Assembly (NCBI GenBank): GCA_017466325.1
Contig: JAFTUK010000008.1
Span: forward strand, 55,113 to 119,112
Source: Bacteroidaceae bacterium
GTDB lineage: Bacteria; Bacteroidota; Bacteroidia; Bacteroidales; Bacteroidaceae
Length of the DNA: 64,000 nt
Reading direction: 5' to 3'
Both the position numbers and the translations under genes were made by a program. Shown here in pieces: positions 1-64,000 of this stretch. The notes under the pieces were generated by a model. It was given only the letters and a program-made list of their open reading frames with translations. It did no database searches and was not told the origin of the DNA. How positions within the stretch are numbered: position 1 is the first letter of the stretch; every line of letters begins with the position of its first letter.

Positions 1-68
1 TGGGAACAGAAGATTCCTGCCAAAAGCAAGGCAACAATCCGTAATTTCTGCAAATTTGACTCCTTCAT
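1..68 (-). CDS. N-terminus of a secreted protein or lipoprotein (partial, runs off left edge)
   Basis: Reading the minus strand from an ATG at 68 (or an in-frame ATG at 80) gives an open frame to the window edge. It encodes a basic start followed by a hydrophobic run (LRIVALLLAGIFCS), which is a typical signal peptide or lipoprotein leader. A -7 box TATCTTTG lies 26 bases before the upstream ATG, supporting a real gene divergent from hpt. Only about 22-26 residues are visible, so the product cannot be named. Confidence 0.55.
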   Translation of the reverse strand, partial: MKESNLQKLRIVALLLAGIFCS

Positions 69-105
69 CCGTAATATCATATCTGTTTTTGGTACGTTTC
101 ACTGA

Positions 106-113
106 CAAAGATA
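106..113 (-). promoter_or_regulatory. Bacteroidetes -7 promoter box for the left-edge gene
   Basis: TATCTTTG on the minus strand matches the TAnnTTTG consensus and sits just upstream of the partial secreted-protein gene. No convincing -33 TTG was seen. Confidence 0.5.
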
Positions 114-167
114 CAAAAAAACTTAAAACAACGGCACCTCACTTACGTATCTTTAAACTATTTTTAC

Positions 168-175
168 TACCTTTG
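168..175 (+). promoter_or_regulatory. Bacteroidetes -7 promoter box for hpt-adk-obg
   Basis: TACCTTTG matches TAnnTTTG and lies 29 bases before the hpt ATG, so transcription should begin about 20 bases before the gene. The -33 element is not clear. Confidence 0.55.
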
Positions 176-204
176 CCATAGAGATACATATTTATACATA
201 TCCA

Positions 205-741
205 ATGAGTACAATACGGGTTCTCGACAAGGATTTCAGCCCAACCATTCCGGCCGAGGAAATCATGAGGCAGGTACGCCGCGTGGCTGCCGAAATCAAC
301 CGCGACTATGAGGGTCAGTCTCCATTGTTCCTGGTCGTATTGAACGGTGCGTTTATCTTTGCTGCCGACCTGATGCGCGAGATTACGCTACAGGCAGAAG
401 TCTCTTTCGTAAAACTGGCATCCTATGCCGGCACAGCCACCACAGGCACAGTACGCGAGGTAATCGGTTTGAACACCGACATCACCGGACGCCCAATCAT
501 CATTGTGGAAGACATTGTGGAAAGTGGCATCACCATGGCACACATGATCGACACCTTGAAGAAGCAGAACCCCAAAAGCATAGACATCTGCACCCTGTTG
601 GTAAAACCACAGAAACTGGAGGTGAAACTGGACATCCGGTATACCGCCATGGAAATTCCCAACGATTTTATTCTGGGATACGGTCTGGACTACGACGGTC
701 TTGGACGCGGACTTAAGGACATATACACGCTAATATCATAA
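205..741 (+). CDS. hpt: Hypoxanthine phosphoribosyltransferase
   Basis: A 178-residue type I phosphoribosyltransferase of usual length for bacterial Hpt. It salvages hypoxanthine (and often guanine) with PRPP to give IMP or GMP in the cytoplasm. The PRPP-binding loop is visible at residues 98-111 (IIIVEDIVESGITM), with the acidic pair before the SGIT turn, and the N-terminal LNGAFIFAADL (46-56) is the usual second conserved strand. The ATG at 205 follows a -7 box and nothing upstream extends the frame. It is 34 bases from adk, so purine salvage and adenylate interconversion are probably co-transcribed. The name is secure; base preference cannot be read from sequence. Confidence 0.93.
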   Translation: MSTIRVLDKDFSPTIPAEEIMRQVRRVAAEINRDYEGQSPLFLVVLNGAFIFAADLMREITLQAEVSFVKLASYAGTATTGTVREVIGLNTDITGRPIIIVEDIVESGITMAHMIDTLKKQNPKSIDICTLLVKPQKLEVKLDIRYTAMEIPNDFILGYGLDYDGLGRGLKDIYTLIS

Positions 742-775
742 TGAGTAGATACAAACTTAATACATTATATATATT

Positions 776-1354
776 ATGAAAAATATCATTATCTTCGGTG
801 CCCCCGGGTCTGGCAAGGGCACATACAGCGACGAGATAGTAGCCAAGTACAACATGGGCCACATCAGCACTGGCGATGTGCTCCGCGAACAGATCAAGGC
901 CGGCACAGAACTGGGCAAGACTGCCCAGGGCTATATCGACAACGGCCAACTGCTGCCCGACGAACTGATGATCGACATTCTGGCAAGTGCGTACGACAAG
1001 TTCCCTGCCGGCAAGGGTGTTATTTTCGACGGTTTCCCCCGCACCATACCACAGGCCGAGGCTCTGAAGAAAATGTTGGCCGAGCGAGGACACGACATGG
1101 GTATGATGATAGAACTCATTGTGGACGAGGACGTTCTCATGGCCAGACTGCTGAACCGTGCCAAGGAGCAGGGACGTGCCGACGACAACGAAGAGACCAT
1201 CAAGAAGCGCTTTGCCGTCTACCACTCACAGACAGCTCCCCTGTCCGAATGGTTTGCCAACGAAGGCATCCGCAACACCTTCTCATGGTCCGAACTGGGC
1301 AGCAAGGAAGGCATGCTGGAAGCCATCTTCAAGACAATAGACGAACAGGCATAA
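776..1354 (+). CDS. adk: Adenylate kinase (short-lid form)
   Basis: A 192-residue cytoplasmic enzyme that interconverts ATP + AMP and 2 ADP. The P-loop GAPGSGKGT is at residues 8-16, the AMP-binding part TGDVLR at 32-37, and the signature DGFPRT at 85-90. The lid is short (around RAKEQGRADDNEET) and has no zinc-binding cysteines, as in several Bacteroidetes and eukaryotic cytosolic forms. It is the middle gene of hpt-adk-obg. A CCTTAAGG-type repeat fills the 67-base gap to obg. Confidence 0.95.
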   Translation: MKNIIIFGAPGSGKGTYSDEIVAKYNMGHISTGDVLREQIKAGTELGKTAQGYIDNGQLLPDELMIDILASAYDKFPAGKGVIFDGFPRTIPQAEALKKMLAERGHDMGMMIELIVDEDVLMARLLNRAKEQGRADDNEETIKKRFAVYHSQTAPLSEWFANEGIRNTFSWSELGSKEGMLEAIFKTIDEQA

Positions 1355-1359
1355 CCACC

Positions 1360-1405
1360 TCCTTAAAGTCCCTAAAGACCTTAAGGACTCTAAGGTCCCA
1401 TTATC
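1360..1405. repeat. CCTTAAGG-type intergenic repeat, copy 1
   Basis: The gap between adk and obg consists of near-repeats of AAAGTCC / CCTTAAGGACTCTAAGG. Related stretches occur at about 2648-2690 and 55866-55918, each next to a gene end or gene start. This looks like a dispersed low-complexity spacer family; no function can be assigned. Confidence 0.55.
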
Positions 1406-1421
1406 CCCCTAACCCCTGACA

Positions 1422-2579
1422 ATGGAAAGCAACTTTGTAGACTACGTGAAAATAGTGTGCCGCTCGGGAAAAGGCGGACGAGGTTCCATGCACATGCATA
1501 GAGCCAAATATGCCCCCAACGGAGGTCCCGACGGAGGCAACGGAGGACGTGGCGGACACGTGATCCTGCGAGGCAACCACAACTACTGGACATTGTTGCA
1601 CCTGAGGTACGACCGCCATATATTTGCCACACACGGAGAAAACGGAGGCAAGAACAAGTCCACCGGAGCAAACGGAGAGGACCGATACATCGACGTACCG
1701 TGCGGAACTGTGGTCTACAATGCCGAAACAGGTGAATACATCTGCGACGTCAAGGAAGACGGGCAGGAGGTGATACTGCTAAGGGGCGGACGCGGAGGTC
1801 TGGGCAACTGGAACTTCGCCACATCCACAAACCAGGCTCCGCGATATGCACAGCCCGGAGAACCCATGCAGGAAATGACCGTGATAATGGAATTGAAACT
1901 TCTGGCCGACGTGGGCCTTGTGGGTTTCCCGAATGCCGGAAAAAGCACACTCCTGTCCAGCCTGTCCAGCGCAAAACCCAAGATTGCCGACTACCCCTTC
2001 ACCACCATGGAACCCTCACTGGGCATCGTATCCTACCGCAACGGCCAGTCCTTCGTGATGGCAGACATCCCCGGCATCATAGAGGGTGCCAGCGAAGGGC
2101 GTGGACTGGGACTGAGGTTCCTGCGGCACATCGAGCGCAACTCCCTGCTGCTGTTCATGGTACCCGGCGACACGGACGACATCAGAAAGGAATATGAGAT
2201 ACTGCTGAACGAAGTATCCACGTTCAACCCCGAACTGATGGACAAACAGCGTATCCTGGCAGTAACGAAAACCGACCTGCTGGACGACGAACTTCAACAG
2301 ATGCTTTCAGAGGACCTCCCCACCGACTTGCCCGTAGTATTCATTTCTGCCGTCACGCAAAAAGGCATAATGGAACTGAAGGACCTCCTTTGGAAAGCCC
2401 TCAATGCCGAAAGCAACAAGATTGCCGCCATCACACACGAGGAAAGCATCGTACACCGCAACAAGGACATCTCACTGCTGCAACGCGAGATGGAAGTTGA
2501 AGGTGAGGACGATGACATAGAATTCCTGGACGAAGACGAATACGAAATCGAAGACTACGAGGAAGAGGATTGGGACTAA
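1422..2579 (+). CDS. obg: GTPase Obg/CgtA
   Basis: A 385-residue ribosome-associated GTPase that acts in 50S subunit maturation and stress control. The glycine-rich Obg fold covers residues 1 to about 158 (GGxGGHV and RGGRGGLGN turns). The G domain follows with G1 GFPNAGKS (168-175), G3 DIPG (215-218) and G4 TKTD (282-285, in place of the usual NKxD). The C-terminus, from about residue 358, is a strongly acidic tail rich in D and E rather than a folded OCT domain. Third gene of the hpt-adk-obg unit, ending at a good terminator. Confidence 0.96.
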
Positions 2580-2608
2580 CCCCGCCTCCACTCCAAGTTC
2601 CCTGCAAC

Positions 2609-2639
2609 AAAGTTGCCTCCCTGCGAGGCAACTTTTTTT
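2609..2639 (+). terminator. Rho-independent terminator after obg
   Basis: A perfect 11-bp stem (AAAGTTGCCTC with GAGGCAACTTT, 2609-2619 and 2625-2635) has a 5-base loop and runs into seven T. It begins 29 bases after the obg stop. Confidence 0.85.
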
Positions 2640-2647
2640 GCGTCCCG

Positions 2648-2690
2648 TTCCTCCCTAAAGTCCCCTAAGGTCCTTAAGGTCTCTCCCCCA
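2648..2690. repeat. CCTTAAGG-type intergenic repeat, copy 2
   Basis: CTAAAGTCCCCTAAGGTCC followed by TTAAGGTCTC closely resembles the repeat between adk and obg. It lies after the obg terminator. Confidence 0.5.
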
Positions 2691-2705
2691 CTTCCCCCCT
2701 CCCCT

Positions 2706-2790
2706 GTCCTCGGTGGCGGTGAAAATCGCCGCCAGTGGCGGCAAAGTTTATCGCCAGTGGCGGTAAAGTTCACCGCCACTGGCGATGAAA
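2706..2790. repeat. GCCAGTGGCG hairpin repeat with AAAGTTC loop, copy 1
   Basis: Three tandem copies of a CGCCASTGGCG unit are separated by AAAGTT-type linkers. The last two form a perfect 15-bp inverted repeat (2750-2764 with 2772-2786) around the 7-base loop AAAGTTC. The same stem family and loop recur at 42283-42335. The rest of the 514-base gap between obg and the secreted protein holds the obg terminator before this point and, after about 2800, only AT-rich DNA plus the promoter at 2995-3025. Confidence 0.75.
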
Positions 2791-2994
2791 TCTGTTGCCT
2801 ACGACGGCAAGGTACCCCCGCCCCTATCCGCAGGGATGATTCCCCTGTAAGAAAAAGAATGACCCCTTAGTGAAAAAGCACAACATTTCATGAGTTTTGC
2901 TTACTCCATGTGTCAATTCGGGATAATTGTCTGTCAATTTCACATAATGGGAGTCCATTTTTTCCACTAACGCAGGAATTATGCCCGATTTCCC

Positions 2995-3025
2995 TTGTGA
3001 TTTTTAATTAATTTACCTAAATTTG
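2995..3025 (+). promoter_or_regulatory. Promoter of the large secreted protein
   Basis: TTG at 2995-2997 and TAAATTTG at 3018-3025 are 20 bases apart, matching the Bacteroidetes -33/-7 consensus. The ATG follows 68 bases later. Confidence 0.65.
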
Positions 3026-3093
3026 CATCGCGTATAGTACTGTATAAACAGACAGCAACAAAAAATATACAATACAACACAAATAACAAAACA

Positions 3094-6000
3094 ATGAAAA
3101 AGTTACTACTTTCACTTGTTGTGCTACTCGCTACTTTAGGAGCATGGGCACAAACACAAATTACTGATGCGGCAGCCTTAGCTAATGACAAGGCTTATTC
3201 AGTATTCACCGCACGTGGTGGTTGGGCCGTAGATGCGTATGGAACAAAATTCCAATCCACCAATGACCTTGGCATGGGATTGACAGCCAATTTTGGAAAC
3301 ATCCAACAGGCATTCAGTTTCAAGACCATTGACTCAAAAATTTACCTCTACAGCATTTATGCAGAGAAGTACGTTAACAATAATGCCACATTGTCCGAAA
3401 CTCCCCTGCATGACATTACACTGCTACCCCAAGTCGGGGGATTTTTCGTAATTAAGTTTGATGACAGTCATTACATCAACCTTGGTGGTAGCAAACAGAT
3501 GATTATTGACGGATGGTCTACTGCAGATGAAGGCAACAAGGTTACTATCACCGATATTACAGAAACTACAGAATATATTCAAGGACTGGTAGACACTGAA
3601 ATACAAAAAGCCAGAGAAGGCCTTGATGCTGCGATTGTAAATGCTGAGAAGTTTCTCACTTACGACGAAACACCTATTACCTTGTCCGAATCCAATGTTT
3701 CTTGCAATGACCCAGAACCATTATCTAACGAAGGAATAATCGGAAATCTCTTTGATGGTGATCCTGCCACCTATTTCCATACACGTTGGAGCGGTAGTGA
3801 TAAATCGGTACACTACCTGGAAATTGCTTTGGCAGAAGACATTGAGCAATTCAAATTCAACACCACAAATAGAAATGTAAGCGCAAACATCCCAGCCACT
3901 TACAGGATTGAAGGTAGCAACAATGGCACAGACTTCACAGAAATTGCAATTGTTAATAGCACAGCCAAAACTGCCGGTGCAGAATTCAACTCCAATGCAG
4001 TAGGCAAAGAGGGTACAGCATACCGCTACTTACGCTTCAATGTGATTGACTGCTACACCAGTTACAACATATTTTGGCACCTCGCTGAGTTTTCACTCAA
4101 CAAAGCAGTTCTGCAGGACACATATTCCAACGAGCAATGGATGACTGCCATCAACGAGGCAAAGTCTGTCTATAATAATCCGGAAGCAACTGCAGAAAGT
4201 CTGAGAGCAGCCACACAAAAACTGGAAAATCCCGACTGGCTGACTCCAATGACCGTAAAGTATTCTTTCAAATATAACGGTGAGGAAAAGTATACACAAG
4301 AAATGGAGAATGTTTTGCCCGGCAGCAACTATCCCGATATTTCTGTCACCCTCCCATTCGGTGTATATGCCAGCAAGCCCGCAGGACATGTAACAGCAGA
4401 CAACGTAGTAGACGGAGTCAAGACTGTAGAGATAGAACTGACAATAAATCTCCCCTTCGTTCCTGCAGCCGACTATGCATCTATTAGCAACTGGTACTAC
4501 CTATCTATCTATGAAAAGCCTGTATATTACCAGGATGGACAAACTGCTATAGAACTGAGCGCTGGAGATATTCCTGTGGACAACAAGGATGCCTACACTT
4601 GGGCATTTGTAGGTGACATCTTCGATGGAAACTACATGCTGTACAATTTGGCAACCGGTTCTACCAAGATTCTCTCATCGACCACAAGCACAGATGATGG
4701 TAATACAGGTGCCAATACCCATCCACTCCTTACAGAAACACCCGTACCCGACGGAAACAACACATACTGGACTCCTACTAACAGCACCAATGCCACAAAC
4801 GGGTTCTATCTGGCTCAGAAAGGTTTCCCCAATAACAGAATGAACGTACGCAATGACAAACTTGCATACTGGACTGGCGGTGCCGATGTCGGTTCTACAT
4901 TTACCGTGAAGGAGCGTAACTTTGCAATTACTGCAGATTTGGAAGAACTGGTAGCAAAGGCTTCTGCCATTAACTATGGTACCACTGTAGGTTATTACAC
5001 ACAGGCAAGCGTAGAAGAACTGAAAGCCGCAATAGATGAGGCCAATGCTGCAATAGGTGGCGAACCCACCCAGGACGAAGTAAACGCTTTGGAGTTGAAG
5101 ATTACAAACGCAGTGGCAGCCCTCAAGATTGTTCTCCCCGAAAAAGACAAGTTCTACAATATCGTTAGTGCAAACACCAGTTACGCTGCTGGCAAACAGA
5201 TTTATGTAAGCGACGACGCTGGTCTGAAATTCGACACACCAACCGGAAAGAACATAGGTAACGTCTTCCAGTTCGTTCCCGTGGAAGATCAGGAAGATCA
5301 GTTCTATGTTTACAATGTAGAACGCGGCCTCTACATCTCTACAAACAAAGCACACGCTAACGGACAGCAAAAGGCTGAGTTTGCCATAACCAATCTTGCC
5401 AAACCCATTACAATAGCAAACATGGGTAGCGAAAACATCGTCAAGTTGACCCCCGTTGGTGGCGCCATGATACACGCACAGCAAGCAAACTCTGTAGTGG
5501 TTGCTTGGGACAATAATGACTACAAGAGTGCTTCTGCATGGAAAATTGTTGAAGTTGAAGACATGACTACACAGTTGCACACACTGAAAGTAGGTGAACT
5601 GGGTTACTCAACAATCTATCTGGCATACGATGCCGTGATTCCTGCATTTGAAGGCGATAACGGTGTTTACGTAGCCGAGCAGGTTAATGCAGAAGGCACA
5701 GCAATGAATTTGAAGAAGATTGAAGGCGTCCTTCCCGCAAACACCGGTGCTATCGTAAAGGCTCCTCAGGGAGAGTACGAATTCGCTTACTCAGAAGCCG
5801 CAGGCACCGAAACTTCAATGCTGAAGGGTTCTACCTATGACAAAAACATTGTTGCCACAGCAAACAAAAACCACTACATCCTTTCTCACGAAGAGGGTGA
5901 GGTTGCATTCTTCAAGACCACAACGTCAGTCCTTGAACTCGACGGAGAATATGTCAACATTTTCTTCAATCACGCATTCAAGGCCTACCTGCCCATCGAA

Positions 6001-6177
6001 CAGGGTAGCGCAGCAAGATCACTCGTTTTCAACTTCGGTGGCGAAACCGGTATCCACGACATCGAGAGCGGTGATTTGAATGGAGGAAATGCAGAAATCT
6101 ACGATCTGTCCGGACGCCGCGTCCAGAAGGCACAGAAGGGTCTGTACATCATCAACGGCAAGAAAGTTGTGCGTTAA
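3094..6177 (+). CDS. Large secreted protein with discoidin-like and FIVAR-like domains
   Basis: A 1027-residue protein with a clear signal peptide (residues 1-19, cut near GAWAQ). Residues of about 195-337 resemble an F5/8 type C (discoidin) carbohydrate-binding domain: NLFDGDPATYFHTRW near the start and YRYLRFNV near the end. Two alanine-rich helical stretches, around 345-385 and 610-690 (e.g. YTQASVEELKAAIDEAN), look like FIVAR repeats. The C-terminus has the AEIYDLSGRRV ... GLYIINGKKVVR form common on secreted Bacteroidales proteins and read as a sorting or anchoring signal. No catalytic domain is recognised, so it is more likely a glycan- or host-binding surface protein than an enzyme. 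It has its own promoter and is followed by a 60-residue peptide gene. Confidence 0.85.
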   Translation: MKKLLLSLVVLLATLGAWAQTQITDAAALANDKAYSVFTARGGWAVDAYGTKFQSTNDLGMGLTANFGNIQQAFSFKTIDSKIYLYSIYAEKYVNNNATLSETPLHDITLLPQVGGFFVIKFDDSHYINLGGSKQMIIDGWSTADEGNKVTITDITETTEYIQGLVDTEIQKAREGLDAAIVNAEKFLTYDETPITLSESNVSCNDPEPLSNEGIIGNLFDGDPATYFHTRWSGSDKSVHYLEIALAEDIEQFKFNTTNRNVSANIPATYRIEGSNNGTDFTEIAIVNSTAKTAGAEFNSNAVGKEGTAYRYLRFNVIDCYTSYNIFWHLAEFSLNKAVLQDTYSNEQWMTAINEAKSVYNNPEATAESLRAATQKLENPDWLTPMTVKYSFKYNGEEKYTQEMENVLPGSNYPDISVTLPFGVYASKPAGHVTADNVVDGVKTVEIELTINLPFVPAADYASISNWYYLSIYEKPVYYQDGQTAIELSAGDIPVDNKDAYTWAFVGDIFDGNYMLYNLATGSTKILSSTTSTDDGNTGANTHPLLTETPVPDGNNTYWTPTNSTNATNGFYLAQKGFPNNRMNVRNDKLAYWTGGADVGSTFTVKERNFAITADLEELVAKASAINYGTTVGYYTQASVEELKAAIDEANAAIGGEPTQDEVNALELKITNAVAALKIVLPEKDKFYNIVSANTSYAAGKQIYVSDDAGLKFDTPTGKNIGNVFQFVPVEDQEDQFYVYNVERGLYISTNKAHANGQQKAEFAITNLAKPITIANMGSENIVKLTPVGGAMIHAQQANSVVVAWDNNDYKSASAWKIVEVEDMTTQLHTLKVGELGYSTIYLAYDAVIPAFEGDNGVYVAEQVNAEGTAMNLKKIEGVLPANTGAIVKAPQGEYEFAYSEAAGTETSMLKGSTYDKNIVATANKNHYILSHEEGEVAFFKTTTSVLELDGEYVNIFFNHAFKAYLPIEQGSAARSLVFNFGGETGIHDIESGDLNGGNAEIYDLSGRRVQKAQKGLYIINGKKVVR

Positions 6178-6277
6178 GTGAGAGCAAAAGCAAGGTTCAA
6201 TTCAATTTCGCCGAAGCGGTGAAGTAATTGAGATTGCAAAAGACAAAAAGTAACACAATATTATATTGAATAAAGAT

Positions 6278-6460
6278 ATGAAAAAAGCGTATATATCACC
6301 TATGCAGAAGACCGTGATGTTGGACACATCCTGCAACACCATGTTGCAAGTCAGCATGGGTCTGAAGGACAACGAAAAGAATCCTAACGACGAAGACGTA
6401 CAGCTGGACCGCGAAAAGGAAATCCTGGATTTCAATGTCTGGGACATCTTCTGGGAATAA
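6278..6460 (+). CDS. Small conserved-type peptide, 60 residues, unknown function
   Basis: Starts at ATG 6278; a TTG 12 bases upstream is in frame but less likely. The peptide begins MKKAYISPMQKTVMLDTS, has one cysteine, an acidic middle and the ending DFNVWDIFWE. It resembles the many short Bacteroidales peptides that begin MKK-x-Y-x-x-P and have acidic, tryptophan-containing tails; their function is not known to me. It lies 100 bases after the large secreted protein and just before a strong terminator, so the two are probably co-transcribed. It has no membrane segment or clear signal peptide. Confidence 0.65.
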   Translation: MKKAYISPMQKTVMLDTSCNTMLQVSMGLKDNEKNPNDEDVQLDREKEILDFNVWDIFWE

Positions 6461-6482
6461 TCAAGTTCACATAAGAACTCCA

Positions 6483-6520
6483 AGACCGCCACGGATAGTT
6501 TCCGTGGCGGTCTTTTTTTT
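6483..6520 (+). terminator. Strong Rho-independent terminator
   Basis: A perfect 13-bp stem (6483-6495 with 6501-6513) has a 5-base loop and is followed by a run of eight or nine T. It closes the secreted protein/small peptide unit. Confidence 0.92.
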
Positions 6521-6578
6521 ATACATGGCACTATTGGTGCCCCCAATAAATATATTCTATTGCTATCCGCTCGTCCAC

Positions 6579-7787
6579 TCACCGCTCATACAGGAAAGCG
6601 AAGTGGGCAGGAATGTCGCCCGTGCGCACCTTCCATAGGAGGAGGCCTTCGGGAGAGAAGCAGAACAGGGTGCCGGGATTGACGTGGGTGCGGGCATCGC
6701 CAATGAGTATCTCGCCCGTATGGGGATGGACGGCAATGCCGTAGGGTTCCATGATGGAGGCATCGGTACCGTCGGTGATGAAGTTGGCGGTGAGAACCTG
6801 ACGGGTGCGGACGTTGACAATACCGTAGTTGGTATGGTTCTGCATGGTGGCGTAGGAGAACTCGGTGCCTATCACATACAGGGAGTCGCCACGGAGGGTC
6901 ATGTTCTCCACCACAAGGTCGGTGCCGTCCTGAGTGGTGATGCGCCGTACCTGCGGAGTGCCGGCCGGGTCGGTGACGCAGAAGAGGGCACTGGTGTTGC
7001 CATAGTAATCACCACGGGAGGATACCCACAACTGCCCGTCAGGGTCGGCCAGGAGATGGTGGAGGTTGACGGCCACGGGGATGCGCATTTCCTCGCGAAA
7101 TGTGGCAAGGTCGATGACGGAAACGGTGTTTTCATAGTTGGGGAACATGTAACCGCCGCTATTGGCAACGAATATCTTGCCGTTGGCGATGTCCAGACGG
7201 TCGGGTTGGAAACCAACGATGCACGTGTCCACCTTCTCCAGCGTGGCGGTATCTATCTTCACCACCATGCCTTTCTGTTCGTAACCGGGATTTATCTGCA
7301 CAGGTCCGGCATAACTGGTCACGTAGGCATAGCCCTCGTGGAAAGCGATATAGCGGCAGTTGGCCAGATTGACCTGCCCCACCCTGCGTGCTGTACGCGC
7401 CTCCATCACCTCTATCTTGTTGCTGCAATTTATCACCGCCCACATACGGTTGCCATAGATGCGGAGGTCGTTGCCCACGTCGCCCAGTTCCTTGACGGCA
7501 GAGGGGTTGGCATTGCCATAGATGTTGCGGATGTATGTGCCAGTGGTGTAGTCGTAGAAGTCCATGGTGCACTTGTTGCTGCCCATATTGCCCTCGTTAA
7601 GCAGATAGAAGCCAAGGATGCTGTCCGTCCGTGTGCCACCCACCTCTTCTTCCTCGCTGGGCCACACGATGATGTCGTGGCGGCAGGATTGGAGGAGGAG
7701 GAGAGAGAGGAGAGAGAGGAGGACCCTCCCCCAACCCCTCCACAAGGGAGGGGAGTATAATGTATTCGTAGGTGATTGTTTGTGCAT
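6579..7787 (-). CDS. btuG: BtuG-like surface lipoprotein (beta-propeller, cobalamin capture)
   Basis: A 402-residue lipoprotein with lipobox LLLQSC (Cys35). The body has repeated strand patterns of a YncE/DUF5074 seven-bladed propeller (e.g. IFVANSGG, VIDLATF, PYGIAVHPHTGEILIGD). In Bacteroides, BtuG is such a propeller, sits on the cell surface and passes vitamin B12 to BtuB; the gene directly upstream here is a BtuB-like receptor, so the same job is inferred. The only usable ATG (7787) lies inside an inverted-repeat element, and residues of about 10-22 (YSPPLWRGWGRVL) are encoded by its left arm. The leader is therefore unusually long and repeat-derived. Ligand is inferred from family and context. 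Confidence 0.78.
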   Translation of the reverse strand: MHKQSPTNTLYSPPLWRGWGRVLLSLLSLLLLQSCRHDIIVWPSEEEEVGGTRTDSILGFYLLNEGNMGSNKCTMDFYDYTTGTYIRNIYGNANPSAVKELGDVGNDLRIYGNRMWAVINCSNKIEVMEARTARRVGQVNLANCRYIAFHEGYAYVTSYAGPVQINPGYEQKGMVVKIDTATLEKVDTCIVGFQPDRLDIANGKIFVANSGGYMFPNYENTVSVIDLATFREEMRIPVAVNLHHLLADPDGQLWVSSRGDYYGNTSALFCVTDPAGTPQVRRITTQDGTDLVVENMTLRGDSLYVIGTEFSYATMQNHTNYGIVNVRTRQVLTANFITDGTDASIMEPYGIAVHPHTGEILIGDARTHVNPGTLFCFSPEGLLLWKVRTGDIPAHFAFLYER

Positions 7788-7877
7788 TAGTTTTATTTTG
7801 GGGGTATATATAATAAGGTGTAGGTGCTGCTGTAACCACTCCCTCCCCTTGCGGGAGGGTTGGGGAGGGGTCCTCCT
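7721..7877. repeat. Inverted-repeat element spanning the btuB-btuG junction
   Basis: The stretch 7721-7757 (GGACCCTCCCCCAACCCC and on) matches the reverse complement of about 7838-7877 at roughly 29 of 36 positions. The arms flank about 80 bases of AT-rich DNA that contains the btuG start codon. The right arm begins where btuB ends. The form is that of a small non-coding mobile or palindromic element (MITE-like). A GGA/GA microsatellite (7690-7722) adjoins the left arm. Confidence 0.6.
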
Positions 7878-9932
7878 CTACCACTCCACCTTCACACTCC
7901 CCTTCCAGTTGCGTCCAGGCATGGGATAGTTGTGTATGACATCGTATTGCTGGTTGAAGAGGTTGTTGCACTCCAGGGCAAAGGTGAGGGCGAGACGAGG
8001 GAGTTGCCAACGGTAGGTTGCCGACAGGTCGTGCGTGTACCAAGGCTGTTCGTAGTTCTCTCGGATGTTGGCACTGGTATGGTAACGCTCGCCCACGTAG
8101 ATGAACGAGTAGTTAAGTCCGAGATTCCGCCACGACAGATTTCCCGCCACGCTACCGCTATGCCAGGGGATGTATGCTATCTGGTCTCCGTAGGTGCCAT
8201 AGTAGGGATCGTTGTCAGTAGGGTCGGTACGGTCGGTGGCCGACTGGTAGGTGTAGTTCAGGCAGAGCACCAGCGACCAGTCCCTGCGCCAACGCATAAC
8301 CGCCTCTGCCGTTGCCTCCACACCGGCAATGTGCACCTTGCCCACGTTCATCATCATCCAGCGGTACTGGCCCGAGCCCTTGGGAATGGCGACAATCTTG
8401 TTGTCCACCATATTGAAATAGCCGTCGGCCTTCACCTCCACATGGCGGAACAGGCCACGGTACCAGTCGTGCGAGTAGATGAAGCCAAGGTTCCACTGAC
8501 GGGTCGTCTCGGGTTGGAGCGAGGCATTGCCAACCTCGGTATAGTAGAGGTCGTTGAACGTGGGCAGGCGGAAGATGCTTTTATAGAGAGCACGGAGCGA
8601 GAGGTCGGAGCAGTCCTTCAATGGCTGATAAGACACGTACACGGCCGGTGTCCAGCGGCTGGTGGCATTGGAAACGGGGTCGGATGTGATGCCCTTGGTG
8701 GTACGGTCCCACACATTGGTACCAAGAAGCGATGCCATCAGGCGCAAACGGCGGTATTCGTATTGCGTGGCAAGGGCAAGCAGGAGTGTGTGGCGCACGG
8801 GAAAGACGAAGTTAGTGAGCGAGGCATCCAGCGTGTTGTACTGATAGTCGGCGGCCAGGTTCATCTGCCAACCGGGCAGGAGTTCCACAAAGTGTGCCGT
8901 GCTGAGGTATAGTTCGTTCTGCCGGAACTTATTGTCCTGATACATCAGTGTGGTATCGGGGTTGAGGTAGCGCATCCAGTCGTTTGCATACTTGCCGCTG
9001 ACCTGGAACTTATACCTGTCGGACACATGCTTTGTCCATTGCCCCTGGGCAAAAAAGTTTCTGTCCCATTGGCGCTGGGAGTGCTTCCACACATTATTGA
9101 CGATGGCTCCGGGTATGCCACGCTCCGAGTCATAGTAATAGGCCTTGGCATTCCATGTGCCGTCCGGGGTGTTGCCAAAGACGGATGCTTCCACACGGAA
9201 GGAACGTATGTCGCCATTCTGGCGGACGGCAGTAGTGTCCCATGCCACCTGGCCCGAAGGAAGGACACGGCGGTAGCGGAACCTGTACTTGCCCGATGCA
9301 CCCGTATAGTCGGCACTAAGGCTGCTGCTTATGTGCTTGCTCCAGCGCTGCTCCCATGTAAGCGAGGGGTTGATGAGACCGAAACTGCCACCCTTGAGCG
9401 AAGCGCGGAGATTGTGGTTCTTGCCCTCCTCAAACCTGGGGCGTCGTGTGCGGATGTACACCGAACCCGAAGTTCCGTAGTCGCGTGCCGGCTGGAATAT
9501 CTGTGCCTTCTGCCCGTTGTAGAGTGCTATCTCCTCCACATTGTCCAGGGAGAAACGGCCGAGGTCCACAAGGCCGTACTGTGCATTGCCCAACTGTATG
9601 CCGTCGTAGAACACCCCCATGTGGTTGGTGCCCATACTGCGTATGTCTATGGTCTTCAGGCCTCCCACACCGCCGTAGTCCTTTATCTGCACACCGCTAA
9701 AATAGCGCATAGCATCGGCCACGGAGAAGGAGGACAAGGACTCCAACCGTTTGCCGCTGAGGCGCTGGCTGGGGACAATCTCCTCCGAGCGACGGGCATA
9801 GACGCTTACCTCCATCATACAGGAAACGCTATCCTGCCCATAGGCGGAATGAATAACAGAGTCCCTCTCCTGAGCGAACGTCAGAAGAGGGAAAAGGGCA
9901 CAGAGTATGATTACTATACTCCTTAGGTTCAT
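7878..9932 (-). CDS. btuB: BtuB-like TonB-dependent outer-membrane receptor
   Basis: A 684-residue outer-membrane receptor. Residues 1-20 are a signal peptide (LLTFAQ). The plug domain spans about 50-165 (RLSGKRLESLSSFSVADAMRY is its typical start, and it includes GVFYDGIQLGNAQYGLVDL). The remainder is a 22-strand-type barrel ending in tryptophan, as outer-membrane proteins need for assembly. Size and architecture fit vitamin B12 receptors, and a BtuG-like lipoprotein follows on the same strand 90 bases later. Its ATG overlaps the stop of a 71-residue gene (ATGA). No cobalamin riboswitch was recognised upstream. Iron-complex import is the main alternative. Confidence 0.8.
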   Translation of the reverse strand: MNLRSIVIILCALFPLLTFAQERDSVIHSAYGQDSVSCMMEVSVYARRSEEIVPSQRLSGKRLESLSSFSVADAMRYFSGVQIKDYGGVGGLKTIDIRSMGTNHMGVFYDGIQLGNAQYGLVDLGRFSLDNVEEIALYNGQKAQIFQPARDYGTSGSVYIRTRRPRFEEGKNHNLRASLKGGSFGLINPSLTWEQRWSKHISSSLSADYTGASGKYRFRYRRVLPSGQVAWDTTAVRQNGDIRSFRVEASVFGNTPDGTWNAKAYYYDSERGIPGAIVNNVWKHSQRQWDRNFFAQGQWTKHVSDRYKFQVSGKYANDWMRYLNPDTTLMYQDNKFRQNELYLSTAHFVELLPGWQMNLAADYQYNTLDASLTNFVFPVRHTLLLALATQYEYRRLRLMASLLGTNVWDRTTKGITSDPVSNATSRWTPAVYVSYQPLKDCSDLSLRALYKSIFRLPTFNDLYYTEVGNASLQPETTRQWNLGFIYSHDWYRGLFRHVEVKADGYFNMVDNKIVAIPKGSGQYRWMMMNVGKVHIAGVEATAEAVMRWRRDWSLVLCLNYTYQSATDRTDPTDNDPYYGTYGDQIAYIPWHSGSVAGNLSWRNLGLNYSFIYVGERYHTSANIRENYEQPWYTHDLSATYRWQLPRLALTFALECNNLFNQQYDVIHNYPMPGRNWKGSVKVEW

Positions 9933-10144
9933 TTCTTATGGCGATTGGCACGCTGGCGACGGATGTCGGCCTTCTTCTTGGCCGCACCGCTGCCATGGGC
10001 GCCGGTGATGTACTGTTTCTTCTTGGCCTTGGTCTTCACCTTGGCCTGCTCACGGGGATTGGGTTCCCGCTTGGGGCCACCCTTGAAGGTTATGCCACCT
10101 CCCGTGATTACTGCATCTATATCGTCTCCACCAAACATGTTCAT
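9929..10144 (-). CDS. Small basic protein, 71 residues, coupled to btuB
   Basis: The protein starts MNMFGGDDIDAVITGGGITF and then becomes very basic, ending with KKKADIRRQRANRHKK. It has no signal peptide or membrane helix. The stop overlaps the btuB start by four bases (ATGA), so translation is probably coupled. The lysine/arginine-rich tail suggests nucleic-acid or ribosome binding, but no family is recognised and the link to B12 uptake may be positional only. Confidence 0.55.
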   Translation of the reverse strand: MNMFGGDDIDAVITGGGITFKGGPKREPNPREQAKVKTKAKKKQYITGAHGSGAAKKKADIRRQRANRHKK

Positions 10145-10145
10145 A

Positions 10146-10277
10146 ATTCAATCGGAAATCGGAAATCGGAAAACTTATTCAAACGGAAAGGTTTTCTATG
10201 TCCCATAATTCCCGAAGCACTACGTCTTTGTCCGTCAAGGTCAGTTTTCCGTTTTCCGTTTTAATCTTTCCGTTTTA
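10146..10277. repeat. Intergenic GGAAAAC/TTTCCG low-complexity repeats
   Basis: Between the 71-residue gene and the AICAR transformylase stop are direct copies of AATCGGAAATCGG (10148-10180) and their inverse TTTTCCGTTTTCCG (10244-10277). The two ends could pair. The same motif family returns at about 56895-56930, 61973-62010, 62160-62190 and 62265-62275. Confidence 0.55.
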
Positions 10278-11459
10278 TTAGTGGTGGAACAGGCGCACGC
10301 CGGTGAAGGCCATGGCTATGCCGTACTTGTCGCAAGTCTCGATAACATGGTCGTCGCGCACGCTGCCTCCTGCCTGTGCCACATACTGCACACCGCTCTT
10401 GTGGGCACGCTCTATGTTGTCGCCGAAGGGGAAGAAGGCATCGCTGCCCAGGCACACTCCAGTGTTCTGTGCCAGCCACTCCTGCATCTCCTGCTCGGTG
10501 AGAGGTTCGGGGCACTCGGTGAAGAACTTCTGCCATTCGCCGTCGCGCAAAACGTCCTCGCGCTCGGGACCGATATAGATGTCAATGGTATTGTCGCGGT
10601 CGGCACGACGTATGCCGGGCACGAAAGGAAGGTTCATCACCTTGGGATGCTGGCGCAACCACCAGATGTCGGCCTTGTTGCCTGCCAGGCGGGTGCAGTG
10701 GATACGGCTCTGCTGACCGGCACCGATGCCGATGGCCTGTCCGTCCTTCACGTAGCAGACACTGTTACTCTGGGTGTACTTCAGGGTAATGAGGGCGATT
10801 ATCAGGTCGCGGCGTGCCTCATCGGTGAAGGCCTTGTTCTGTGTGGGGATATTCTCGAAGAGAGCGGGATCGGCCAGGTTTATCTCGTTGCGTCCCTGCT
10901 CGAAGGTGATGCCGAAGCACTGCTTGCGCTCGATGGGGGCAGGTGTGTACTCGGGATCTATCTGGATGACGTTGTAGGTACCCTTGCGCTTTGCCTTCAG
11001 CACCTCCAGAGCCTCGGGGGTATAGCCGGGAGCGATGACGCCATCGCTGACCTCACGGTTGATGAGGCGGGCGGTTGACTCGTCGCACACGTCGCTCAGT
11101 GCAATGAAGTCACCGTAGGAACTCATGCGGTCGGCACCACGGGCACGGGCATAGGCACTGGCTATGGGAGTGAGGGGCAGAGGAGCGTCGTCCACGAAAT
11201 ACACCTTCTTCAATGTGTCGCTCAGAGGCAGACCTACGGCAGCGCCGGCAGGGCTGACGTGCTTGAAACTGGCGGCGGCAGGCAGACCTGTAGCAGCCTT
11301 AAGTTCCTTGACCAACTGCCAGGAGTTGAAAGCGTCCAGGAAGTTGATATAGCCGGGACGGCCGTTCAGTACTTCAATGGGCAGTTCGCCCTCTTCCATG
11401 TAGATTCTGGAAGGCTTCTGGTTGGGGTTGCAACCATACTTCAATTCAAGTTCCTTCAT
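10278..11459 (-). CDS. Stand-alone AICAR formyltransferase (C-terminal half of PurH)
   Basis: A 393-residue enzyme for the formyl transfer from 10-formyl-THF to AICAR in purine synthesis, giving FAICAR. The catalytic Lys-His pair is visible as K66-H67 in SFKHVSPAGAAVG, and the C-terminal VAQAGGSVRDDHVIE region is also conserved. The usual bifunctional PurH is about 510-530 residues and has an N-terminal IMP cyclohydrolase domain; that domain is absent here, so IMP cyclisation must be encoded elsewhere. ATG 11459 gives the family's usual start. The gene is separated from the btuB group by 133 bases of repeats and is probably its own unit. Confidence 0.9.
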   Translation of the reverse strand: MKELELKYGCNPNQKPSRIYMEEGELPIEVLNGRPGYINFLDAFNSWQLVKELKAATGLPAAASFKHVSPAGAAVGLPLSDTLKKVYFVDDAPLPLTPIASAYARARGADRMSSYGDFIALSDVCDESTARLINREVSDGVIAPGYTPEALEVLKAKRKGTYNVIQIDPEYTPAPIERKQCFGITFEQGRNEINLADPALFENIPTQNKAFTDEARRDLIIALITLKYTQSNSVCYVKDGQAIGIGAGQQSRIHCTRLAGNKADIWWLRQHPKVMNLPFVPGIRRADRDNTIDIYIGPEREDVLRDGEWQKFFTECPEPLTEQEMQEWLAQNTGVCLGSDAFFPFGDNIERAHKSGVQYVAQAGGSVRDDHVIETCDKYGIAMAFTGVRLFHH

Positions 11460-11544
11460 ATTTTTCTATCTATAAATCAAGTTTCTTCATTAAAACACAA
11501 ATAGCCACCCTTCCATTGCAGGAGGAGTGACTAAATGGATTTTG

Positions 11545-11948
11545 TGGAGCTGGAGGGGATTGAACCCTCGTCCAAACAGGGACATCCCATGCTTTCTACA
11601 CGCTTATTCCGGACTTCGGTTGTAGGGAAGCGACAAGACCCGGACCACCAATCGCAACCTTAGCATCAAGAGAATTTCATCACCGAGTAGATGCGTCCTC
11701 AACGACTATCCCCGAATTGCTGTGCCACTGAGCCTGAGAGTTTCAGGGCGTGAACCTCAGAGTGACATCCCGTCTCAGCACCTGGTGCCGAGATAAAGCC
11801 GGTAATCTACTGTACTTCGATTAGGCAGCGAGAGCGTAGTTCTTTTCGCCAGATAAATTCTTGAAGGTCAGATATTATAGAGAGCGGCCAACAACTCTCT
11901 GCGTGCTTACATGACATCTCATCCTGCTGTCAAATCCATGTCAGCCCC
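11545..11948 (-). ncRNA. ssrA: Transfer-messenger RNA (tmRNA)
   Basis: The minus strand begins GGGGCTGACATGGATTTGACA (5' end near 11948) and ends with the tRNA-like GGGTTCAATCCCCTCCAGCTCCA (CCA at 11545-11547). The tag frame, 11821-11850 on the minus strand, encodes GEKNYALAA then TAA. This is the Bacteroidetes type of tag, ending in ALAA. It rescues ribosomes stalled on broken mRNA and marks the product for proteolysis. The ends are assigned from the conserved tRNA-like halves and could be off by one or two bases. Confidence 0.96.
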
Positions 11949-11964
11949 AATGTCATTTCGTGCG

Positions 11965-11995
11965 CAAAGGTACGAATAAGTGAGAGATTAACCAA
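11965..11995 (-). promoter_or_regulatory. ssrA promoter
   Basis: On the minus strand TTG (11995-11993) and TACCTTTG (11972-11965) are 20 bases apart, an exact fit to the Bacteroidetes consensus. The mature tmRNA 5' end lies 17 bases after the box, so a short 5' leader is probably removed. Confidence 0.75.
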
Positions 11996-12053
11996 ATATA
12001 TTCACTAAAAAGCGATTATCGCGCAACATTAGCACGGGGAAGACACAAATATA

Positions 12054-12085
12054 TTGTAGGGATTGGTTCTTTTTTCATATCTTTG
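12054..12085 (+). promoter_or_regulatory. Promoter of the plus-strand polysaccharide arm
   Basis: TTG (12054-12056) and TATCTTTG (12078-12085) are 21 bases apart. They precede the SLBB export gene by 111 bases. Confidence 0.6.
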
Positions 12086-12196
12086 TTGCGATATTGACTA
12101 TACAAAGCAATATACGCAACGACCTATACGTTCTATATTCAAGGACCAATGCAAATAGTCGTGTCCACAGAACCAAAAAAAACGAACAAACAAGAT

Positions 12197-14680
12197 ATGA
12201 AAAACAGATTCATTGCCTTTGCCGCCATCCTGTTCATTTCAATGGCAACGATGGCACAATCATCAATGACAGATGACCAGGTACTGAAATACCTGGTTAC
12301 GGAAACACAGAAAGGCACATCCCAACAGAAGATGGCCTCAGAACTGCTGAAAAAAGGCGTAACGCCCACACAATTGCAGCGTGTACGCAAAAAGGCAGAG
12401 AAGCTTCGCGAAGAAGCGGAAAGTAGCGGCAAAAAAAACAAGAAGAAAGACAAGAAAAGCCAAAAAGACGATGACGAACTGGACATGGACGCATCGCAGA
12501 GCCGCGCCGAAGAACTGGGTCTGGAACAGAGCGATGACGAACTCATAGGCGAAAGCACCGACGACATCCTTGGCATAACCGAGGAGGACCAGCGCCAGGT
12601 GTTCGGCAGAAACATCTTCAATGCCAAGAACCTTACCTTCCAGCCCTCGGCCAACCTGGCCACACCGGCCAACTACACCATAGGCCCCGCCGACATGGTG
12701 ACCATCAACATCTGGGGAGCCAGCCAGCAAACCATTGAGGCTGAGGTTTCCGCCGACGGATATATAGTGATAGAAGGCGTTGGCCCCATAAAACTGGCAG
12801 GACTGACCGTAGAACGGGCAAAGAGTGCATTGCGCAACAAGTTGAGCCAACACTACAGCGATTGTAGCATAGACCTGTCCCTGTCCGAAACCCGCAGCAT
12901 CCAAGTGCAGGTAATGGGCGAAGTCAAAGTGCCAGGAACATACACCCTGAGCAGCCTCTCCACCGCCTTCAACGCCCTGTACATGGCAGGAGGCATAAGC
13001 AAGATAGGTACCCTGCGCGACATCAAGGTGTACCGCGGAGGAAAGAACATCAGCACCATAGACGTATATGACTACATTCTAAACGGAAACAGCCGCGGCG
13101 ACATCCGTCTGGAGGACAACGACGTCATTGTGGTGGGGGCATACAACTGTCTGGTACAGGTAAAGGGCAATGTGAAGCGCCCCATGTGGTATGAGATGAA
13201 GAAGTCCGAAACCGTCAAAGACCTGCTCACCTATGCTGGTTCCTTCACCGGCAACGCATACACAAAGAATGTACGACTGACCCGCAAGTCGGGAGACGAG
13301 TACAGCATCCACACCATCGACGAATTCCAGATGGGCAGTTTTGCCATGGCCGACGAGGACATGGTAGAGGTGGACAGCATCAGGGCACGTTTCAGCAACA
13401 AGGTGGAGGTGAGAGGCGCAGCCAAGCACCCCGGCCTCTTCGAACTCGGAGGCAAGATACAGAGCGTGCGCGACCTGCTCCTGGCAGCAGAAGGTCTGAG
13501 CGAGGATGCATACGAAGGCAGGGCCATCATGCACCGCGAGAACGAAGACCTGACCCTGCGCATGATCAACGTGGACATCCACGGTATCATAGCCGGCACC
13601 ACAAGCGACATTCCACTGAAAAACAACGACGTGCTCTTCATTCCCAGCAAATCCGACATGCTTGGCGAGAGAATCATCGACGTAAAGGGCGAAATCACAT
13701 ACCCCGGTCAGTATCCCTATGCCGACAACACCACCATACAGGACATTATCCTGCAAACCGGCGGTCTCACTGAGGCGGGTTCATTGGCACGCGTAGACGT
13801 ATTCCGCCGCATACGTGACAACAAGTCGCCACTGGCAGGAGAAAACAACTCCATCAACTTCAGTTTCTCCCTGGACGAACACTTCGCCATTCAGGAAGAC
13901 ACCACCTTCTTCCTGGAACCATACGACATCGTAGTAGTACGCAAAAGCCCCTCATACAAGGAGCAACAGAACGTAACTGCCCAGGGGGAAGTCAACTTTG
14001 AAGGCCAATACTCGCTTACCAACAAGAACTACCGTCTGTCCGACTTGGTAAAAGCATGCGGAGGCCTTACTGACGTGGCATACATCCGCGGAGCCAAACT
14101 GACTCGCCTCATGACTCAGGAGGAGTTGGAGCAACGCGACCAAGCTAACCTGAAAGCACAAATCCAACTCTATGAAGATGGCATCAAGGAAGGCAAAGAC
14201 ATGAACATGCAGATTGCCGACTCGCTCCTGTCCCTGAAAACAAACACCTCAAACACCTTTCCCGTTGCCATCAATCTGGAAAAGGCCATGGCCAACCCTG
14301 GTTCCGATGACGACATCCTGCTTCGCGAGGGTGACGTCCTCTCAGTTCCCGAAAAGAGCAACATCATCAAGATCAGCGGCGAGGTGATGTACCCCGTGAG
14401 CATGAGTTACGAGAAAGGCAAGAACCTCAGTTACTACATACACCATGCCGGCGGTTACAGCACCAACGCATCCAAGAGAAAGGTATACGGCATCAATGCC
14501 AACGGTTCCGTAGTGAAACTTGGTAGCAATTCTGTAAGTGCCATCCAGCCTGGCATGGAAATCGTCGTTCCCCAGAAGAGCGCCAAGAAGAAACTCTCCA
14601 CAACCGAAATCATAGGCATCGGCTCCGGTGTAGCCGCTCTGGCCAGCGTAATCGTAGCATTGCTTAATGCCATAAAGTAA
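12197..14680 (+). CDS. SLBB-domain polysaccharide export protein (Wza-like, long form)
   Basis: The start at 12197 gives an 827-residue protein with a signal peptide (MKNRFIAFAAILFISMATMAQ); an upstream in-frame ATG at 12149 would bury it. A charged lysine/aspartate-rich linker follows at about 85-130. The polysaccharide export domain (NYTIGPADMVTINIWGA) comes next, then about six SLBB-type beta-grasp repeats, each containing a form of GEVxxPGxY or GGLT. A C-terminal hydrophobic helix (about 800-825) may cross the outer membrane. It should be the outer-membrane channel for the polymer made by this locus. It is first in the plus arm, 12 bases before the Wzz-like gene. Confidence 0.88.
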   Translation: MKNRFIAFAAILFISMATMAQSSMTDDQVLKYLVTETQKGTSQQKMASELLKKGVTPTQLQRVRKKAEKLREEAESSGKKNKKKDKKSQKDDDELDMDASQSRAEELGLEQSDDELIGESTDDILGITEEDQRQVFGRNIFNAKNLTFQPSANLATPANYTIGPADMVTINIWGASQQTIEAEVSADGYIVIEGVGPIKLAGLTVERAKSALRNKLSQHYSDCSIDLSLSETRSIQVQVMGEVKVPGTYTLSSLSTAFNALYMAGGISKIGTLRDIKVYRGGKNISTIDVYDYILNGNSRGDIRLEDNDVIVVGAYNCLVQVKGNVKRPMWYEMKKSETVKDLLTYAGSFTGNAYTKNVRLTRKSGDEYSIHTIDEFQMGSFAMADEDMVEVDSIRARFSNKVEVRGAAKHPGLFELGGKIQSVRDLLLAAEGLSEDAYEGRAIMHRENEDLTLRMINVDIHGIIAGTTSDIPLKNNDVLFIPSKSDMLGERIIDVKGEITYPGQYPYADNTTIQDIILQTGGLTEAGSLARVDVFRRIRDNKSPLAGENNSINFSFSLDEHFAIQEDTTFFLEPYDIVVVRKSPSYKEQQNVTAQGEVNFEGQYSLTNKNYRLSDLVKACGGLTDVAYIRGAKLTRLMTQEELEQRDQANLKAQIQLYEDGIKEGKDMNMQIADSLLSLKTNTSNTFPVAINLEKAMANPGSDDDILLREGDVLSVPEKSNIIKISGEVMYPVSMSYEKGKNLSYYIHHAGGYSTNASKRKVYGINANGSVVKLGSNSVSAIQPGMEIVVPQKSAKKKLSTTEIIGIGSGVAALASVIVALLNAIK

Positions 14681-14692
14681 TATCACAGAGAC

Positions 14693-15778
14693 ATGAGCAC
14701 AGACAACAAGACCATTCCTGCAAAAAACATATTCAAAAAACTTTGGGCAAAGAAGTTCCTTTTCCTCAAGGTCTGGGTAATTACGTTCTTTCTCTCGGTT
14801 GCCTACATCGTTCCCCAACCACGCACATACAGTGCAAGCGTACTCTTGGCACCGGAAATGGCAAGCGGTGACGAAATGGGAGGCCTGTCTGCTATCGCAT
14901 CGTCCTTTGGATTCAACCTTGGCGGAGGCAGTTCGGTAGATGCCATCTACCCCACCCTGTATCCCGACCTGCTATCTTCAAACGACTTTATCGTAAGCCT
15001 GTTTGACGTACAGGTCAAAACCATAGACGGTGAAATACAGACCGACCTTTACACATACATGCTCAAGCACCAAAAGAGGACTTTCTACAAAAAACCTTTC
15101 TATTGGGCAAAAAGACAGATCAGAAATCTCATTGACAAGAAAAGGACCGGTGGAGGAGGCGAAGGCGGAAAAGTAAATGCCTCCTTCCTGACTGAACAGC
15201 AGTTCAACATTGTCGAGCTCCTAAAAAGTGATATCATCTGCAATGTTGACCAACTGACAAGTGTCATTTCCATTAAGGTTAACGCACAAGACCCTTTGGT
15301 TGCGGCCAACCTTGCCGATTCGGTTTGTGCAAGGTTACAGAAATTCATAACCGGATACAGAACCAGCAAGGCCCGTGTTGACGTAGAGCATTATGAAGCC
15401 CTTGTCAAAGACGCCCAAGAGAGTTATGAAAAGGCCCAAAAAGAATTCAGCGATTTTTGCGATAGTCACAAGAACATGACATCACAAGCCGTATTGTCTA
15501 AGCGCGACAAACTTGAGATAGAAAGTTCAATGGCACTAAGCAAGTATCAGGCCATGAGTGCACAAGCAGAAAATGCCAAGCACAAGTTGCAAGAGAAGAC
15601 TCCCGCCTTTACAACATTGCAGAATGCATCCGTTCCCCTACGCCCCTCTGCGCCCAAACGTGTGTTCTTCTGCTTGGGCATGCTGATACTGGCGACAATC
15701 GTCACCTCATGCAGGATATTCAAGACTGAGTTATACAGCACCATTGTTTTCTTTTCAAACAAGAAGACAACCGATTAA
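14693..15778 (+). CDS. Wzz/chain-length determinant-type inner-membrane protein
   Basis: A 361-residue polysaccharide co-polymerase. One membrane helix lies near residues 22-41 (FLFLKVWVITFFLSVAYIV) and one near 325-345 (VFFCLGMLILATIV), with a long periplasmic coiled-coil part between them. This is the Wzz layout. No kinase domain is attached; the Wzc-type protein encoded at 33.5-35.9 kb has its own GNVR part, so the locus has two co-polymerase proteins. It is predicted to set chain length together with the downstream polymerase. Confidence 0.82.
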   Translation: MSTDNKTIPAKNIFKKLWAKKFLFLKVWVITFFLSVAYIVPQPRTYSASVLLAPEMASGDEMGGLSAIASSFGFNLGGGSSVDAIYPTLYPDLLSSNDFIVSLFDVQVKTIDGEIQTDLYTYMLKHQKRTFYKKPFYWAKRQIRNLIDKKRTGGGGEGGKVNASFLTEQQFNIVELLKSDIICNVDQLTSVISIKVNAQDPLVAANLADSVCARLQKFITGYRTSKARVDVEHYEALVKDAQESYEKAQKEFSDFCDSHKNMTSQAVLSKRDKLEIESSMALSKYQAMSAQAENAKHKLQEKTPAFTTLQNASVPLRPSAPKRVFFCLGMLILATIVTSCRIFKTELYSTIVFFSNKKTTD

Positions 15779-15873
15779 ACATCAGAGGGCAACCACATTT
15801 ATACCGACAAACAGACATTTGCGTCTGACCTTCACCAACTCGCTTTTCTGACGTTACCCCTAACCAAGGAAAG

Positions 15874-17115
15874 ATGAAACTATTCAAGGAATTTTTCATA
15901 ACCAGAGAAGTTTTCCTCAATCTGCTCATCATGTTGATGTGGGGACACCTTCTGTTATCATATTTCCGAGGCTTCATCGGTATGGTCCCCGGTATCGGTA
16001 ATTACCAGATGGAAGCGCAGGTTGTGCTGGTCGTGTGTATCATAGTGGCAGCCCTGCCATCTGTTATGAACAGGATGGCTGTCATTGACTGGCTGTTCCT
16101 TGCGAGTTGTCTCTGCATCTACATCCTCAATCTGGGGATATTTCACAAGAACTATGATTTCCTGATAGAGAAAATGTTCTCTACCCTATGCATAGTAATC
16201 CCTTACTTTTTGATGGGGCGTCTGCTGGATATAGACAAGTACTTGAAACCTATGCTTTTCATATCCACCCTGTGCATAGCAATAAGTGCATTTTACTTTC
16301 TCATATACATGAGAGACCCAGCAAAAATGGCAGAGAGATATGCTGGTGAATACTATATGCACCAGTCGTACAGACTACTGCCACATGTCATGCTACTGTT
16401 CTGGCAAACAATAAAGAAATTTAGACTTTGGAAGTTTACCTTCTCTGTTCTTGGCATGTTCCTTATTATTGCTTACGGAACAAGAGGACCGCTGGCATGT
16501 CTCGGAGTTTTCTGCATCATATATTTCTTTTTTTATGCAAACTTCAGGTTTGCCCTATGGATAAAAGGAGGTATCATAGGCACTGTGGCATTATTGTCCG
16601 TATTTACCCAACAAATACTATTGTTCCTGCAGGAAACCTTGTCGTCAGTGAACATGAGTACACGCATTATTGACAGGATGCTGACCGGAGGCTTAACACA
16701 TAGCACTGGTAGAGACTACATTAAAGTGAAACTGTATGACATATTAGAAACGACGGATTCCTTTTGGGGATTTGGCCTGTATTCCTGCGAACATTTCACC
16801 TGGCACTATCCGCATGACTACATTCTTGACTTCTTCTATACTTTCGGATACACGATAGGAGGGTTGCTGATGCTTATTGTCGCATACATTATATGTAAGG
16901 CACATATAGTCAGCAACCACCGAATAGAAAAGGAGTTCATCCTGCTACTGACATGCGCAACGGTACTGAAGATGTTTTTCAGCAGCACGTTCATACAGGA
17001 GGAATTCTATTTTGCCCTGATAGGCTTTTGCACATCCATACTTATACGCCATCACTACAACAAGCAGGCCATATGCCCCCTTAAATGTCAAGCCAAGAAT
17101 ACCCTAACAACATAA
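15874..17115 (+). CDS. O-antigen polymerase/ligase-like membrane protein (Wzy-like)
   Basis: A 413-residue protein made largely of membrane helices (about ten), with a larger extracytoplasmic loop around residues 255-305 (MLTGGLTHSTGRDYIKVK, GFGLYSC). This is the pattern of Wzy polymerases and WaaL ligases, which are poorly conserved in sequence. Position between Wzz-like and GT2 genes in a flippase-dependent locus favours polymerase. The ATG at 15874 follows a 95-base gap with no terminator, so it is probably in the same transcript. Confidence 0.72.
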   Translation: MKLFKEFFITREVFLNLLIMLMWGHLLLSYFRGFIGMVPGIGNYQMEAQVVLVVCIIVAALPSVMNRMAVIDWLFLASCLCIYILNLGIFHKNYDFLIEKMFSTLCIVIPYFLMGRLLDIDKYLKPMLFISTLCIAISAFYFLIYMRDPAKMAERYAGEYYMHQSYRLLPHVMLLFWQTIKKFRLWKFTFSVLGMFLIIAYGTRGPLACLGVFCIIYFFFYANFRFALWIKGGIIGTVALLSVFTQQILLFLQETLSSVNMSTRIIDRMLTGGLTHSTGRDYIKVKLYDILETTDSFWGFGLYSCEHFTWHYPHDYILDFFYTFGYTIGGLLMLIVAYIICKAHIVSNHRIEKEFILLLTCATVLKMFFSSTFIQEEFYFALIGFCTSILIRHHYNKQAICPLKCQAKNTLTT

Positions 17116-17131
17116 ATCTATAAATAAACTG

Positions 17132-18043
17132 ATGCCCAATATAGCCGTCCTACTGACTTGCTTCAACCGTAAAGACAAGACCATTGCATGTCTGGAAAGC
17201 CTGTTGCTTACGGTCAAGAATTACAACGACATAGCTAATGACAAGGCAAATATATCCATTTTCCTTACCGACGATGCAAGTACAGACGGGACTGCACAGG
17301 CAGCCATGAAAGTATGTCAAGGAGAGGACATACATATTGTTCAAGGCAATGGCAATCTGTTTTGGGCTGGAGGAATGAGAGCGGCATGGGACGAAGCCCT
17401 AAAACACGAGCAAACATGGGATTTCTTCCTACTTCTGAATGACGACACCACATTACACGCAAATGCCATGGCAGAACTCATGGATACTCACAGATACTGC
17501 ATTGACAGGTATGGGTGTCCCGGTATCTATTCAGGCATAACATGTGCGGCTGGGCATCCCGAAACAATTACCTACAGCGGTGACGTCTTTGAAAGTGGAG
17601 CCAAAGGAAAATGGCACAGACTTGGACCTGCAGAGAATCCACAGATGGTGGACCAATGCAATGCAAACATCCTGTTAGTGCCCCGGGAGGTGGTAAACAA
17701 AATAGGCATTTTCCACGACGGATATATTCACGGTGCTGCCGACTTGGATTATTGCATGCAAGTCCGTAAAGCCGGATTGCCCGCCCTGATAACCGCCAAA
17801 GTTATCGGAGAATGCGAATATGACCACTTTAGCGAAAAAGAAGAGTGCGAAAGACTCATACGAATGACGCTAAGCGAAAGGCGGAAATATGTGTATCACC
17901 CTACCCATTCCGATAAGGACTATCTCCTTTTTGTAAAACGCAACATCCCCAAGAAATATCTTATCAGCACAGTACTGAGAAAAACGAGGCTCTACTGTCC
18001 AAGGCTCTATTATTATATAAATAAGGTAAGGGGGCTGTACTAA
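17132..18043 (+). CDS. Glycosyltransferase family 2 (rhamnosyltransferase-like)
   Basis: A 303-residue GT-A fold enzyme. The N-terminal nucleotide-binding part has LLTCFNRKDKTIACLESL and the TDDASTDGT turn (about 46-54); the metal-binding NDD triad is in LLLNDDTTLHA (about 101-111). The later HGAADLDYCMQVRKAG region is typical of GT2 enzymes that extend O-antigen-like chains. It should add a sugar to the lipid-linked repeat on the cytoplasmic face. Sugar specificity cannot be read. Confidence 0.85.
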   Translation: MPNIAVLLTCFNRKDKTIACLESLLLTVKNYNDIANDKANISIFLTDDASTDGTAQAAMKVCQGEDIHIVQGNGNLFWAGGMRAAWDEALKHEQTWDFFLLLNDDTTLHANAMAELMDTHRYCIDRYGCPGIYSGITCAAGHPETITYSGDVFESGAKGKWHRLGPAENPQMVDQCNANILLVPREVVNKIGIFHDGYIHGAADLDYCMQVRKAGLPALITAKVIGECEYDHFSEKEECERLIRMTLSERRKYVYHPTHSDKDYLLFVKRNIPKKYLISTVLRKTRLYCPRLYYYINKVRGLY

Positions 18044-18109
18044 AGAGACGTTTATTCGCAATAACCCTGTATACAAAGCCCTAAAAGCCACCTCTAAACT
18101 GATGTCATC

Positions 18110-19084
18110 ATGCCATACATAAACGCACTAAGACTGATTGCTACGATAATGATTGTATTGATACACACCTGTTCAGTGGGTGAATCAAACATTCCTGCCA
18201 ATGAAGAATATGCATATGGTTTTCTAAAACACATCGGAGTGTTTGCTGTACCAGTCTTTGCCATGATGTCTGGCAGTTTCTTTCTGGACCCCAAAAGGAA
18301 TCTGACATGGGAACTGCTCGTCAATAAATATTGCAGACGTATTGCCCTGGCATTACTCGTCTTCGCATTACCCATGTGCATGGCAGAATCATTTATAACC
18401 AATACCGGTATATGGTCAGGACTTTGCGACTTTTTCCGAGGGCACTCATGGGTACACATGTGGTATCTATATATGTTGCTCTGCCTTTACATGCTGACAC
18501 CACTGCTTAGAAGTTTCATTGCCAATTCGTCTAAAAGGTCCATAGAATACACGTTGCTCGTCTTATTCACAATATCTATCCTATTTCCGTCGCTGAAAAC
18601 CTATGGGATCCGACTGGAAAGCTGGATGGTATTGGGTACGCCATTCATATTCTACTACATACTGGGATACTATCTTGCACACCTTGAAACTCTGCGCTTG
18701 AAAACATGGCATTGCACCACTTTGTGCATTCTATACACCATGGTTATCGCCGCATTGGAAACCCAAGGACTCGCCTTTTCGCAAAACATATTACAATATC
18801 ACGACATAACCAGAGTCTTTGGAGCTATTTCCGTGTTCCTGCTATGCAAGCGTACGCAACCCAATTGGGGCATAGCCAGTGACCTAAGATGCTATTGCTT
18901 CCCGATTTATCTGGTACACACGGTATTCACAAATGCTTCCTATAAATTCCTGGGGGTATTCCCTTCATCAATAGCATCGCCGTGGCTCTCAATACCGCTT
19001 TTCACAATCATCATCTTCCTTATGTCACTGGCCCTATCCTACGTGCTAAGGAAAATAAGGCCGTTGAAGGAATATGTGATTTAA
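18110..19084 (+). CDS. Acyltransferase family 3 membrane protein
   Basis: A 324-residue integral membrane protein with about ten helices and the family signature near its start (INALRLIATIMIVLIHTC, the histidine being the conserved catalytic-type residue). WYLYMLLCLYMLTPLLR is the typical middle motif. Such enzymes O-acetylate or otherwise acylate polysaccharide repeats. It is last in the plus arm and ends just before a palindrome cluster between the two converging arms. Confidence 0.85.
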   Translation: MPYINALRLIATIMIVLIHTCSVGESNIPANEEYAYGFLKHIGVFAVPVFAMMSGSFFLDPKRNLTWELLVNKYCRRIALALLVFALPMCMAESFITNTGIWSGLCDFFRGHSWVHMWYLYMLLCLYMLTPLLRSFIANSSKRSIEYTLLVLFTISILFPSLKTYGIRLESWMVLGTPFIFYYILGYYLAHLETLRLKTWHCTTLCILYTMVIAALETQGLAFSQNILQYHDITRVFGAISVFLLCKRTQPNWGIASDLRCYCFPIYLVHTVFTNASYKFLGVFPSSIASPWLSIPLFTIIIFLMSLALSYVLRKIRPLKEYVI

Positions 19085-19087
19085 ATC

Positions 19088-19193
19088 AGTACCGATTTTA
19101 GTCACGCATAATCGGTACTGCAGTACCACTATGTCGGTACTGCAGTACCGACATGTAGGTATTAGAGTACTGACACAACGGTACTGCACTATG
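19088..19193. repeat. GGTACTGCAGTACC palindrome cluster between convergent operons
   Basis: At least five full or partial copies of GGTACTG/CAGTACC lie in about 105 bases. GGTACTGCAGTACC at 19114-19127 is perfect, and 19131-19154 is a perfect 24-base palindrome extending it to ATGTCGGTACTG and its complement. The array separates the acyltransferase stop from the GT4 stop and could act as a bidirectional terminator, but it has no T-run. Confidence 0.7.
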
Positions 19194-20337
19194 ACATCAT
19201 CTGCCTTTCCGCGGCCATCAGTTTGGCAAACTCTGTTTCCCAATTCAGTTCTTCAGACAATCTCTTGGCATTGGCAGCATACTGCTTGTACAGTTCCTTA
19301 TTCTCGTACAACACAGTTACCGCATCTCTCAGACACTCTGCCGTATTCTCCTTTAATATAATGCCAAAATTATACTTCTCGTTCAAGTATCTGTGTTCTG
19401 GAATGTCAGACATTATTACCGGCAAACCAGCCGCTGCGTATTCGAAAATCTTATTGGAAACAGAAAGCTTATAATTAAGACATATTGGCAAAGTTATTGC
19501 AACACCAACATGGGACTTTCTCGCTGCTGATATCAATTCTGGGGTTTTTACCGGCGGAGCAAAGATTACGTTTGTTAGCTGTTTGGACTTTGTTTCTGCC
19601 CTCAGCTCTGGTTCCAGTTTACCGAAACCTCTTAATACATATGCGATATCGGGATTATTTGTAACTGCACCAGCCGAAACCATCAAGTCATAACCACGGC
19701 CCTCATAAAATTGTCCATGGTTCAAAACCTCAAACGTTCCTGCCTTAGTTGGTTCAACTGAAGATTCGGGCTGTTTTCTTGTACAATTTGTTACGACCAA
19801 CGGTTTCTTGATACCATATTTTTCTGCAATGAAATCCGCGGCCGCATTACTTACGCACACGACCAAATCAACCCTTTTTATTATCCACTTCTCAACTATT
19901 GCCCATAGTATCTTCTTTACAAAAGAAGAATTAAATCCAATATTGTCAACATATATCTCATGCGAATCAAAAATAACCTTGCATCCTAATTTCCTTGAAG
20001 CTAAGTATGCCGCTAACAAAGCATCCAAATCATTTGCATGAATAATGTCAGGTCTGTACTTCACGATTGCGTCAACCAACCCTCTATATAAGGAGAATTC
20101 TTTAAGTACAGTATTGAATTTATTCTTGATTTTTTTATACTTGCTCCTTATCGGGACTATGGTAACAGAACCTGGCATACGTGAAATTTCTTCTTCGTTA
20201 TACCTTTCGTCCTCTTCTCCAACTATACACAGGTCAAAACCGGCCTTATCATATTCATGTATTTGTTTGATGACACGCGGATCAAACCAAACTGAATTTC
20301 TGACTATATCACATATTCTGATTATCTTGTTCTCCAT
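19189..20337 (-). CDS. Glycosyltransferase family 4
   Basis: A 382-residue GT-B enzyme. The N-terminal half has IIHANDLDALLAAYLASRK and KVIFDSHEIY, the C-terminal half has FEVLNHGQFYEGRGYDLM and the donor-binding KIFEYAAAGLPVIMSD. It adds a nucleotide-activated sugar to the growing lipid-linked repeat in the cytoplasm. It is the last gene of the minus arm; its end touches the palindrome cluster. Acceptor and sugar are unknown. Confidence 0.87.
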   Translation of the reverse strand: MENKIIRICDIVRNSVWFDPRVIKQIHEYDKAGFDLCIVGEEDERYNEEEISRMPGSVTIVPIRSKYKKIKNKFNTVLKEFSLYRGLVDAIVKYRPDIIHANDLDALLAAYLASRKLGCKVIFDSHEIYVDNIGFNSSFVKKILWAIVEKWIIKRVDLVVCVSNAAADFIAEKYGIKKPLVVTNCTRKQPESSVEPTKAGTFEVLNHGQFYEGRGYDLMVSAGAVTNNPDIAYVLRGFGKLEPELRAETKSKQLTNVIFAPPVKTPELISAARKSHVGVAITLPICLNYKLSVSNKIFEYAAAGLPVIMSDIPEHRYLNEKYNFGIILKENTAECLRDAVTVLYENKELYKQYAANAKRLSEELNWETEFAKLMAAERQMMS

Positions 20338-20359
20338 ACTTTTATAATGGTATTAGTTT

Positions 20360-21853
20360 CTACTTTCTCTTTAATGTCACCAATATTTTCCGTCGCTCGT
20401 CTCCTCTCAGCCCTATCATGAAAATCACAACAACGACATATAATTCCTTTATGCAAATATCCAAAAGAGGGTATTCAAATACCCGATAAAAGAATATCGG
20501 CAAGGTGAGGAGAGTCACCGCCACTGAGGGGATGTACGAATCCCTATATATACACTTGGTATCTATATTTGAAATCCTGGCTAAGGACACATGCTTGAAT
20601 AGCACAATAAGAACTGTAGCAATAATATAACAATACAGCAAGCTGTAAGGTGGATAGCCGGTATACAGGAAAACAAACCCGGCAACAATAGATAACAACC
20701 GTATTGTATTGGTTGAAATCTGATAGAAGGATATATTGCCGTCGGCAAAGACAATTTCCGCAATACCATTATTTAAGGAATCTATCAATCGCTCTATAAT
20801 AAGCAATTGTGTAAACAGAACCGCATACATAGGCACCTCGCCTAACCAAATCTTAAGGATATACTCAGTTCCGACAAGAAATGGAACAGATATCAGATAC
20901 ATTACCAGATATGACAACTTGGTACAAACGGTAAGCAAACTTAAGGACCGTGCATAGTCACCCGATGCATAAGACTTGGTTATCTGAGGAGATATGGGAT
21001 TTGTCAAATTCTGTGAAAACATGGTAATAAAGCCATTGATGGTATTAGCAATACCTAAAGCCGCATTCACGAGGGTGTTGAAAAAGAGATTTATCAGCAT
21101 ACCGGTCCCCTGTTCTTTTGCGACCCATGCAACGGCGCCATAGGAATTCCACTTGGCAAAGGCAAGCACATCATAATACATCTTTTTTTCCCTGACTAAT
21201 CGGAACTGCGCTATCGGATAGTAGTGTCTATAACAATACCAAGCATAATAGGCAACTGGAGTTGCCGTAAAAACTGACATGGCAAATGCATAGATTAACA
21301 ATTTGTCATGGAAACAATATATCAGCAATAAACTTATCAACAGTTTGCATATCTGCGAAATGACATCAACTATACTGAATACAAGGAAATTTTCCTTTGC
21401 CGTCAACAATCCGTGATAAGCAACACCAGCAAAAGATATTGCGGAACCTACAATACTAATGCAAAAAACATAGAATGCGGTTGTGAGAGAGCCATCATAG
21501 TTGACATAATTGAATACGTACCACCGTCCGACAATAACAGCCACCAGCAGGAAGACAACGGCAACGACCGATTGTATTAGCAGATTTACATTAAACTGTT
21601 TGTTAGCCTCATTAATATCAGATTTTCCTATGGCAACAGCGATAAAACGTCTTGTCGTCCCTGCCATTATGGTGTTGATGATTGCAATAAGCGATATCGT
21701 ACTTGCAACCATAGAGTACAAACCATAATCAGCCACTCCCAGTGCTTTAAGAGCAAACCTCACGGTCAACAGACTACACAGAGTCGTAACAATCAACCTC
21801 GCATAAAGGATAATTGAATTAAGTATTATTGCTCTATTAGTGTTTTCTTGCAT
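20360..21853 (-). CDS. wzx: Oligosaccharide flippase (Wzx-type, MATE/MOP superfamily)
   Basis: The chosen ATG at 21853 gives 497 residues; an upstream in-frame start adds 13 residues (ARVLYNSREVYA) unlikely to precede the first helix. About 12-14 membrane helices cover the protein, with the polar loop signature NPISPQITKSYASGDY in the middle, as in Wzx flippases. It moves the undecaprenyl-linked repeat to the periplasmic face, where the Wzy-like protein would polymerise it. It is 22 bases from the GT4 gene. Confidence 0.87.
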   Translation of the reverse strand: MQENTNRAIILNSIILYARLIVTTLCSLLTVRFALKALGVADYGLYSMVASTISLIAIINTIMAGTTRRFIAVAIGKSDINEANKQFNVNLLIQSVVAVVFLLVAVIVGRWYVFNYVNYDGSLTTAFYVFCISIVGSAISFAGVAYHGLLTAKENFLVFSIVDVISQICKLLISLLLIYCFHDKLLIYAFAMSVFTATPVAYYAWYCYRHYYPIAQFRLVREKKMYYDVLAFAKWNSYGAVAWVAKEQGTGMLINLFFNTLVNAALGIANTINGFITMFSQNLTNPISPQITKSYASGDYARSLSLLTVCTKLSYLVMYLISVPFLVGTEYILKIWLGEVPMYAVLFTQLLIIERLIDSLNNGIAEIVFADGNISFYQISTNTIRLLSIVAGFVFLYTGYPPYSLLYCYIIATVLIVLFKHVSLARISNIDTKCIYRDSYIPSVAVTLLTLPIFFYRVFEYPLLDICIKELYVVVVIFMIGLRGDERRKILVTLKRK

Positions 21854-21939
21854 AGCATATACTTCCCGACTGTTATACAAAACCCTAGCCAACCAATACT
21901 ATTGATTAACTAGGGGGGCATATCAGTCAATATCCTCTA

Positions 21940-23145
21940 TCATTTCCTATATACACCACAAAAATCCAAGATTACCTTACCTTCATCGTATGGCAAAGTC
22001 TTGAATTGGTCATGTGCCGTAAGCATAGCGACTATATCGGCCTTGCCGTATGCTTCTTTGTATTCTGTTAACTTAAACTGGTTGTGTTCTTTCACATTAG
22101 GCTCTACAATCAGTATATCGGCATTGTTGCATATCTGTATCACCCTACTGACGATATTCTTTGATGGAGACTCACGAAGATCATCAATATTGGGTTTGAA
22201 CGCCAAACCCATCATTGCAACAACAGGCTTACGTTTGTTCTGCAACTCAAACTCCAGAATTGCTGTCTTCACCTTTTCTGCGCACCATAAGGATTTATAG
22301 TTATTTATTCCTCTGGCTGTAGCAATAAGTTTTGACTCCGTAGGATACTCCGCCGTTATAAAATAAGGGTCCACTGCTATACAATGCCCACCTACTCCAC
22401 ATCCTGGTTGCAGAATGTTAACCCGTGGATGCTTGTTAGCAAGTTCTATCAACTCCCAAACATTGATGCCGGCCTTATCGCAAATCAATGAAAGTTCATT
22501 TGCAAAAGCAATCTGGACATCACGGCTGGAATTCTCCGTCAGTTTGCACATCTCGGCAGTGCGACAATTTGTCTTATGCAATTGCCCCTGAACGAATTTA
22601 GAATAGAATTCAATTGCCTTATTTGTGGATGCCACATTCATTCCACCAATCACACGGTCGTTATGAACCAGTTCATAAATCACGTTACCCGGCAACACCC
22701 TTTCTGGGCAATAGGCGATATATATTTTATCCTTAAGTTCTGGACGCAGGGAGAAGATCAGTTCTGCCATCTTCTCCGTTGTACCTATTGGAGAAGTTGA
22801 TTCAATGACGTACAGGTCGCCATCCTTCAGCAAAGGAACCACCATTCTTGTGGCTGCTTCGACATAAGATATATCCGGTTCATGGTCTCCCTTAAAAGGA
22901 GTTGGAACTACCATAAAGTATGCATCTGAAACCAAGGGTTCGGTATATGCCTTGAAATTTCCTGCCTCAAGGACCTCCTGAAGCATATCCTCCATTCCTG
23001 GTTCAATGATGTGAAGCTTTCCTTGATTAGTAACATCGACAACATGAGGATTTATGTCTACGCCAACTACATCCACACCATGCTTTGCTGATATTATTGC
23101 TGTAGGCAGGCCTATATAACCCAAGCCCATAAAACATGCCTTCAT
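21940..23145 (-). CDS. wecC: UDP-N-acetyl-D-mannosamine dehydrogenase
   Basis: A 401-residue UDP-sugar dehydrogenase that oxidises UDP-ManNAc to UDP-ManNAcA with two NAD+. The N-terminal Rossmann fold is GLGYIGLPTA (7-16). The central catalytic helix has KLTENSSRDVQIAFANEL (from K201). The active-site cysteine is C255 in GCGVGGHCIAVDPYF. The C-terminal domain has GLAFKPNIDDLRESPS. The NSSRDVQIAF motif and the presence of WecB four genes away favour ManNAc over glucose as substrate. Confidence 0.9.
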   Translation of the reverse strand: MKACFMGLGYIGLPTAIISAKHGVDVVGVDINPHVVDVTNQGKLHIIEPGMEDMLQEVLEAGNFKAYTEPLVSDAYFMVVPTPFKGDHEPDISYVEAATRMVVPLLKDGDLYVIESTSPIGTTEKMAELIFSLRPELKDKIYIAYCPERVLPGNVIYELVHNDRVIGGMNVASTNKAIEFYSKFVQGQLHKTNCRTAEMCKLTENSSRDVQIAFANELSLICDKAGINVWELIELANKHPRVNILQPGCGVGGHCIAVDPYFITAEYPTESKLIATARGINNYKSLWCAEKVKTAILEFELQNKRKPVVAMMGLAFKPNIDDLRESPSKNIVSRVIQICNNADILIVEPNVKEHNQFKLTEYKEAYGKADIVAMLTAHDQFKTLPYDEGKVILDFCGVYRK

Positions 23146-23216
23146 ATGAATAATTTTACTCTTATCCGTTTATATCATAATATATCATCTACAAATATAT
23201 AACAAAAATATTCATC

Positions 23217-24305
23217 TTACAGGTTTTTCAACTTCTTTATGAACATTTTCTTGTTTTTCTTATAGAACTTGCGGAAATCCTTAGCCGAAGCCTCACCCGG
23301 ATATGTACAACATGCACCAGACTTAGGCACTTCTATCCACTGGTTACTCCAGCAATTGACAAAAATCGGACTATATCCCTCCAAAGAGGGCATCAGGCCC
23401 TTTGTCCACCACTGGGAATCGGAATCTGGGTTCATGCCTGTCTCGGTAACAGCATACGGCATATCAAACTCATCTGCGACATGTTTGGCAATTTTAAGAT
23501 TCTTCTGCATGTGCACATAGAATCGTCTTCTTGCCTCTTCGACGCCAAACTCCTTCTGACGATAACATTCTATTCCTATCACATCAACATATTCCCGGCC
23601 GGGGAAACGCTGCATATAATCCTTTTCATCGTTAAACCATGCACCCGGAGAAAAACAGTATTGCAGATTCGTAAGCCCTCTCGAAGTGAGATAATCACAA
23701 GTCATGCGCCATAGTCGAACATATTCCTCTGGAGAGCAATCGTCAGTACCCCACCAGAACCAATTACCGTTGCATTCGTGCCACGGACGGAAAACTATCG
23801 GAATCAATTGTCCTTCTTCATCACGAAGGGTCAGCAAGAAATCTGCAACACGGCTCATATAGAGCATGAAAGTCTGGTAAGTCGGACCCTCAAGTCTTAA
23901 GATACGGGCTACCGTCCCCTTGTGCTCGTCCTTATAAAAATAGCCAAGACCATGTTCCGGATTCCTCACATGCCATGAGATGGTAATCATCCCGCCCGAC
24001 TTGTTTTGTCTGATAATTGAGGTACGCATCTTATCAAACGTTACACCTCCCCAATAAATATCCCTTCCAAGTTCCAAGCCATCCAAATCTGTAGACAACA
24101 GGCCTGGATATGCTTTGCAGACTTGGTAGACATCTGGCTGAAGTTGCTTCTTTTTCTTGCCTGCACGACCTTGGGGACTATCACTCCAATAACGACCATA
24201 AAGAAGGGCATCGTTATGTCCGAAAAGAGTAGAATGACCCTTCTGGGCACACAATGAAAGAGATAGGCTCAACAAAAAGAACGTATTAACGAGAAAAGAA
24301 CGCAT
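23217..24305 (-). CDS. Glycoside hydrolase family 26 (beta-mannanase-like), secreted
   Basis: A 362-residue protein with a signal peptide (1-20, SLSLCA then Q). The GH26 catalytic pair is visible: acid/base E177 in FRPWHECNGNWFWWG and nucleophile E288 in VTETGM. Known members cut beta-1,4-mannan or related beta-linkages. It lies inside the polysaccharide operon, overlapping the upstream GT4 gene by 20 bases, so it probably trims or releases the locus polymer in the periplasm or at the surface rather than digesting food glycan. Substrate is inferred only. Confidence 0.87.
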   Translation of the reverse strand: MRSFLVNTFFLLSLSLSLCAQKGHSTLFGHNDALLYGRYWSDSPQGRAGKKKKQLQPDVYQVCKAYPGLLSTDLDGLELGRDIYWGGVTFDKMRTSIIRQNKSGGMITISWHVRNPEHGLGYFYKDEHKGTVARILRLEGPTYQTFMLYMSRVADFLLTLRDEEGQLIPIVFRPWHECNGNWFWWGTDDCSPEEYVRLWRMTCDYLTSRGLTNLQYCFSPGAWFNDEKDYMQRFPGREYVDVIGIECYRQKEFGVEEARRRFYVHMQKNLKIAKHVADEFDMPYAVTETGMNPDSDSQWWTKGLMPSLEGYSPIFVNCWSNQWIEVPKSGACCTYPGEASAKDFRKFYKKNKKMFIKKLKNL

Positions 24306-25374
24306 CTATTTCCTTTTTTAGAATTACAAAATCATCTTCCCATGAAGTCTCTTTCTCATGCTGTTTCTTCAAAGATTCATGTATTTTCATCAATTGACCT
24401 CTATTGGAAGACAATTCTGTCAATAGGGAACTGATACTCTCCACGCTATAGGGATTTACCTGATAACCGAAGTGGTTTGAGGAGGCATACTCCCCTAAAC
24501 GTGTTTTATCTGCATACACGGCAGGTACCGCATAGGCCATTGATTCATGGAACTTGTTTGATATTGCATAGCGGACATTGAAATCCCTGTTAGGATATGC
24601 TGCCCATATAACATCTGCATTACGATACAACTGCTCGATATCTTCGTACTTATAGGGACCTGTCAAAAATATATTTGATACGCCAGAGACATAGTTTCTT
24701 AAGGTCTCATAATCTGGTCCTCCCCCATGATACGAAAGTAGGAATCGCTCATCACCTTTAACGGCATCTGCAAGATTCTTCAATATCTCTATATACCTGA
24801 CATTACCCAAATATGCTATCCGCAATGGTCTCTGAGGAGAATAATCTACTGAGTGGACATTAAACACAGGTTTGTTTTCAAGTACAATTTGTCTATACTT
24901 CTTGGAGTATATACTGGTATAGAAACGGGATGCATGTATTGTTAATGCATGGGACATATAAGAACTTTCGATACGCCTAAGCATGCATCGGATAACAGAT
25001 GGTCCTGTTGGAGCATCCAGATTCTCATATATCAACATCTGCCTATCGTAATTCAAACGGGGCAACATAAGAAGATTGTTCCAGTGCGAAGCAATTACAA
25101 CATCCGGCGCTATCATACGAAATTCCTTCCTGCAAAAAGAGCGGTAGCCAAACATGCCAGCCAACTTCTGAAGTTTGTTGCCATACCTTGCCGGACGCTT
25201 ATAAAGATGCCATTTCCATTCGCTACCCTCAACTGCATTGGTATCAAAATCCCCAGCCCGGTCCCACGTTACAACGTGAATCTCAGAATATGGATAATGC
25301 AGACACAAAGAATTTAAAAGCTTTGTGTTCCTTGTATTCAATGGATAGCACTCGTCAACTAACAGTATCTTCAT
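24286..25374 (-). CDS. Glycosyltransferase, GT4-like (GT-B fold)
   Basis: A 362-residue protein. It starts MKILLVDECYPLNTRNTKLL and its C-terminal half has the donor-site pattern KFHESMAYAVPAVYADKTRLGEY. LRIAYLGNVRYIEILKNLAD is the usual strand at the start of the second Rossmann domain. It should extend the repeat in the cytoplasm. The stop overlaps the GH26 start, so the two are translated from one message. Confidence 0.82.
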   Translation of the reverse strand: MKILLVDECYPLNTRNTKLLNSLCLHYPYSEIHVVTWDRAGDFDTNAVEGSEWKWHLYKRPARYGNKLQKLAGMFGYRSFCRKEFRMIAPDVVIASHWNNLLMLPRLNYDRQMLIYENLDAPTGPSVIRCMLRRIESSYMSHALTIHASRFYTSIYSKKYRQIVLENKPVFNVHSVDYSPQRPLRIAYLGNVRYIEILKNLADAVKGDERFLLSYHGGGPDYETLRNYVSGVSNIFLTGPYKYEDIEQLYRNADVIWAAYPNRDFNVRYAISNKFHESMAYAVPAVYADKTRLGEYASSNHFGYQVNPYSVESISSLLTELSSNRGQLMKIHESLKKQHEKETSWEDDFVILKKEIDAFFSR

Positions 25375-25419
25375 AGAGGAAGAGTTTTGTTTAATGCAAT
25401 AATGAACACCGAAGTTCCG

Positions 25420-26580
25420 TCAACCTAACAGGAAAGTCTTTACTATTCTCTCACACGCCTTACCGTCCCCATAAGGATTTACTGCCTTTGACATAGACTC
25501 GTATGCCGCTGAATCATCTAACAGAACAGAGACTTCTGTAACTATCCTCTCGTAATCGGTACCTACCAAACGAACTGTACCACTTTCCAGTGCCTCGGGC
25601 CTTTCTGTCGTATCTCTCATAACTAGAACAGGTTTTCCAAGGCCAGGTGCTTCTTCCTGTATTCCACCAGAGTCAGTCAAAACTATTGATGACTTCTCCA
25701 TCAAATACACGAATTCCAGATACTGCAAAGGTTCAATGAAGAACATATTATCCAAGTTGGACAGGTCCTCTCCAAAGACTGCATGTATAGGTTTGCGGAC
25801 ATTGGGATTAAGATGCATTGGATATACGAAATCTACATCAGGATACTTCCTTGTCAAATCCCGTATGGCTGTACACATATTGATAAAGCCTTCACCAAAA
25901 TTTTCACGGCGGTGACCAGTAATAAGGACTAAACGACGATCAGAATCAACCAATCGTCTTACATCATAGCCGGCATTATGTAGTATCGTTTCCTGATTAG
26001 AGCGCAACGACCCATCCTCCCTAAGTCTGTTTACGACCATGTGCAATGCATCTATCACCGTATTGCCAGTAACGTATATCTCTCCCAATGCGGATTCGCG
26101 GATAAGGTTCTCCCTTGACAGGGGGGTAGGTGAAAAATTATATGTGGCGATACGACCTGTTATCTGACGGTTCATCTCCTCTGGCCAAGGACTATATATA
26201 TTATGTGTACGCAAACCCGCCTCAACATGGCCAACAGGTATCTGCTGATAAAAGGCCGCCAAAGCGGAAGCCGTACTTGTTGTTGTATCACCATGGACCA
26301 GAACAACATCTGGTCTACAACTGGCAAAAACATCCCTCATACCTGTCAGGACACGAGCCGTAACATCTGTCAAATCCTGCCCCTGTTTCATTATATTGAG
26401 GTCATAGTCTGGTTTTATATCAAAAATGGACAAGACCTGATCCAACATCTCACGATGCTGTCCGGTAACACAGACTACTGTCCGGAATTCGTTCGGGTAT
26501 TTTTGGAATTCCTTAACCAAAGGGCACATCTTTATTGCCTCAGGACGCGTTCCAAAAACAAGCATTATCGTCTTCATCAT
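25420..26580 (-). CDS. wecB: UDP-N-acetylglucosamine 2-epimerase (non-hydrolysing)
   Basis: A 386-residue cytoplasmic enzyme that converts UDP-GlcNAc to UDP-ManNAc. Signature parts are FGTRPEAIKMCPLV near the start, HGDTTTSTASALAAF, VEAGLRT, ITGHRRENFGEG and the nucleotide site DSGGIQEEAPGLGKPVLV. With WecC it supplies UDP-ManNAcA to the locus. Two adjacent ATG codons are possible; the first is used here. Confidence 0.94.
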   Translation of the reverse strand: MMKTIMLVFGTRPEAIKMCPLVKEFQKYPNEFRTVVCVTGQHREMLDQVLSIFDIKPDYDLNIMKQGQDLTDVTARVLTGMRDVFASCRPDVVLVHGDTTTSTASALAAFYQQIPVGHVEAGLRTHNIYSPWPEEMNRQITGRIATYNFSPTPLSRENLIRESALGEIYVTGNTVIDALHMVVNRLREDGSLRSNQETILHNAGYDVRRLVDSDRRLVLITGHRRENFGEGFINMCTAIRDLTRKYPDVDFVYPMHLNPNVRKPIHAVFGEDLSNLDNMFFIEPLQYLEFVYLMEKSSIVLTDSGGIQEEAPGLGKPVLVMRDTTERPEALESGTVRLVGTDYERIVTEVSVLLDDSAAYESMSKAVNPYGDGKACERIVKTFLLG

Positions 26581-26630
26581 TATCTTTCCTTTTATTAAGC
26601 GTACATGTGTGTAATGGGTGGATACAGCAA

Positions 26631-27512
26631 TTAGACCTTATTTCTAATATATCCTCTGAGTTTCTCTTCCCAACCATAATGACTATGAACCATCTGGTAT
26701 CCGGCATTTGCAATAGACATCCTTTCTTGGGGATGAGTCATCAGGCGTATACAAGAGTCTGCTATCGTAGCAGCCTCATCACGTATGATACAGTTCTTGT
26801 CGTCTTCCAGTTCTGGTATTGCACGCGAAATCAATGTTGTCAGCACAACAGGCAACCCAGACCCCATTGCCACCAACACCTTGTTCTGAATTCCTGCAGC
26901 TACACGCACAGGCGCCACTGCCACAGCTGCATCACATATTGTAGCATGCAAATCATCAACAAAGCCTGTTACGACGATATTCTCTGATGCCAGTTCCATT
27001 ATATGCGGTGGTGGCTGTGCTCCTACGATATAGAACTTTGCCTTAGGAATTCTTTTGAGTATCCTGGGAAATATCTCCTGCACAAAGGACAATACTGCAT
27101 CCTGATTCTGTAAAGTACGCATGTTTCCCACAAAAACAATCTTATTTGGGTCGTACTCCTTTTTAATGGATGCTGACACATCAACGCCATTTGTGTGTAC
27201 AACCAAACTGGAATTGTGATTGGAAATGGTACGAAGATACTCTGCATCAGCTTCTGAAACCAGCACATTAACCGGGAAATACATCATGGCATACTGCTCA
27301 GCCCTACGAATCAAATGCCTTTCTATTGCATACACATGTCTCAGCAAGCCATTACCCTTACTTTTTGAACTAAGGGAATATGTCTTTGACAGGGCATCGG
27401 TCATCTCGATAATGGATCGGTCATGCAATTGCAACTCGTCCAAATAAGGCATCATACGCAACAAATGCGCAATATAAATATCCGGTTTCTCCTTTTCTAT
27501 GACAGACTGCAA
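26631..27512 (-). CDS. C-terminal part of a GT4 glycosyltransferase, split from the WecA-GT4 gene by an in-frame stop
   Basis: A 293-residue frame opening at a TTG; the first ATG in frame is at 27455. It holds the middle and C-terminal parts of a GT4 enzyme (IVFVGNMRTLQNQDAVLSF, AVAPVRVAAGIQNKVLVAM, MGSGLPVVLT) but lacks the N-terminal strand. That missing start is the tail of the upstream gene: both frames are the same, separated by one TAA at 27540-27542. Codons between the stop and 27512 read YYSAKYKYL, continuing GT4 sequence. It is therefore probably one gene with a nonsense codon, a read-through, or a sequence error, unless the fragment is translated on its own. Confidence 0.75.
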   Translation of the reverse strand: MQSVIEKEKPDIYIAHLLRMMPYLDELQLHDRSIIEMTDALSKTYSLSSKSKGNGLLRHVYAIERHLIRRAEQYAMMYFPVNVLVSEADAEYLRTISNHNSSLVVHTNGVDVSASIKKEYDPNKIVFVGNMRTLQNQDAVLSFVQEIFPRILKRIPKAKFYIVGAQPPPHIMELASENIVVTGFVDDLHATICDAAVAVAPVRVAAGIQNKVLVAMGSGLPVVLTTLISRAIPELEDDKNCIIRDEAATIADSCIRLMTHPQERMSIANAGYQMVHSHYGWEEKLRGYIRNKV

Positions 27513-27539
27513 CAGATACTTGTACTTTGCAGAATAATA

Positions 27540-28943
27540 TTAACCACACTGCATCGCACGTCCTAAGAAAAGATGTATAACAGATTGCAATAAACTATTG
27601 AAAGGATCACGATGAACGGTATATACCTTGTCATAAATACGCTCTGCCTCAAAAAGCTGCGGAGAACCATTGTCTTCAAAACTGACTAAAACCAATTCAT
27701 AACCTTCGCGTTTTAGTTGTCTTGCAATATTATTGATTCTAAGTACATCACCTCCATTCTCGGGTATTGGAAAACGAGGAGTGAGAATACACACTTTTCT
27801 TGCCACAGCAGCATTCTCGCGGAACCTCTCCTTAAAATTTTCCATTAAAGCCATCGTACTCCTATACTGCACTATGCGTCTGTTCAATATATACATAAAC
27901 ACAACATACAGAGAAACATCAGCAATAAAAATATAGGAAATTTCCCAAGAACATAATGTCAATAGCAGGTTTATCAATATTATTACCAGCACCATCGCCA
28001 GCACACACAACAATGTCAAACGTCCATAAATACCTGCAGACATCAATTTATACTGGATGTGACGCTTATCTGCAGCGAACAGTCGGTCACCTTGAAACAA
28101 CCTCTCCAACACTACACGGAAAAGGTCGATAAAAGGAACAAACAATAGAGACATACAGAGAAGCATACGTTCCTGAACATCAAAACTGCCATTGTCCTCA
28201 TCACATATATATTTTATTGAAAGGTATGCCAATGAAAAACCCAACATCATGGAACCGCTATCGCCCATGAAAGTCTTTGTCCTCTTCTCAATACTTCCAA
28301 ACATATTGTAATGCAGGAATACCGTCAAAGCCCCCACCATGGCAGAAGCTATGTAGCTATATATCAAATTACCAGAGTCAAAAAAGCAGAATCCAAAGCA
28401 TATAAGGCATAGAATTACATACATTGAAGCCAATCCGTCTATACCATCTACCATATTGATTGCATTGACCATAACAACCACAAAGAAAACCGTCAATACA
28501 ACACCGACATATCCAGGAATGGCCTCAATCCACATGAAGCCATGTAAATTACTCAAATACAAATCGCACAAAGGCAGAGATAATGCTGCCAGTATTTGAA
28601 TCACAAATCTGAGTGAAGCTGACAATCCAAATAGGTCATCCAGCAGACCTATCAGATAAACCACCATCACACCGCATCCCAACAACATTGTCCTCGTTTT
28701 GATGCTTTGATCCAAATCTTCACCCTCGTTCATCAATACCATAGACAAGGTCATGCCTATCAAAATGCTTGGCACTAATACCGAACCGCCCAAACTCAGC
28801 ACCTTGTCCTTATTCTCGGAGGAAGTTGCCCTAAGAGCATATAATCCTCTATTGTATGCATGTTTTAACACCCATGGCAGAAGAACCAATGTTGTCAAAG
28901 CTGCGGACGAGAAAGCTATAAGAAGATATAAGAAATGAAGCAT
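27540..28943 (-). CDS. WecA-type phospho-sugar transferase fused to the start of a GT4 glycosyltransferase, ended by premature TAA
   Basis: A 467-residue protein. Residues 1 to about 355 are a polytopic polyprenyl-phosphate HexNAc-1-phosphate transferase of the WecA/MraY family: LDD (101-103), NAINMVDGIDGLA (160-172), GDSGSMMLGF (227-236) and the loop DKRHIQYKL (292-300). It should start repeat synthesis on undecaprenyl phosphate. From about 383 (KVCILTPRFPIPENGGDVLR) it turns into a GT4 N-terminal domain, then stops at GRAMQCG with TAA. The rest of the GT4 follows in the same frame. A WecA with a whole GT4 attached (770 codons) would make the first two sugar steps in one protein. The WecA part is complete and may still work. 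Confidence 0.82.
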   Translation of the reverse strand: MLHFLYLLIAFSSAALTTLVLLPWVLKHAYNRGLYALRATSSENKDKVLSLGGSVLVPSILIGMTLSMVLMNEGEDLDQSIKTRTMLLGCGVMVVYLIGLLDDLFGLSASLRFVIQILAALSLPLCDLYLSNLHGFMWIEAIPGYVGVVLTVFFVVVMVNAINMVDGIDGLASMYVILCLICFGFCFFDSGNLIYSYIASAMVGALTVFLHYNMFGSIEKRTKTFMGDSGSMMLGFSLAYLSIKYICDEDNGSFDVQERMLLCMSLLFVPFIDLFRVVLERLFQGDRLFAADKRHIQYKLMSAGIYGRLTLLCVLAMVLVIILINLLLTLCSWEISYIFIADVSLYVVFMYILNRRIVQYRSTMALMENFKERFRENAAVARKVCILTPRFPIPENGGDVLRINNIARQLKREGYELVLVSFEDNGSPQLFEAERIYDKVYTVHRDPFNSLLQSVIHLFLGRAMQCG

Positions 28944-29083
28944 GATGATACAACTCCTCTGTATAACGTGTACTATATATTTATATATAATAACGAAGCA
29001 TCTGCCTTGTTTATTGTCCTAAATATATAGTTTGTTCCATCAATAATACAAAGTACAATATACACGAACGGTAATATTAATCC

Positions 29084-29518
29084 TTAGTACCTTCTGAAAG
29101 ATAACCTGCCCGTTTCCGCACTACGTAGAATCAATGTTTCATCGGACAGACTCTCTATAGTCATTACTCCATCAAACGGCACACCATATTGTCTCAAAGT
29201 GTCCATCGGCAAAATTTCATCATGCCCATTACCCTTATATTTAACAGGGTCATATATTAGTATCGAAGTATTCCGGTGCTGAAAAGACGACAAAAGGTAT
29301 CCAGAGGACACGGAAAGCTTCTGAAACATCATCATTTGCAATTGGAAACTGTAATATATCTTCATTTCCTTGCCACCAACGACTTCCCCTTCCGGAGATA
29401 CCCATTCGTACATTTGCCATTGTCCGTCCAGACCATCATTGCAATCTACCTTATCACAGGAATATACCAGGTAAAGGACGAGAAACAATATGAAGGATAA
29501 TATTGAATTCTTTTTCAT
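29084..29518 (-). CDS. Small lipoprotein, lipocalin-like (unknown function)
   Basis: The start at 29518 gives 144 residues; an upstream ATG adds only MKSRT. The leader ends in a lipobox, LVYSC (Cys21). The rest is beta-rich (DGQWQMYEWVSPEG, MTIESLSDETLILRS), like the DUF4847/lipocalin-like small lipoproteins of Bacteroidales. It lies between the Wzi-like gene and the WecA fusion. A role in export or surface retention of the polymer is possible but not shown. Confidence 0.65.
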   Translation of the reverse strand: MKKNSILSFILFLVLYLVYSCDKVDCNDGLDGQWQMYEWVSPEGEVVGGKEMKIYYSFQLQMMMFQKLSVSSGYLLSSFQHRNTSILIYDPVKYKGNGHDEILPMDTLRQYGVPFDGVMTIESLSDETLILRSAETGRLSFRRY

Positions 29519-29582
29519 GGTTCTTGATTTCAATCCTATTTATAACAAGCATGCATAGTTCCAAATCTACGGCTACAGCCAA

Positions 29583-31091
29583 CTACCATTGGGTCCTATT
29601 TATCCATCCTCCAAAACGGACTGTCAACATGGCTCCGTTCGAGTTACCCAACAAATTTCCATCATTATGTCCGTAAGATGCGGCAAAGGACAAACCGTGG
29701 CACCATTTGGGACTATATGTGGTTTCCAACAAAATATAATTGGCAGAACGTGGTTCATCAACAGGATTCATATATGTTCCCAGGCTAAGCTGATGCGTAT
29801 ACATCATCCTCCACGACCATTCTTCAGAGGGGTTGCCCATAAGGCCTATATGATGGACACGTACACGATTGTGCCATGGGGACAAATTCCCGGCATGACC
29901 AAAATAGTTATTGTAGACAGGAGAAAGCAACAATGGATTACCCATGACAAATCCTCCCATCTGCCATGAACCATATATATGATTATTGTAATACTCGTCC
30001 CTCGCACTTATCTGCTGTGGATTCTCCTCTGTCTTATCATGATATATCGGTCCGGACTGATGCATAGTGGTATTGTATTCGTACACCATCGTGGAGAGCA
30101 ATGGATTCTGAGGGAGTTTAACCTCCAAACCTAAAAGCATATCCTTCCAGCCATATTGGAAAAACATTTGGCTATGGTCCTCAAACATATGTTCCATATA
30201 AAACCCTATGTCCCAATCCCTCTTAAGCCAGTCAAGACGCAAATGCCATGAACCAACGTGATTTCCGGCCGCATTGGCATAATTCTCATCGTTTACATCT
30301 CCGCCTCCCGGCAAAAAAGCAGTCCAAAGATTGCCTCCCAGATTTATACCTTGTGCTAACGCGCCACCTCCATATTGATTTAGGTTCCATCCAGTACCTC
30401 CGAATTGGCATGCCATTTCTAAGCCACCTGTTACTTCTAAGGGGAACCGTTCTCTGTTGCCTAATCTAATAAACAATGCCTTGGAATGGAACATACTTCC
30501 ATTCGTATATATATTGTCTGTACCTGCGTTAAATTTCTTTTGCCACATGGCATCGGTATACCATCCGTATGCGATATGTCCCTTGAATGAAAAGATTCCT
30601 TTTGTTCCGGGGATAGACCAAAAATCTGGCATTTCTAATCTTACCTGTGGCAATGGACGAGCATTCATTCCGAGCGTCACCCCCCCCGTTGATAAATATG
30701 GATTCTTTAGTTCAGGCACACGCTCCTTTTGACCAAGGCTTAAACGCAACATCTTCCATTCTATGTCGGCATAAGCCTGCTGGATGCAAAAGTAACCATT
30801 TTCTCCGTTTATCGGTGAGGCGAAATCCACACCATAGCCCATACGCCAGAACCAAAGTGAATCTGTTTCAACTGTGCGCCATAATGCCACACGGGCAAGT
30901 CCACTAAAGTTATCTGTCGTGCCAAGTCCATAACGATTGTTCGTAAACCAAAATGGAGCATTGTCACCACCTCCTGCTGTCCCCTGCGCTGTAAACGAAT
31001 ATTGCACGTTCTCACTCAAACGGGACAATTGCGCCCTCATACACATTATGGAGCACAAGAAAAAACATATTATGGCTATCCTTCTCATCAT
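29583..31091 (-). CDS. Wzi-like outer-membrane barrel (capsule assembly)
   Basis: A 502-residue outer-membrane protein with a signal peptide (1-20, CMRAQ) and amphipathic strands throughout, typical of the capsule assembly Wzi family in Bacteroidetes: WFTNNRYGLGTT near the start, SLGQKERVPELKNPYLSTGG and a final TVRFGGWINRTQW ending in an aromatic residue. In Escherichia coli Wzi anchors group 1 capsule at the surface. Here it fits surface attachment of the ManNAcA-containing polymer. It follows the PorZ-like gene by 14 bases. Confidence 0.78.
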   Translation of the reverse strand: MMRRIAIICFFLCSIMCMRAQLSRLSENVQYSFTAQGTAGGGDNAPFWFTNNRYGLGTTDNFSGLARVALWRTVETDSLWFWRMGYGVDFASPINGENGYFCIQQAYADIEWKMLRLSLGQKERVPELKNPYLSTGGVTLGMNARPLPQVRLEMPDFWSIPGTKGIFSFKGHIAYGWYTDAMWQKKFNAGTDNIYTNGSMFHSKALFIRLGNRERFPLEVTGGLEMACQFGGTGWNLNQYGGGALAQGINLGGNLWTAFLPGGGDVNDENYANAAGNHVGSWHLRLDWLKRDWDIGFYMEHMFEDHSQMFFQYGWKDMLLGLEVKLPQNPLLSTMVYEYNTTMHQSGPIYHDKTEENPQQISARDEYYNNHIYGSWQMGGFVMGNPLLLSPVYNNYFGHAGNLSPWHNRVRVHHIGLMGNPSEEWSWRMMYTHQLSLGTYMNPVDEPRSANYILLETTYSPKWCHGLSFAASYGHNDGNLLGNSNGAMLTVRFGGWINRTQW

Positions 31092-31105
31092 CTAATATAA
31101 CAGAA

Positions 31106-33466
31106 TTACCTTAGGACAACAATACGGCTTACAACTGTTTGGCCGGCGTCCTCCGTATTACACACGACATGATACACACCACTGGAGACACGTTTGCCAT
31201 CAACATTACAACAATTCCAGCGTACACTTCCTCCGATACTTTTTGTTCCCCAAACAACCTGTCCTGAGGAACTAACGATTTTCACTTCTGCTCCATCCGT
31301 AAGTCCTTGGATAGTTACTACCGCATTGGCATTAGGTCTGACAGGATTGGGGAAAACTTTCACTGTGTTCTCAGAAAGTGTAGTTTCTGCTTTAACAACT
31401 TCCTCACCATAACTACATAGTCCCAAATCAGTGCCAAACATTACCACACCTGTTTTAGGATTCACAGCAATACTGTGTATATTATCTGAGAGCAAATGCG
31501 AATTTTCCTTTGTAAAATGATATATCGTTTCCTGCCCGTCATGACTGACGAGATATACACCATCTCCGCGAGTTCCTATCCACTTGCGGTTAGATGGGTC
31601 CACTGCTATACATGTAACATGCACACCTGCCAACAAGTAATCAGCGAAACCACTTCCGTCGTTTCGGTTACGCTTAATCTGGTGAAAGCGGAAGTCAGCC
31701 TCAAACCAATCTTGCGGTCGGGTTATCACAAAGAGCCCCTCATTTGTGCCACACCAGATTTGATTATCTTTGTCCTCTGCCATGCAATAAAACTGGGAAG
31801 GCATAACCGTTGTTCCGTCTTGGTTAGTTATTGTTTTTCGGAGAAGATGTTGGTCATCATCCTGCAAATTCAATGTACCGCCTGTATCAAAACCAAAGAA
31901 ACCACGCTTATCTCCTCCATATGTAACCATGAAATTAATACCTTGGGAACTGAACAAGTATTGGAACACATTCTCCGACTCGACAATTTCAGGGTAGTAC
32001 AATGACATCCACTTGCCATTGGGCCGCATAATGCGCACGATAGTATCCGTCTGCTGGTTTGCCATCCACAAATTGCCTTTGTCGTCATACTGCAGTGCGG
32101 TACACGTACAGTAATTCCAGGGGGACGTTGTGTTTACATCGATACATTGAAGAGGAGAATTTCCGTAATTGTACAAACCTACAAACGTTACTGCACCATC
32201 CTCATCCAAACGATATTCATGCAAACCATTACGATAGACGGCACCATAAAAATGATTGGCATCTGTGGGGTCTTGAACCAAATCCACTGCATTGTAGTGA
32301 GATAAATGAGGGTATTCACTCTTCGGCCTTATTTCATCAAATAAAGTCCAATGAGGCAGCATGCCATTGTCCTCCATATACATAAACGTTACAGGATAAT
32401 AGGATGCCATTTGCGTATTTATACCTCCAGCAACGAGCAAGCGACTCCCCTCATACCTTATATGGTAAAATAAATCCCTGCTCGGAGAATTTATGCTGAT
32501 TACCTGGGAGGGATTTATAAAATGATTATCATACAAATCATAACTCCTTACACCATGGATACCTTCTGCCACATAGTACTTATTATCGATACACGTAACA
32601 TCATATATCGGAAAATCGAGACTAAACTGGATATTATTCCATCTACTTGTATACTCTCCCTTATATATATATATACGTGTGGACATGCCAAACATCAACA
32701 TGTCATCAGTCGAGGTCATATATGGAATTCTGTTGGGGAGGATATTTAGAAACTTACCGCTTAATTCTATCTCGTCAATCCCCAGTTCTTTACGTCCGAA
32801 CAAATGAGAATCATATACGGCTAATTCCAAATATACCTGACTGCTAATTGGAGCATCCCAAACAGACTTGTCGTGCAAGTTACTTGAAACTGGTGTTTTA
32901 TAGAGTCCCTTATCTGTGGCAATATATAAGAATTCACCGACTTCTGCCATAGAATAGACCTTCATTCCTGTTGTCTGATATGTTTCTGCAATTACCGCAT
33001 TCTCCATATCTAACTCTATTATAGACTTATCCGTACATATGTAGACATAGTTGGCAGAGTGGCACAAGCCATTGACCATACCACCAAGGATAGAGTGCTC
33101 CTTCAAAGCAGAAACATTTACCACAGCATCCTCTGCATCCAGCATATCTATGTTACCTGTACTATAAATCAGCAGTAACCTTCCTGTTGCTTCATTGTAT
33201 GAGATGCGTGCTATTTCCTTGTCATTAAGTTCATTCAAGCAATCATATGTCTTCACGCTACCGTCCTCGACATCATACCGTACAAGATTTCCCGTATTGG
33301 ATTGTATCGTACCACAACCCTTCATTATACAATATAGGTAGTTATCCGCAGCTTCAACTTGAACCGCCTCTCTATAAGCGGGGTACACCTGCCACCTCTC
33401 GTTTTGCGAATACGAGAAGAGGCAGGTGTTAATAAATAGAACGATAAATAAAATTATACGATGCAT
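31106..33466 (-). CDS. PorZ-like type IX secretion protein
   Basis: A 786-residue protein with a signal peptide (1-20). It begins with the PorZ-type pattern (RWQVYPAYREAVQVEAADNYLYCI; LVRYDVEDGSVKTYDCLNELND; LLLIYSTGNIDML) and holds two beta-propeller regions, the second with two-component-propeller repeats such as IWCGTNEGLFVI, WIGTRGDGVYLV and VMFGTDLGLCSY. The last about 75 residues (VKVFPNPVRPNANAVVTI to the end) are a type IX sorting domain. In Porphyromonas gingivalis PorZ is part of the surface attachment complex that links cargo to A-LPS. Its ATG overlaps the kinase stop (TAATG), so it is made together with the polysaccharide kinase. Confidence 0.8.
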   Translation of the reverse strand: MHRIILFIVLFINTCLFSYSQNERWQVYPAYREAVQVEAADNYLYCIMKGCGTIQSNTGNLVRYDVEDGSVKTYDCLNELNDKEIARISYNEATGRLLLIYSTGNIDMLDAEDAVVNVSALKEHSILGGMVNGLCHSANYVYICTDKSIIELDMENAVIAETYQTTGMKVYSMAEVGEFLYIATDKGLYKTPVSSNLHDKSVWDAPISSQVYLELAVYDSHLFGRKELGIDEIELSGKFLNILPNRIPYMTSTDDMLMFGMSTRIYIYKGEYTSRWNNIQFSLDFPIYDVTCIDNKYYVAEGIHGVRSYDLYDNHFINPSQVISINSPSRDLFYHIRYEGSRLLVAGGINTQMASYYPVTFMYMEDNGMLPHWTLFDEIRPKSEYPHLSHYNAVDLVQDPTDANHFYGAVYRNGLHEYRLDEDGAVTFVGLYNYGNSPLQCIDVNTTSPWNYCTCTALQYDDKGNLWMANQQTDTIVRIMRPNGKWMSLYYPEIVESENVFQYLFSSQGINFMVTYGGDKRGFFGFDTGGTLNLQDDDQHLLRKTITNQDGTTVMPSQFYCMAEDKDNQIWCGTNEGLFVITRPQDWFEADFRFHQIKRNRNDGSGFADYLLAGVHVTCIAVDPSNRKWIGTRGDGVYLVSHDGQETIYHFTKENSHLLSDNIHSIAVNPKTGVVMFGTDLGLCSYGEEVVKAETTLSENTVKVFPNPVRPNANAVVTIQGLTDGAEVKIVSSSGQVVWGTKSIGGSVRWNCCNVDGKRVSSGVYHVVCNTEDAGQTVVSRIVVLR

Positions 33467-35943
33467 TATTTTTCTACATGTACCTTGCCATTGTCCTTTC
33501 CTGGACCATGTCCATAATGACCGTAAACACCATAATGGCCATACTTACTATACTTATTGTACTTTCCGTACTTACCATACTTTCCGTACTTACCATAGCC
33601 ATAATAGTATCCATATTTACGCTTACGCAAATCCATGCCATTAAGAACGACGTTACATTTAGGCAGCTTGTTCTCAGAGGCGATGCTGTTTATCAACTCA
33701 AAATTGGCCTTGGGGCTATAGTCTGCACGGACAACGAATAAAGTTACGTTAGCCAGACGGCCTATATTAAGCGTATCAGAAACCAAACCAACAGGAGGAG
33801 TATCCAATATTACATAATCGTACTTTGTGCACAAATATTCAACACCTTCTTTCAGCAAAGAACTACTCAACAATTCTGCTGGGTTGGGGGGGATAATACC
33901 GGCGGGCAACACATCCATGTTAGCATTAACTCCAGAAGGTGTTATCTGGGCCTCCAACAAATCAAAATCTGCCCTACTACCACCCAAGAAATTAACAATA
34001 CCGCGTTTGTCAGCCTTCAAACCGAACAAATTCACCAACTGGGGTTTACGTATATCCAAACCCACCACCAGCACCTTCTTACCCAACAAGGCAAAAGACA
34101 TTGCTAGGTTAGTTGCGACAAATGTTTTGCCTTCTCCAGGTATACATGACGTAGCCAAGATTACCTTTTCTTCTGGTTTAAGCACAAAACCCATGTTTGT
34201 TCGCAATCCGCGGAATGCCTCTTCCATCATATCATTGCGATTCTCACGGACAACAACTGAACGCTGTCCTGCATCCAATTCATGGGAGAATGGAATATCT
34301 GATAAAATGGGGAGTTTTGTCAATGCTTCAATATCGTCACGTCCTTCAATACGGAAACGCAATAGACTCAGACACATCAGCAAACCAATTGGGAAAACAA
34401 AACCAAATCCGAAAGCTGCGACCCATATCATTTTGTTCTTGGGGCTTACCTTACCCATTACCATGGGCTCATCAATTAGACGCGCCTTTGAAGCAGTACT
34501 ATACAATTGGATATAGTTTTCTTCACGTTTCTGCAACAATGTCAAATACAAATCTGCCTTCAATGTCTGCTGACGGCCTATGTTGTTCAAAACGCGTTCC
34601 TGAGTAGGAGTCTGAGAAATCCTATTTGAATACAATCTATACTGATCCTCCAAACTCTTCTTCTTTATCTCCATATTATTATATAGACTGGACATATTAG
34701 AGCGAATAGCAGGCCACATATCAGACACTTCTTGTGTAATCTGCACAACCATGGGATTCACCTCACTACTGCCCTTCATATATCTGTTGCGTCTGAGAAC
34801 CAAATCATTGTACTTGGAAATAGTATTCACCAACGAAGTTTCCTTTAACCCCAAGTTTGCCGGCAAAGTCTGCAAATAATTAGATGGATTGTCCATGTAA
34901 TCCATTAAAGATTTCAGCAGTGACAATTGAGTTTGCGCTTCAACCATTTCTTTCTGGTAATTTGTTGTGTTGGTCAAAGCAGTCGTTGCATCGTTCGAAA
35001 GGTTTATCAGTTCATTATTACGTTTATAAGCCTCCATGCTACCTTCAGTCTCATCCAACTCGGCACGTATCTTATCCAAGCGCTCCGCTATAAACTCCTC
35101 CGTCTTACGGGCAACCTCATTCTTATCTTCATTGGCATCTTCGTTATAGCAGTCTACGAGTTCTCGCAGATAATCCAACGAGCGTCTCTTGTCCGTATCA
35201 ACAAAACTCACATTTGCCACAGTAGTAGTTTTTGTGGTCGCTGACGCATTTAGTCTACGGGCATAAGCTCGGCCAACATTCTTAGGAGAAAGAATTGTTA
35301 CGAACAACTTTGTGTCATCCTTGAATTCAAAACCAGGATTCTGATGGAAGATCAATTGACCAAAAGGAGAATTGATATGGGCGGGGAACTCCTTCAGTTC
35401 CTCACTTAACGTGATTTTTTCCGGGTCCTCTTCATCAAAACGTCCCTCAACGCGTATCGGGCCATTCTTTTTCTTGGTCAGTGTCAAAAAGATGGGGGAT
35501 GCAAGCGATTCCAAACGTCCCTCTTCCAAATCAACAAGCACAGGACTTGTCTTGTAGAGTTCACGATCACGCACACGACCTTCCTGGACATAAGTGACAT
35601 ACAGTTTCAGTCGCTTGACAGCTCGTGTTGACACTGTCGCACTACGGATAATCTCCAACTCATTATCAAAACCGTTAGAATTGGACAACAAGCCCATCTC
35701 ATCTAACGCCATGCCATATCCCCGTGGGTTTTGCTCAGAATCCTTAACCAAAACCTTCATTGAAGCGGAATACAGCTCTGTCGCATATCGCAAATACACG
35801 AATGCGGCACACATGCAAATAAAGACAGAGAGCAATACCCAATGCCAATTCAAATAGAAGATTGTCCAAATCGTGCGCAAATTGAAGATACTCTTCTTCT
35901 CTTCTTCACCATTAAGAAGTTCTTTCTCGTTTAACTCTGACAT
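33466..35943 (-). CDS. Wzc-type polysaccharide co-polymerase and tyrosine autokinase
   Basis: The start at 35943 (MSELNEKELL) gives 825 residues; an upstream start adds a non-conserved run. A membrane helix lies near residue 35-55, followed by a long periplasmic coiled-coil part with GNVR-type region and a second helix near 510-530 (WVAAFGFGFVFPIGLLMCL). The cytoplasmic BY-kinase has Walker A CIPGEGKTFVATN (about 597-610), Walker A' VVGLDIRKPQL and Walker B YVILDTPPVGLVSD. The C-terminus has 14 tyrosines in 35 residues, mostly KYG triplets. It controls chain length and export by phosphorylation cycling. First gene of the minus arm, with a -7 box 63 bases upstream. Confidence 0.92.
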   Translation of the reverse strand: MSELNEKELLNGEEEKKSIFNLRTIWTIFYLNWHWVLLSVFICMCAAFVYLRYATELYSASMKVLVKDSEQNPRGYGMALDEMGLLSNSNGFDNELEIIRSATVSTRAVKRLKLYVTYVQEGRVRDRELYKTSPVLVDLEEGRLESLASPIFLTLTKKKNGPIRVEGRFDEEDPEKITLSEELKEFPAHINSPFGQLIFHQNPGFEFKDDTKLFVTILSPKNVGRAYARRLNASATTKTTTVANVSFVDTDKRRSLDYLRELVDCYNEDANEDKNEVARKTEEFIAERLDKIRAELDETEGSMEAYKRNNELINLSNDATTALTNTTNYQKEMVEAQTQLSLLKSLMDYMDNPSNYLQTLPANLGLKETSLVNTISKYNDLVLRRNRYMKGSSEVNPMVVQITQEVSDMWPAIRSNMSSLYNNMEIKKKSLEDQYRLYSNRISQTPTQERVLNNIGRQQTLKADLYLTLLQKREENYIQLYSTASKARLIDEPMVMGKVSPKNKMIWVAAFGFGFVFPIGLLMCLSLLRFRIEGRDDIEALTKLPILSDIPFSHELDAGQRSVVVRENRNDMMEEAFRGLRTNMGFVLKPEEKVILATSCIPGEGKTFVATNLAMSFALLGKKVLVVGLDIRKPQLVNLFGLKADKRGIVNFLGGSRADFDLLEAQITPSGVNANMDVLPAGIIPPNPAELLSSSLLKEGVEYLCTKYDYVILDTPPVGLVSDTLNIGRLANVTLFVVRADYSPKANFELINSIASENKLPKCNVVLNGMDLRKRKYGYYYGYGKYGKYGKYGKYNKYSKYGHYGVYGHYGHGPGKDNGKVHVEK

Positions 35944-36005
35944 ATTTTTAATGTTTATTATTATTATCGGACACAACAATTGCCTATACGGCACATTTTA
36001 GGCAA

Positions 36006-36013
36006 CAAATATA
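36006..36013 (-). promoter_or_regulatory. -7 promoter box of the minus-strand polysaccharide arm
   Basis: TATATTTG on the minus strand matches TAnnTTTG; the kinase ATG follows 62 bases later. The -33 region has no clear TTG. Confidence 0.5.
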
Positions 36014-36108
36014 CAACTTTATTTTTTATTGCAGCAGTATTCTGGGACAAAATACTCCACATTATATAAAAAACACTTATCATTAGGCAAATAACCAGAA
36101 ATTATTAA

Positions 36109-36116
36109 TATCTTTG
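36109..36116 (+). promoter_or_regulatory. -7 promoter box next to the 36124 start
   Basis: TATCTTTG matches the consensus but lies only 7 bases before the ATG at 36124, so the message would start at or almost at the start codon. Confidence 0.5.
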
Positions 36117-36123
36117 CCAAATA

Positions 36124-36723
36124 ATGAATACACCAGGAAAGCAAAATACAGACATCCGCCCCCGGCTGATTTTAGTTTGCGACATTTTAATGCTGAACGC
36201 ATGTTGCATAACACTTGCATACGCATTAATTGTCGGGATAGATTGGCTTTGGGCATTCGTTGTCCTAAACAATTTATCTATCATAGCATTAAGGCGTTGG
36301 ATTATTTGCATTTTTCAGATAAATTGGTTGGCCAGCCCTTTGAACAGGACCATAAAACGCAGCCTTGACATTATTCTGTCACTGGCACTTTTATCAACTG
36401 TTTTTCCCTGCGTCTTTGTAGTACGTGCCATTTTCTTCTGGAAGACCAGACATGGGGCAGTATTAACGTTCCGGAAAATGCAGATCAACGACAAGGAATT
36501 TGACTCATTGGTTTTCAATTCAACTATACGCAAAACATCTTTCGGGGTCAATCTTCCAATAATATTCAACATACTCTGTGGTACCATTTCGTTTTGGGAC
36601 TTAAAACAATTACGAACTCCAGTAGACCACGAACTAGTTCCTCCTGCAACTGTTGATACCGCTAATTGCAACTCAAACATTCATCAAGACAACCAATTCT
36701 CAGAACATGAACATATTCAGTAA
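36124..36723 (+). CDS. Shrunken sugar-transferase-like membrane protein
   Basis: A 199-residue protein. Two hydrophobic segments occupy about 15-60; then residues 75-155 follow the outline of a bacterial sugar transferase (WcaJ/PglC family): TIKRSLDIILSLALLSTVFP for the entry helix, FRKMQIND in the place of the substrate loop, and RKTSFGVNLPIIFNILCGTISF in the place of the usual RxTxLDELPQxxNVLxGxMSLVGPRP. The DE catalytic pair and the GPRP end are missing. It may be a degenerate or regulatory relative rather than an active enzyme. Its end overlaps the next gene by 17 bases. Confidence 0.6.
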   Translation: MNTPGKQNTDIRPRLILVCDILMLNACCITLAYALIVGIDWLWAFVVLNNLSIIALRRWIICIFQINWLASPLNRTIKRSLDIILSLALLSTVFPCVFVVRAIFFWKTRHGAVLTFRKMQINDKEFDSLVFNSTIRKTSFGVNLPIIFNILCGTISFWDLKQLRTPVDHELVPPATVDTANCNSNIHQDNQFSEHEHIQ

Positions 36724-37327
36724 ACTCTTCAAAAAAGATAACCAGAATGAAAACGTTGGCGGCACCGAAGATTTCATGATGCTTATCCGCGTTTATTACC
36801 AAGCCACAATTGCCGCACAAATCGGTATCAATAACCCTGCGCTATTGCCAGACCTCAGGACATTCAAACAGGCTTTTCACATTACTACGCTGAACAACAA
36901 ACTTGGATTAGCTGAAAAAAAACATTGTCAGAAGATACTCCAAAGCACCTACAATTTAAGCAACGAGTTCTTTAAAGAGATTGACAATAGCATCAAGAAA
37001 AAATGCCGCAACATCCAAGATTTCCAACCTTACCTGTTACAATTCCAAGGATTCTGTCAGGACTTAATGATGCTCATGGGCAATCTTATGCAGTGGAAAT
37101 TACGGCTTCCTTCGTTTTTCCATAAAGCATTACGCAGCATGGTAGAGAAACAGGTACATGACATCATGACCAAAATCGACTGGAAGGACGACTCTGTTCG
37201 TAGAGCCTGCATATCCATACGCAGATACCACACCTCCTTGGGATATAGCGAAGCGTGGATAACAGAATTTGTCCACACCATAGTCATGCTTAGCAAAAAG
37301 GAAAAGAAACCACAAAACAAAGATTGA
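36707..37327 (+). CDS. Conserved-type hypothetical protein, 206 residues
   Basis: The start at ATG 36707 (MNIFSKLFKKDNQNEN) is chosen over an upstream TTG. The protein is mostly alpha-helical and soluble, with a basic surface and no signal peptide or recognised domain. It overlaps the end of the sugar-transferase-like gene and is directly followed by a coiled-coil gene and zapA. That context suggests a cell-division or envelope role, but I do not recognise the family. Confidence 0.65.
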   Translation: MNIFSKLFKKDNQNENVGGTEDFMMLIRVYYQATIAAQIGINNPALLPDLRTFKQAFHITTLNNKLGLAEKKHCQKILQSTYNLSNEFFKEIDNSIKKKCRNIQDFQPYLLQFQGFCQDLMMLMGNLMQWKLRLPSFFHKALRSMVEKQVHDIMTKIDWKDDSVRRACISIRRYHTSLGYSEAWITEFVHTIVMLSKKEKKPQNKD

Positions 37328-37329
37328 GC

Positions 37330-37629
37330 ATGAACCAAGATGTCATTGCCATTGTCTCACGCCTTGAGACAAGAACGCGCCAGCTAATGCTTCAGTATGC
37401 CAAGCTGAAGTCGCTCCTGGAAGAGACAGAAAAAAAACTTGTAGAACAGAAACAATCCAATGCCGCACTGAAGGAGGAGGTTTCCGTTCTGGAAGAGAAG
37501 TACGCAAGACTGAAAATGGCACGTCTGATAGACATGGCAGATGACGATGATTTAAGAAGTACACGTAAACGCATCAACAAGATGATTGCTTCTGTTGACA
37601 GGTGCCTTGCAACCTTGAAAGTAGAGTAA
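37330..37629 (+). CDS. Small coiled-coil protein before zapA (ZapB-like position)
   Basis: A 99-residue protein starting at ATG 37330; an in-frame TTG two codons upstream is less likely. Residues of about 10-65 are a heptad-patterned coiled coil (LMLQYAKLKSLLEETEKKL). The end, RKRINKMIASVDRCLATLKVE, is also helical. It is 2 bases upstream of zapA. Coiled-coil partners of ZapA (ZapB in Escherichia coli) cross-link FtsZ filaments; a similar role here is inference from shape and position. Confidence 0.65.
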   Translation: MNQDVIAIVSRLETRTRQLMLQYAKLKSLLEETEKKLVEQKQSNAALKEEVSVLEEKYARLKMARLIDMADDDDLRSTRKRINKMIASVDRCLATLKVE

Positions 37630-37631
37630 CT

Positions 37632-37919
37632 ATGGACGAAAAACAGAAAATAACCATCCGTTTCGGTTCTTGGGATTTGCCCATGACCGTGCAACGCAAA
37701 GATGAGCACATTTATCGCGAAGCCGAGAAACTGATGAAAGAAAGGTATGCTTTCTATACAAGCAACTACAAAGGTCTTGCTACTGAAAGGTATATGGTCA
37801 TGTGCATGTTAGACATTGCTGTCAGATTACAACACACCATAGAAAGGAACGACAATACCGGTCTTTTGGACAGGTTAACAACCTTGGCAGAAGAAATAGA
37901 GAAAAATCTAAATAAATAA
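37632..37919 (+). CDS. zapA: Cell division protein ZapA
   Basis: The start at ATG 37632 gives 95 residues, the usual ZapA length. The N-terminal beta part KITIRFGSWDLPMTVQRKDE and the following EAEKLMKERYAFY helix with a long C-terminal coiled coil fit the family. ZapA binds and bundles FtsZ at mid-cell. An upstream start would overlap the coiled-coil gene and is not needed. Confidence 0.82.
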   Translation: MDEKQKITIRFGSWDLPMTVQRKDEHIYREAEKLMKERYAFYTSNYKGLATERYMVMCMLDIAVRLQHTIERNDNTGLLDRLTTLAEEIEKNLNK

Positions 37920-37960
37920 CAATATTAATAACGTATTACAACCTAATTCACTAAAACAAC

Positions 37961-39508
37961 ATGGATGCAATAATAATCGGAGTCATTTGCGGAGTTGCAT
38001 TTGTCATAATCTGGTTCTTAGTGTGGTATTTTATCGTAGTTCCACGCAAACAGAGAAAGATGGAGGCAGAGGTACTCAAAGAGGCAGAAGTGATCAAGCA
38101 GAAAAAACTTCTTGAGGTAAAGGAAAAATTCCTCTCTAAGAAAAACGAGTTGGACAAAGAGATACACCAACGCAACCAGCAACTTCAACAGGCGGAGAAC
38201 CGTAACAAGCAACGCGAAATGAGCCTGAACCAGAAACTGGATGAGCTGAACCGTCGCAAGCAAGAAACGGAAAACCTACGCAATAGATTAGAAAACCAAC
38301 AAGCGATTCTTGAAAAGAAAGAAGAGGAGTTGGATGCACGCCAGTCCGATCTTATTGATAAAGAACGAACCAAACTCGAAGAGCTCTCCGGCCTATCTGC
38401 AGAAGAAGCCAAGCAACAGCTCATCGACTCACTTAAGGACGAAGCCCGAACCAATGCCCAGGCATACATCAATGAAATAATGGATGAGGCCAAAATAAAT
38501 GCCAATAAAGAGGCAAAGCGCATCATCATTCAAAGCATACAACGAGTAGCCACGGAAACTGCCGTTGAAAATAGCGTAACTGTTTTTCACATCGACAACG
38601 ATGAAGTAAAGGGAAGAGTTATCGGACGAGAAGGACGTAACATTCGTGCCTTGGAAAATGCTACCGGAGTAGAAATTGTTGTGGACGACACTCCAGAAGC
38701 TATAGTAATAAGTGCATTTGACCCTGTACGAAGAGAAATATGCAGATTAGCGCTGCACCAACTTGTAACTGACGGCAGAATTCATCCAGCACGAATAGAG
38801 GAAGTTGTTGCCAAAGTTAAAAAACAAGTCGAAGAAGAAGTTCTTGAAACAGGTAAAAGAACAACCATAGACTTGGGCATACATGGCCTGCACCCCGAAC
38901 TTATACGTATCATCGGCAAGATGAAATACCGTAGTTCTTATGGTCAGAATCTTCTCCAGCATGCACGTGAAACGGCAAACCTTTGCGCCGTCATGGCAAG
39001 CGAACTTGGATTGAACCCCAAAAAGGCGAAGCGTGCAGGTCTGTTGCACGATATAGGTAAAGTCCCCGATGAGGAGCCCGAAATGCCCCACGCGCTTTAT
39101 GGCGCCAAATTGGCAGAGAAGTACAAAGAGAAACCTGATATTTGCAATGCCATTGGCGCACACCACGAGGAAACGGAAATGACCTCGCTCATCGCCCCCA
39201 TCGTACAAGTATGCGATGCTATCAGCGGAGCGCGCCCCGGAGCACGCCGCGAGATTGTGGAGGCATATATAAAGCGCCTTAAGGATCTGGAAAATATTGC
39301 AATGTCATATCCCGGCGTCAACAAGACATACGCCATTCAAGCGGGTCGCGAATTGCGTGTTATCGTTGGAGCAGACAAGATAGATGACAAACAAACGGAA
39401 AAATTATCCGGTGAAATTGCGACACGTATTCAAAACGAGATGACATACCCTGGACAGGTCAAGATAACCGTAATACGTGAAACTCGCTCTGTAGCCTACG
39501 CAAAATAA
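37961..39508 (+). CDS. rny: Ribonuclease Y
   Basis: A 515-residue membrane-anchored endoribonuclease that starts decay of many mRNAs. Residues 4-24 are the membrane helix. A long coiled coil follows (to about 200). The KH domain has [19 protein letters not shown]. The HD domain has the metal-binding AGLLHDIGK and NAIGAHHEE. Length is close to the Bacillus subtilis enzyme. It follows zapA by 41 bases. Confidence 0.96.
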
Positions 39509-39515
39509 GGACATT

Positions 39516-39941
39516 ATGATTATAGCAGTAGACTTTGACGGCACTATCGTTACACACGAATATCCGAAAATAGGCAAGGAAATCCCCTTTGCCGTCCAAA
39601 CACTAAAAATGCTCGCCAACGAAGGGCACCAACTCATCCTATGGAGCGTTCGTGAAGGACAACTTCTTGAGGAGGCATTAGACTGGTGCCGTAAACGCGG
39701 ACTTGAATTCTATGCTGCAAACAAAGACTTTCCTGAAGAAGACCGGACCAAGAACAATCATTTTTCACGCAAGCTCAAGGCCGACCTCTGGATAGACGAC
39801 AGAAATGTAGGCGGCCTACCTGATTGGGGGACCATATACAGGATTATCAAAGAAAAGAAGACCTATGAGCAGATACTCACGGACGAGATTCATTCCGAGG
39901 TACCCAATGTCATCACAAAACGGAAATGGTGGCAGATATAA
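39516..39941 (+). CDS. HAD-superfamily hydrolase, BT0820-like
   Basis: A 141-residue cytoplasmic protein with the HAD nucleophile motif DFDGTI (6-11) at the very start, ILWSVREGQ as the second motif, and DLWIDDRNVGG as the third. This compact layout, without a cap domain, matches small Bacteroidetes phosphatase-like proteins. The substrate is unknown. It begins 7 bases after rny and is probably co-transcribed. Confidence 0.78.
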   Translation: MIIAVDFDGTIVTHEYPKIGKEIPFAVQTLKMLANEGHQLILWSVREGQLLEEALDWCRKRGLEFYAANKDFPEEDRTKNNHFSRKLKADLWIDDRNVGGLPDWGTIYRIIKEKKTYEQILTDEIHSEVPNVITKRKWWQI

Positions 39942-39995
39942 TATCTCTAAAATTACAAAGATAAATCCCACGAACCAAAACATAAAATTAATAAT

Positions 39996-40826
39996 ATGAA
40001 AAAATCATCAATCTTTCTATCAGCAATACTGGTATTATTCGTCGGAATGATGTCCACCAGTTGCGTCAGCCGTAAAAAGTTGGTTTATTTCCAAGGTTCA
40101 GACACATTGTATTCACATCCGCAGCAGATATCTCAGCAATACGAGATGAAGTTAAAACCTGCAGACCAAGTACTGGTAAAAATTACTCACTCAGGCGAGC
40201 CCGAACTGCTCTCCCCATTTGCACAGGACGTAACAATGGGTTCTCTTAGGAACAATAGCACATACTCAAATGCAGGAACACTGAGCAATGCCTACGGTTA
40301 CACTGTTACCAACAATGGCGAGCTTATCCTCCCTGCCGTTGGCAATGTCTATGTCGACAACATGACTTGCGAAGAGGCTGCACGAGCTATTGAGAAAAAG
40401 GTTGTAGAACTTAATCTGTTGCAGCAACCGGAAGTGACTGTCCGACTGATGAATGCCAGAGTAACTGTAGTTGGCGCAGTCAGAACGCCCAGGAGCGTGA
40501 GCCTTACCAGCGAGCGTAACACCGTTATTGATGTTCTTGCGCAATGCGGAGATTTGGATGTGACCTCCCTCAGAAAAAACATTAAGCTTTTCCGCGAAGT
40601 AAATGGCGAACGCCAGATGTACACTCTTGACCTGACGGATGTGAACATTTTCAACAACCCTGCCTTCTATGTTCAGCAAAATGACATGATATATGTGGAG
40701 CCCAACAAGAGTCTGGGTGTAAAGAGCAGCGCCTTCTACACATTCCTCAGTGCAGGTGCCAGCATCCTTGGTCTTGCGTCAAGTATCATCGCACTTGTAT
40801 TTGCCATCAAGGACGAAGCCAATTAA
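39996..40826 (+). CDS. Wza-type polysaccharide export lipoprotein
   Basis: A 276-residue lipoprotein with lipobox STSC (Cys23). The export domain is MKLKPADQVLVKITHSGEPELL; one SLBB unit follows (VTVVGAVRTPRSVSLTSERN ... IDVLAQCGD). The C-terminus has a hydrophobic helix, FLSAGASILGLASSIIALVF, like the membrane-crossing helix of Wza. It is a second, shorter export protein besides the SLBB protein at 12.2 kb, and lies 4 kb beyond the kinase gene. It may serve the same polymer with the Wzc-type kinase. Confidence 0.87.
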   Translation: MKKSSIFLSAILVLFVGMMSTSCVSRKKLVYFQGSDTLYSHPQQISQQYEMKLKPADQVLVKITHSGEPELLSPFAQDVTMGSLRNNSTYSNAGTLSNAYGYTVTNNGELILPAVGNVYVDNMTCEEAARAIEKKVVELNLLQQPEVTVRLMNARVTVVGAVRTPRSVSLTSERNTVIDVLAQCGDLDVTSLRKNIKLFREVNGERQMYTLDLTDVNIFNNPAFYVQQNDMIYVEPNKSLGVKSSAFYTFLSAGASILGLASSIIALVFAIKDEAN

Positions 40827-40852
40827 TCTCCAATATACTTATATGAAAACAT

Positions 40853-40904
40853 ATTGTTGCTTCCTTATGGCATCCAATCTGCCAATAGGGAAGCAACAAT
40901 TTTA
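40853..40904 (+). terminator. Terminator after the Wza-type gene
   Basis: A perfect 12-bp stem (ATTGTTGCTTCC with GGAAGCAACAAT, 40853-40864 and 40889-40900) encloses a loop with TATGGCA/TGCCAATA partial pairing and is followed by TTTT. Confidence 0.75.
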
Positions 40905-41073
40905 ACCCAAATCGGTCATTAGACTGTTATGCGCTAATGAAACCTTCTTTTTGTCATCCGTTTCGTCGCTTTTCGGTTACAATGGAACCCCATTGCGCCC
41001 TCAAAGCGACAAAACACCTGTTCAAAAATAAAGGCTATTATCACCATAACGCTAATGATCGATTTGGGTTTAA
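40901..41073. repeat. Structured inverted-repeat element (MITE-like or RNA-like), 173 bases
   Basis: The ends TTTAACCCAAATCGGTCATTAG (from 40901) and CTAATGATCGATTTGGGTTTAA (to about 41072) are inverted copies with two mismatches, and pairing goes on inward with TGTTATG/CATAACG. Inside, GTCGCTTT (40965-40972) pairs with AAAGCGAC (41003-41010), and AATGG/CCATT forms a small hairpin at 40981-40994. No protein is encoded. The remaining part of the 500-base gap before the fimbrial lipoprotein holds a nine-G run (41160-41168) and a promoter box. Confidence 0.65.
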
Positions 41074-41248
41074 TATGCCACACAAAAGAAATTTATTGCA
41101 ACTTAGCCATCGCATATACCTTATATATAATATATAGATCAGCAGGAGACAACATATGTGGGGGGGGGCACTTATCCCTACACCAGCCTACAGAGGGAAA
41201 AAATACAGGCAAGTTGTCCTGAAAAGTACATTGTTTTGGTATTTTTTG

Positions 41249-41256
41249 TATCTTTG
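41249..41256 (+). promoter_or_regulatory. -7 promoter box of the fimbrial lipoprotein gene
   Basis: TATCTTTG matches the consensus and lies 71 bases before the ATG. A TTG at 41231 is only 15 bases upstream, closer than usual. Confidence 0.5.
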
Positions 41257-41326
41257 CCAAGGTTTAGCCAAACAAAACAGACATAAAAGACAAAATATAA
41301 ACCACAAAAAAAAAAACATCCAAACC

Positions 41327-42235
41327 ATGAAGAAACTACAACTTTTGCTAATTTGGGGAGCACTACTCCTTACCGGTTGCCAAATGATGACCTTTGAAGA
41401 TGACGAGGAGAATGGAGTTACAAATAAAGGCAGTAAAACAATGTACTTCCGTCTTACAGGTTTCAGCATGTCAAACCTTGACGAGAGCAGAGACTATAAC
41501 CCCGCACCTACCAGAGCAGGCACAGATCTCCAAAATGCTACGGACCATCTGTTGCTCGGAATATACGACATGGATGGGCAGATCGTAGACAGCATCACAT
41601 ACCAGGATAAAGACGATGTAGATTTGCCCTACGGAACTTTTTCACACACATTGAATTACGGCAAATACACCATTCTCGCCATTGGTTGGAATGGAGCACA
41701 GCAATGCCACGTACATAGCCTTGACAGCATATACTTCAGCGAAGGATGGGTTCCAAACACGTTTCTATGCAGACAGAATATCATTGTAAACGAATCATAT
41801 TCTGACACACGGACAATATCGCTCAAAAGATGTATTGCCAGATTCGTGCTTAAATTCACTGACACTATCATGCCCGAAGAAATAAAAGACTTCGTAGTTA
41901 CATTCTCCGGAGCCGGCAATACTCTAAATAGCGGAACAAGGCATTGCGTCCAGCAGCAGGATTTCAGCAGGAAGATAGATGTAAACATTGATCCATCCAA
42001 AGTGAAGAGTATTACATCATACTGTTTCCTCCCGGCTGACAGCACATCAGTCAGCGTCAACGTTGCCGCTCACGACATAAATGGCGGGACCATTGCCGAA
42101 AGGACATTTACTGAGGTTCCCATGAAGATCAACTACTCCACCAACTACACCGGTAAGTTCTTCCCCATTTCCTCCGTATCCGAAACAGTTACCTTTGAAG
42201 TGGAATTTGACGGGGAATTCAACAACGAATTCTAA
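41327..42235 (+). CDS. FimB/Mfa2-like fimbrial anchor lipoprotein
   Basis: The start at ATG 41327 gives 302 residues with a lipobox LLTGC (Cys18); a longer in-frame reading from 41156 passes through the promoter and a G-run and is rejected. The mature protein has two beta-rich domains, with HLLLGIYDMDGQIVDSITYQ and the YGKYTILAIGWNG strand pair typical of FimB/Mfa2 proteins, which anchor fimbriae and limit their length. No major fimbrillin gene is next to it, so it is an isolated member. The name rests on pattern resemblance. Confidence 0.65.
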   Translation: MKKLQLLLIWGALLLTGCQMMTFEDDEENGVTNKGSKTMYFRLTGFSMSNLDESRDYNPAPTRAGTDLQNATDHLLLGIYDMDGQIVDSITYQDKDDVDLPYGTFSHTLNYGKYTILAIGWNGAQQCHVHSLDSIYFSEGWVPNTFLCRQNIIVNESYSDTRTISLKRCIARFVLKFTDTIMPEEIKDFVVTFSGAGNTLNSGTRHCVQQQDFSRKIDVNIDPSKVKSITSYCFLPADSTSVSVNVAAHDINGGTIAERTFTEVPMKINYSTNYTGKFFPISSVSETVTFEVEFDGEFNNEF

Positions 42236-42244
42236 AAAGCGCAG

Positions 42245-42347
42245 ATGCCCTCGGCGGCGACCAATCTCACCGCCCTCGGCGGTAAATTTAACGGCCACTG
42301 GCGATAAAGTTCACCGCCAGTGGCCGTTAAATTTATCGCCACCGAGG
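42245..42347. repeat. GCCAGTGGCG hairpin repeat with AAAGTTC loop, copy 2
   Basis: A perfect 21-bp inverted repeat (42283-42303 with 42315-42335; core GGCCACTGGCG) encloses ATAAAGTTCAC. Outside it CGGCGGT and ATCGCC lengthen the stem, and CCTCGGCGG copies lie to the left. Stem words and loop match the element at 2706-2790. It lies between the convergent fimbrial-lipoprotein and YihY-family genes. It may stop transcription from both sides, but there is no T-run. Confidence 0.75.
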
Positions 42348-42435
42348 ACAAAAACATGGCACCATGGCACCTACAGCCGATGACACCGGGATGAAGGAAA
42401 AAAGAATCTGGAAAGCATCAGGTCCAAACAACACA

Positions 42436-43725
42436 CTATAGACCGAGAATTAGCGTCTCGTCCATATTGTAGTATCTATACTGACGCAACCTTTTCCATT
42501 CCGGATTATGCAGCATCCATGCAGGAGAAAAATTCTCTGTACCCCTGGCATCAAGCCTATCCACAACCATACGCACCGTAAGGCGATGAATGTCTATGGC
42601 CGGGATATAGAGCATTTCCGTACCGGAATTGTTGTGCGTGATAGCCAACACACCCACACTGACGAGTTCATCCAAGAGCACCGTGACCAACGTTTCCGGC
42701 AGATGCGTGGCACGTGAAAGAGAACGCTGGCTCAACGGACGGTTGCCGGCAGCAAATCTTTTGGCAACATGACTTACCAGCAAAAGGGAAAGTGTATCGC
42801 GGAAACGACGGCTCATGCCACGTGTCGAACGCTCAAATGCATATTCCTGTACCATCTGGTTGGCATAACTCAACTGACATCCTATAAGACAGATATACCA
42901 CGTGAACTGCAAGAAAATCAAAAGCAAGGGGATTGCGGCAAAAGAACCATAGATGGCGTTGTATGCCGACAGTTTTATCTGGTAGTGTATGTAGAAGAAC
43001 TCTAACCCCTGAAACAACAGACCTGCAATAATGCCGGGGCCGACACATGCACTCCATCTGACATGCGTGTTTGGCATAAGTTTGTACAACAGGACAAACA
43101 CCAGACTGCTGATAAAGAACGGCACCATCACCACTATGACATGAAAGGTACTTCCCATGGAAAAGTATATGTCAAGCCACGACTCCAACGTCAGCATTGC
43201 CACATTCACACCATTTGTCAGTATCATCAATATAGGTAACAGCAGGAATACGGATATGTAATCTGTTATCCGTCTGTAGATATTGCGCGTGTTTGTCACT
43301 TGCCAAACGGTATTGAAGGCCGTTTCTATATTCATGGTAAGATTAACCAAAGTATAGAACAACAACAATATACCTACGCCCAAGAAGACACCGCTCTTGG
43401 TATGCTGAAGATAACTTTCTACAAACGTGAGAACCGTATGGGTCATTTCCGGACTGAATGAATCCAGTGCGACACGCAGACGACTTTCTATAATGTTGTC
43501 AAAGCCAAAGCCCCGGGCAATGGCAAAGATAATGGCCAGCACCGGAACAACGGCCAAGGTGGTATTGTATGTAAGTGCCGAGGCATAAGAACTGAGATTA
43601 TTGTTAACAAAGTGATCTATGGTGATATAGACACGTTTGAAAAGCAGCAATGCCCAACGCTGGAAGCACTTGCACTGCCGTTCATCCATGTTCCACCAGG
43701 ATTCCATTCTGTCTTCTATTGTCAT
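42436..43725 (-). CDS. YihY/BrkB-family inner-membrane protein
   Basis: The start at ATG 43725 (MTIEDRMESWW) gives 429 residues; a longer start would run into rnpB. The first about 300 residues hold six membrane helices with family motifs (NNLSSYASALTYNTTLAVVPVLAI and YAIYGSFAAIPLLLIFLQFTW-like region). The C-terminal about 120 residues are soluble and look like a winged helix (RSLSRATHLPETLVTVLLDEL), common in Bacteroidetes members. Once named ribonuclease BN by mistake; transport or envelope function is unproven. Confidence 0.85.
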   Translation of the reverse strand: MTIEDRMESWWNMDERQCKCFQRWALLLFKRVYITIDHFVNNNLSSYASALTYNTTLAVVPVLAIIFAIARGFGFDNIIESRLRVALDSFSPEMTHTVLTFVESYLQHTKSGVFLGVGILLLFYTLVNLTMNIETAFNTVWQVTNTRNIYRRITDYISVFLLLPILMILTNGVNVAMLTLESWLDIYFSMGSTFHVIVVMVPFFISSLVFVLLYKLMPNTHVRWSACVGPGIIAGLLFQGLEFFYIHYQIKLSAYNAIYGSFAAIPLLLIFLQFTWYICLIGCQLSYANQMVQEYAFERSTRGMSRRFRDTLSLLLVSHVAKRFAAGNRPLSQRSLSRATHLPETLVTVLLDELVSVGVLAITHNNSGTEMLYIPAIDIHRLTVRMVVDRLDARGTENFSPAWMLHNPEWKRLRQYRYYNMDETLILGL

Positions 43726-43757
43726 AAGAGGAAAATCATTTTTTGGACGAATAAAAA

Positions 43758-44169
43758 GAAGCAGTGGCCCTGTAAGCCGGGTTCTGTGCACGGATATTTC
43801 TGCATCAAGCCGCCATATCCGCCGCCTGTCATTTATCCACTACCGGCGTCACCGCCGGCCTCTATCGTTCTACCCTCCGGCTCGGACGGACAACCCTCCC
43901 ACTCCCGCCATTGCAGCAAGAGCACCGCCGGTATACGCGAACTTTCAACATCCGGAGTGCACAGCACGCATGTCGCCACACGCCTGGTGGGCTCTTACCC
44001 CACCTTCTCACCCTTACCTGCAATATATACAGGCGGTTGTTTTCTTCTGCACTGACCAACCATCACTGGCTCCTACCCGTTAGGTAGCGGATTGTCCTGT
44101 GTTGCCCGGACTTTCCTCTCGTCCCCCCCTTAAAAGGAGAAAACCAGCGACAGGCCGGGCCACTGTTTC
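43758..44169 (-). ncRNA. rnpB: RNase P RNA, bacterial class A type
   Basis: On the minus strand the 5' end reads AACAGTGGCCCGGCCTGTCG and then GAGAGGAAAGTCCGGGCAACA (the conserved CR-I region, near 44100-44125). The 3' end reads GAACCCGGCTTACAGGGCCACTG, which pairs back with the start. About 410 bases, the usual size. It is the catalytic RNA that matures tRNA 5' ends. The ends are set from the P1 pairing and may shift by a few bases. Confidence 0.95.
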
Positions 44170-44177
44170 TTTGTGTG

Positions 44178-44207
44178 CAAATTTACGAATAATCCTTAAA
44201 TTGACAA
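44178..44207 (-). promoter_or_regulatory. rnpB promoter
   Basis: On the minus strand TTG (44207-44205) and TAAATTTG (44185-44178) are 19 bases apart; the predicted start, about 7 bases after the box, coincides with the RNA 5' end. Confidence 0.75.
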
Positions 44208-44269
44208 AACCGCTGCAACTAAAAGGTTAAAATAAGACAAGGAAAATGACAACGGACATAATTTATAAC

Positions 44270-44277
44270 TACTTTTG
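44270..44277 (+). promoter_or_regulatory. -7 promoter box of the HtrA gene
   Basis: TACTTTTG matches TAnnTTTG; the htrA ATG follows 58 bases later. Confidence 0.5.
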
Positions 44278-44335
44278 CAAACAGAAAGTCAACCACCCCA
44301 TACATACTGGATATAAACCATAAAACATCAATAAT

Positions 44336-45799
44336 ATGAAGAAAGTACTATTCGTCCTTATTGGTTCTACACTGATTGCATGCTCCGGCAATGCGGAAAC
44401 AGCCAACACGACAGAGTTGGAACTGAAGACAGAAGAAAAGACCACCACACTATCTGCCCCCCAGGGCGGATATGTGGACCTCACCTATGCGGCAGAGAGC
44501 AGCGTAAATGCTGTTGTATATATTAAGGTGACACAGATGGGCAAGACACATAAGGTGACATACCGCGACCCATTTGAAGAATTTTTCGGAGATTTCTTCG
44601 GACACAGCCAGCGTACTCCCCAGCAACGCGAATACAAGGAACCCGACCGCCGCGGTTCCGGTTCCGGTGTGATTATCTCTGCAGACGGATACATCGTCAC
44701 TAACAACCACGTTGTGGCCGGTGCCGATGAGATTCTTGTAAAATTGAACGACAACCGCGAGTTCTCCGGACGCATCGTAGGACTGGATGCCAACACCGAC
44801 CTGGCTCTTATCAAGATTGAGGGGAAGAACCTCCCCACACTGCCCATCGGCAACAGCGACAACCTGAAGATTGGCGAATGGGTACTGGCCGTGGGCAATC
44901 CATTCAATCTCACGAGCACTGTCACGGCCGGCATTGTATCCGCCAAAGCCAGGAGTCTGGGAGCCAACGGCATTGAAAGTTTCATACAGACCGATGCAGC
45001 CATCAACCAGGGTAACTCCGGTGGTGCCCTGGTCAATGCCAAGGGAGAACTTGTAGGCATCAATGCCATGCTGTATTCACAGACAGGCAGTTACAGCGGT
45101 TATGGTTTTGCCATTCCCACATCCATAATGAACAAGGTCGTTGCCGACCTCAAAGCATACGGAACCGTACAACGCGCCGTATTGGGCGTAACAGGAGGTG
45201 ACGTGACAAACTACATTGACAGCGAAAAAGCCAAAGGCAACACACCTGATCTCGGCACCCTTACCGGAGTATGGGTAAACGAAGTTATGGAAGGTTCTGC
45301 CGCTGCCGAGGCCGGTCTGAAGAAAGGCGATGCTATCATCAGGTTCAACGACAAGGAAGTTCACAAGATGTCTGAAATGCAGGAAGCCATTGCCCAGCAT
45401 CGTCCCGGCGACAAGGTGAGCATCACCTGGTTGCGCGACAAGAAGAAGCATACCGAAACAGTTACTCTGAAAAACAGCCAAGGTTCAACAAAGATTCTGC
45501 AGGAAGTGGACGTTGATGAAATGGGCGTCTCCATGGAACCATTATCTGCAAACGAGAAAGCACGCCTTGGTGTACCATACGGTCTTGTTGTAAAGGCCAT
45601 ACGCAACGGAAAGATGCAAAAAGCTGGAGTATCCAAAGGCACAATCATTCTGGCAGTAAACGACATCCGCATGGAAAAAGCATTAGATTGGGAGAACGCC
45701 GTCAAGGCTGCCAACCAAAGCGCCGACCGCACTCTATGGATAAAGGCCATTGCTCCAAGCGGACGCAAACAGAGTTTTGTAATTGATTTGAACGAGTAA
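44336..45799 (+). CDS. degP: HtrA/DegP-type periplasmic serine protease
   Basis: A 487-residue Do-family protease. The catalytic triad is visible as H125 (VTNNHVV), D155 (NTDLALIK) and S228 (GNSGGAL). Two PDZ domains follow, at about 265-375 and 395-485. The leader ends LIAC at Cys16, which fits a lipobox, so it may be lipid-anchored instead of free in the periplasm. It degrades or refolds damaged envelope proteins. It has its own promoter and terminator. Confidence 0.93.
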   Translation: MKKVLFVLIGSTLIACSGNAETANTTELELKTEEKTTTLSAPQGGYVDLTYAAESSVNAVVYIKVTQMGKTHKVTYRDPFEEFFGDFFGHSQRTPQQREYKEPDRRGSGSGVIISADGYIVTNNHVVAGADEILVKLNDNREFSGRIVGLDANTDLALIKIEGKNLPTLPIGNSDNLKIGEWVLAVGNPFNLTSTVTAGIVSAKARSLGANGIESFIQTDAAINQGNSGGALVNAKGELVGINAMLYSQTGSYSGYGFAIPTSIMNKVVADLKAYGTVQRAVLGVTGGDVTNYIDSEKAKGNTPDLGTLTGVWVNEVMEGSAAAEAGLKKGDAIIRFNDKEVHKMSEMQEAIAQHRPGDKVSITWLRDKKKHTETVTLKNSQGSTKILQEVDVDEMGVSMEPLSANEKARLGVPYGLVVKAIRNGKMQKAGVSKGTIILAVNDIRMEKALDWENAVKAANQSADRTLWIKAIAPSGRKQSFVIDLNE

Positions 45800-45821
45800 C
45801 GGCCCACTTATACAATACCAG

Positions 45822-45864
45822 CCCCCACCCTGCCTGTTCAATACGGTTGGGTGGGGGTGTTTTA
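45822..45864 (+). terminator. Terminator after the HtrA gene
   Basis: CCCCCACCC (45822-45830) pairs perfectly with GGGTGGGGG (45849-45857), followed by TGTTTTA. Confidence 0.8.
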
Positions 45865-45919
45865 TTGCAATTGCAACGCATTTTTCATACTTACAACCAC
45901 ATTTATCCACTTTATTTTG

Positions 45920-45927
45920 TATCTTTG
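45920..45927 (+). promoter_or_regulatory. -7 promoter box of the kinase/peptidase/PqqD cassette
   Basis: TATCTTTG lies 24 bases before the ATG at 45952 and just after the HtrA terminator, so the cassette begins a new transcript. Confidence 0.55.
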
Positions 45928-45951
45928 CACAGAATTATCAATCATGAATTT

Positions 45952-46380
45952 ATGAAGAACTGGAACAAACTTTTATGCCTGGCAATTACTGCACTGATGC
46001 TAATCTGCGCCACTGATATTTATTCCAAGCCCAAACAAACAAAAATCTACATATTCGGAGTCAGCATCAATTTCACGGACTCAACAACCTATATCACAGA
46101 CGTACAGGCACTGGAACCCGCATATATCGAAACCAGGACGGGGTTTCTGTATGATCGCAGCATATATTCACAGCAACTACAGATTTGGGTCGAATACGCA
46201 AAGAACCAGCCCAATACCACTTGCACCGTTTTCTTCAGCGAGAACAAAAGCCAACTTGAGAAAAAGTACATCAAGGTCAGGAACAATTACAACAAAGACC
46301 AGTCTACCAAATTGAAGACCTTGAATGCAGGAGAGTTTAAATTTATCCCTCAAGAATGGACCGAGCATGAAAGATTATAA
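45952..46380 (+). CDS. Small secreted protein opening the kinase/peptidase/PqqD cassette
   Basis: The start at ATG 45952 gives 142 residues with a signal peptide (1-25, LICATDIYS). The mature part begins KQTKIYIFGVSINFTDSTTY and appears to be a mixed alpha/beta domain with a basic C-terminal half (KSQLEKKYIKVRNNYNK). No family is recognised. Its stop overlaps the kinase-like gene by 14 bases, so translation is coupled. It has the form of a substrate or partner for the downstream peptidase, but also of an unrelated envelope protein. Confidence 0.7.
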   Translation: MKNWNKLLCLAITALMLICATDIYSKPKQTKIYIFGVSINFTDSTTYITDVQALEPAYIETRTGFLYDRSIYSQQLQIWVEYAKNQPNTTCTVFFSENKSQLEKKYIKVRNNYNKDQSTKLKTLNAGEFKFIPQEWTEHERL

Positions 46381-47248
46381 AATCGCAGACCACAAGGTTT
46401 CTATAGATTTCATCAGCGACAATGCAAGTGAGGAATTGTTGCCAAACTTTGTGCCTTTCATACATATTGGAAACGAAGAGCCCGTATTGAGGGTCTCTGT
46501 AACCGACGATTGGCACTGGCAAGATGAAGCCAAGGAAATAGGGCAATTCGACGTTGGAGGATGCAACCATGGTGTTTACCGGACAACCGACGGAGGTTAC
46601 CAATTTGAGGCCTACGACCCCGGCAATCACCTTTGCAGCCGCATGCAATCATCACCAGACTTCAAGCACTGCTATGTCAAAATTTACGACGGCACACCCA
46701 TACAACGCAAATTCGGGTTAAACAACTGCATGATGATGGCCTTTGCTTTTGCCACAGCCACATTGGACACAATACTCATTCACTCCAGCGTAATCCGTTG
46801 TGACGGCAAAGGCTACCTGATGACAGCTCCAAGCGGTACCGGGAAAAGCACACACACACATTTATGGTATACGACCATCCCCGGTTGCGACCTTATGAAC
46901 GACGACAACCCCATCATACGCATAATAGATGGCCAAGCCATTGTTTATGGTTCCCCGTGGAGTGGCAAGACACCCTGCTACCGCAACATACAGGCACCCA
47001 TTGGCGGAATTGTACGCATCGAGCAATATCCACAAAACATCATACGACGACTTAGGCCAATTGAAGCCTTCGCAGTATTACTGCCTGCATGCAGTACCAT
47101 GAAATGGGACGCACGCACCTACAACGGCATCTGCGACAGTATCACAAAATTCATAGAAACCTGTAACATCTGGGAATTAAAATGCCTGCCTAACGACGAA
47201 GCAGCAATACTCTGCCATGATACCATCAGCAAAGAAAGCAATACTTAA
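46367..47248 (+). CDS. HPr-kinase-like P-loop protein
   Basis: A 293-residue protein. The Walker A motif is APSGTGKST (154-162), followed by a short histidine-rich helix, then NDDNP (178-182) and YGSPWSGK (194-201). This order is that of HprK C-terminal-like kinases and PEP carboxykinase-like proteins often found beside PqqD-like proteins in peptide-modification clusters. It lacks the N-terminal HPr(Ser) kinase domain; the first about 130 residues form a separate beta-rich part. Phosphorylation of a small peptide or protein is a reasonable guess. Start at ATG 46367, overlapping the upstream gene; the stop overlaps the peptidase gene. Confidence 0.78.
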   Translation: MKDYKIADHKVSIDFISDNASEELLPNFVPFIHIGNEEPVLRVSVTDDWHWQDEAKEIGQFDVGGCNHGVYRTTDGGYQFEAYDPGNHLCSRMQSSPDFKHCYVKIYDGTPIQRKFGLNNCMMMAFAFATATLDTILIHSSVIRCDGKGYLMTAPSGTGKSTHTHLWYTTIPGCDLMNDDNPIIRIIDGQAIVYGSPWSGKTPCYRNIQAPIGGIVRIEQYPQNIIRRLRPIEAFAVLLPACSTMKWDARTYNGICDSITKFIETCNIWELKCLPNDEAAILCHDTISKESNT

Positions 47249-47777
47249 AGGACTAAGATTGTTATTCTCTCCAATAAGGAGCAACTACAAGAAAAGGAAT
47301 GGCATACCCACTCCCATGCCACGCATGGAGATTCCCAACGACATCCTTCTCGGTGCTGCCAGAGATGCGATACGGGAAGGGAACACTGCAACTATAGCGG
47401 TTAAAGGCTGGAGCATGCGCCCTTTTCTGGAACACCAACGCGACAAGGTATTGCTTGACAATCCCCAAGGAGCAAAGGTCGGAGATGCTGTTCTGGCAGA
47501 AATTCTACCAGGTAACTACGTTTTGCATAGGATTATAAACATAATCCCGCACCTCACTGATGACATTTTTGACGAGATTACATTAATGGGAGATGGAAAT
47601 ATCCGCGGAACAGAACAATGCCTGCGCAAAGACATCTGCGGTATTGTCACCCACTATGTCCGCCCCAACAGGACAATCCCCGCCAACGACCCTAAACTTG
47701 TAAGGAGAATCAGACTTTGGAGAAAGTTACTACCCATCAGAAGGTATTTACTCTTTATCTATAAATCAATAATATAA
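47217..47777 (+). CDS. S24/S26-family peptidase (LexA/signal-peptidase fold)
   Basis: A 186-residue protein. The catalytic serine is S66 in VKGWSMRPF, the usual G-x-SM form. The second catalytic position is histidine, H104 in YVLHRIINI, as in SipW/eukaryotic-type signal peptidases, not lysine. LMGDGN (123-128) is the conserved aspartate box. There is no clear membrane helix, so it is probably cytoplasmic or only peripherally bound. The start at ATG 47217 overlaps the kinase gene by 32 bases; ATG codons at 47316 and 47325 are alternatives. Confidence 0.78.
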   Translation: MIPSAKKAILKGLRLLFSPIRSNYKKRNGIPTPMPRMEIPNDILLGAARDAIREGNTATIAVKGWSMRPFLEHQRDKVLLDNPQGAKVGDAVLAEILPGNYVLHRIINIIPHLTDDIFDEITLMGDGNIRGTEQCLRKDICGIVTHYVRPNRTIPANDPKLVRRIRLWRKLLPIRRYLLFIYKSII

Positions 47778-47789
47778 ACACATCAGAAA

Positions 47790-48056
47790 ATGAGAATTAA
47801 GGAAGGATTTGAACTTCGTGAAGTTTGCGGAGAGCACATAGTTGTAGCACATGGAGAAAAGAACATTGATTTTTCCAGAGTAATAAACTTGAACGAATCT
47901 GCCGCACTAATGTGGCAGGCTGCCATTGGAAAGGAATTTACAGTAGACGACCTGTTCTCCACACTTATGAAAAACTATGATGTCGATGAACATATTGCCA
48001 AGGACGACGCCCAACGCATTATGAACGAATGGAGGGAAATGGGACTAATTGAATAA
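47790..48056 (+). CDS. PqqD-like peptide-recognition protein
   Basis: An 88-residue protein with the PqqD/RRE winged-helix pattern: beta strands (FELREVCGEHIVVAHG), NLNESAALMWQAAIGKEFTVDDLF, then the helical end RIMNEWREMGLIE. Such domains bind leader peptides and hand them to modifying enzymes. It lies 12 bases after the peptidase gene. No radical SAM enzyme, cyclase or obvious precursor peptide is next to it. Confidence 0.82.
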   Translation: MRIKEGFELREVCGEHIVVAHGEKNIDFSRVINLNESAALMWQAAIGKEFTVDDLFSTLMKNYDVDEHIAKDDAQRIMNEWREMGLIE

Positions 48057-48085
48057 TCATAAAATCCGATAAGAACAACACTATT

Positions 48086-48754
48086 ATGGAACAGATATGG
48101 CAAGACATTGCAGAATGGATTAACCTTCTTGCACAGACACTGCGCATTCCCACCTCATTTCTGCTCATAGAATTCATAGGCACCTTTGCATTCGCACTGT
48201 CGGGCATACGCCTGGCCAGTGCCAAGCAGTTTGACGTCTTCGGAGCATGGATTGTGGGTATGGCCACGGCCATAGGCGGCGGTACGTTCCGCGATGTCAT
48301 GTTGGGTGTAAATCCCTTCTGGATGACCAACGAGATTTACTTCATCTGGTGCGCACTTGCCGTCCTGTTCGTGCACATATTTGCCAAATACCTTGTAAAG
48401 CAGAAGAACACATGGTTCATCTTCGACACCATCGGTCTGGCGCTCTTCAACGTGGTCGGCATCGAAAAGACCCTGCAGATGGGTTTTCCCATGTGGACCG
48501 CAATCACAATGGGTTCCGTCACCGGTGCGGCAGGAGGTGTAATCCGCGATGTCCTCATCAACGAGGTTCCGCTTATCTTCCGCAAGGAAATATATGCTCT
48601 TGCCTGCGTGGCCGGTGGTATTGTGTACTCCATGTTTCATGTCATGGACTTTAATCCCAACATCAGCGCCCTGTTCTCCAGTATAGTGGTTATTGCCGTC
48701 AGATGTTTTGCAGTGAAGTTCCACTGGCATCTGCCCATCGTCAAGGGAGAATAA
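48086..48754 (+). CDS. TRIC-type trimeric intracellular cation channel (YadS/UPF0126)
   Basis: A 222-residue membrane protein with seven helices formed by two repeats. Each repeat has the conserved glycine bend and RD pair: AIGGGTFRDVML and GAAGGVIRDVLI. Prokaryotic TRIC channels conduct K+ or other monovalent cations; the physiological role is unclear. It is 29 bases after the PqqD gene and is probably read through from the cassette. Confidence 0.88.
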   Translation: MEQIWQDIAEWINLLAQTLRIPTSFLLIEFIGTFAFALSGIRLASAKQFDVFGAWIVGMATAIGGGTFRDVMLGVNPFWMTNEIYFIWCALAVLFVHIFAKYLVKQKNTWFIFDTIGLALFNVVGIEKTLQMGFPMWTAITMGSVTGAAGGVIRDVLINEVPLIFRKEIYALACVAGGIVYSMFHVMDFNPNISALFSSIVVIAVRCFAVKFHWHLPIVKGE

Positions 48755-48765
48755 CATTGTCACTC

Positions 48766-49992
48766 ATGAAACGTACGTTCCTCATACTTGCCGCACTGTT
48801 GCTGACCGTTTGCACTTACGGCCGGCACAAGGTATACGACAAGAATGTACGTACACTGCAAGTCACCCTCAACGACAATCCGCTCCTGCCTCCTGTACTT
48901 AAACTCGGCAAATCCTCGTTTCTAAGGATTTCATGGGACGAGATGTCGCATGACTATCACCGTTATGTCTACCGCATACAGCACTGCACACGGGACTGGA
49001 AGCCTACCGAAGACCTGTTTGAAAGCGACTATCTGCATGGCACCAACGATTTGCCTGTGGAGGACTACGAAACGAGTTTCAATACCACCCAACTCTACAC
49101 ACACTATTCCCTCACATTCCCCAACAGGGATGCCTCAGTTCTGATCAGCGGCAACTACAAACTGCTAGTATACGACGAGGATTTCATGGACGACGGTCCT
49201 GTCATAGAAGTACGTTTCCATGTTGTAGAAGCAGAAATGGGATTGACCATGCAGGTTTCCTCCAACACAGACATCGACGTCAACGACAAGCATCAGCAGG
49301 TATCCTTGAATCTGAACTATGGCACCATCAAGGTTACCGACCCCTACAACCAGATTCACGCCCTGGTAAGCCAGAACCGCCGTCCCTCACGTACTGTTGT
49401 CGGCATACGCCCCGACATCAACAAGGCCAACGGTCTGGAATGGCAGCATTGCGAGGAACTAATCTTCCCTGCCGGAAACGAATATCACAAATTTGAAATC
49501 CTTGATGTAAACCACTCCGGAATGAACGTGGACCACATGCGATGGTTCGAACCCTACTACCATGCCACCCTATGGATGGACGAGGTTCCGCACAGTTACC
49601 TTACCGCAGAGGACAGGAACGGAACCTTCTATCCAAGAACAGCCGATCAGGAGGACAACAGCACACAGTCGGAATATGTAATCGTACATTTCTCCTTGCA
49701 GTCTCCACGCCTGTCCCTACCGGTCTACGTGAACGGCGAGTGGAGCAACGGTGAAACTTCGCCAGAATGCCTTATGGAATACAACGACGACTACGAATGC
49801 TACGAAGCCTCGATATTGTTGAAGCAAGGATACTACGACTATCAATACATCACGGCAGACGGGGCAACCCTTGATACCATGCGCGACTTTTGGCAGACTG
49901 AAAACGAATACCAGACATTCATCTACTATAAAGAGATTGGAGGACGCTACGACAGGATAGTTGCATACAACTGTGTCAATACAAGGTTCTAA
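48766..49992 (+). CDS. DUF5103 protein, type IX secretion plug homologue
   Basis: The start at ATG 48766 gives 408 residues with a signal peptide (1-20). The body shows the DUF5103 layout: a beta-sandwich N-domain (RTLQVTLNDNPLLPP, RISWDEMSHDYHRYVYRIQHC, DWKPTEDLF) and a later domain with YVNGEWSNG and YYDYQYI. In Flavobacterium johnsoniae the DUF5103 Plug protein closes the SprA translocon from the periplasm. It lies 11 bases after the TRIC gene and 36 before the flippase. Confidence 0.82.
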   Translation: MKRTFLILAALLLTVCTYGRHKVYDKNVRTLQVTLNDNPLLPPVLKLGKSSFLRISWDEMSHDYHRYVYRIQHCTRDWKPTEDLFESDYLHGTNDLPVEDYETSFNTTQLYTHYSLTFPNRDASVLISGNYKLLVYDEDFMDDGPVIEVRFHVVEAEMGLTMQVSSNTDIDVNDKHQQVSLNLNYGTIKVTDPYNQIHALVSQNRRPSRTVVGIRPDINKANGLEWQHCEELIFPAGNEYHKFEILDVNHSGMNVDHMRWFEPYYHATLWMDEVPHSYLTAEDRNGTFYPRTADQEDNSTQSEYVIVHFSLQSPRLSLPVYVNGEWSNGETSPECLMEYNDDYECYEASILLKQGYYDYQYITADGATLDTMRDFWQTENEYQTFIYYKEIGGRYDRIVAYNCVNTRF

Positions 49993-50028
49993 ACATACGT
50001 CACTCCACATACCCACCTTAACATACCA

Positions 50029-51480
50029 ATGAAGAAACAAGGATATACATCTATCCACCACATACTCAAATATATCGGAGTCTTCGGCTGTGTAGAAGTG
50101 CTGAAGACATTGGCCAACCTGTCGCGTGGTAAAATCACAGCCATTTTCCTTGGCCCGTTTGGCGCAGGTCTGATTGCCATATACCAGAACATACTGGAAG
50201 TTATCCGTTCCTGCACAAATATCGGTCTCGAGACTGCCAGCATACAGCAACTTAGCGAAATAGACTCCCAAACACAACAAGCGGAAATAACCATAATGGC
50301 CAAGGTAATACGTACCTGGTCCATGGCTATGGCCATGCTGGATGTTGTGGTTTGTATGGCGGTTGCCATGCTATTAGGCGACGTATTCTTCAACGACACC
50401 AACTGCCACCAGACGGAAATCCTCATGCTTATTCCCGCTGCCTTCTTGGCACCCATTGCAGCCGGAGAATGTGCTATTCTGAAGGGCACGCACAAACTCA
50501 AACGCGTGGCCATCGTGGAACTGCTTGGCGCCATAGGAACAGTCATCTGCACACTCTCTATATACTGGATATGGGGACTGTCCGGCATAATACCAGCCCT
50601 GAACCTGTGCATAGCCACAGAAACCATCGTACACCTGGTCTTCTGCATCCAGATTATGCCATACCGCATAAACATGTTTGCTGCCGAGGTATGGAAACGT
50701 GGCATCCCCTTGCTGAAATTCGGCATCCCCTATGCCGCCACAGCCATCATGGGCGCTATAACCACCACCCTATTGTATAAAATCATCTCCTCCACCGACA
50801 GCATTGCATTCTACAAGACCGGCTATGCCCTGATCATGTATTACATTGGCATAGTATTCAGTTCCAATGCCACAGACTATTTTCCCCGCCTGACAAGTGT
50901 TTGTCACGACAAGGCGCTCAAAACGGAAACCGTCAACAAACAGATACACGTCAGTTTCACTCTTACCACCCCTCTGGTAATGGCATTCCTTCTGGCCATG
51001 CCGATAATCGTCCTGACACTGTACACCGAAGAATTCATGCCCATGGCAAGTATCTGCATAATGGCTGGCCTGTTCCAGTTGCACAGGTCAGCGGCCCTGC
51101 CCTTGGAATACGTATCTCTGGCACACGGTCACTCATGGATGTTCCTCATACTGGAAAGCGTGTACAATATCCTTATAATATCATCCGTCTATCTTTTTTA
51201 CGACATCTGGGGACTGTCAGGCATAGGCTTCGCTTTGTCATTCGTGGGAGTGTCCAATACCATCCTCCTGGGCATCGTAAACTACTACTACTACGGCATC
51301 AGGATGTCAAACAGCAATATGGCAATGATACTCATTGGCTCATGCATCGTTACCGCCATCATCATATTGTGCAATATTGACGATATGCCCCTGCGTCTTG
51401 GCATCGGCATCCCCTTCACTTTGCTTACGGCAGTATACTGCTACAGAACACTGAAAAAGGATATTATAGATGAAGCATGA
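50029..51480 (+). CDS. Oligosaccharide flippase, second locus (O-antigen translocase-like)
   Basis: A 483-residue membrane protein with about 12-14 helices, of the Wzx/MOP group. The start KKQGYTSIHHILKYIGVFGCVEVL and NLSRGKITAIFLGPFGAGLI match WzxE/O-antigen translocase-like proteins. It heads a group of two GT2 genes and two opposite GT4 genes. No Wzy or Wzz gene is near, so the group may make a short, non-polymerised glycan. Its stop overlaps the next gene by 11 bases. Confidence 0.85.
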   Translation: MKKQGYTSIHHILKYIGVFGCVEVLKTLANLSRGKITAIFLGPFGAGLIAIYQNILEVIRSCTNIGLETASIQQLSEIDSQTQQAEITIMAKVIRTWSMAMAMLDVVVCMAVAMLLGDVFFNDTNCHQTEILMLIPAAFLAPIAAGECAILKGTHKLKRVAIVELLGAIGTVICTLSIYWIWGLSGIIPALNLCIATETIVHLVFCIQIMPYRINMFAAEVWKRGIPLLKFGIPYAATAIMGAITTTLLYKIISSTDSIAFYKTGYALIMYYIGIVFSSNATDYFPRLTSVCHDKALKTETVNKQIHVSFTLTTPLVMAFLLAMPIIVLTLYTEEFMPMASICIMAGLFQLHRSAALPLEYVSLAHGHSWMFLILESVYNILIISSVYLFYDIWGLSGIGFALSFVGVSNTILLGIVNYYYYGIRMSNSNMAMILIGSCIVTAIIILCNIDDMPLRLGIGIPFTLLTAVYCYRTLKKDIIDEA

Positions 51481-52480
51481 ACCCATCGTCAGCGTTGTCG
51501 TTGCCGTACATAACATGAAAGGACATATACGGCAATGCATTGATTCGGTTCTAAGCCAAAGTCTGCAGGAATTGGAACTGGTCCTGGTCGACGATGTCAG
51601 TACGGACGGCACCGCAGACATACTCAGGGAGTATGCGGAAAAAGACAAGCGCGTGATACTCGTATGGCAAACAGAGAATGGCGGTGCCCAACTGGCACGC
51701 AATGCCGGCATAGCAGTTTCAAGTGGCAGATACATCACCACTCTGGACCACGACGATTTTCTGGCCTACAATGCATTGGCCTGCGCTGTGGATACGTTCC
51801 GCAAGCACGAAGGTCTGCAATGTGTCTGCTTCAGGGAAATCAGGTTCCTGCCGGACGGGACCTTCCTCGAGCACGAGGAAAAGAACTCCTTCGGTCTTAT
51901 CAGCGGCGAAGAGGCATACCGTAGAAGTATCAGTTGGACAGGTATTACCGGCAGGATGATTGTTACCAGGGAACTGCAGATGCAATACCCCTTCGACAAC
52001 TGCGAACGCGTATACGGTGAAGACAATACCGCACAATTGCAGTTTTTGGCTTCGCCCCTGGTGGCCAGTTGCCAGGGCATATATTACCACCGCCTGCTCG
52101 ATACCTCACTATCGCACAAGGTCAGCCTTAACAACATCCGTGGCAATATCCGTTTCATCAACATGAAGCGCCAACTCAAGGCACATGGCTATAGCAATGA
52201 GATTCTCATACTGAACGAAACCGCATTTTGGGCAAGCATCGTCAGTTCCTATTATTACTACCACCGCCACCGCCTCTGTTTTTCCCAAGCGGAGCAACAG
52301 GAGGCGCTACACCTTATAAAATATATGAGGGAGCAGATAGACACCACCCTACTGGCACCTTCCACAAGATGGAGGCCCGGTTACTGGAAGATGTCTTCAT
52401 GGAATCTGTTCAGATTACAGGAAGTGATATACTTCCTGCTAAGATGGTTAATCAAAAAGGACAATAAAGCATTGGAGTAA
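51470..52480 (+). CDS. Glycosyltransferase family 2
   Basis: A 336-residue GT-A enzyme: SVVVAVHNMKGHIRQCIDSVL and LVDDVSTDGT at the start, the DHDD metal motif in ITTLDHDDFLAYN (about 86-98), and a long helical C-terminal part. It should add one sugar to the lipid-linked glycan moved by the flippase. It overlaps the flippase stop. Confidence 0.87.
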   Translation: MKHEPIVSVVVAVHNMKGHIRQCIDSVLSQSLQELELVLVDDVSTDGTADILREYAEKDKRVILVWQTENGGAQLARNAGIAVSSGRYITTLDHDDFLAYNALACAVDTFRKHEGLQCVCFREIRFLPDGTFLEHEEKNSFGLISGEEAYRRSISWTGITGRMIVTRELQMQYPFDNCERVYGEDNTAQLQFLASPLVASCQGIYYHRLLDTSLSHKVSLNNIRGNIRFINMKRQLKAHGYSNEILILNETAFWASIVSSYYYYHRHRLCFSQAEQQEALHLIKYMREQIDTTLLAPSTRWRPGYWKMSSWNLFRLQEVIYFLLRWLIKKDNKALE

Positions 52481-52495
52481 AAATCACTACCTGCC

Positions 52496-53581
52496 ATGAA
52501 GTTTCATAAGAAAGTTATCCTGCACATTTGGCATGCCATAGACCAGTTCCTTATTCCGTTGCGATATGTTGTCAACTGCACACGCTTCCCAAAGAAATTA
52601 CTTTTAACAACAGAGGAAGCCGAAGTCCTGCTTTCCGCCATCCAGCCGGACAAGGGACAGACCTGTCTGTGCAACAACAGCATAGAAGCCGACTACGACC
52701 TTCACATCATCGTACCCGTATACAATACCGCCCCATACCTAAAGCAATGCCTTGATTCTATCTTTCAGCAAGAGACAGAGTTTTCCTTCTTCGTATCCAT
52801 TGTGGATGACGGCAGTACAGACGACAGTTCTGCCCTGCTTGACGATTATCATGCGTCCCTGCAAGGAAGTTCCCATTACTCTAACACTGAAATCATACAT
52901 CAGACCAACCAAGGGCCGTCAGCCGCCAGAAACGCCGCACTCAGGAACATACACGGAAAATACATCATGTTCGTTGACAGCGATGACATGCTTCTGCCCG
53001 GGGCCATCCAGACACTAATGAACGTCGCCATCCTGTCCGGAGCCGATATTTCTGAAGGCAACTTCGATGGTGGTCCTGCACATGGTTTTGCCTGGGGCAA
53101 GGTGTACCGCTCGGAACTCTTCAGACATGTCCACTTCCCACCCGGATATTGGTTTGAGGACACACTGAACGTATTCTACCTCTATCCTCTCTGCCACAGG
53201 ATTGTTCAAGTACCGGGCACACACTATTATTATCGTCCCAACCCCAGTTCCATCATGAACTCCTTCCAGGGAAGTGCCCGTACTGTGGACTCGCTTTGGG
53301 CAAGCCGCCGTGTGCTCTCCGATTACTTCTCGCAAGGAAACAAGGCAACGCCCAAACTGCTTCGCTTCTACCTGCAGGACGTGCTTTCCACAGTATCACA
53401 TTTCCGCACTCTTAAGAACGAACAGGCCATGCAAGCACTTTTCATCATTCACTGCGATATATTCCGGAAACACTTTGCCTGTTCCTTAAATGACAATAGT
53501 CACTCGTTCCAACAGAAATGTGTGGTCCATTCCTTGTCAAAAGCAAACTACAGGCTGTTCCGTGCCATAACCGGCATTTAA
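52496..53581 (+). CDS. Glycosyltransferase family 2
   Basis: A 361-residue GT-A enzyme. Residues 1-65 form a short helical extension. The catalytic domain then starts with LHIIVPVYNTAPYLKQCLDSI, VDDGSTDDSS and the FVDSDDMLLPGAI metal motif (about 161-173). It follows the first GT2 gene by 15 bases and converges with the GT4 gene after only 3 bases. Confidence 0.87.
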   Translation: MKFHKKVILHIWHAIDQFLIPLRYVVNCTRFPKKLLLTTEEAEVLLSAIQPDKGQTCLCNNSIEADYDLHIIVPVYNTAPYLKQCLDSIFQQETEFSFFVSIVDDGSTDDSSALLDDYHASLQGSSHYSNTEIIHQTNQGPSAARNAALRNIHGKYIMFVDSDDMLLPGAIQTLMNVAILSGADISEGNFDGGPAHGFAWGKVYRSELFRHVHFPPGYWFEDTLNVFYLYPLCHRIVQVPGTHYYYRPNPSSIMNSFQGSARTVDSLWASRRVLSDYFSQGNKATPKLLRFYLQDVLSTVSHFRTLKNEQAMQALFIIHCDIFRKHFACSLNDNSHSFQQKCVVHSLSKANYRLFRAITGI

Positions 53582-53584
53582 ACC

Positions 53585-54691
53585 CTATTCTGCCATTAAG
53601 GAAAAATACATCCTTTCATATTCTCTGGCAACCTTCTCCACACTATGGTGCTTGCGGACATATTCCACGCTCTGCCTTTTCAGTTCGGGCAAGCGTTCGG
53701 GATGCAACACCAACTGTTCCAACTGAGCATAGACACTTTCCTCGCTCGGTTCCACGTTGATTATCGGACGCAAGCGGCTTTCCTCGAGAAGGTCGTAATG
53801 CTCCTCCTCTCCACCTCCCACACATACAATACCCTTGCTCATAGCCAGCAGGGCATTCATCGCCGGAGTGTAGCTGTACAGTTGGTCCAGAATCACATCG
53901 CTGCCGTCCATCATGTTCTGGTATTGTTCAAATGGCACGCCCTCTGCCACAAGCAATTCCACCCTATCAGGATATACCTGTGCCAGGCGCTTGACAGCAC
54001 GCAGCATGATGTCTGTCCCCTTGTATTTGGAACGTCCCTTGCTGATGCCAACAAAAATTTTTATTCTCTCTCCCTGCATAGGGTGTGGATTGTTCTCTGG
54101 TATCGGGAATGGGATAAACTTTGTCTTTGCCTTAAAGGCTCCGCCCTCGGCTAACTGATATGTAAGCCAATATTCGTACAGACCTGCCACTATAACCTCC
54201 GACCGTTCTGCCACATAACGGCACAGGCGCTCGGCATCCGTACCTATCCACGTGTCAATATCTGCCTGTGCCACGGTATCCGTTCGAGGTTCGTCTCCTA
54301 TATTGAAATCGCTGTATCGCATCGGGCGGATGTCGCGGTTCACCTGCACCCAATAATGGTCCATACCGAATGCCCCCAGCACAATGTGTCTGTTGTTACG
54401 GCACAGATAATCAAATATCATTCTGTGGGGGGCTGGACGCATCTCAAAGAATACCGGGTTTATCAGTTGCACGATATCGTATCCGCGCATCTTGGGCAAG
54501 GCACACAACAAACGCCAGGCAAAAGAGACATGACCGCGCCAGTCCATTCTGTGGCAAAGGTCTATATCCCTGGGATAACCCTTCCAACTGTCGCCTCCGC
54601 TGGCCACAGTCACCTCATGACCAAGGGCACGAAGTCCCTGTGCCAAGGTCCAGTGTACATTGCTGTACTCACCTACGAGAAGAATTTTCAT
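53585..54691 (-). CDS. Glycosyltransferase, GT4-like
   Basis: The start at ATG 54691 (MKILLVGEYSNVHW) gives 368 residues; an upstream start adds a basic non-family stretch. GT-B layout: GLRALGHEVTVASGG in the first domain and IFVGISKGRSKYKGTDIM, YSYTPAMNALLAMSKGIVCVG in the second. It should act with the neighbouring glycosyltransferases in the second glycan locus. Confidence 0.83.
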   Translation of the reverse strand: MKILLVGEYSNVHWTLAQGLRALGHEVTVASGGDSWKGYPRDIDLCHRMDWRGHVSFAWRLLCALPKMRGYDIVQLINPVFFEMRPAPHRMIFDYLCRNNRHIVLGAFGMDHYWVQVNRDIRPMRYSDFNIGDEPRTDTVAQADIDTWIGTDAERLCRYVAERSEVIVAGLYEYWLTYQLAEGGAFKAKTKFIPFPIPENNPHPMQGERIKIFVGISKGRSKYKGTDIMLRAVKRLAQVYPDRVELLVAEGVPFEQYQNMMDGSDVILDQLYSYTPAMNALLAMSKGIVCVGGGEEEHYDLLEESRLRPIINVEPSEESVYAQLEQLVLHPERLPELKRQSVEYVRKHHSVEKVAREYERMYFSLMAE

Positions 54692-54790
54692 ATCGTGTCT
54701 GTAATGTCGCTTCTTTATCACCCTTTTTTCGGCAACCCCCTCCGTCGCTGTGCGACACCTCACCCTAACTTCGGGAGGAAATAGGGAGAT

Positions 54791-55846
54791 TCATATACTA
54801 AACCAAAAGCGTTTCCAGATCTCTATCACATTATGTTTTGAGTATCTCACGGATGTATCTTTCGCATTTCTTCCCATCCGTTCCCTGAGCTGCCCATCTT
54901 CTATCAACGCAGAAACAGACCTCACAAAGGCATCATCATCATCCTGTGGTACAAGAAAACCGTTCTCACCGTTCCTGATTATGTCAGCAGGCCCGTACGG
55001 GCAGTCCGTACTTACCACATGCAGACCGCTTCGCATGGCCTCTATCAGTACCATCGGCAGTCCTTCTGTTCTCGAACAGAGCAGAAGCATAGCACTCTTT
55101 GCATACATGCCGGCAATATCAGATACCTGACCATGCAACACCACACTGTCACCGATACCCATACGTTCTACCTCGGCACGCACCTCGGTTTCGAGTTCCC
55201 CCTCTCCGCAAATGTCCAACTGCCAGCCTGGATGCCTCGCAACGATACATTTCCACAGGCTGACAAGCCTCAAAGGATCCTTCTCCGGGCACAACCGTCC
55301 CACAAACAAGCACCTTCTTCCTCCCTCACAGAGAGGGGTGAGAAGGGTCCCCACAAAGTTCGGTATCACCTCCACCCTCTTTGCACGAGTGTAGTTTGCC
55401 GCATCTCCATTTGTCAGGCACACCACAGCGTCCACCCTGCACTCCATAAGCGGATACAGCCATCTGTGGTTGCTGTGCTGACGTGCCGTATGTGCCTCGA
55501 AGACCGTAAAGCCTTTCCATGAAGAAAAGGCCGCCAGCACAGCACCCATAGCACGGAAATGCACCACTGCATCTGGTCCTATCGCGCGTACCTTATTATT
55601 ATATATATATAGGACACGTGGTATTGCGGCCAACCATCCCAATCCCGACTTGGGACGCTTTACATCAAGACAGACCTGCCTCACCCTTTTGTCCAAGGGG
55701 AAAGCAGGCCTGTCTTCATCTTGCCATATCGTCATCAGCATAACCTCAAACCCATCCTCGGCAGCCATAGCATTCATCTTCTCTATGATGATGCGTTCCA
55801 AACCTCCAACAGTGGAAATATGCTCTATGACGTATAGCAGTTTCAT
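54791..55846 (-). CDS. Glycosyltransferase family 4
   Basis: A 351-residue GT-B enzyme. The start IEHISTVGGLERIIIEKMNAM is typical of the group that includes GalNAc- and GlcNAc-transferases. The donor domain has CLFVGRLCPEKDPLRLV, LHGQVSDIAGMY and the E-x7-E region SRTEGLPMVLIEAMRSGLHVV. It lies about 100 bases upstream of the other GT4 gene on the same strand. Confidence 0.88.
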   Translation of the reverse strand: MKLLYVIEHISTVGGLERIIIEKMNAMAAEDGFEVMLMTIWQDEDRPAFPLDKRVRQVCLDVKRPKSGLGWLAAIPRVLYIYNNKVRAIGPDAVVHFRAMGAVLAAFSSWKGFTVFEAHTARQHSNHRWLYPLMECRVDAVVCLTNGDAANYTRAKRVEVIPNFVGTLLTPLCEGGRRCLFVGRLCPEKDPLRLVSLWKCIVARHPGWQLDICGEGELETEVRAEVERMGIGDSVVLHGQVSDIAGMYAKSAMLLLCSRTEGLPMVLIEAMRSGLHVVSTDCPYGPADIIRNGENGFLVPQDDDDAFVRSVSALIEDGQLRERMGRNAKDTSVRYSKHNVIEIWKRFWFSI

Positions 55847-55865
55847 TACATGTTTTATTTAATCA

Positions 55866-55918
55866 GGGGGCAAAGACCTTAAGGACCTTAAAATCCCTAA
55901 GGTCCTTACAATCCCTAC
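55866..55918. repeat. CCTTAAGG-type intergenic repeat, copy 3
   Basis: CAAAGACCTTAAGGACC, then TTAAAATCCCTAAGGTCC and TTACAATCCC, fills the space between mscS and the GT4 gene. It matches the repeats at 1360-1405 and 2648-2690. Confidence 0.55.
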
Positions 55919-56742
55919 CTCTGATGAATCGTCAACTGCGGATAGGGGAAGTTGATGCCCTGACGGTTGAACTCGTTGTATATCTTCTCGTTTGTCTGGA
56001 AGAACACATCCCAGTAGTTCTCGCTCTTCACCCAAACACGCACGGTCATGCTAACACAACTGTCAGACAAACTTCCAAGAACTATTACAGGTGCTGGTTC
56101 CTGCAATACCCTTTCGTCTTTGGATAGGATTCCAGACAGAGTCTCTCTCACCTTGTCAATATCCTCGCCATACTCCACAGCGACATTAAAGTCAACACGA
56201 CGCAAGGGTTCCTTGCTGTAGTTTGTTATATTACCGCTGGACAAAGCACCATTGGGCAGATATATCTTCTTGTTATCGGGTGTTGTCAGTATGGTGTGGA
56301 ATATCTGTATTTCAGATACTGTACCGCCTGTTCCCTGAGCCTCTATGTAGTCTCCCACCTTGAATGGACGGAACAGCAGTATCACTATGCCGCCTGCCAG
56401 GTTCTGCAGATTGCCGGACAAAGCCATACCTACTGCCACACCGGCCGAAGCCAACAGAGCAGCGAAACTGGTTGTATTCACTCCCAATGCACTGACTACA
56501 CTGATAACCAGCAGAATCATCAGCAGGATGTTCACCAGACTTCCCAAGAACGTCTGTATGGCAGGATCCACTTTCTTACGCTCCATCACACCATGAAGCA
56601 TGCGGTTTATCAGCGATATCAACGCCTTACCAACAAAATATATTATTATGGCAATGATAATGCTCTTGCCTGCCTCCACTCCAAGGTCAATGCCCTTGTC
56701 TATCAATTCCTTGATATAATCACTGTTTCCTAACTCTTTCAT
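55915..56742 (-). CDS. MscS-family mechanosensitive channel
   Basis: A 275-residue small-conductance channel. Three membrane helices occupy about 20-105, the last being the glycine/alanine-rich pore helix (ASAGVAVGMALSGNLQNLAGG). The cytoplasmic beta domain follows with FRPFKVGDYIEAQGTGGTV and LPNGALSSGNITNYS. It opens under membrane tension to release solutes on osmotic downshock. It stands alone between repeats. Confidence 0.93.
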   Translation of the reverse strand: MKELGNSDYIKELIDKGIDLGVEAGKSIIIAIIIYFVGKALISLINRMLHGVMERKKVDPAIQTFLGSLVNILLMILLVISVVSALGVNTTSFAALLASAGVAVGMALSGNLQNLAGGIVILLFRPFKVGDYIEAQGTGGTVSEIQIFHTILTTPDNKKIYLPNGALSSGNITNYSKEPLRRVDFNVAVEYGEDIDKVRETLSGILSKDERVLQEPAPVIVLGSLSDSCVSMTVRVWVKSENYWDVFFQTNEKIYNEFNRQGINFPYPQLTIHQR

Positions 56743-56999
56743 GTTCTTTTATTTATTTGTAACTTTGCTTTAACTCAAATCAGTTCCTACGGACGTAGCC
56801 CCCCGGTTCACCTGTCAGTTTTACGTTTATCTCTGTCCCCATAAGTTAGGGAGGAGGAGGAGCGAAGAGACGGAGGAGGTATGTCAATTTCCCAGATTTC
56901 CGTTTTCCGTTTAGCGTTTTCCGTTTTCACACAGACACCCCTCCGTTCTTTATGCGAAGAGGTGTCTGTCTTGTATCATAAACTACGTTTTCCTGTTTC
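56743..56999. repeat. Intergenic region with TTTTCCG repeats and a hairpin
   Basis: This gap between nifJ and mscS holds GATTTCCGTTTTCCGTTT and GCGTTTTCCGTTTTC (56895-56929). Next comes a 9-bp stem, ACAGACACC with GGTGTCTGT (56931-56939 and 56961-56969), that lies after the nifJ stop. The hairpin has no T-run on the minus strand, so it is at best a weak terminator. Confidence 0.45.
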
Positions 57000-59900
57000 T
57001 TACAGAGACCAGTCTTCCTGGGTCTTGCGGATGTATGACTTGTAGCGGCGCTGTGCTGCAGCCTTACAAGCATCATACAGTTCCTGTGCCTCCTGGGGAG
57101 CGGCCTTCTTCAGAGAGAGGAAGCGAACCTCACCCTCGAGGAAGTCCTGGAACTTGTCCCATTCGGGCTCCTTGCTGTCCAGCTGGAAGGGGTTCTTGCC
57201 CTCCTCGCCCAGAGCGGGATTGTAGCGCCACAAGTGCCAGTAGCCACATTCTACGGCCTTGGCCTCCTCGGCCTGGCTCTTGCCCATGCCGCCCTTAGCC
57301 TTCAGGCCGTGGTTGATACAGGGAGCGTAAGCGATTACCAGTGAAGGACCGTTCCATGCCTCAGCCTCGCGGAATGCCTTCAGACACTGTGCCTGGTCGG
57401 CACCCATAGCCACCTGTGCCACATATACGTTGCCGTATGTTGCCTGCATCAGACCCAGATCCTTCTTGCCCACACGCTTGCCGTTGGCAGCAAACTGTGC
57501 AATGGCACCGATGGGAGTAGCCTTTGATGCCTGACCGCCGGTATTTGAGTAAACCTCGGTGTCGATGACGAAGATGTTTACGTCCTCGCCGGAACCGATA
57601 ACGTGGTCCAGACCGCCGTAGCCGATATCGTAGGAAGCACCGTCGCCACCGATAATCCACTGGCTGCGCTTAACCAGATAGTGATCCAGTTCCTTCAGCT
57701 GCTGGCAAACGGGGCAACCTGCCTCGGCACCTGCGGCAATCATGGGCTTCAGCACTGCTGCTGCTGCCTTAGAGGCATCGGTGTCGTTCTGCCCCTCTAT
57801 CCACTGCTGTGCGGCAGCCTTGAACTCGGCAGGAGTCTCCTCTGAAGCGATGGCCTGAGACAACAGGTCGTTGATGCGTGCCTTCATCTTCTTGTTGGCC
57901 AATACCATACCCAGACCGAACTCGCAGAAGTCCTCGAACAGAGAGTTTGCCCATGCGGGACCCTGACCCTCGGCATTCTTGGTGTAGGGGGTAGAGGGGA
58001 TTGAACCAGAGTAGATAGAAGAGCAGCCTGTTGCGTTGGCCACCATCTGGCGGTCACCGAACAGTTGGCTGATGAGCTTCACGTAGGGAGTCTCACCACA
58101 GCCGGCACATGCACCGCTGAACTCGAACAGAGGCTGTGCGAACTGGCTGTTCTTGGGGCTCTGCTTGATGTCCACCAGATGCTGCTTGCTTGTCACCTTC
58201 TGCATGAAGTACTTCCAGTCGGCAGCGTTCTTTGCAGCCTCTTCTGAAGAGTCGTCGTAGGCCTTCATTGTCAGAGCTACGCCCTTCTTGGGATTGCCGG
58301 GACATACATCGGCACAGTTGCCGCAACCCAGACAGTCCTTGTCGTCCACTGCGATGACGAAGTGCATGCCCTTCATGGCGGCAGGAGCCTTCATCTCTAT
58401 GCTCTGGCCCTCGTAGCCTGCCAGTTCCTCGTCGGTCATTACGATGGGACGGATAGCGGCGTGAGGACAAACGAATGCACACTTGTTACACTGGATACAG
58501 TTCTCGCTGTTCCATACGGGCACGAAGCCGGCAACGCCACGCTTCTCGTATGCAGCAGTACCCTGCTCCCATGCACCGTCCTCTATGCCCTTGTATGCAC
58601 TCACGGGCAACAGGTCGCCGTTCTGAGCGTTGATGGGACGTACCAGGCTGGTGATGTATTCGGGCTCGTCATACTTGGGAGCCTCGTCGGCAGGCAGGTT
58701 GGCCCAGGCGGGATCCACGGGCAGAACCTTGTACTCGCCACCGCGGTCCACGGCAGCGTAGTTCATGTTCACCACGTCCTCACCCTTCTTGCCGTAAGAC
58801 TTCACGATAGCCTTCTTCATCTGCTCTACTGCCAGTTCCACGGGGATAACCTCGGTGATACGGAAGAATGCAGACTGCAGGATGGTGTTGGTGCGGTTGC
58901 CCAGACCAATCTCCTGAGCGATCTTGGTAGCATTGATATAATATACTGTGATGTTCTTCTCGGCGAAGTACTTCTTCAGGTTGTTGGGGATGAAGTTCAC
59001 CAGTTCCTCGCCCTCGAAGATGGTGTTCAGCAGGAACTGACCGCCGGGCTGCAGACCACGGATAACATCATACATGCGCAGATAAGCCTGAACGTGACAT
59101 GCCACAAAGTTGGGAGTCTTGATCTGGTATGTGCTGCGGATGGGGGTGTCGCCGAAGCGCAGGTGAGAACAGGTAAAGCCACCGCTCTTCTTTGAGTCGT
59201 AAGAGAAGTAAGCCTGGCAGTACTTGTCGGTATTGTCACCGATAATCTTCACAGAGTTCTTGTTGGCACCCACGGTACCGTCGGCACCCAAACCGAAGAA
59301 CTTGGCCTCGAAGATACCCTTGCCACCCAGTGCCATCTCTTCCTTCTTGGGCAGAGAGGTGAAGGTAAGGTCGTCCACGATGCCCACTGTGAAGTGGTCC
59401 TTGGGCTGAGCCATCTCCAGGTTCTCGAATACACCCAGAATCATGGTGGGGGTAACGTCGGCACTGCCCAGACCATAGCGTCCGCCCACGATGAGGGGAG
59501 CGTTCTCCACGCCATAGAAGGCATCCTTCACGTCCAGCAACAGAGGTTCGCCGTTGCTGCCGGGTTCCTTGGTGCGGTCCAGTACGGCAATGCGCTTGCA
59601 GCTTGCAGGCACGGCCTTCAGCAGGTGCTTCACAGAGAAGGGACGATACAGGTGTACGCTCACCATACCGTACTTCTTGCCGTTGGCATTAGCATGGTCA
59701 ATAGCCTCGCGTGCAGCCTCGGTGGCAGAACCCATCAGGATGATGATGTTCTCTGCATCCTCAGCACCATAATATGTAAACAGGTCATACTTGCGGCCTG
59801 TGCGCTCGCTGATTGCAGCCATGTACTTCTCCACGATGGCAGGAACGGCATCGTAGTAGCGGTTGCAGCTCTCGCGGTGAGCGAAGAAGGTCTCGGGGTT

Positions 59901-60566
59901 CTCTGCCATACCCTTTGCCATGGGGCGTTCGGGGGTCAGTGCACGTGAACGGAACTCGCTCACTGCCTTCATGTCCACCAGGTCGCGAACGTCGTCGTCC
60001 TCTATCAGTTCCACCTTCTGGTATTCGTGAGAGGTGCGGAAACCGTCGAAGAAGTTGATGAAGGGCACGCGGGCCTCTATGGCAGCCAGATGTGCTACGG
60101 CACTCAGGTCCATAACCTCCTGCACGCTGCCCTCTGCCAGCATGGCGAAACCGGTCTGGCGGCAAGCCATCACGTCGCTGTGGTCACCGAAGATACACAG
60201 AGAGTGTGTGGCCACAGTACGTGCGCTCACGTGGAACACGCTGGGCAGCAACTCGCCGGCAATCTTGTACATATTGGGAATCATCAGCAGCAGACCCTGG
60301 CTGGCGGTGAAGGTAGATGTCAGCGCACCTGCCTGCAGAGAGCCATGCACGGCACCGGCGGCGCCGGCCTCAGACTGCATTTCCTGAACCAGGACTGTAT
60401 CTCCGAACAGATTCTTTCTGCCCTGTGCAGCCCATTCATCCACATGCTCCGCCATAGGAGACGAAGGAGTGATGGGGTAGATGGCGGCAACCTCACTGAA
60501 CATGTAAGCCACATGTCCGGCACAGGTATTACCGTCCCATGTCACAAATTTCTTTTCTTTTGCCAT
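57000..60566 (-). CDS. nifJ: Pyruvate:ferredoxin (flavodoxin) oxidoreductase, single chain
   Basis: The start at ATG 60566 (MAKEKKFVTWDGN) gives 1188 residues, the usual length for the fused homodimer-type enzyme. It oxidises pyruvate with CoA to acetyl-CoA and CO2, passing electrons to ferredoxin or flavodoxin, a central step in anaerobic fermentation. The N-terminal pyrimidine-binding domain has YPITPSSPMAEH. Two 4Fe-4S clusters are bound by CIQCNKCAFVCP (about 695) and CLGCGNCADVCPG (about 745). The proximal cluster site begins CAGCGETPY. The thiamine diphosphate site is GGDGASYDIGYGG with SNTGGQ. A small TCAGGC/GCCTGA hairpin lies 20-37 bases upstream of the ATG. Confidence 0.97.
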   Translation of the reverse strand: MAKEKKFVTWDGNTCAGHVAYMFSEVAAIYPITPSSPMAEHVDEWAAQGRKNLFGDTVLVQEMQSEAGAAGAVHGSLQAGALTSTFTASQGLLLMIPNMYKIAGELLPSVFHVSARTVATHSLCIFGDHSDVMACRQTGFAMLAEGSVQEVMDLSAVAHLAAIEARVPFINFFDGFRTSHEYQKVELIEDDDVRDLVDMKAVSEFRSRALTPERPMAKGMAENPETFFAHRESCNRYYDAVPAIVEKYMAAISERTGRKYDLFTYYGAEDAENIIILMGSATEAAREAIDHANANGKKYGMVSVHLYRPFSVKHLLKAVPASCKRIAVLDRTKEPGSNGEPLLLDVKDAFYGVENAPLIVGGRYGLGSADVTPTMILGVFENLEMAQPKDHFTVGIVDDLTFTSLPKKEEMALGGKGIFEAKFFGLGADGTVGANKNSVKIIGDNTDKYCQAYFSYDSKKSGGFTCSHLRFGDTPIRSTYQIKTPNFVACHVQAYLRMYDVIRGLQPGGQFLLNTIFEGEELVNFIPNNLKKYFAEKNITVYYINATKIAQEIGLGNRTNTILQSAFFRITEVIPVELAVEQMKKAIVKSYGKKGEDVVNMNYAAVDRGGEYKVLPVDPAWANLPADEAPKYDEPEYITSLVRPINAQNGDLLPVSAYKGIEDGAWEQGTAAYEKRGVAGFVPVWNSENCIQCNKCAFVCPHAAIRPIVMTDEELAGYEGQSIEMKAPAAMKGMHFVIAVDDKDCLGCGNCADVCPGNPKKGVALTMKAYDDSSEEAAKNAADWKYFMQKVTSKQHLVDIKQSPKNSQFAQPLFEFSGACAGCGETPYVKLISQLFGDRQMVANATGCSSIYSGSIPSTPYTKNAEGQGPAWANSLFEDFCEFGLGMVLANKKMKARINDLLSQAIASEETPAEFKAAAQQWIEGQNDTDASKAAAAVLKPMIAAGAEAGCPVCQQLKELDHYLVKRSQWIIGGDGASYDIGYGGLDHVIGSGEDVNIFVIDTEVYSNTGGQASKATPIGAIAQFAANGKRVGKKDLGLMQATYGNVYVAQVAMGADQAQCLKAFREAEAWNGPSLVIAYAPCINHGLKAKGGMGKSQAEEAKAVECGYWHLWRYNPALGEEGKNPFQLDSKEPEWDKFQDFLEGEVRFLSLKKAAPQEAQELYDACKAAAQRRYKSYIRKTQEDWSL

Positions 60567-60633
60567 TGTTATTGTTGTTTTATCGTCAGGCACTCGGCCT
60601 GATGCGGTTAATGAATAGTTACTTTATTTATTA

Positions 60634-60680
60634 TTATAGAAACTATAGAATCTATAACATCTATAGCATCTATAGGAATC
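60634..60680. repeat. CTATAGNAT short tandem repeat upstream of nifJ
   Basis: About four imperfect copies of a 10-12 base unit (CTATAGAAT, CTATAACAT, CTATAGCAT, CTATAGGAAT) lie between the ATPase stop and the nifJ leader. No TAnnTTTG box was seen in this gap, so the nifJ promoter is not located. Confidence 0.5.
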
Positions 60681-60690
60681 CATATTATCT

Positions 60691-61872
60691 CTAATACAGC
60701 AGTCCGAACATCCACAGGGGTATTTCCTGTCCCTCACCCTGCTGTTTGTCCGTGCTCACGTATACCACATCCGTAGCCTTGCGCTTGGGCACTTCCTCGG
60801 AAATACGGTATCTGTACTTGCCGTCCAGGATGAATGTGGAAGACCTGTCACCTATATTCACCTTATGCTTTCCGCACACTGCATTCTGGAAGAAGGTCTC
60901 CATCATATCCTGCTTGTTCACGCGCCCGGGCATCATCACATGCATCAGGTTGGTATTGTGCAGCAGCAAGCGTGCAGGTTTCTTCGGGAACTCGTCCCCC
61001 CTGCGATAGACCATGTTCAACAGGCGTGCATCGCTCAGGAACTTAATATAGTTCATTATCGTTGTTCTGGACGTCTGCACCTCCATGGCCAACTGGCTCA
61101 CGTTTGGAGCCCCGGTGCCGCCCGTTGCCAGCAGGAAGAACAGTTTTTTTATTCTGTTGAGGTTCTTCTGCTCCATCTGGTATATGAGCAGCACATCCAC
61201 CTCTATCATCATGTTCATTGTCTTCAGCAGATTCTCGCTGAAGTTCCTTTTCTCCAGTACAAAAGGATAGTATCCATGGTGCAGATATGCTTCGAAATAT
61301 TCCAGGGGATTGCAGCAGGCACACACCTCCTTGGCTATGCGCTCGTGGCGGTTTTCCAGTTCCCTCAGCGTCACGGGCTTTATGTCTGTGCCGGCCTTCA
61401 TATTCAGGAATTCGCGGAACGAGAATCCCCTCAGGCTATAACTGCGGCAAATACCGTTCAGTTCCGGATTTTCGTCCTTCAGCCTCATCACCGTACTGCC
61501 CGTAAACACAATCCGCAGCATGGGGTACTTTTCGTAACACTCATGCAGGACATGGCTCCAGTTGGACAGTTTGAATATCTGGTCTATCAGCAGCACCTGA
61601 CCACCGGCCCTGTAGAACTCTCCGGCAAACTTCACCAGACTATAGGTCTGGAAGAAGAAGTTGTTCATGTTCACATACAGGCATCTTCTGTCACATGGTG
61701 AATAGTTCTCCTTGGCGTAACGCAACAGGAAAGTGGTCTTGCCCACCCCACGGCTTCCCTTGATGCCTATCAGGCGGTCACGCCAGTTTATCTCATCCAT
61801 CAGCGAACGACGGACAGGCTCTCCCAGATGCTCCAGCAGATACCTATGTGTTCTATAAAGGGTTTCCAGCAT
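60691..61872 (-). CDS. AAA_14-type ATPase (DUF4143-like)
   Basis: A 393-residue protein. Walker A is GSRGVGKTTF (38-47). Walker B is QVLLIDQI, with glutamine where the catalytic glutamate usually stands. SLRGFSFREFLN is the conserved region after the sensor, and the C-terminal part has a winged-helix-like segment (NVSQLAMEVQTSRTTIMNYIKFL). Bacteroidetes carry many paralogues with no clear job. It is a single-gene unit. Confidence 0.87.
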   Translation of the reverse strand: MLETLYRTHRYLLEHLGEPVRRSLMDEINWRDRLIGIKGSRGVGKTTFLLRYAKENYSPCDRRCLYVNMNNFFFQTYSLVKFAGEFYRAGGQVLLIDQIFKLSNWSHVLHECYEKYPMLRIVFTGSTVMRLKDENPELNGICRSYSLRGFSFREFLNMKAGTDIKPVTLRELENRHERIAKEVCACCNPLEYFEAYLHHGYYPFVLEKRNFSENLLKTMNMMIEVDVLLIYQMEQKNLNRIKKLFFLLATGGTGAPNVSQLAMEVQTSRTTIMNYIKFLSDARLLNMVYRRGDEFPKKPARLLLHNTNLMHVMMPGRVNKQDMMETFFQNAVCGKHKVNIGDRSSTFILDGKYRYRISEEVPKRKATDVVYVSTDKQQGEGQEIPLWMFGLLY

Positions 61873-62326
61873 GCTTGAACCTTACGTTTTACGTTGACAA
61901 AGATACACTTTTTTTGTTTAATTGCAAAGTACAAGTGACAAAAAGATAAAAACGGGGAGCGGAGGAGCGGGGAGCGGAAAACGGAAAACGGAAAACGGGA
62001 ATCGGAAAACTATCCGCTCACCGCTCCGCCTCTGCGCACTCTTGGCGTAACGAAGTTTGCGCCCCTCCAGCGCCAGCGTTAAGTACGAAAATGAAATAAA
62101 ACTCTGCGCTCTCTGCGTCCTCTGCGTGCCAAACAAAACACATTGACTGCTTGACAAAGTGAAATCGGAAATCGGAAAACGGAAATCTGCGAGTAAGCGA
62201 GAGCAGAGAAAATTAATTTACTCTGCCGAGCGTGAGCAGATTCAAGACGACGCAGTCGGATTAAATCGGAAAACTATCCGCTCATCCGCTCATCCGCTCA
62301 CCCGCTCACCGTTAACCTCTAATCTC
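61873..62326. repeat. 454-base intergenic region of mixed dispersed repeats
   Basis: No gene is seen. The stretch holds CGGAAAACGGAAAACGG (61976-62000), GCGGAGGAGCGGGGAGCGG (about 61957-61976), CTCTGCGCTCTCTGCGTCC (62102-62125), AATCGGAAATCGG-like units (62161-62185), an imperfect hairpin GCAGAGAAAATT/AATTTACTCTGC (62203-62226), and CCGCTCAT tandem copies (62278-62310). These are the same spacer families seen elsewhere in the window, here packed together. Confidence 0.6.
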
Positions 62327-63031
62327 TCACCGCTCACCTCTCCCCCATTCCACCTTTCCCAAGTTTCTCATCTGGCGCATTATCTGCGTTTGTCTGCGCA
62401 GCATATATGGCGTAGGGTCCTTTGAACTGAACTTCAGCGGATTCGGCAGCGTGGCCGCTATCAGGGCGCAATTGGCCCGTGTCAGTCGGTCGGCACCACG
62501 TCCGAAGTGCTGCCATGCCACGGCATCGGCGCCGTATATGCCGTCTCCCATCTCTATGCAGTTCAGATACACCTCCATTATTCTGTGCTTGTCCCACATC
62601 AGTTCTATCAGTATGGTGAAGTATGCTTCCAGTCCTTTTCTGAACCACCCTCCTCCGGGCCACAGAAACACGTTCTTTGCCGTCTGCTGGCTGATGGTGC
62701 TGGCGCCGCGCTTGCGCTTTCCGCTCTGCCTTTCGTCCCAAGCCTTGGATATGGCTTCAAAGTCGAAACCGTTGTGCGTCATGAACCTCTGGTCCTCGCT
62801 TGCCACCACGGCAAGAGCCATGTCAGGTACCATGCCCTTGTCCATATCCACCCAGTGGTGCTTCAGGCGTATCTTCTCGCCACGTCCCATCTGCTGGCAG
62901 CAACGTATCAGCATCAGCGGAGTCACCGGCACTGGCAACCACCTGTATGCCAGCACCGCCAGTATGGAACTGAGGAAAAACAGCCCCACCGTCCATCGGA
63001 TTATATTGCGCAGTCTTGTGAGTAGTTTCAT
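62327..63031 (-). CDS. mtgA: Monofunctional peptidoglycan glycosyltransferase
   Basis: The start at ATG 63031 (MKLLTRLRNIIRW) gives 234 residues; a longer reading through the repeat upstream yields only low-complexity FLSFLSF sequence. One membrane helix lies at about 14-34. The GT51 motifs are EDQRFMTHNGFDFEAI, GASTISQQTAKNVFL, and RIMEVYLNCIEMGDGIYG. It polymerises lipid II glycan chains without a transpeptidase domain, in the periplasm. Confidence 0.94.
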   Translation of the reverse strand: MKLLTRLRNIIRWTVGLFFLSSILAVLAYRWLPVPVTPLMLIRCCQQMGRGEKIRLKHHWVDMDKGMVPDMALAVVASEDQRFMTHNGFDFEAISKAWDERQSGKRKRGASTISQQTAKNVFLWPGGGWFRKGLEAYFTILIELMWDKHRIMEVYLNCIEMGDGIYGADAVAWQHFGRGADRLTRANCALIAATLPNPLKFSSKDPTPYMLRRQTQIMRQMRNLGKVEWGRGER

Positions 63032-63093
63032 AGAGAGAAAAGGAGAGAAAAGGAGAGAAAAGGAGAGAAAGGAGAGAAAGGGGAGAAAGGGGA
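63032..63093. repeat. GGAGAGAAAA tandem repeat adjoining the mtgA start
   Basis: Six or seven copies of AGGAGAGAAA (9-10 bases) run straight up to the mtgA ATG; on the sense strand it is a pyrimidine tract. The repeat is open in the mtgA frame, which makes the true start uncertain. Confidence 0.75.
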
Positions 63094-63107
63094 GAGAGGC
63101 CATAGGA

Positions 63108-63186
63108 TTTCCTAGGCCTTCCTAGGTCTTCCTAGGGTCTCATAGGTCTTCCTAGGTCTTCCTATGGTTTCCTAGGTTTTTCATAG
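63108..63186. repeat. TCTTCCTAGG tandem repeat
   Basis: About seven copies of a 10-base unit, TCTTCCTAGG with variants CATAGG and CCTATGG, fill the gap between mtgA and the right-edge gene. Confidence 0.75.
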
Positions 63187-63214
63187 CCCCCCCGCTTCTC
63201 CCAGCCCTTCCAGC

Positions 63215-64000
63215 CTACTTCCCTTCCTTGTCAGGTGAGTAGAGCAGTCCTTCCACGGCATTCCTGCCCTCCAGGTCTGTCAGCACGAAGGTAAACATCC
63301 ATTTGTCCAGGCGGTAGTCTGCATTCACGTAGGGCAGTTTAAGGAACACCTTGTTCCACCCCTTGTCCAGTGTCACTGCTATGGGTTTGCGGGCAGGGAA
63401 GTTCTCGTTCTTCAGTTCCACCTCCTTGTTGCTTATGGCCACACCGGCGTTCTCATAGTCGGGGGCCTCTATTTCCTCGCCGTTTATCCATATTCTGGAG
63501 CCATACAGGTCCCAGTTGCCTGCTGTTGGGGCCGGGTCCTGCTCCGAGCGGCTGTAGTTCTGGAACTCTATTACGGCACCCACCTCCTGCTTCTTCTTGC
63601 TGTAGACGTATGTCCAGGCGTATGCAGTGTTGTTGAACGAGGGCGACTCGTAGTAGCCCTTTATGATGCTGTGCCCCCAGGTGTGTCTCAGGTATATGCC
63701 GGCACCCGTGGCCACTCCTGTGCCGTAGGTTTTGCCCTCGTGTGTGAAGGTGTTGGGGATGCTGCACATCGCGCATGTTGTGGCATGCTTCTCCGGAGCG
63801 AACTCTGCGGCGCTGTTGCCGCCGTTGGGGAAGGCATCCGTTATGCGCCAGCGCACGTTGGTTTGCTTCACGTAGGGTATAGGTTCGTTCTTCAGTGCAT
63901 GTGCCTTATGGAACAGGAAGCGGCGCTCCCAGTCGCAGAACTCATCGTACTCCTCGCCGCTGTTGGGCAGCATCACGCCGCCACCGCCGTTCGTGCCACC
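63215..64000 (-). CDS. C-terminal part of a secreted protein, probably GH20 beta-hexosaminidase (partial, runs off right edge)
   Basis: The frame stays open to the window end, with a glycine-rich GGTNGGGG just inside the edge, so the gene continues beyond it. The visible 261 residues include WRITDAFPNGGNSAAEFAPE, TYGTGVATGAGIYLRHTWG, AVIEFQNYSRSEQD and the ending FVLTDLEGRNAVEGLLYSPD. This matches, from memory, the beta-rich C-terminal module of Bacteroidales family 20 hexosaminidases. The catalytic domain is outside the window, so the name is tentative. Confidence 0.55.
   Translation of the reverse strand, partial: GGTNGGGGVMLPNSGEEYDEFCDWERRFLFHKAHALKNEPIPYVKQTNVRWRITDAFPNGGNSAAEFAPEKHATTCAMCSIPNTFTHEGKTYGTGVATGAGIYLRHTWGHSIIKGYYESPSFNNTAYAWTYVYSKKKQEVGAVIEFQNYSRSEQDPAPTAGNWDLYGSRIWINGEEIEAPDYENAGVAISNKEVELKNENFPARKPIAVTLDKGWNKVFLKLPYVNADYRLDKWMFTFVLTDLEGRNAVEGLLYSPDKEGK

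Follow-up and report, generated by a model that had tools for sequence, protein, structure and literature searches.

A Bacteroidota kinase–protease–PqqD module that probably represents a version of the LPP RiPP system, with candidate YxxP precursor peptides

Introduction

The LPP RiPP system of Bacillota was described by Popov et al. (Nat Commun, May 2026; PMC13381572). In the available part of that article, its gene set comprises a kinase, an RRE, a SipW-like protease, an NTP transferase and an MsbA-like exporter, with lppA-K-B-S-D-N of Paenibacillus alginolyticus as the reference cluster. The leader reads YxxPxVLxHQxIxFETxxS, Ser3 is phosphorylated, and cutting by LppS depends on the RRE. 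Of 9173 complete Bacilli genomes, 80 encode LPPs; their distribution is patchy, with a history driven by transfer, and their role is given as unknown. They are stated to be restricted to Bacillota, and the word stem Bacteroid is absent from the accessible text.

Phosphorylated lasso peptides offer a second point of comparison. As far as the available parts of the articles on Bsf and paeninodin go (PMC10368454, PMC7533575), these systems use an HprK-like kinase, a PqqD/B1 protein, an NTP transferase, an ABC exporter and a YxxP-type leader; in Bsf the landmarks are leader Tyr-17 and Ser3 (PMC10368454). HPr-rel-A (TIGR04352 kinase and TIGR04353 PqqD, NCBIfam) likewise joins an HprK-related kinase to a PqqD-family chaperone. 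For Bacteroidales, the accessible portion of a 2023 RiPP survey (PMC10352776) contains no HPr or S24 term and names PqqD once, in the references. A search of literature titles and abstracts, with preprints and many journals outside its scope, returned no report of an LPP-like system in Bacteroidota.

Here we analyse a four-gene cassette within a 64,000-nucleotide stretch of DNA (the window) from a genome of 2.59 Mb in 56 contigs, 88% complete, that belongs to a Bacteroidota family. We put a probability of about 0.83 on the reading that its kinase, protease and PqqD protein make up the core of an LPP system in its Bacteroidota version and act on YxxP peptides encoded elsewhere. The reading is supported because relatives carry the same gene set, module and peptides co-occur, catalytic and leader-binding residues are conserved and the candidate precursors share a common register, all of which can be read from the sequences themselves.

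Architecture and distribution of the cassette

The cassette and its signals are arranged as follows.

About 45822-45864, + strand: terminator-like hairpin in the gap between HtrA and the cassette, GC-rich, CCCCCACCC...GGGTGGGGG followed by a T run
45920-45927, + strand: TATCTTTG, a Bacteroidetes -7-like promoter box by its sequence, which fits TAnnTTTG, the Bacteroidetes promoter element
45952-46380, + strand: SEC, lineage-specific secreted protein, 142 aa, with a signal-peptide-like N-terminus by eye
46367-47248, + strand: HprK-like peptide kinase (putative LppK/BsfK type), 293 aa, from motif residues and NCBIfam HprK_rel_A
47217-47777, + strand: SipW/S26-type serine leader peptidase (putative LppS type), 186 aa, from S66/H104/D126 and PF00717 in relatives
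47790-48056, + strand: discrete RRE / PqqD protein (putative LppB/B1 type), 88 aa, PF05402 at E 9e-13

The compact four-gene cassette of the first-pass annotation is borne out: successive reading frames overlap by 14 and 32 bases, and a 12-base gap precedes PqqD. The same annotation had given the cassette its own promoter behind an HtrA terminator, and the signals listed agree with this. A hairpin scan returned a stem at 45833-45855 that overlaps the hairpin as read, with its T run, and the TATCTTTG box follows, at a position outside the coverage of the sigma-70 promoter scan. Two genes of type IX secretion (T9SS) lie nearby: the second gene 3' of the cassette is a plug gene (window 48703-49992), and the translocon gene SprA (contig C20, 40943-48361), which shares the contig, precedes the window start by about 7 kb.

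Relatives of the window kinase were found in 122 of 151 genomes of the family and in 25 of its 30 genera. Profile searches of the same genomes, with profiles that include sequences from them, found PqqD in 125 and the protease in 122. All three are present in 121 of the 151 genomes, none in 25 and a partial set in five. Core parts of LPP type, called Bacillota-restricted, would therewith be widespread in this part of Bacteroidota, a distribution that differs from that in Bacilli (80 of 9173).

The genes are also linked. Within 4 kb of the kinase at 121 loci (the window plus L032-L151, overlaps between collections left in), the protease occurs at 105, PqqD at 107 and both at 96, so that the grouping is not due to chance; kinase, S26-type protease and PqqD are one module. 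This is the outcome of the neighbourhood comparison that the first-pass annotation had proposed for the order secreted protein, kinase, protease and PqqD: the last three do stand together in other genomes, and SEC is near the kinase at 40 of the 121 loci. The remaining counts are 49 for an ABC gene, 24 for an NTP transferase, 22 for RpoD, 21 for HtrA and five for a C11 protease.

Three layouts can be told apart. Type 1, which includes the window, runs HtrA and/or RpoD, SEC, (C11 protease), kinase, protease, PqqD; in the lineage of the window the module often adjoins RpoD or HtrA. Type 2 has kinase, protease, PqqD, (NTP transferase) and ABC exporter, at many loci amid housekeeping genes. Type 3 places PqqD, NTP transferase and kinase within capsule operons. 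In some genera (loci L036, L037, L038, L039 and L044) the gene between SEC and the kinase encodes a secreted clostripain-like peptidase (C11, by eye), and in the capsule-type loci of G008, G013 and G140 contig C79 the protease lies about 8-16 kb from the kinase on the same contig.

NTP transferase and MsbA-like exporter genes in clusters of relatives, together with capsule-locus linkage in some genomes, add to the likeness with LPP. Both genes are absent from the window operon, a point of difference; the single NTP_transf_5 match in this genome is unlinked, on contig C14.

One alternative is that the cassette acts on SEC, which PqqD, kinase and protease would modify before or during export. 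In type 1 loci SEC indeed lies 5' of the kinase, often overlapping it or a few bases away. Against this, SEC is near the kinase at only a third of the loci counted above, and type 2 loci keep kinase, protease and PqqD together without it. The N-terminus of SEC is of Sec type, and a YxxP leader is absent from all 19 aligned members, whose mean column identity is 24%; no Pfam family was common to more than two of these 19 at E≤0.1. SEC, one of two substrates considered in the first-pass annotation, is therefore an unlikely one, and we regard this alternative as very improbable.

A scan of named genomes returned, among the best 80 of at least 148 confirmed relatives, records labelled Muribaculaceae, Alistipes, Paludibacteraceae, Sphingobacterium and Fibrobacter. 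Over 26 loci, distances of RpoD correlate with those of the kinase at r 0.50, of PqqD at 0.41 and of the protease at 0.18, so the case for vertical descent of the module is moderate at best. Two other ideas were dropped: a defence system, as PADLOC gave no match for the four cassette proteins, and viral spread, as the kinase profile found no relative in the viral contigs scanned.

Catalytic and leader-binding residues

The kinase-like and S24/S26 identities proposed in the first-pass annotation are recognised through the respective families. The window kinase has no match in Pfam and weak ones in NCBIfam (HprK_rel_A 2.8e-6, ScmC 7e-4). HprK_rel_A matches 31 of 40 kinase members at E≤0.001, the window protein itself staying below the model's cut-off. 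Membership of HPr-rel-A is not indicated, the window proteins falling far below the cut-offs of TIGR04352 (26.6 of 200 bits) and TIGR04353 (15.1 of 35 bits). H139, G157, G159, K160, S161, T162 and D180 are present in 40 of 40 aligned kinases and D179 in 37. The LPP-type motif H-G-G-G-K-S-D-D is thus found across the alignment, but the window protein has Ala for its first glycine. The same holds in comparison with the lasso kinase BsfK, for which the available part of PMC10368454 gives motif residues and the spacing from H to P-loop: both are shared here, apart from Ala for the first glycine. A divergent kinase branch in genus g2 (L056, L058, L059) keeps the P-loop and has INGDRS in place of NDDNP; of the respective genomes, G001 and G031 yielded no YxxP peptide and G054 one.

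Taken alone, the window protease remains below threshold (Peptidase_S24 0.033, archaeal-type signal peptidase 0.012), while PF00717 (Peptidase_S24) matches 22 of 32 aligned relatives at E≤0.01. All 32 carry the triad S66, H104 and D126. Where ordinary bacterial signal peptidase I has Lys, the cassette protease has His, which assigns it to the SipW/ER type. Bacillus SipW and archaeal-type signal peptidase I share with the cassette protease the Ser-His-Asp residues and the GxSMxP, HR and GDGN boxes. Unlike SipW, the cassette protease has no N-terminal membrane anchor by eye, and it probably works with the RRE. For LppS, catalytic S29, H68 and D93 are reported in the accessible text of PMC13381572.

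The PqqD assignment of the first-pass annotation is confirmed by PF05402 (E 9e-13). In an alignment of 34 rows (A3), Asp73 and Tyr63 are invariant and Asn35 is found in at least 90%. These residues align, in an LppB match of E 0.027, with Asp70, Tyr60 and Asn33 of LppB, which the available part of PMC13381572 names as contacts holding the leader Tyr and Pro. The first-pass annotation had named a lack of ATP-binding geometry in the kinase and of the peptide-binding groove in PqqD as grounds against its idea; at the level of sequence, the ATP-binding motif and the RRE residues that bind the leader are conserved.

Compared with solved RREs, the PqqD profile is nearest to lasso B1 proteins (TfuB1 2.9e-7, TbiB1 1.5e-4, PbaB1 (9x90) 3.7e-4), above LppB (9x8z, 0.027). 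This would fit a degenerate lasso cluster, now without cyclase and B2 protease and in a new role, for example in capsule assembly, and type 3 loci do lie in capsule operons. Bacillota LPP loci, according to the accessible portion of PMC13381572, are found in capsule loci as well. The B2 transglutaminase-type peptidase (PF13471) is a match in nine of the 151 family genomes at E≤0.001, in two over the cut-off, and has no match in the genome of the window; being so rare, it leaves no lasso ancestor visible in the family. Moreover, the catalytic residues are intact and YxxP peptides co-occur with the module, so we consider a degenerate lasso origin improbable.

The cassette differs from phosphorylated lasso clusters in that it has a SipW-type protease instead of B2 and lacks a macrolactam cyclase, none being found by Pfam and/or NCBIfam among its four genes and seven window neighbours. 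With LPP it shares an HprK-like kinase, a discrete RRE, a SipW-type Ser/His/Asp protease and the absence of a cyclase. It would thus work like an LPP system, and those sequence features that can be tested agree with one, save that the operon has neither exporter nor NTP transferase. The earlier suggestion, a peptide-phosphorylating and peptide-cleaving system apart from the lasso type, fits the biochemically characterised LPP family, with its like gene set, and the YxxP peptides discussed below.

Candidate precursor peptides

The first sign of precursors came from gaps in capsule-type loci, where reading frames of about 60 residues share a YxxP...S motif. A scan by regular expression returned many spurious reading frames and was rejected. 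An iterated profile found 26 peptides at E≤0.01 in 156 loci; these, L074 (0.014), L075 (0.028) and a window reading frame make up an alignment of 29 rows (A5). Leaving out the second peptide of L149, L048, L148 and L110 and adding four peptides from the genome of the window gave the model used here (A6, 29 rows). It detects five peptides in this genome. That the substrate might be a peptide encoded elsewhere had been suggested in the first-pass annotation, and these candidates agree with it. One lies in the window, behind a surface-protein gene.

3094-6177, + strand: surface protein with F5/8 type C and FIVAR domains and a T9SS-like C-terminal tail, 100 bases 5' of the candidate precursor
6278-6460, + strand: candidate precursor, 60 aa, profile E 1.3e-11 against a model that contains it; four more occur in the genome

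At E≤0.001, 116 of the 151 family genomes are positive, with one to nineteen candidates each. Precursors occur in 111 of 122 genomes with the kinase, leaving 11 without a match, versus five of 29 without it (p 7e-15, uncorrected for phylogeny). Since 13 of the 29 rows of A6 come from the family genomes tested, a sample of 218 genomes of the order provides the cleaner test. There, peptides were found in eight of 32 genomes with the kinase (defined at E≤1e-15) versus one of 186 without it (p 8e-7). In the other 24 of these 32 there was no peptide at E≤1e-4; G262 and G239, which belong to these 24, do yield one when the search is restricted to the cassette locus.

Could the peptides be small proteins unrelated to the cassette, distributed alike through common ancestry? 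Those of the window's genome are unlinked to the cassette, and the family-level test is the one left uncorrected. The order sample, with its single positive among the kinase-free genomes, points the other way. In genus g3, both the kinase and the peptides (ten matches) are confined to G149 among five listed members (G002, G032, G055, G074, G149). Some peptides are also linked after all: one lies between PqqD and kinase in L296, one directly 5' of the kinase in L292 (peptide, kinase, protease, PqqD, NTP transferase, ABC), one ahead of ABC, protease, PqqD and kinase in L291, and one directly 3' of the ABC gene in each of L048 and L095. As the leader motif is in addition a known RRE ligand, mere shared ancestry seems an improbable explanation. 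By eye, no recurrent precursor was seen just upstream of type 2 and 3 cassettes in 17 loci.

The register was counted in 62 peptides from 60 loci, chosen with the profile. The first position is Tyr in 61, +3 is Pro in all 62, +17 is A/C in 54 and +19 is Ser in 56, and 55 have Trp among the last eight residues. The part after +19 is acidic (on average 6.5 D/E and 2.0 K/R) and free of Cys. Four of the five peptides of the window's genome have Ser at +19, and the one in the window is atypical with Ser at +21. Six peptides gave no match to Pfam or NCBIfam at E≤1.

The YxxP leader and a conserved Ser near the predicted cleavage site are shared with LPP precursors. The distance from Tyr to Ser is 19 (56 of 62) compared to 18 in LPP, and the leader after YxxP differs; the spacing equals that of Tyr-17 and Ser3 in the Bsf lasso peptide, as given in the accessible part of PMC10368454. 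Unlike LPP precursors, those described here are mostly unlinked, several per genome and located 3' of surface-protein genes. For the LPP field this would mean an abundant new lineage and a large family of precursors; the six compared match no Pfam or NCBIfam model.

In G149 (L054, L299, L300), a single cassette is surrounded by near-identical YxxP peptides that are dispersed across about 50 kb and occur on both strands, a pattern suggestive of duplication. Outside Bacteroidota by record label, L098 and L108 (labelled Fibrobacter) have three YxxP peptides, ending GLAP then DHLA/DRLA, near an NTP transferase-kinase pair.

Proposed pathway

From LPP and lasso biochemistry we infer binding, phosphorylation and cutting, in this order. 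PqqD, as the RRE, would bind the Y-x-x-P leader of short precursors whose genes lie elsewhere in the genome. Next, the HprK-like kinase would phosphorylate the conserved Ser, some 19 residues beyond the leader Tyr, and the S26 protease, through Ser66-His104-Asp126, would subsequently cut the leader off just before this Ser. The predicted product is a core of about 30 residues that is acidic and mostly has Trp near its end. The exact cleavage bond, the export route and the role of the product are guesses. If Tyr is taken as -17, the core would start at the A/C found 17 residues after it, with Ser as residue 3; if a small residue is placed at -1, the cut would fall one residue later.

Coupling to surface proteins

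A lead to function may come from the neighbouring surface protein, many candidate substrates being coupled to such genes. All five peptides of the window's genome start 16-100 bases 3' of a large gene on the same strand, and the products of these genes carry a C-terminal tail such as IYDLSGRRVQKAQKGLYIINGKKVVR; a profile of this tail gave 44 matches in the genome at E≤0.01. In other genomes the tail is present on 44 of 47 reading frames upstream of peptides. Once the 15 tails used to build the profile are set aside, it is found on 29 of 32 upstream reading frames versus 25 of 890 in the background. For 15 of the 62 peptides there is no upstream reading frame within 200 bases. The profile took the place of an initial regular expression for the tail, which with 23 of 62 peptides had been too strict.

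Four of the five surface proteins have domains with some support, namely BspA-type LRR, Ig-like, FIVAR with F5/8 type C, or a weak fimbrial-usher/Ig-like match; no domain was seen in the fifth. The tail resembles the type A tail of the T9SS only weakly: TIGR04183 reaches E 0.18 (the 3094-6177 protein) and 0.56 in two of the five, below its cut-off, and no Por_Secre_tail family appears among their Pfam matches. The T9SS translocon SprA is encoded in the genome.

Speculatively, the Bacteroidota LPP machinery might be a housekeeping pathway of the cell surface and not a weapon in conflict. The phosphopeptide might then serve as partner, tag or anchor of the preceding surface protein, probably type IX-secreted, its phosphate being joined to an envelope sugar by the nucleotidyltransferase where one is present. 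We hold this to be a rather unlikely extension of the LPP reading. In several capsule loci (L140, L052, L145 and L053), the gene ahead of the peptide is instead of Wzc type.
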